A DNA stretch of 11,517 nt from Spirochaetes bacterium RIFOXYC1_FULL_54_7 (GTDB taxonomy: Bacteria; Spirochaetota; Spirochaetia; Treponematales; UBA12059), in assembly GCA_001830645.1 (NCBI GenBank), contig MIBM01000093.1, positions 1 through 11,517 of the forward strand, given 5' to 3'. Below are positions 1 through 11,517 of the stretch, piece after piece (the first letter of the stretch is position 1; the number at the start of each line of letters is the position of its first letter). A program made the translations under genes and the position numbers. Under the pieces are notes generated by a model, which was not told the DNA's origin, ran no database searches, and saw only the letters and a program-made list of their open reading frames with translations.

Positions 1-848
1 CCCGGCTTGCCATAGGTCATGGTGGCCGCATGGTCTCCCGTCTTGTAACCTCGGCCCATGGGTTCCACACCATACAACTTTATATTTTCGTCTTCTATAT
101 AGGCCGAGAAGATACCCATGGCATTGCTGCCGCCGCCTACGCAGGCTACGACACTGTCAGGATGCTCGCCGGTCATCTCGAAGAACTGCTCCTTGGCCTC
201 TATGCCTACGACCCGCTGGAATTCCCGTACCATCATGGGGAAGGGGTGAGGTCCGACAACGGAGCCAATACAGTAGATGCTGTTTTCGGGGTCCTGCATA
301 TAGGCACCGAAGGCTGAATCCACTGCTTCCTTTAGGGTTTTAAGGCCGAATGAAACTGGAACCACCTTGGCACCGAGGATCTTCATGCGCACCACATTGG
401 GGTGTTCCTTGTGTATGTCCACCTCTCCCATGTGTATCTCGCACTCCAGGCCGAAGTAGGCTGCGGCCGTGGCAAGGGCGACGCCATGCTGACCGGCTCC
501 GGTCTCCGCTATCAGTTTTTTCTTGCCCAGATATTTTGCAAGCAGAGCCTCGCCCATGCAGTGGTTCAGCTTGTGGGCGCCGGTGTGGTTCAGGTCCTCA
601 CGTTTCAGGTAGATGCGTCCGCCATACTCGTCGGACAGGCGTTTTGCAAAGTAGACAGGTGTGGGTCTACCCTGGAAGTGCTTGCGGATACTGCGTAGCT
701 CGGAGATGAATTCATGGGATTTGCTGATGGAATAGTACGCATCGGTGATTTTTTCCATCTCGACCTGGAGGTTCGGGGGGATGAAACTGCCGCCGTACTC
801 GCCATAATTGCCGTTTGCATCGGGAAAAGACTTAAAATAGTCACTCAT
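1..848 (-). CDS. trpB: Tryptophan synthase beta chain (partial, 3' end beyond left edge)
   Basis: PLP enzyme that condenses indole with L-serine to give tryptophan, normally in a cytoplasmic alpha2-beta2 complex with TrpA. Visible are 282 codons from the ATG at 848; the family is about 390-400 residues, so roughly the last quarter lies off the left edge. The PLP lysine sits in HTGAHKLN (K93). The catalytic glutamate is in AETGAGQHG (E115), and the PLP-phosphate loop is GGGSN (238-242). [10 protein letters not shown] (195-204) is also typical of TrpB. The start is supported by AAGGAG (857-862), 8 bases upstream. The gene has its own promoter (879-907) and begins a transcription unit; trpA, if present, would lie downstream off the window. 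The beta-chain assignment is secure from motifs. Whether it works with TrpA or alone cannot be told. Confidence 0.95.
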
Positions 849-878
849 GTGTGTTTCTCCTTATAAGAACGTGCATGG

Positions 879-907
879 AGAATACAGGAGAATATTGTTT
901 CTGTCAA
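879..907 (-). promoter_or_regulatory. Sigma-70-type promoter of trpB
   Basis: On the minus strand a perfect -35 TTGACA (902-907) is followed by exactly 17 bp and a -10 TATTCT (879-884). Transcription would start near 872, leaving a leader of about 24 nt with the AAGGAG ribosome site. The leader is too short for a trp attenuator or a T-box. The octamer GGAGAATA occurs twice 10 bp apart on the plus strand (877-884 and 887-894), once across the -10. Confidence 0.75.
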
Positions 908-909
908 TA
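893..909. promoter_or_regulatory. Candidate operator: 5-7-5 inverted repeat over the trpB -35
   Basis: TATTG (893-897) and CAATA (905-909) are perfect inverted arms around 7 bases, and the right arm covers the -35 box of the trpB promoter. The position would suit a repressor site, but 5-bp AT-rich arms can arise by chance and I do not recognise a known regulator motif. Confidence 0.3.
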
Positions 910-925
910 GTATCTTATTAAATTC

Positions 926-3900
926 TCATTCAATCCTGCACGCGACAATCCTTCTGCTCTCGTTGTCCCCGAGATAGATAATGTTTGCTGACCACTCCAT
1001 ACAGTCAGTGTCCAGGTTGGAAAGGGTCAGTGAGGCAGTTTCCGAAATGCTGGAGATGTCGGATGCATCAAGAAGGGTAAGTCTGGTATCCGTGCCATTT
1101 CCGGAACGGATCAGGATGAAGTCTCCCTGGACAAGGATTTCATGGGGATCGAAACCGAATCCCATCGAATAGTTGTAGCCGGTTTGTTCGGTCAGGCTGC
1201 CGGTTAGCGGGTTCAGAAAAAACACCCGGATTTCAGACCCGTCAAGGACAAATACAGTATTGTCACTGAGCGCCAGGTCTTGAATACCGGCGTTGGCGGT
1301 AATGGCGCTGCGCAGGGCAGGTTCCTTCCTGTTGCCGAGATCGATTACCGCCACTTCTCCATCACGTGCACTGATGACATAGGTGCCGGCAAGTTCTACT
1401 GCAATGTTTCCGCCCTCCAGAAACACACCCTGTTGTACTGGCGTCGTCGGAGTTGCTATATCGACCATGGTAATCCCGTCGTTTACGTTGGTTCCCAGAA
1501 TGGCTAAGTCTCCCTGCAACCGCATTTTCCAGGCTCTACCGCTGGCTATGATTCCTGTGGACAAAACTTGCGGAGGTGACGTTGCAATATCGATCGTGTC
1601 CGTGGAGGACAACATGACTATGTCGCCGATAAGGCCCATATCGGGCCAGCTGCGGTTCGAGGAAGGCAATTGAATAGTGGCGGTTATAACCGGATTTTCG
1701 GGAGTGGAAATATCCAGGACCTGCAAGGTATCGATGAGCACTTCACTCTCTGAACCAGAAAGTACGAGCATTCGGTCGCCATCAGCCCTTATGACATTGG
1801 TGTCACCAGCTACACCACTCAAAGTCACCGGACCAATTTCATGGATGCTGGAAGGCATGCCGATGTCCAGGATGCAGATACCACCACTATCCAACTGTGC
1901 CAGCCACAAGACACCATTGTCTGCATACAGGTCAGTTGTGTAGCCATCCAGTTCGAAGGTATACAGGTAGGGATCTGTGTCGTTTTCCGCACCGTCAGCA
2001 TCTTCACTGCCATCGAGGATGCTGGCTATATTGAAAGCTTTGTAACCTCCACGGTAGGCATCGGCAATGTACAGTGTGGATCCGTCGATGTGCATGGCCC
2101 CATCGGCATAGATTACGTAGCCGCCGTTTGCCACTTCAAGTGGTGCTGCAGGGTTGGTAACCTGGTATGCCCGCATGCCGATTTCGTTGTCACGCATAAA
2201 GAGGTAATCGCCGCTCATGACCATATGTTCGGGACCCATGTTGTTGTTCGCATGCAACAGGCTGGTATCCGTAAGTAAAACGCTATCTGGGTCACTCACA
2301 TCTGCTATCATGAGTCTGCATTTCCAGTTCGTGGTACTCTCATCGTAGAACCTGTGGGCGATGAATAGATGATTATCCTGCGCATACAGTCCCATAGGCT
2401 CACTGGCAAAGGATCCGAGCAGAATGGGTGATGCAGGGTTGTTAATGTCATAGATGTAAATGGCTCCTGGTTCTTCTCTCATGTCATCCGCAGCTGCCAC
2501 AAAGAGTATTGTTCCGGTTGATGACATCCCATAGATACTCCGGTTAATATGCCAGTCCGGGAGAGCAAAAGTGGCCACAGCTGTTCTTGTATCAAGGTCT
2601 GCAACGACAACCGTTGCATAGCCGGATCTGAATCCATATGCATATGATCCGGCTTTGTGGAATCGTGCTCCAAAGGACGTGATGTATTCGCCAGTGCTGA
2701 TTGGTGACAGGGGGTCATCCAGATCAAAGAACCGCAGACTATTGATGTTGTCACTGGCAATCAAGAGTTCTCCATGCCTTTCAATAGTGTTCAATGTGTA
2801 GGAACCTACAGTATTTGCTACCACTGGCTGTTTGGAGAAGTATGGCGGCCTGAAAGCTGTGGATTCCACACTCTGGTTGAGGCTCGAGGAGCCATTGTTG
2901 CGGAGTGTCAGTCGATACCGGTAGTAATTGGACTTTATTACATCGGTGTCGCTGTAGGTGGATGCGGTGGTTACAGTCAGGGCTTCCCAGTTGCCGTCGT
3001 TCACCTGGCGTTCCAGCAGGTAGCGTGCTCCTGCGGTGAGGGATGGATACCACTCGATTTCTATTCTCCCATATCCACTGTTCACTGCCCAGGGTCTGAA
3101 GGTCAGAGGTGACATGGGTGCCAGTACCAGATCAGCTGAAACGGCCGTCTCGTAACCTGGTACGGTAGCGCTTAGCTGGAACTCGTGGAAGGTTCCGTTG
3201 GTTAGGCCCGTCCATGTATAGATCCCGTCTTCTTCCAGGTTGATGTTGTCTCTGATGCCGCCGAAGACGAATTCTTCCATCCGGTAGCTGGTGGCTTCGG
3301 GTACGGGGTCCCAGGTAAAGGTGATACTACTGTTCTGCACCTCGGTGTTTATATTGATTGAGCCTCCTCCAGCGGGTTTCAGGAGGTTTACACGGATAAG
3401 GCTTTCATTGCCATTCTTGTCCGAGGCAGTGAGCTCAAGCACAACATTGGTTGACAACTGGCTTGAATCAATTTGTGTCCATAAATTATCACCTTCAGCA
3501 TCCTCATCGACAACAAGTGTTCCTCCGATGATGGTGCCTGGTATGCGGTAAGAGACAGAAGCCAGCTCAACTTCACCGAGTCCGGTGTCCCCTGGGCCAT
3601 TCTGGACTCTGCCGGATAACTTGATGCAGGTGGCGTAATAGCCGTCTACTGGGCTTGTCAGGGTCAAGTGCGGCCCAACACCGTCATTTCTCAGTGTAAG
3701 GGACCGGGACGATGCATGACCGTGGATGTCTATGGCTATCAAGGTGACCACGATGTCAGTCTTGATGCCACTGGTATCGCAGTGGAAATCAAAAACTCCG
3801 CTTGCAGCATCGAACAGTACAGCCGTTGTCTGGAGAGCGTATGTAGTCGAATAAGCCAGGCTTACAACCTCGTCCAGGCCAGTATCATCTTCACTGTTGG

Positions 3901-4717
3901 CAACACTCCCGGTAACGGTTATACCTGATTCGAAAACTGAATAATCGGCCGGACTGGCAATCCGGATTGCCGGGCCGACAAGGTCGCTGGTGAGTTGCCG
4001 GATGATGCTTGTCGAGTCTCCCTGTTTGTCGGTTGCGGTAATCCTGATGAGGATGTTGCCGGATAGGTTAGTGGAATCGAACTGGAAGGAATATTCACCC
4101 GTTTCGGGATCAAAGACTTCGGAGAGGTCTCCAGTGATGATGGTATTGAGTACCTCGTATTCCACAGCTGCCACATTGGTAGGAACCGAGCCATCGCTGT
4201 TTCTGACCGAGCCCTCCACTACAACGGTCTTACCGATGACAGTTCGATCTATGGGAGAATCCACCGTGACCACCGGTCCACTGGAATCATACAATAGTCG
4301 TCTGGTAATCGAGGTTTGGTTACGGTTCAGATCCATTGCAGTAAGTACAAGGGAAATATTCCCGTTGTAACTATCAGTTGGTATGCTCAGGGTAAAACTG
4401 CCGTCGGACTCCACGGTTATCGTTCCTGATTCTTCTTCGCCTGGTATGGACCAGCCTAGTGCTGGAATGGCAGCGCGGTCTTCCAGGGGGCGTACCAGTC
4501 CCTGGGCATCCAGATCAAGCGCAATGCCGGAGATGGTCAGGCTGTCCTGAAATAGTGCGCCTTCCACCGGTTCATCCAGAATGAGCTGTGGGCTCTGGCT
4601 GTCTTCCAGTATATCCAGATCCGATAACTTGAACGGCGATGGACAGGTGCTGAACAGGATGACAACCAGTATAAGCCCTGGCATGGTTGCAGATAGTCTA
4701 CGTTGTTTCCTGAACAT
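926..4717 (-). CDS. Large surface lipoprotein: Ig-like repeats, FN3 domains, LVIVD beta-propeller
   Basis: A 1263-residue exported protein. The N-terminus has basic residues (RKQRR), a hydrophobic stretch (13-22) and LFSTC ending at C25. This would be a poor classical lipobox but fits the looser form used by spirochaetes, so membrane anchoring is probable, not certain. Four Ig-like repeats follow (about 45-145, 147-245, 248-345, 349-447), the last three opening with a GP...SP element. Two fibronectin III-like domains come next (about 450-535 and 537-625). The rest (630-1263) is about 13 propeller blades of the type LYIAD...DI..P..P, matching the LVIVD repeat family, enough for two propellers. 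No catalytic site is seen; adhesion or protein binding is the likely role, by inference. GAGGA (4724-4728) lies 6 bases before the ATG and inside the upstream gene's end. The 2-base gap after that gene implies co-translation. No terminator is visible before trpB. Confidence 0.85.
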   Translation of the reverse strand: MFRKQRRLSATMPGLILVVILFSTCPSPFKLSDLDILEDSQSPQLILDEPVEGALFQDSLTISGIALDLDAQGLVRPLEDRAAIPALGWSIPGEEESGTITVESDGSFTLSIPTDSYNGNISLVLTAMDLNRNQTSITRRLLYDSSGPVVTVDSPIDRTVIGKTVVVEGSVRNSDGSVPTNVAAVEYEVLNTIITGDLSEVFDPETGEYSFQFDSTNLSGNILIRITATDKQGDSTSIIRQLTSDLVGPAIRIASPADYSVFESGITVTGSVANSEDDTGLDEVVSLAYSTTYALQTTAVLFDAASGVFDFHCDTSGIKTDIVVTLIAIDIHGHASSRSLTLRNDGVGPHLTLTSPVDGYYATCIKLSGRVQNGPGDTGLGEVELASVSYRIPGTIIGGTLVVDEDAEGDNLWTQIDSSQLSTNVVLELTASDKNGNESLIRVNLLKPAGGGSININTEVQNSSITFTWDPVPEATSYRMEEFVFGGIRDNINLEEDGIYTWTGLTNGTFHEFQLSATVPGYETAVSADLVLAPMSPLTFRPWAVNSGYGRIEIEWYPSLTAGARYLLERQVNDGNWEALTVTTASTYSDTDVIKSNYYRYRLTLRNNGSSSLNQSVESTAFRPPYFSKQPVVANTVGSYTLNTIERHGELLIASDNINSLRFFDLDDPLSPISTGEYITSFGARFHKAGSYAYGFRSGYATVVVADLDTRTAVATFALPDWHINRSIYGMSSTGTILFVAAADDMREEPGAIYIYDINNPASPILLGSFASEPMGLYAQDNHLFIAHRFYDESTTNWKCRLMIADVSDPDSVLLTDTSLLHANNNMGPEHMVMSGDYLFMRDNEIGMRAYQVTNPAAPLEVANGGYVIYADGAMHIDGSTLYIADAYRGGYKAFNIASILDGSEDADGAENDTDPYLYTFELDGYTTDLYADNGVLWLAQLDSGGICILDIGMPSSIHEIGPVTLSGVAGDTNVIRADGDRMLVLSGSESEVLIDTLQVLDISTPENPVITATIQLPSSNRSWPDMGLIGDIVMLSSTDTIDIATSPPQVLSTGIIASGRAWKMRLQGDLAILGTNVNDGITMVDIATPTTPVQQGVFLEGGNIAVELAGTYVISARDGEVAVIDLGNRKEPALRSAITANAGIQDLALSDNTVFVLDGSEIRVFFLNPLTGSLTEQTGYNYSMGFGFDPHEILVQGDFILIRSGNGTDTRLTLLDASDISSISETASLTLSNLDTDCMEWSANIIYLGDNESRRIVACRIE

Positions 4718-4719
4718 AT

Positions 4720-6969
4720 TCAGTCCTCGAAAAAAAGGATCGACTGGGCAGCGGAAGCGTCGCTGGCCCTTGCCGAGCTGTCCTCCGCTGTACCAGCAAG
4801 GAAGCTGTATTGCCGTGCTTCTTCCGGATTGATGCGTTCAGCCGATGACAGGAAATCCCGGGCTTCGGAATAGTTCTCCAGTGCATAATAGGTCCGGCTC
4901 AGGTTGAGCAGCACCGTGAACCTGGTGGATTTTTTGGTGTCATCTGTGTTGTCCATCATTTCCAGGGTGCGCAGGAATGCGTCCCGGGCGGCCTGGTATT
5001 TTTTATCAAGGAAGTAGGTGGAGCCAAGGTTCAACTTTGCATTGAAGTCCTTGGGATCAAGTGCCTGGGCTTGCTCGAAACCACGTATCGCCTCCTGGGT
5101 AAAACCGTATTTTGCGGCAGTGATGCCATACTTGTTCCAGTAGCGGGCACTGTTTCTGGTTTCTGCTTCCTTGAGGGCTGTCTGGAGGGTTGCCCTTGAC
5201 AGACTGGCAAGATCCTGTCTGAACCGGCTTACCATTGCATCCTTGTCACCGTATTGCAGCCCCAGATCGGTTTCACGCAGGGCTACGGGCCTGAAGATCC
5301 GGTGGGCTTCACTGGTTATGTAAAAGCCGCGCGAGGCTGGCTTGGATTCATATTCCCTGTATTGCCCGATGCCTGTTGACCAGGCTTCCTCGAAACTGCC
5401 CTTGCCTATAAGGGTTATCTCGACAAGTACCCAGATTTCGCCGTCAATCTCCACCAGCATGTTACGGTCAGGGTGTACACTTGCAAATGACCTGGACGGA
5501 ATGCCGGTATTGACGGCGCTGTAGATGTGCCCTGGCACGGTAACGAAGGCGGTGGCTATGCCGGACGATTCCAGGATCGTGTTGTACAGGACTGTCAGAT
5601 CATCACAGTCTCCAGTCAGACGGACAAGAGTCTCCCGGGGGAAACTGATGGAGTCAACCGAAACTGCATTCTCCTGTACCATGGTAAAAGGGGAGGTGGG
5701 ATCGATCTGGTAGAGTATGCCCAGTTCTGCCAGGGCATTGTAGGCCTGCATGGCGAACTGCAGCTTGTCGCTTATATAGGGGTTCTTCACCTCCCGGTGA
5801 CTGAGCAGGATGAAACTGGCATAGTTGCGTACTGAACCGTCGGCGGGTGTGATGAAGGCGGCTACCTTCCTGTCGTCGCTCCAGGTAAGCGCATTGCGGT
5901 CATACAGCTCATAGGACAGGGATCTACGTTGCTCTGCGCTGCGTCCCCGGGCTGTGTACGATACGATCAATTCCCCGTTCAGGGGTGTAACGCCCTGGGT
6001 GGAGAACACCGCTTCGCTGAACGTCGCCTTCAGGTCTATGCCCTGCCTCTCTCCCTTTGCCAACCGCTCGAAATGGGCCAGGGTAGTAGGAGAATCCATG
6101 AAACCTTCCTGGAAAAACTCCACCACTACATCTTCAACTTCAAATTTTTCTACATTCTCTATTTCGAAGCTTGTGATGGGTTGCTGGGCATAGTAACTAC
6201 GCATGGCAGCGAATACCGGCGGCATTGAGATGTCGCCGAAGCGCAGTGCGCGGATGGCGGCGCTTGCCCTGTCCGGATCCTGGCCAAAGCGGTAGGCGGC
6301 CTGCAGGCCAAGGCCATAGGAGAAGCCGTCATAGCTGTCCAGTGGCCCAAGGCCCAGGAGATACCGGACGGATGGCTTGACGGCGATGCTGAAGTTGTAC
6401 GAAGGGTTGATGGAGAAGGAACCTGCACTGCCACTTACCAGGTTGAGCTGACCATAGTCGTCCGATGCATCCAGGATGGCCGACTCCAACCTGGTGAATA
6501 GGGATTGGGAGGCACCTGCAAACAGATCAAAGCCAAGCTCGAAATCCCGTGAGAATCGATGGGAAATCCCGAACCCGAGAGCGCCATAGACATGGCGATG
6601 GGTCCAGTCAAGCCCGGTATAATCAGGTTCCATCAGGAAACTGAAATCCAGGACTCCCGCTTTGATGAAAGGCTGGAACACAGGATGGCCAGGCAGAGGT
6701 AACCGGATCTCCCCGGTTACCTCGTTTATCTGGAAGTCAAGCAGCCGGGAATTACCTATGCCGGAGAGAGGTTGGTATGCAGCTGCAATAGCCAACGGAT
6801 ACCGGTAGTACTGGTTCAGATCCATATCCTGGGATGTGCATGGTAGCGGTGTGGTCAGCAGAAGGATGAAGCAATAGAGGCAGGAACGGTTACCGGGATG
6901 GATTCCGGAATGAATAATGTATTGGCTGACGAAATAGCTGAATCGTGCTGGTAATCCTGATCGTCCCAT
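4720..6969 (-). CDS. Exported transglutaminase-like protein with C-terminal TPR repeats
   Basis: A 749-residue protein. A hydrophobic segment (30-43, LYCFILLLTTPLP) preceded by a basic stretch acts as signal peptide or anchor. Residues 60-230 are rich in aromatic and glycine alternations (for example YGALGFGISHRF and YGLGLQAAYRFG), which suggests outer-membrane beta-strands, though this is tentative. A transglutaminase/protease-like core spans about 400-560: the nucleophile is in LTGDCDDLTVLYN (C455), the histidine in VPGH (H481), and the acidic partner probably E517 in WVLVEITLIG. TPR helices follow at about 608-720 (YGFTQEAIRGFEQAQALDP; YYALENYSEARDFL). The ATG at 6969 is chosen over the one at 7020 because AGAGG (6976-6980) lies 6 bases upstream and the longer form adds a cysteine-rich tail without its own RBS. 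It is the first gene of an operon with the lipoprotein. The substrate is unknown; peptide cleavage or crosslinking at the envelope is inferred. Confidence 0.82.
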   Translation of the reverse strand: MGRSGLPARFSYFVSQYIIHSGIHPGNRSCLYCFILLLTTPLPCTSQDMDLNQYYRYPLAIAAAYQPLSGIGNSRLLDFQINEVTGEIRLPLPGHPVFQPFIKAGVLDFSFLMEPDYTGLDWTHRHVYGALGFGISHRFSRDFELGFDLFAGASQSLFTRLESAILDASDDYGQLNLVSGSAGSFSINPSYNFSIAVKPSVRYLLGLGPLDSYDGFSYGLGLQAAYRFGQDPDRASAAIRALRFGDISMPPVFAAMRSYYAQQPITSFEIENVEKFEVEDVVVEFFQEGFMDSPTTLAHFERLAKGERQGIDLKATFSEAVFSTQGVTPLNGELIVSYTARGRSAEQRRSLSYELYDRNALTWSDDRKVAAFITPADGSVRNYASFILLSHREVKNPYISDKLQFAMQAYNALAELGILYQIDPTSPFTMVQENAVSVDSISFPRETLVRLTGDCDDLTVLYNTILESSGIATAFVTVPGHIYSAVNTGIPSRSFASVHPDRNMLVEIDGEIWVLVEITLIGKGSFEEAWSTGIGQYREYESKPASRGFYITSEAHRIFRPVALRETDLGLQYGDKDAMVSRFRQDLASLSRATLQTALKEAETRNSARYWNKYGITAAKYGFTQEAIRGFEQAQALDPKDFNAKLNLGSTYFLDKKYQAARDAFLRTLEMMDNTDDTKKSTRFTVLLNLSRTYYALENYSEARDFLSSAERINPEEARQYSFLAGTAEDSSARASDASAAQSILFFED

Positions 6970-7031
6970 CTCACACCTCTGAAATCTGCAGCGGAATAGC
7001 AGATGCATGAAGTAAAGCACAACAACAGGAA

Positions 7032-7060
7032 ATTGTAAGTTTTATTTACTTTATTAACAA
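7032..7060 (-). promoter_or_regulatory. Promoter of the transglutaminase/lipoprotein operon
   Basis: On the minus strand TTGTTA (7055-7060), 17 bp, then TACAAT (7032-7037). Five of six -10 bases match consensus and the surroundings are AT-rich. Transcription would begin near 7025 and give a leader of about 55 nt before the ATG at 6969. No other good promoter is seen ahead of this gene pair. Confidence 0.6.
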
Positions 7061-7180
7061 GGGGTGCCATAAAAAATATTTGGAACCAAGGATGTTTTCC
7101 GGAACTGCAGATTGACAGCCGGATTCGCGGCTTTTATTCCTGCCTTGCCCGGGGGCACCGGTCTTGGTATATATAACACC
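7061..7180 (+). other. Non-coding stretch with a possible relic promoter
   Basis: No gene is seen between the envelope-operon promoter and the pseudogene start. A TTGCCC (7145-7150) with a 17-bp gap to TATATA (7168-7173) faces the pseudogene's ATG at 7181 and could be its old promoter. There is no Shine-Dalgarno sequence before that ATG. Confidence 0.3.
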
Positions 7181-7439
7181 ATGAGAACAATCCAGGAATA
7201 TGATGCGGTAATTGTCGGCGCTGGCATGGCCGGTACAGAAGGCCGTTGTTGCTGCCTATACCGGTGCGCTGGCCCTGAGCCTGTCCGGAAGCAGGCTGGC
7301 AAGCAGGAAGGAAGCCAGTTGCTATGTTGATCTGCACCGGATAGGTGGCTGAAAGCTGGGTATGCAGGTATTCTGGCTGGCTGATTTGCTGGCCATGAAT
7401 TACAGCTGCCCGGGTAGTTTACGTTTCATGGGGTACCGC
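7181..7439 (+). pseudogene. Decayed N-terminal fragment of an MnmG(GidA)-like FAD protein
   Basis: From the ATG at 7181 the frame reads MRTIQEYDAVIVGAGMAGTE, a dinucleotide-binding N-terminus with GAGMAG. At about 7241 one extra base breaks the frame; in the next frame it continues as AAVVAAYTGALALSLSGS and ends with SCYVDLHRIGG before a TGA (7350-7352). MnmG proteins (tRNA wobble-uridine modification) begin with the same kind of motif, then a VEAA helix, and then an SC..IGG element about 30 residues on. This layout is the reason for the call. After the TGA the frame stays open to the next gene but the resemblance is weak (WLADLLAMN). The more than 500 further residues of an MnmG are missing. 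Another FAD-dependent oxidoreductase cannot be excluded. As only about 60 codons remain, it is surely non-functional. Confidence 0.5.
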
Positions 7440-7943
7440 CTAGCCGAAGTATTTATACATGAATTTCCGATACGATTTCCTGAACCAGGGTATGCCGTTG
7501 AAGATGTCCCCCCAGGGATCGTAATAGTCGCGCTGGCCTATGATGCGGCCATCGGCATGGAGCCTGAGCACCGTGGAACCATAGACCGGGGTGCTCGGCG
7601 CTTTCTTGAACATCATGGTCATGGTCCACTGCATGAAGATGACATCCCCTTCCTGGGCCACAGCATGTATGCCCATCCGCAGCTCTTTGCACCGCCCTGT
7701 CAGGCGCTCGCACAGAGCCTTGAAGGCTTTCAGGCCTTCGAGCCGCTGGATGGAGTCCTGGAATACGATATCAGGATGGTAAAAGGGATAGATGTGGGAC
7801 CAGTCAAGCTTGCCCTTGGTGTTGTAGGTCTTTGACCACACCTCCTGTACGGTCCGGGCATCCAGCGGGTGCAATACAGGGTCTGTTCTGTCTGCAGCGC
7901 CTGGCAGGGTGCAACCGGCGTCTGTCTTGCGTGGTTCTTTCAT
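7440..7943 (-). CDS. SnoaL/NTF2-like family protein
   Basis: A 167-residue cytoplasmic protein of the NTF2-like (SnoaL-type) fold. Family features seen are HPDIVFQDSIQRLEG (56-70), a central strand with W106, and the closing GRIIGQRDYYDPWGDIFNG (132-150) followed by IPWF. These resemble the NTF2-like proteins that end in a DYFDP/DYYDP motif and a hydrophobic helix. Members include isomerases, hydrolases and ligand-binding proteins, so no reaction can be named. The ATG at 7943 has only a weak upstream AGTAG, and no in-frame start precedes the conserved part at about residue 27. It is divergent from the hydrolase gene. An open frame on the opposite strand (7362-7835) is the shadow of this gene. 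No terminator with a T-run follows its stop. Confidence 0.8.
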   Translation of the reverse strand: MKEPRKTDAGCTLPGAADRTDPVLHPLDARTVQEVWSKTYNTKGKLDWSHIYPFYHPDIVFQDSIQRLEGLKAFKALCERLTGRCKELRMGIHAVAQEGDVIFMQWTMTMMFKKAPSTPVYGSTVLRLHADGRIIGQRDYYDPWGDIFNGIPWFRKSYRKFMYKYFG

Positions 7944-8041
7944 ATCTACTGATCTCAGGGTGCCGATCCAGGGTTGGCAAGTCTGCAGATGGTGGGGATG
8001 GGAAAATGACTACCAGGGCTTGGAATCCGTGATTGATGAAA

Positions 8042-8062
8042 AATGAAGAATGAAGAATGATA
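8042..8062 (+). repeat. Short tandem repeat AATGAAG x 3 (last copy imperfect)
   Basis: AATGAAG at 8042-8048 and 8049-8055, then AATGATA at 8056-8062, within a strongly purine-rich plus strand (about 8036-8100) between the divergent NTF2-like and hydrolase genes. It produces a false in-frame ATG at 8050 upstream of the true hydrolase start. Copy number could vary by slippage. Confidence 0.6.
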
Positions 8063-8089
8063 AAGAAAAAGGAAAAGGAAGAAAGATTA

Positions 8090-8118
8090 TTGAAAAAATA
8101 ATGTATGATGAGTATTTT
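8090..8118 (+). promoter_or_regulatory. Candidate promoter of the dienelactone hydrolase gene
   Basis: TTGAAA (8090-8095), 17 bp, TATTTT (8113-8118). Transcription would begin at about 8125, directly at the GGAGG ribosome site (8126-8130), a very short leader. A TATGAT at 8104-8109 is an alternative -10 without a good -35. Confidence 0.35.
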
Positions 8119-8136
8119 TCTTGCTGGAGGACAACT

Positions 8137-8925
8137 ATGGACAAAAGTAGTTCACGCAGGAGGGTAGCAGTGCTTTGTGCAGCAGTCTTGATGGCCGCAG
8201 CCGTACCTGCGATGGCCCAGGCCAAGAAGCCTGTCCAGACGAATGCCAGATTCACCTCAGCAGACGGTACCGTACTCAATGCTTATATCGCAAAACCGTC
8301 CAGGCCGGGCAAGCATCCAGGCATAATCATGGTCCATGAATGGTGGGGTCTGAGTGCAGACATCACGGCTATGGCAGACAGGTTGGCTAGGGAGGGCTTT
8401 GTGGTGCTGGCGGTAGATGCCTACCGTGGCAAGCTGGCCCAGACAGCGCAAGAAGCTGGAGCCCTGAGAAACGGCACGCCTCCGGCCCAGCTGGCAGCCG
8501 ATCTGGATGCAGCGTATGTATGGCTTTCCAGACAACCCGAGGTGGATGGAATGCGCATGGGCGCTACTGGTTTCTGCTTCGGCGGAGCCCAGGCCATGCT
8601 TCTGGGAACCCGCCAGGCAGGATTGTCTGCAGTGGCAACCCTGTACGGCTCGGGCCTGATCCAGAAGGAAGAAGACCTGGGGCTGCTGGGCCGTTATGGC
8701 GCTGTTCTGGGCATTTTCGGCGACAAGGACAACAGCATTCCCGCCGCCCAGCGCCAGGGTTTCAAGGATGCATTGTCAGCCCGCAATGCCAGGTATGCCG
8801 AGAGCGTCTACACCGGTGTGGGTCATGCCTTTGTGAAGGACGAGGACGTGGATAAGCCTGGTCCCGCCCGCCAGGCCTGGAAGCAGGTGGTGGTCTTCTT
8901 CAGGGACGAGCTGAAGGTGGATTGA
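8137..8925 (+). CDS. Secreted dienelactone hydrolase-family alpha/beta hydrolase
   Basis: A 262-residue alpha/beta hydrolase related to carboxymethylenebutenolidase. The ATG at 8137 is chosen because GGAGG (8126-8130) lies 6 bases upstream and a clean signal peptide follows: SSRRR, a hydrophobic run (10-23) and an AMA cleavage site near residue 27. An in-frame ATG at 8050 would only add a lysine-rich tail from a repeat. Family residues are all present: HEWWGL (E68), nucleophile in GFCFGG (C147), aspartate in GDKDNSIP (D198) and histidine in GVGHAF (H230). Classic DLH opens dienelactone in chlorocatechol degradation, but it is cytoplasmic; exported relatives have unknown ester or lactone substrates. 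It stands alone and converges on the cyclohydrolase gene with a shared hairpin between them. Functional triad probable; substrate unknown. Confidence 0.9.
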   Translation: MDKSSSRRRVAVLCAAVLMAAAVPAMAQAKKPVQTNARFTSADGTVLNAYIAKPSRPGKHPGIIMVHEWWGLSADITAMADRLAREGFVVLAVDAYRGKLAQTAQEAGALRNGTPPAQLAADLDAAYVWLSRQPEVDGMRMGATGFCFGGAQAMLLGTRQAGLSAVATLYGSGLIQKEEDLGLLGRYGAVLGIFGDKDNSIPAAQRQGFKDALSARNARYAESVYTGVGHAFVKDEDVDKPGPARQAWKQVVVFFRDELKVD

Positions 8926-8926
8926 G

Positions 8927-8973
8927 GAAAGTCCGCTGGGTCATCCTAGTAAAGATGGCCCATGCGGACTTTC
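8927..8973. terminator. Bidirectional terminator hairpin overlapping the ribA 3' end
   Basis: Arms GAAAGTCCGC (8927-8936) and GCGGACTTTC (8964-8973) are perfect 10-bp complements. Inside, TGGGTCATC (8937-8945) pairs with GATGGCCCA (8954-8962) with one T-G wobble; T8963 is bulged and 8 bases form the loop. On the plus strand TTTGTT follows. On the minus strand the stem itself ends in CTTTC. It closes the hydrolase transcript (stop at 8925) and probably the ribA transcript. Confidence 0.8.
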
Positions 8974-9518
8974 TTTGTTATCAGGTAACGGGAATTGTGG
9001 ACGTTCGGCTCGATGACTATGGGTATGCGCCTGCTGATTAGTATGCCTGCGTCGGAGAGTGCGGTCATTTTGGCAGGGTTGTTGGTCATCAGGGCTATCG
9101 ACCCTATGCCGAGCAGGTGAAGCATGGCAGCTGCAGCCTGGTATTCCCGTGCCTCTGCCGGCAAGCCCAGGTCTTCATTGGCTTCCACAGTGTCCCTGCC
9201 CTGATCTTGTAGATTGTAGGCCTGTATCTTGTTGAGCAGGCCTATGCCCCGGACTTCCTGGCGCATGTACAGTACAGCCCCGGCATCCCGGGAGCCGATG
9301 TATGACAAGGCTGCCTCCAACTGGTCGCGGCAGTCACACCGGAGGCTGCCAAAGATATCGCCGGTATGGCATTCGCTGTGTACGCGTACGGGTATGTCAT
9401 GCAGCCCATCCACACAACCACGCACAATGGCCGTGTGTTCCAGGCCGCCCCGGCTGTCGTGGAAGCCATAAATGGAAAAATCCCCGAAACGGGTAGGCAG
9501 TTTTGCCCGGGAGATCAT
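8946..9518 (-). CDS. ribA: GTP cyclohydrolase II, stand-alone
   Basis: Opens the imidazole ring of GTP, releasing formate and pyrophosphate and giving 2,5-diamino-6-ribosylamino-pyrimidinone 5'-phosphate, the first riboflavin intermediate. The 190-residue length is full for a monofunctional enzyme; there is no DHBP synthase (RibB) domain. RVHSECHTGD...SLRCDC carries the three zinc cysteines (C50, C61, C63). QEVRGIGLLNKI (87-98), DTVEANEDLG (109-118), TNNPAK (145-150) and the C-terminal KMGHL-like VRMGHLY match the family. V89 replaces the usual glycine of QEGRGIG. The ATG at 9518 starts the conserved RAKLPTRFGDF but lacks a Shine-Dalgarno site; its first bases overlap the stop of a small upstream ORF, so translational coupling is likely. 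It is divergent from the reductase-dehydrogenase fusion, and with it probably forms a pathway beyond ordinary riboflavin synthesis. Confidence 0.93.
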   Translation of the reverse strand: MISRAKLPTRFGDFSIYGFHDSRGGLEHTAIVRGCVDGLHDIPVRVHSECHTGDIFGSLRCDCRDQLEAALSYIGSRDAGAVLYMRQEVRGIGLLNKIQAYNLQDQGRDTVEANEDLGLPAEAREYQAAAAMLHLLGIGSIALMTNNPAKMTALSDAGILISRRIPIVIEPNVHNSRYLITKKVRMGHLY

Positions 9519-9634
9519 GGAGATGCGCCAGCTGCAGCCGTCTTCGGACTTATAGTCCCGGTAATATGTTCAGGATCATCAGGGAAACGGGAAGCCTTCA
9601 TCATGGCCACCGTAGCTTGTACTGCTGAATCCAC
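9515..9634 (-). CDS. Small ORF coupled to ribA (39 residues)
   Basis: A GTG at 9634 has AAAAAGGA upstream (AAGGA core at 9642-9646, 7 bases away) and opens a 39-codon frame whose TGA (9515-9517) overlaps the ribA ATG (9516-9518) as ATGA. The predicted peptide contains MMKASRFPDDPEHI and ends TISPKTAAAGASP. I recognise no family. It is the only good ribosome site ahead of ribA, which itself has none. Either it is a leader peptide whose translation delivers ribosomes to ribA, or it is a former N-terminal extension of RibA put out of frame; the ribA frame is open back to a TGA at 9570-9572. Real translation is plausible, function unknown. Confidence 0.4.
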   Translation of the reverse strand: MDSAVQATVAMMKASRFPDDPEHITGTISPKTAAAGASP

Positions 9635-9706
9635 TGTTGCTTCCTTTTTAGACGACCCTTGCCCATGCTACTGGTCCACGACTCGAAAACACGTATATAA
9701 AAATAA

Positions 9707-9721
9707 AGTATTGAGAATACT
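9707..9721. promoter_or_regulatory. Perfect 6-3-6 palindrome, candidate operator
   Basis: AGTATT (9707-9712), GAG, AATACT (9716-9721) are exact inverted arms in the spacer between the two divergent genes. It overlaps the -10 and spacer of the ribA-side promoter and abuts the plus-strand candidate promoter, where a regulator could control both directions. No known regulator motif is recognised. Confidence 0.45.
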
Positions 9722-9749
9722 GGTCAAGGTCAAAGTGAAGATTTATCCT
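9721..9749 (+). promoter_or_regulatory. Weak candidate promoter of the reductase-dehydrogenase fusion gene
   Basis: TGGTCA (9721-9726), 17 bp, TATCCT (9744-9749), four of six matches in each box. It would start transcription at about 9756, so the ATG at 9757 would be at or near the mRNA 5' end. The absence of any Shine-Dalgarno sequence before that ATG agrees with a leaderless message, but the match is weak. Confidence 0.25.
9722..9733. repeat. Tandem hexamer GGTCAA x 2
   Basis: GGTCAA at 9722-9727 and 9728-9733, directly next to the palindrome. Read on the minus strand it gives two consecutive TTGACC, each a possible -35 element; it may instead be a direct-repeat protein site. Confidence 0.5.
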
Positions 9750-9756
9750 ATTGATC

Positions 9757-11517
9757 ATGTCCAAACGTCCATTTGTGCTGGCAAGTTTTGCCCAGACCCT
9801 TGATGGTGCCCTGAGCACCGCCGATTCAAAGCCCTTTGCCATCTCCGGCCCTCTGTCAAAACTCCTGACCCACGCCCTGCGCGGCAGGCTGGCTGCCATA
9901 CTGGTGGGAATAGGAACGGTACTTGCCGATGATCCGGTGCTGAACTGCCGGGTCGCCGAACTTGCCGGAAACTTGAAGGGGTCTGGCAACCCATCCGGTG
10001 TCCCTTCATACCGGCAACCCCACCGGATAGTCCTGGACCCCCGGCTTGAACTGCCTGAGCAAGCCCGCATACTGGAAGGGCTTGACCTGGCACCGCTGAC
10101 AATCTTCTACAACCCAGGCTTGGTCAGCCAGGCCAATTCTGGCTCTGCCCGGGCAAGTGATGCTCAGACAGACAAAGTCAAACGGCTTGCGGCCAGAGGC
10201 GTTGAACTCAGATCAATGGCAGGACAGCAGGCAGACTGGAACGAGATTCTGGACTATTTACAAGAATCAGGCCTTGGCAGCCTGTTCATAGAAGGCGGGA
10301 AAAAGGTTCTGGCTTCGGTGCTGGAAGGTGGCTTTGCCGATGCCCTTATCGTGACCCTGGCTCCGCTAATCCAGGGTGGGTCGGCCAGCTGGTACCCCAG
10401 GGAAGCTCCCAGGGGTTTTACCCTTGCGTCGATCCTGTGTGCCGGGGATGACCTGGTTGCAGAGTATGCTCCCGCTAATCCCGCAATCCAGGGCAACCCT
10501 GGCAACCCGGACCAGCTGTCCGGCGGGCGCTTGGCCACCGAACCACCAAAAGCACCCTACCGCAGCCTGGCCTTGCTGGCTGCCGAACTCGGCATCCCTG
10601 GTCTGGAACCGCTTGCACCTATTGCCGGAGCCTCCCGGCTTTTTATTACCCGACAACCGGTACTTGCTGCCGGAATCGTCGAAAGCCCTGCTCTGTCCCC
10701 AGGTGTCCCGGGTGCCCAGTCTATGGATGCGGGACAACCGGAGGTTCGGCCAGGTACCCTGACCCCGGAATGCAGGCAGCTTGTGTTTACCGCGCCTGGC
10801 AAGGCAGGTCTGCGGAACCTGCGTCTGGAGCGGGCGCCGGATGAGTTGCTTGTGGAGTCCCGGCTGATGGGCATAAGCGCGGGGACAGAGCTGGCTGTTT
10901 TCCGCGGAGAATGCAGGGATTTCTCGGGAGAGAGCCTGCCCGGGCTACAGCCTGCAGGCTATCCCCTGGCTTATGGCTATATCAACGTCGGTCAGGCTCC
11001 GGACGGGAGCCGGGTGTTTGGTTTTGTCGCCCATCAGGACAGGTTCTGCTCCAGGGCAAGCGATTTGATCCAGCTTGGCAGTCTTTCCTGGGATGACGCG
11101 GTCTTCCTGCCGTCCATGGAGACGGCTCTAGGGATTGTACACGATGCCCATCCCCGGCTTGGGGACAGGTACTGCGTGGCCGGGCAGGGAATTGTGGGCT
11201 TGCTGGTGACCCGCATACTCGTCTCCATGGGTGTCGGGGTGCTGAGCCTGGAGACCAGCGAATTCCGGCGCCGGATAAGCCGGGAAGCCGGAGCTCTGTC
11301 CCTTGATCCTGTCGATCCTGGGCTGTCTGCCGACATAGCAAGGCTGACCAGCGGACATGGGTGGGACTGCGCCATCAACTGCAGTGGCAGCGAGGCTGCT
11401 TTGCAGCTCCTCATCGACCTTGCTCCACAGGATTCCACCATCGTGGAGTCATCCTGGTACGCAGACCGTAGGGTGTCCCTTGGTCTTGGCCAGGCCTTTC
11501 ACCGCAAGCGCCTACGC
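9757..11517 (+). CDS. RibD C-terminal reductase domain fused to an MDR dehydrogenase domain (partial)
   Basis: Open for 587 codons from the ATG at 9757 to the right edge; the C-terminus is cut. Residues 1-238 are a RibD_C (HTP reductase, DHFR-like) domain: SFAQTLDGALS (10-20), GIGTVLADDPVLNCR (51-65) and FIEGGKKVLASVLEGG (177-192) with LAPLIQGG (201-208). It reduces the ribosyl chain of a pyrimidine intermediate with NADPH. The RibD deaminase domain is absent. After a low-complexity linker (about 239-338) comes a medium-chain dehydrogenase/reductase domain: substrate fold with GISAGTELAVFRG (372-384), MET-A-L (454-458) and a cofactor loop GQGIVG (476-481). The usual catalytic zinc ligands (CGTD) are replaced by SAGTE, so zinc-free catalysis is inferred. 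GSEAA and SSWYAD (566-570) fit a subfamily of uncharacterised alcohol-dehydrogenase-like proteins. No Shine-Dalgarno precedes the start. Higher GC than the spacer. Pathway role is inferred from divergent ribA. Confidence 0.85.
   Translation, partial: MSKRPFVLASFAQTLDGALSTADSKPFAISGPLSKLLTHALRGRLAAILVGIGTVLADDPVLNCRVAELAGNLKGSGNPSGVPSYRQPHRIVLDPRLELPEQARILEGLDLAPLTIFYNPGLVSQANSGSARASDAQTDKVKRLAARGVELRSMAGQQADWNEILDYLQESGLGSLFIEGGKKVLASVLEGGFADALIVTLAPLIQGGSASWYPREAPRGFTLASILCAGDDLVAEYAPANPAIQGNPGNPDQLSGGRLATEPPKAPYRSLALLAAELGIPGLEPLAPIAGASRLFITRQPVLAAGIVESPALSPGVPGAQSMDAGQPEVRPGTLTPECRQLVFTAPGKAGLRNLRLERAPDELLVESRLMGISAGTELAVFRGECRDFSGESLPGLQPAGYPLAYGYINVGQAPDGSRVFGFVAHQDRFCSRASDLIQLGSLSWDDAVFLPSMETALGIVHDAHPRLGDRYCVAGQGIVGLLVTRILVSMGVGVLSLETSEFRRRISREAGALSLDPVDPGLSADIARLTSGHGWDCAINCSGSEAALQLLIDLAPQDSTIVESSWYADRRVSLGLGQAFHRKRLR

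Follow-up and report, generated by a model that had tools for sequence, protein, structure and literature searches.

Genes at the right-hand end of the contig

The window, that is the whole stretch of DNA analysed, is the entire contig C93 (11,517 bp) of an assembly that is 72.6% complete. The original prediction had placed a RibA without RibB opposite a RibD_C-MDR fusion, and this arrangement was confirmed by the matches to PF00925, PF01872 and PF00107 on either side of a 238-bp spacer. The features are the following:

8946..9518, minus strand: RibA, stand-alone GTP cyclohydrolase II (GCH II) of 190 aa, Tyr-type (PF00925; Cys and Arg kept; Tyr at the Tyr105 position)
9519..9756, no strand: divergent spacer of 238 bp, without an FMN riboswitch and with one weak sigma-70-like site (scans)
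9757..10434, plus strand: RibD_C (pyrimidine reductase) domain of the fusion, no deaminase domain, Ser in place of the RibD Lys (PF01872, alignment)
10435..10755, plus strand: interdomain linker of ~105 aa with approximate boundaries (no Pfam match; start of the MDR alignment)
10756..11517, plus strand: non-zinc BchC-like MDR domain, truncated at the contig end (alignment A1, PF00107)

The reading frame of the fusion begins with an ATG at position 9757 (alternative TTG at 9751) and is open through the final base; because the contig stops at position 11517, the fusion is cut off and its C-terminus is missing. Most MDR relatives extend about 70-80 residues beyond the final residue of the window MDR in alignment A1. 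The weak sigma-70-like site lies on the minus strand at positions 9727-9700, and the number of promoter-like sites between positions 9400 and 9900 (one, against a shuffled mean of 0.4) was not significant. The riboswitch scan found no FMN riboswitch in the window, and no further rib genes were found on contig C93; the sequence to the right of position 11517 lies outside the assembly.

Signature residues of the RibA and of the fusion

The RibA of the window matched PF00925 (E=3.4e-61) and scored 219.4 bits against TIGR00505, above the cut-off of 205.85, while Pfam found no DHBP synthase domain in it. Cys54, Cys65, Cys67 and Arg128 of the E. coli RibA, which we take to be active-site residues, were all kept in the alignment, so that the protein has the GCH II domain, the three zinc cysteines and the catalytic arginine of a GTP cyclohydrolase II. 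The glycine of its EGR motif is replaced by a valine, an atypical change, since this glycine was kept in the other 15 of the 16 rows. A tyrosine is located where E. coli has Tyr105, and this Tyr-type enzyme is predicted from its sequence to release formate and to give the 2,5-diamino product. In the tree, its sister was the cluster RibA of the same-phylum genome G231 (support 98/95, 62% identity); a second RibA of the window's own genome is located on contig C296.

The RibD_C match spans residues 5-226 of the fusion (E=5e-30). Pfam found no deaminase domain in the fusion, whose ORF starts only 4 residues ahead of this match, and it thus lacks the N-terminal deaminase domain of bifunctional RibDs. 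It also has a serine instead of the lysine located five residues before the xDG motif. In an alignment of 51 rows, from which the fragment L119 was excluded and in which ORFs with identical ends were counted once, this lysine was present in 29/29 bifunctional RibDs but in none of the 17 cluster reductases and none of the 5 paired or lone reductases; among solved chains, it is found in the three named RibDs, and a threonine or an asparagine in five others. The absence of this marker from the cluster reductases backs the reduction without deamination that had been put forward from the DNA alone. The RibD_C tree did not join the domain of the window, which lies on a long branch, with the other cluster reductases, and its position was not resolved.

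The MDR domain matched PF00107 at residues 480-564 (E=1.5e-7), with 31.9 bits for a cut-off of 31.8. A serine and a YGY motif replace the zinc ligand cysteine and the His-Glu of the GHE motif of zinc alcohol dehydrogenases in the 16 rows of alignment A1 (16/16). The window MDR scored 69-168 bits with MDRs of PTPS-bearing loci, 65.0 bits with that of L106, a locus without PTPS, and 55.8 bits with the next MDR, L051, and it belongs to the non-zinc MDR family of the cluster described below. Among the NCBIfam MDR models, BchC, a bacteriochlorophyllide dehydrogenase, scored highest for the window, L089 and L092 (45.9, 50.1 and 58.9 bits, respectively, the last over residues 17-321 of 333), but these scores are far under the 291-bit cut-off of TIGR01202, and for L086 threonine dehydrogenase outscored BchC and other MDR models were also higher. 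The loss of the usual zinc ligands makes a plain alcohol oxidation by this domain less certain. That the reductase and the dehydrogenase are fused suggests that they perform consecutive steps.

A conserved cluster and its relation to riboflavin synthesis

A survey for neighbourhoods of RibA, RibD_C and MDR, which the original prediction had called for, yielded a conserved cluster across 30 MDR loci. The locus table holds 32 loci, of which 30 have this MDR, and the profiles were built from members of these loci; the plasmid regions were hand-picked (24 among the 50 listed rows of 161 records, and also 3 of 24). The cluster comprises the MDR and a PTPS-like protein, often with a GT4 glycosyltransferase, a methyltransferase, a RibD_C and a cyclohydrolase II, the latter being replaced in haloarchaea by the unrelated cyclohydrolase III (GCH III). 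It was found in same-phylum relatives (presumed to be Spirochaetota), Alpha- and Gammaproteobacteria, Actinomycetota and Halobacteria. The PTPS-like neighbour that had been suggested for such MDRs was indeed present in 26/30 MDR loci and in 4/4 same-phylum relatives holding this MDR. RibD_C was present in 17/30 loci, a GTP-ring-opening enzyme in 14/30 (11 GCH II and 3 GCH III), a clear GT4 in 20/30 (2/4 in the same-phylum relatives) and a methyltransferase in 21/30 but in 0/4 same-phylum clusters.

G231, a genome in a single contig, carries the same fusion, followed by a PTPS, a GT4 and the sister RibA. The RibD_C-MDR fusion was found only in the window and G231 among the tabulated loci, and only these two, among five same-phylum cases, have a RibA beside the cluster; G128 has RibD_C, MDR and PTPS, with 0 GCH II matches genome-wide. 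The MDR loci without PTPS are the window, where the contig ends, and L090, L106 and L141, for no evident reason, while two Streptomyces plasmids have the PTPS-like gene and no MDR. The PTPS-like gene suggested just past the right edge would lie beyond position 11517, where the contig ends, and no PTPS was found in the partial assembly (0/1), so the link of this family to the window rests on the relatives.

The pterin-binding glutamate and the two zinc histidines were kept in 28/28 PTPS-like proteins, from which the classical catalytic cysteine and histidine are missing; the canonical control has every residue tested. A queuosine (QueD) role was dropped on account of these two missing residues. 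A phage origin was not supported, as the PTPS-like protein of L089 had no match in the phage collection. The family matched the solved structure 3d7j (E=2.5e-50), labelled 'Uncharacterized protein SCO6650', and the claim of an undescribed pathway was thus half right, one of its families already having a structure.

In three haloarchaeal loci, the genes for GCH III and the MDR overlap (PF05165, E=1.7e-87 in a Pfam run on L090), and this pairing of the MDR with an unrelated enzyme suggests that the pathway starts from ring-opened GTP. A methionine was found at the Tyr105 position in 2/2 GCH IIs whose region includes a creatininase and in 0/9 of those without one. This co-occurrence is as expected if Met-type enzymes leave the formyl group in place for a deformylase.

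An FMN riboswitch precedes the riboflavin genes in the four operons scanned (L045, L050, L138 and L139), while none was found in 13 cluster loci (the window, 4 same-phylum clusters and 8 plasmid clusters); the window has neither this riboswitch nor other rib genes on its contig. The own genome has a ribE-ribB-ribH operon on contig C90, preceded by an FMN riboswitch and without RibD or RibA, and the fusion is the sole RibD_C found in its assembly (72.6% complete). It is therefore conceivable, though quite unlikely, that the RibA and the reductase feed this operon in a split but ordinary riboflavin synthesis, with a deaminase encoded elsewhere and the MDR tail as an accessory. However, the riboswitch is on C90 and not at the window genes, a second RibA is present on C296, the lysine of bifunctional RibDs is absent, and a ribD may well be missing from an assembly of 72.6% completeness. 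G231 shares the fusion, has the sister RibA and also has its own full riboflavin set; the separate set that was to be looked for is thus present there and was not recovered in full in the own genome. Of the objection that these might be the only RibA and RibD reductase of the genome, the first half fell with the RibA on C296, and the second half applies as far as this partial assembly goes. A dedicated pathway of RibA, RibD_C and MDR, distinct from riboflavin synthesis, is supported, and the fusion might also serve riboflavin in its own genome, where no other RibD_C was seen.

A proposed route to a pterin conjugate

We favour, with a probability of roughly 55%, a reading in which the window encodes the first enzymes of a pathway that starts from GTP, is dedicated to a product other than riboflavin and leads through C2' oxidation and ring closure to a pterin conjugate. 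RibA is predicted to open GTP to 2,5-diamino-6-(5-phosphoribosylamino)pyrimidin-4-one, formate and pyrophosphate. Judging from its family and its specificity residue, RibD_C would then use NADPH to reduce C1' of the ribosyl chain, giving the ribitylamino form; as no deamination would precede this step, the 2-amino group would be retained. The fused MDR may oxidise the C2' hydroxyl, its putative target, to a ketone, and condensation of this ketone with the 5-amino group would close the ring and yield 7,8-dihydroneopterin 3'-phosphate. A reduction at C1' together with an oxidation at C2' would amount to the Amadori shift that GTP cyclohydrolase I performs, with a net redox change of zero. As suggested by the neighbours in relatives (and not by contig C93), a PTPS-fold protein with the pterin-anchoring glutamate and without the classical catalytic residues would handle the pterin, and the GT4 glycosyltransferase, in many clusters with the methyltransferase, would finish the conjugate, a pterin-like and perhaps sugar-bearing molecule.

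The same cluster could instead work without ring closure, on a reduced diaminopyrimidine ribitol phosphate that receives a sugar and a methyl group and is perhaps attached to a lipid by a CDP-alcohol phosphatidyltransferase, an alternative that we consider unlikely. A homologue of this transferase occurs in 14/30 MDR loci, the PTPS-like protein without its catalytic Cys and His may merely bind the 2-amino-4-oxo ring, and the MDR could act on a different hydroxyl; yet a pterin-binding fold in 26/30 loci is more directly explained by a pterin, and none of the four same-phylum clusters was found to include the phosphatidyltransferase. A redundant supply of pterins for folate or biopterin is very improbable. 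Dihydroneopterin phosphate would enter folate synthesis, a use to which Chlamydia puts RibA and TrpF, but GCHY-1/FolE2 is encoded in the own genome and in G231, and FolE in G128 and G311 (G064 has a FolE fragment only). The presence of GT4 and methyltransferase genes in other clusters speaks for an end product that is modified. A role in folate supply was dropped because FolE2 or FolE was found in the genomes.

Comparison of the window with the Streptomyces coelicolor SCO6650 cluster, on which papers reportedly exist, showed the same PTPS-like family, and the Streptomyces plasmids L093 and L140 carry MDR, PTPS-like, GT4, methyltransferase, GCH II and creatininase genes. Their GCH II is, however, Met-type and accompanied by creatininase (that of S. 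coelicolor presumably leaves the formyl group), whereas the RibA of the window is Tyr-type with no creatininase found in the window, and among the tabulated loci the fusion also sets the window and G231 apart. The RibA and RibD of riboflavin synthesis belong to the same enzyme families and probably share the first intermediate, but differ from the window genes by the deaminase, the FMN riboswitch, the lysine and the neighbours in relatives. Fungal Rib7 and archaeal ArfC-type reductases reduce the non-deaminated diaminopyrimidine, and the SFAQTLDG motif of the window resembles the TYAQSLD of 4ha7 and 9l1f; the window domain is distinguished by its MDR fusion, by the PTPS cluster in relatives and by its location outside a riboflavin set. 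In Chlamydia, a bypass by RibA and TrpF turns the GCH II product into dihydroneopterin monophosphate by an Amadori isomerisation, in contrast to the reduction and oxidation proposed here.

The full generalisation is more tentative: a GTP cyclohydrolase I-free route to 7,8-dihydroneopterin 3'-phosphate, with the Amadori shift split into two redox steps, a PTPS-fold protein of new function, a pterin conjugate made in bacteria and haloarchaea, and three interchangeable GTP openers (Tyr-type GCH II, Met-type GCH II with creatininase, and GCH III), is possible but doubtful. The genes of this cluster are at present named by default after queuosine and riboflavin enzymes, and RibA and RibD_C genes alone do not imply riboflavin synthesis. 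If the proposed route is correct, it would provide this cluster of bacteria and haloarchaea with a substrate, a step order and a product that can be tested for, and would be a new way to the pterin ring using vitamin B2 enzymes.

The divergent gene pair and its relatives in the phylum

The window carries, as originally noted, a GTP cyclohydrolase II (GCH II) gene, ribA, divergent from and 238 bp apart from a gene fusing a pyrimidine reductase domain (RibD_C) to a medium-chain dehydrogenase (MDR):

8946-9518, minus strand: RibA, 190 aa
from 9757, plus strand: RibD_C-MDR fusion, reading frame open through the last base of the contig

A TPR protein (4720-7020) and a large LVIVD/Ig-like protein (926-4717), encoded in tandem on the minus strand, bear no relation to this pair. 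The window is a complete contig (C93) of an assembly of 3.43 Mb in 444 contigs, 72.6% complete, and since its right edge is the contig end, the next gene was sought in relatives.

With the fusion as query against 296 genomes of the phylum, four besides its own (G064, G128, G311 and G231), all taken for Spirochaetota, matched the MDR half strongly (E at or below 1e-30). RibD_C is directly upstream of the MDR, and a gene for a PTPS-like protein downstream, in all four. The single-contig genome G231 encodes RibD_C and MDR as one 603-aa fusion; after it come PTPS, a GT4 glycosyltransferase on the opposite strand and a RibA that groups with the window RibA as its sister (tree support 98/95; 62% identity). 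A GT4 is also present in the G064 cluster and absent from those of G128 and G311, while a methyltransferase is found in none of the four (32-locus table, below). Contrary to expectation, no GCH II was found anywhere in the G128 genome, and G064 and G311 each have a single one, distant from the cluster. In the two same-phylum clusters L087 and L088, which lack GT4, the PTPS-like gene is followed by a 462-465 aa protein (L087:11242-12639 and L088:12168-13556; likeness judged by eye), perhaps a membrane partner; the L088 copy had no Pfam match.

Occurrence of the cluster on plasmids

A tblastn search of plasmids matched 161 records, and 24 regions were examined among the 50 matches listed; a separate search with the PTPS-like protein found 24 plasmid records, three of which were examined. 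The resulting table of 32 loci comprised the window, four same-phylum loci and 27 plasmid loci, with profiles built from members of these same loci and with many rhizobial rows that are close kin and not independent. The MDR was present in 30 of the 32 loci. These 30 also carried a methyltransferase (21), GT4 (20, plus 3 weak matches), RibD_C (17), a CDP-alcohol phosphatidyltransferase (14), GCH II (11), the unrelated cyclohydrolase GCH III (3) or a creatininase (3).

The predicted PTPS-like neighbour of the MDR was recovered in 26 of the 30 MDR loci, the four relatives among them (separated by one small gene in L098), but none is shown at the window, where the contig ends first; it was absent from three MDR loci, L090, L106 and L141. 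Hosts of the 26 loci are members of the same phylum, Rhizobiaceae, Methylosinus, Rhodobacterales, Thiodictyon, Streptomyces, Microbacterium, Arthrobacter and Halobacteria. In two Streptomyces plasmid loci without MDR (L147 and L148), genes for MEKHLA, cupin and MBL-fold proteins adjoin the PTPS-like gene or lie close to it; this may be a second genomic setting of the family. Close to one haloarchaeal cluster, L091:7017-8987 encodes a fusion of Gfo/Idh/MocA with an aldo/keto reductase; this and the Gfo/Idh/MocA genes near L096 and L146 hint at a modified sugar. Since a Streptomyces member of the PTPS family already has a solved structure (3d7j, titled 'Uncharacterized protein SCO6650'), the cluster is, at least in part, a known orphan; we know of no product assigned to it.

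Riboflavin and folate synthesis as alternative roles

Whether the genome has a separate, complete riboflavin set was originally posed as a check. Such a set was found in G231, where ribD with its deaminase, ribE, ribB, ribA and ribH are away from the cluster, so that the cluster copies are extra. The window's own genome showed only part of one: ribE, ribB and ribH behind an FMN riboswitch, with neither ribD nor ribA (contig C90; L138:10016-12141), and a second, different RibA on contig C296. Because over a quarter of this genome is missing, the window genes may still share a role in riboflavin synthesis. Infernal detected FMN riboswitches upstream of riboflavin genes in L045, L050, contig C90 and G231 (L139); the window, the four clusters from the same phylum and eight clusters on plasmids gave no such match. 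A folate role was also considered; FolE2, already present in the window's own genome and in G231, argues against it.

In four related genomes (L043 in G016, L044 in G013, L046 in G007 and L048 in G025), a lone RibD_C adjoins a second, longer GCH II whose N-terminus is extended by a stretch containing Cys. These genomes gave no RibE match, and the loci have neither an FMN riboswitch nor the lysine typical of bifunctional, deaminase-bearing RibD; this looks like another non-riboflavin use of both enzymes. The C296 RibA (L060:1188-1892) is a long one of the same clade, with no RibD_C seen beside it.

Predicted chemistry of the cluster

GCH II and GCH III share one activity, opening of the GTP imidazole ring; the former occurs in bacterial clusters and the latter overlaps the MDR gene in three haloarchaeal clusters. 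The formyl group is left by GCH III and removed by GCH II with Tyr at the position of E. coli Tyr105, while a Met-type GCH II of Streptomyces reportedly leaves it in place. In the 32-locus table, a creatininase is nearby in both Met-type loci (L093 and L140) and in none of the nine Tyr-type loci, window included; the L091 stretch contains a creatininase but no GCH. Being Tyr-type, the window RibA should give the diamino product directly.

Reduction without deamination, as first proposed, was backed by the alignments. All 29 bifunctional RibDs aligned carry Lys five positions ahead of the xDG motif (15 of them are near-duplicates, from Brucella, Ochrobactrum and Rhizobiales), whereas in each of the 17 cluster reductases this residue is Ser, Thr, Gln or His; paired or lone RibD_Cs have Ser, Thr or Ala (5/5). 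Solved chains have Lys in bacterial RibD (2b3z, 2hxv, 7lrh), Thr in 4ha7 and 9l1f, presumably fungal, and Asn in 2azn, 6p8c and 5xv0, presumably archaeal. Lys at this position accompanies substrates already deaminated. This supports a cluster reductase acting without deamination, so that the 2-amino group of guanine would be retained.

In the MDR family the usual zinc ligands are replaced (Cys by Ser, GHE by YGY), and its best model was BchC for the window, L089 and L092 and threonine dehydrogenase for L086. BchC oxidises a secondary alcohol. Oxidation of C2' of the ribityl chain would place a ketone to condense with the 5-amino group, and ring closure would give 7,8-dihydroneopterin 3'-phosphate.

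Alignment of 28 PTPS-like proteins showed that all keep the Glu that anchors the 2-amino-4-oxo ring, as well as two zinc His, that the catalytic Cys and His are lost in all, and that the Asp is kept in two (L087 and L094). The third zinc His is kept, with Glu replacing Cys, in 11/28 (same phylum and haloarchaea), and Ala occupies both places in 17/28 (proteobacteria and actinomycetes); this covariation suggests zinc-bearing and zinc-free forms of one family. The proteins from the window's relatives belong to the first subtype, in which catalysis may persist; PTPS-III enzymes, which cleave the pterin side chain, also have Glu in place of Cys. A flavin- or pteridine-like product was originally inferred; a fold binding the 2-amino-4-oxo ring, together with a reductase needing no deamination, points to a pterin rather than a lumazine or flavin as the product of the cluster.
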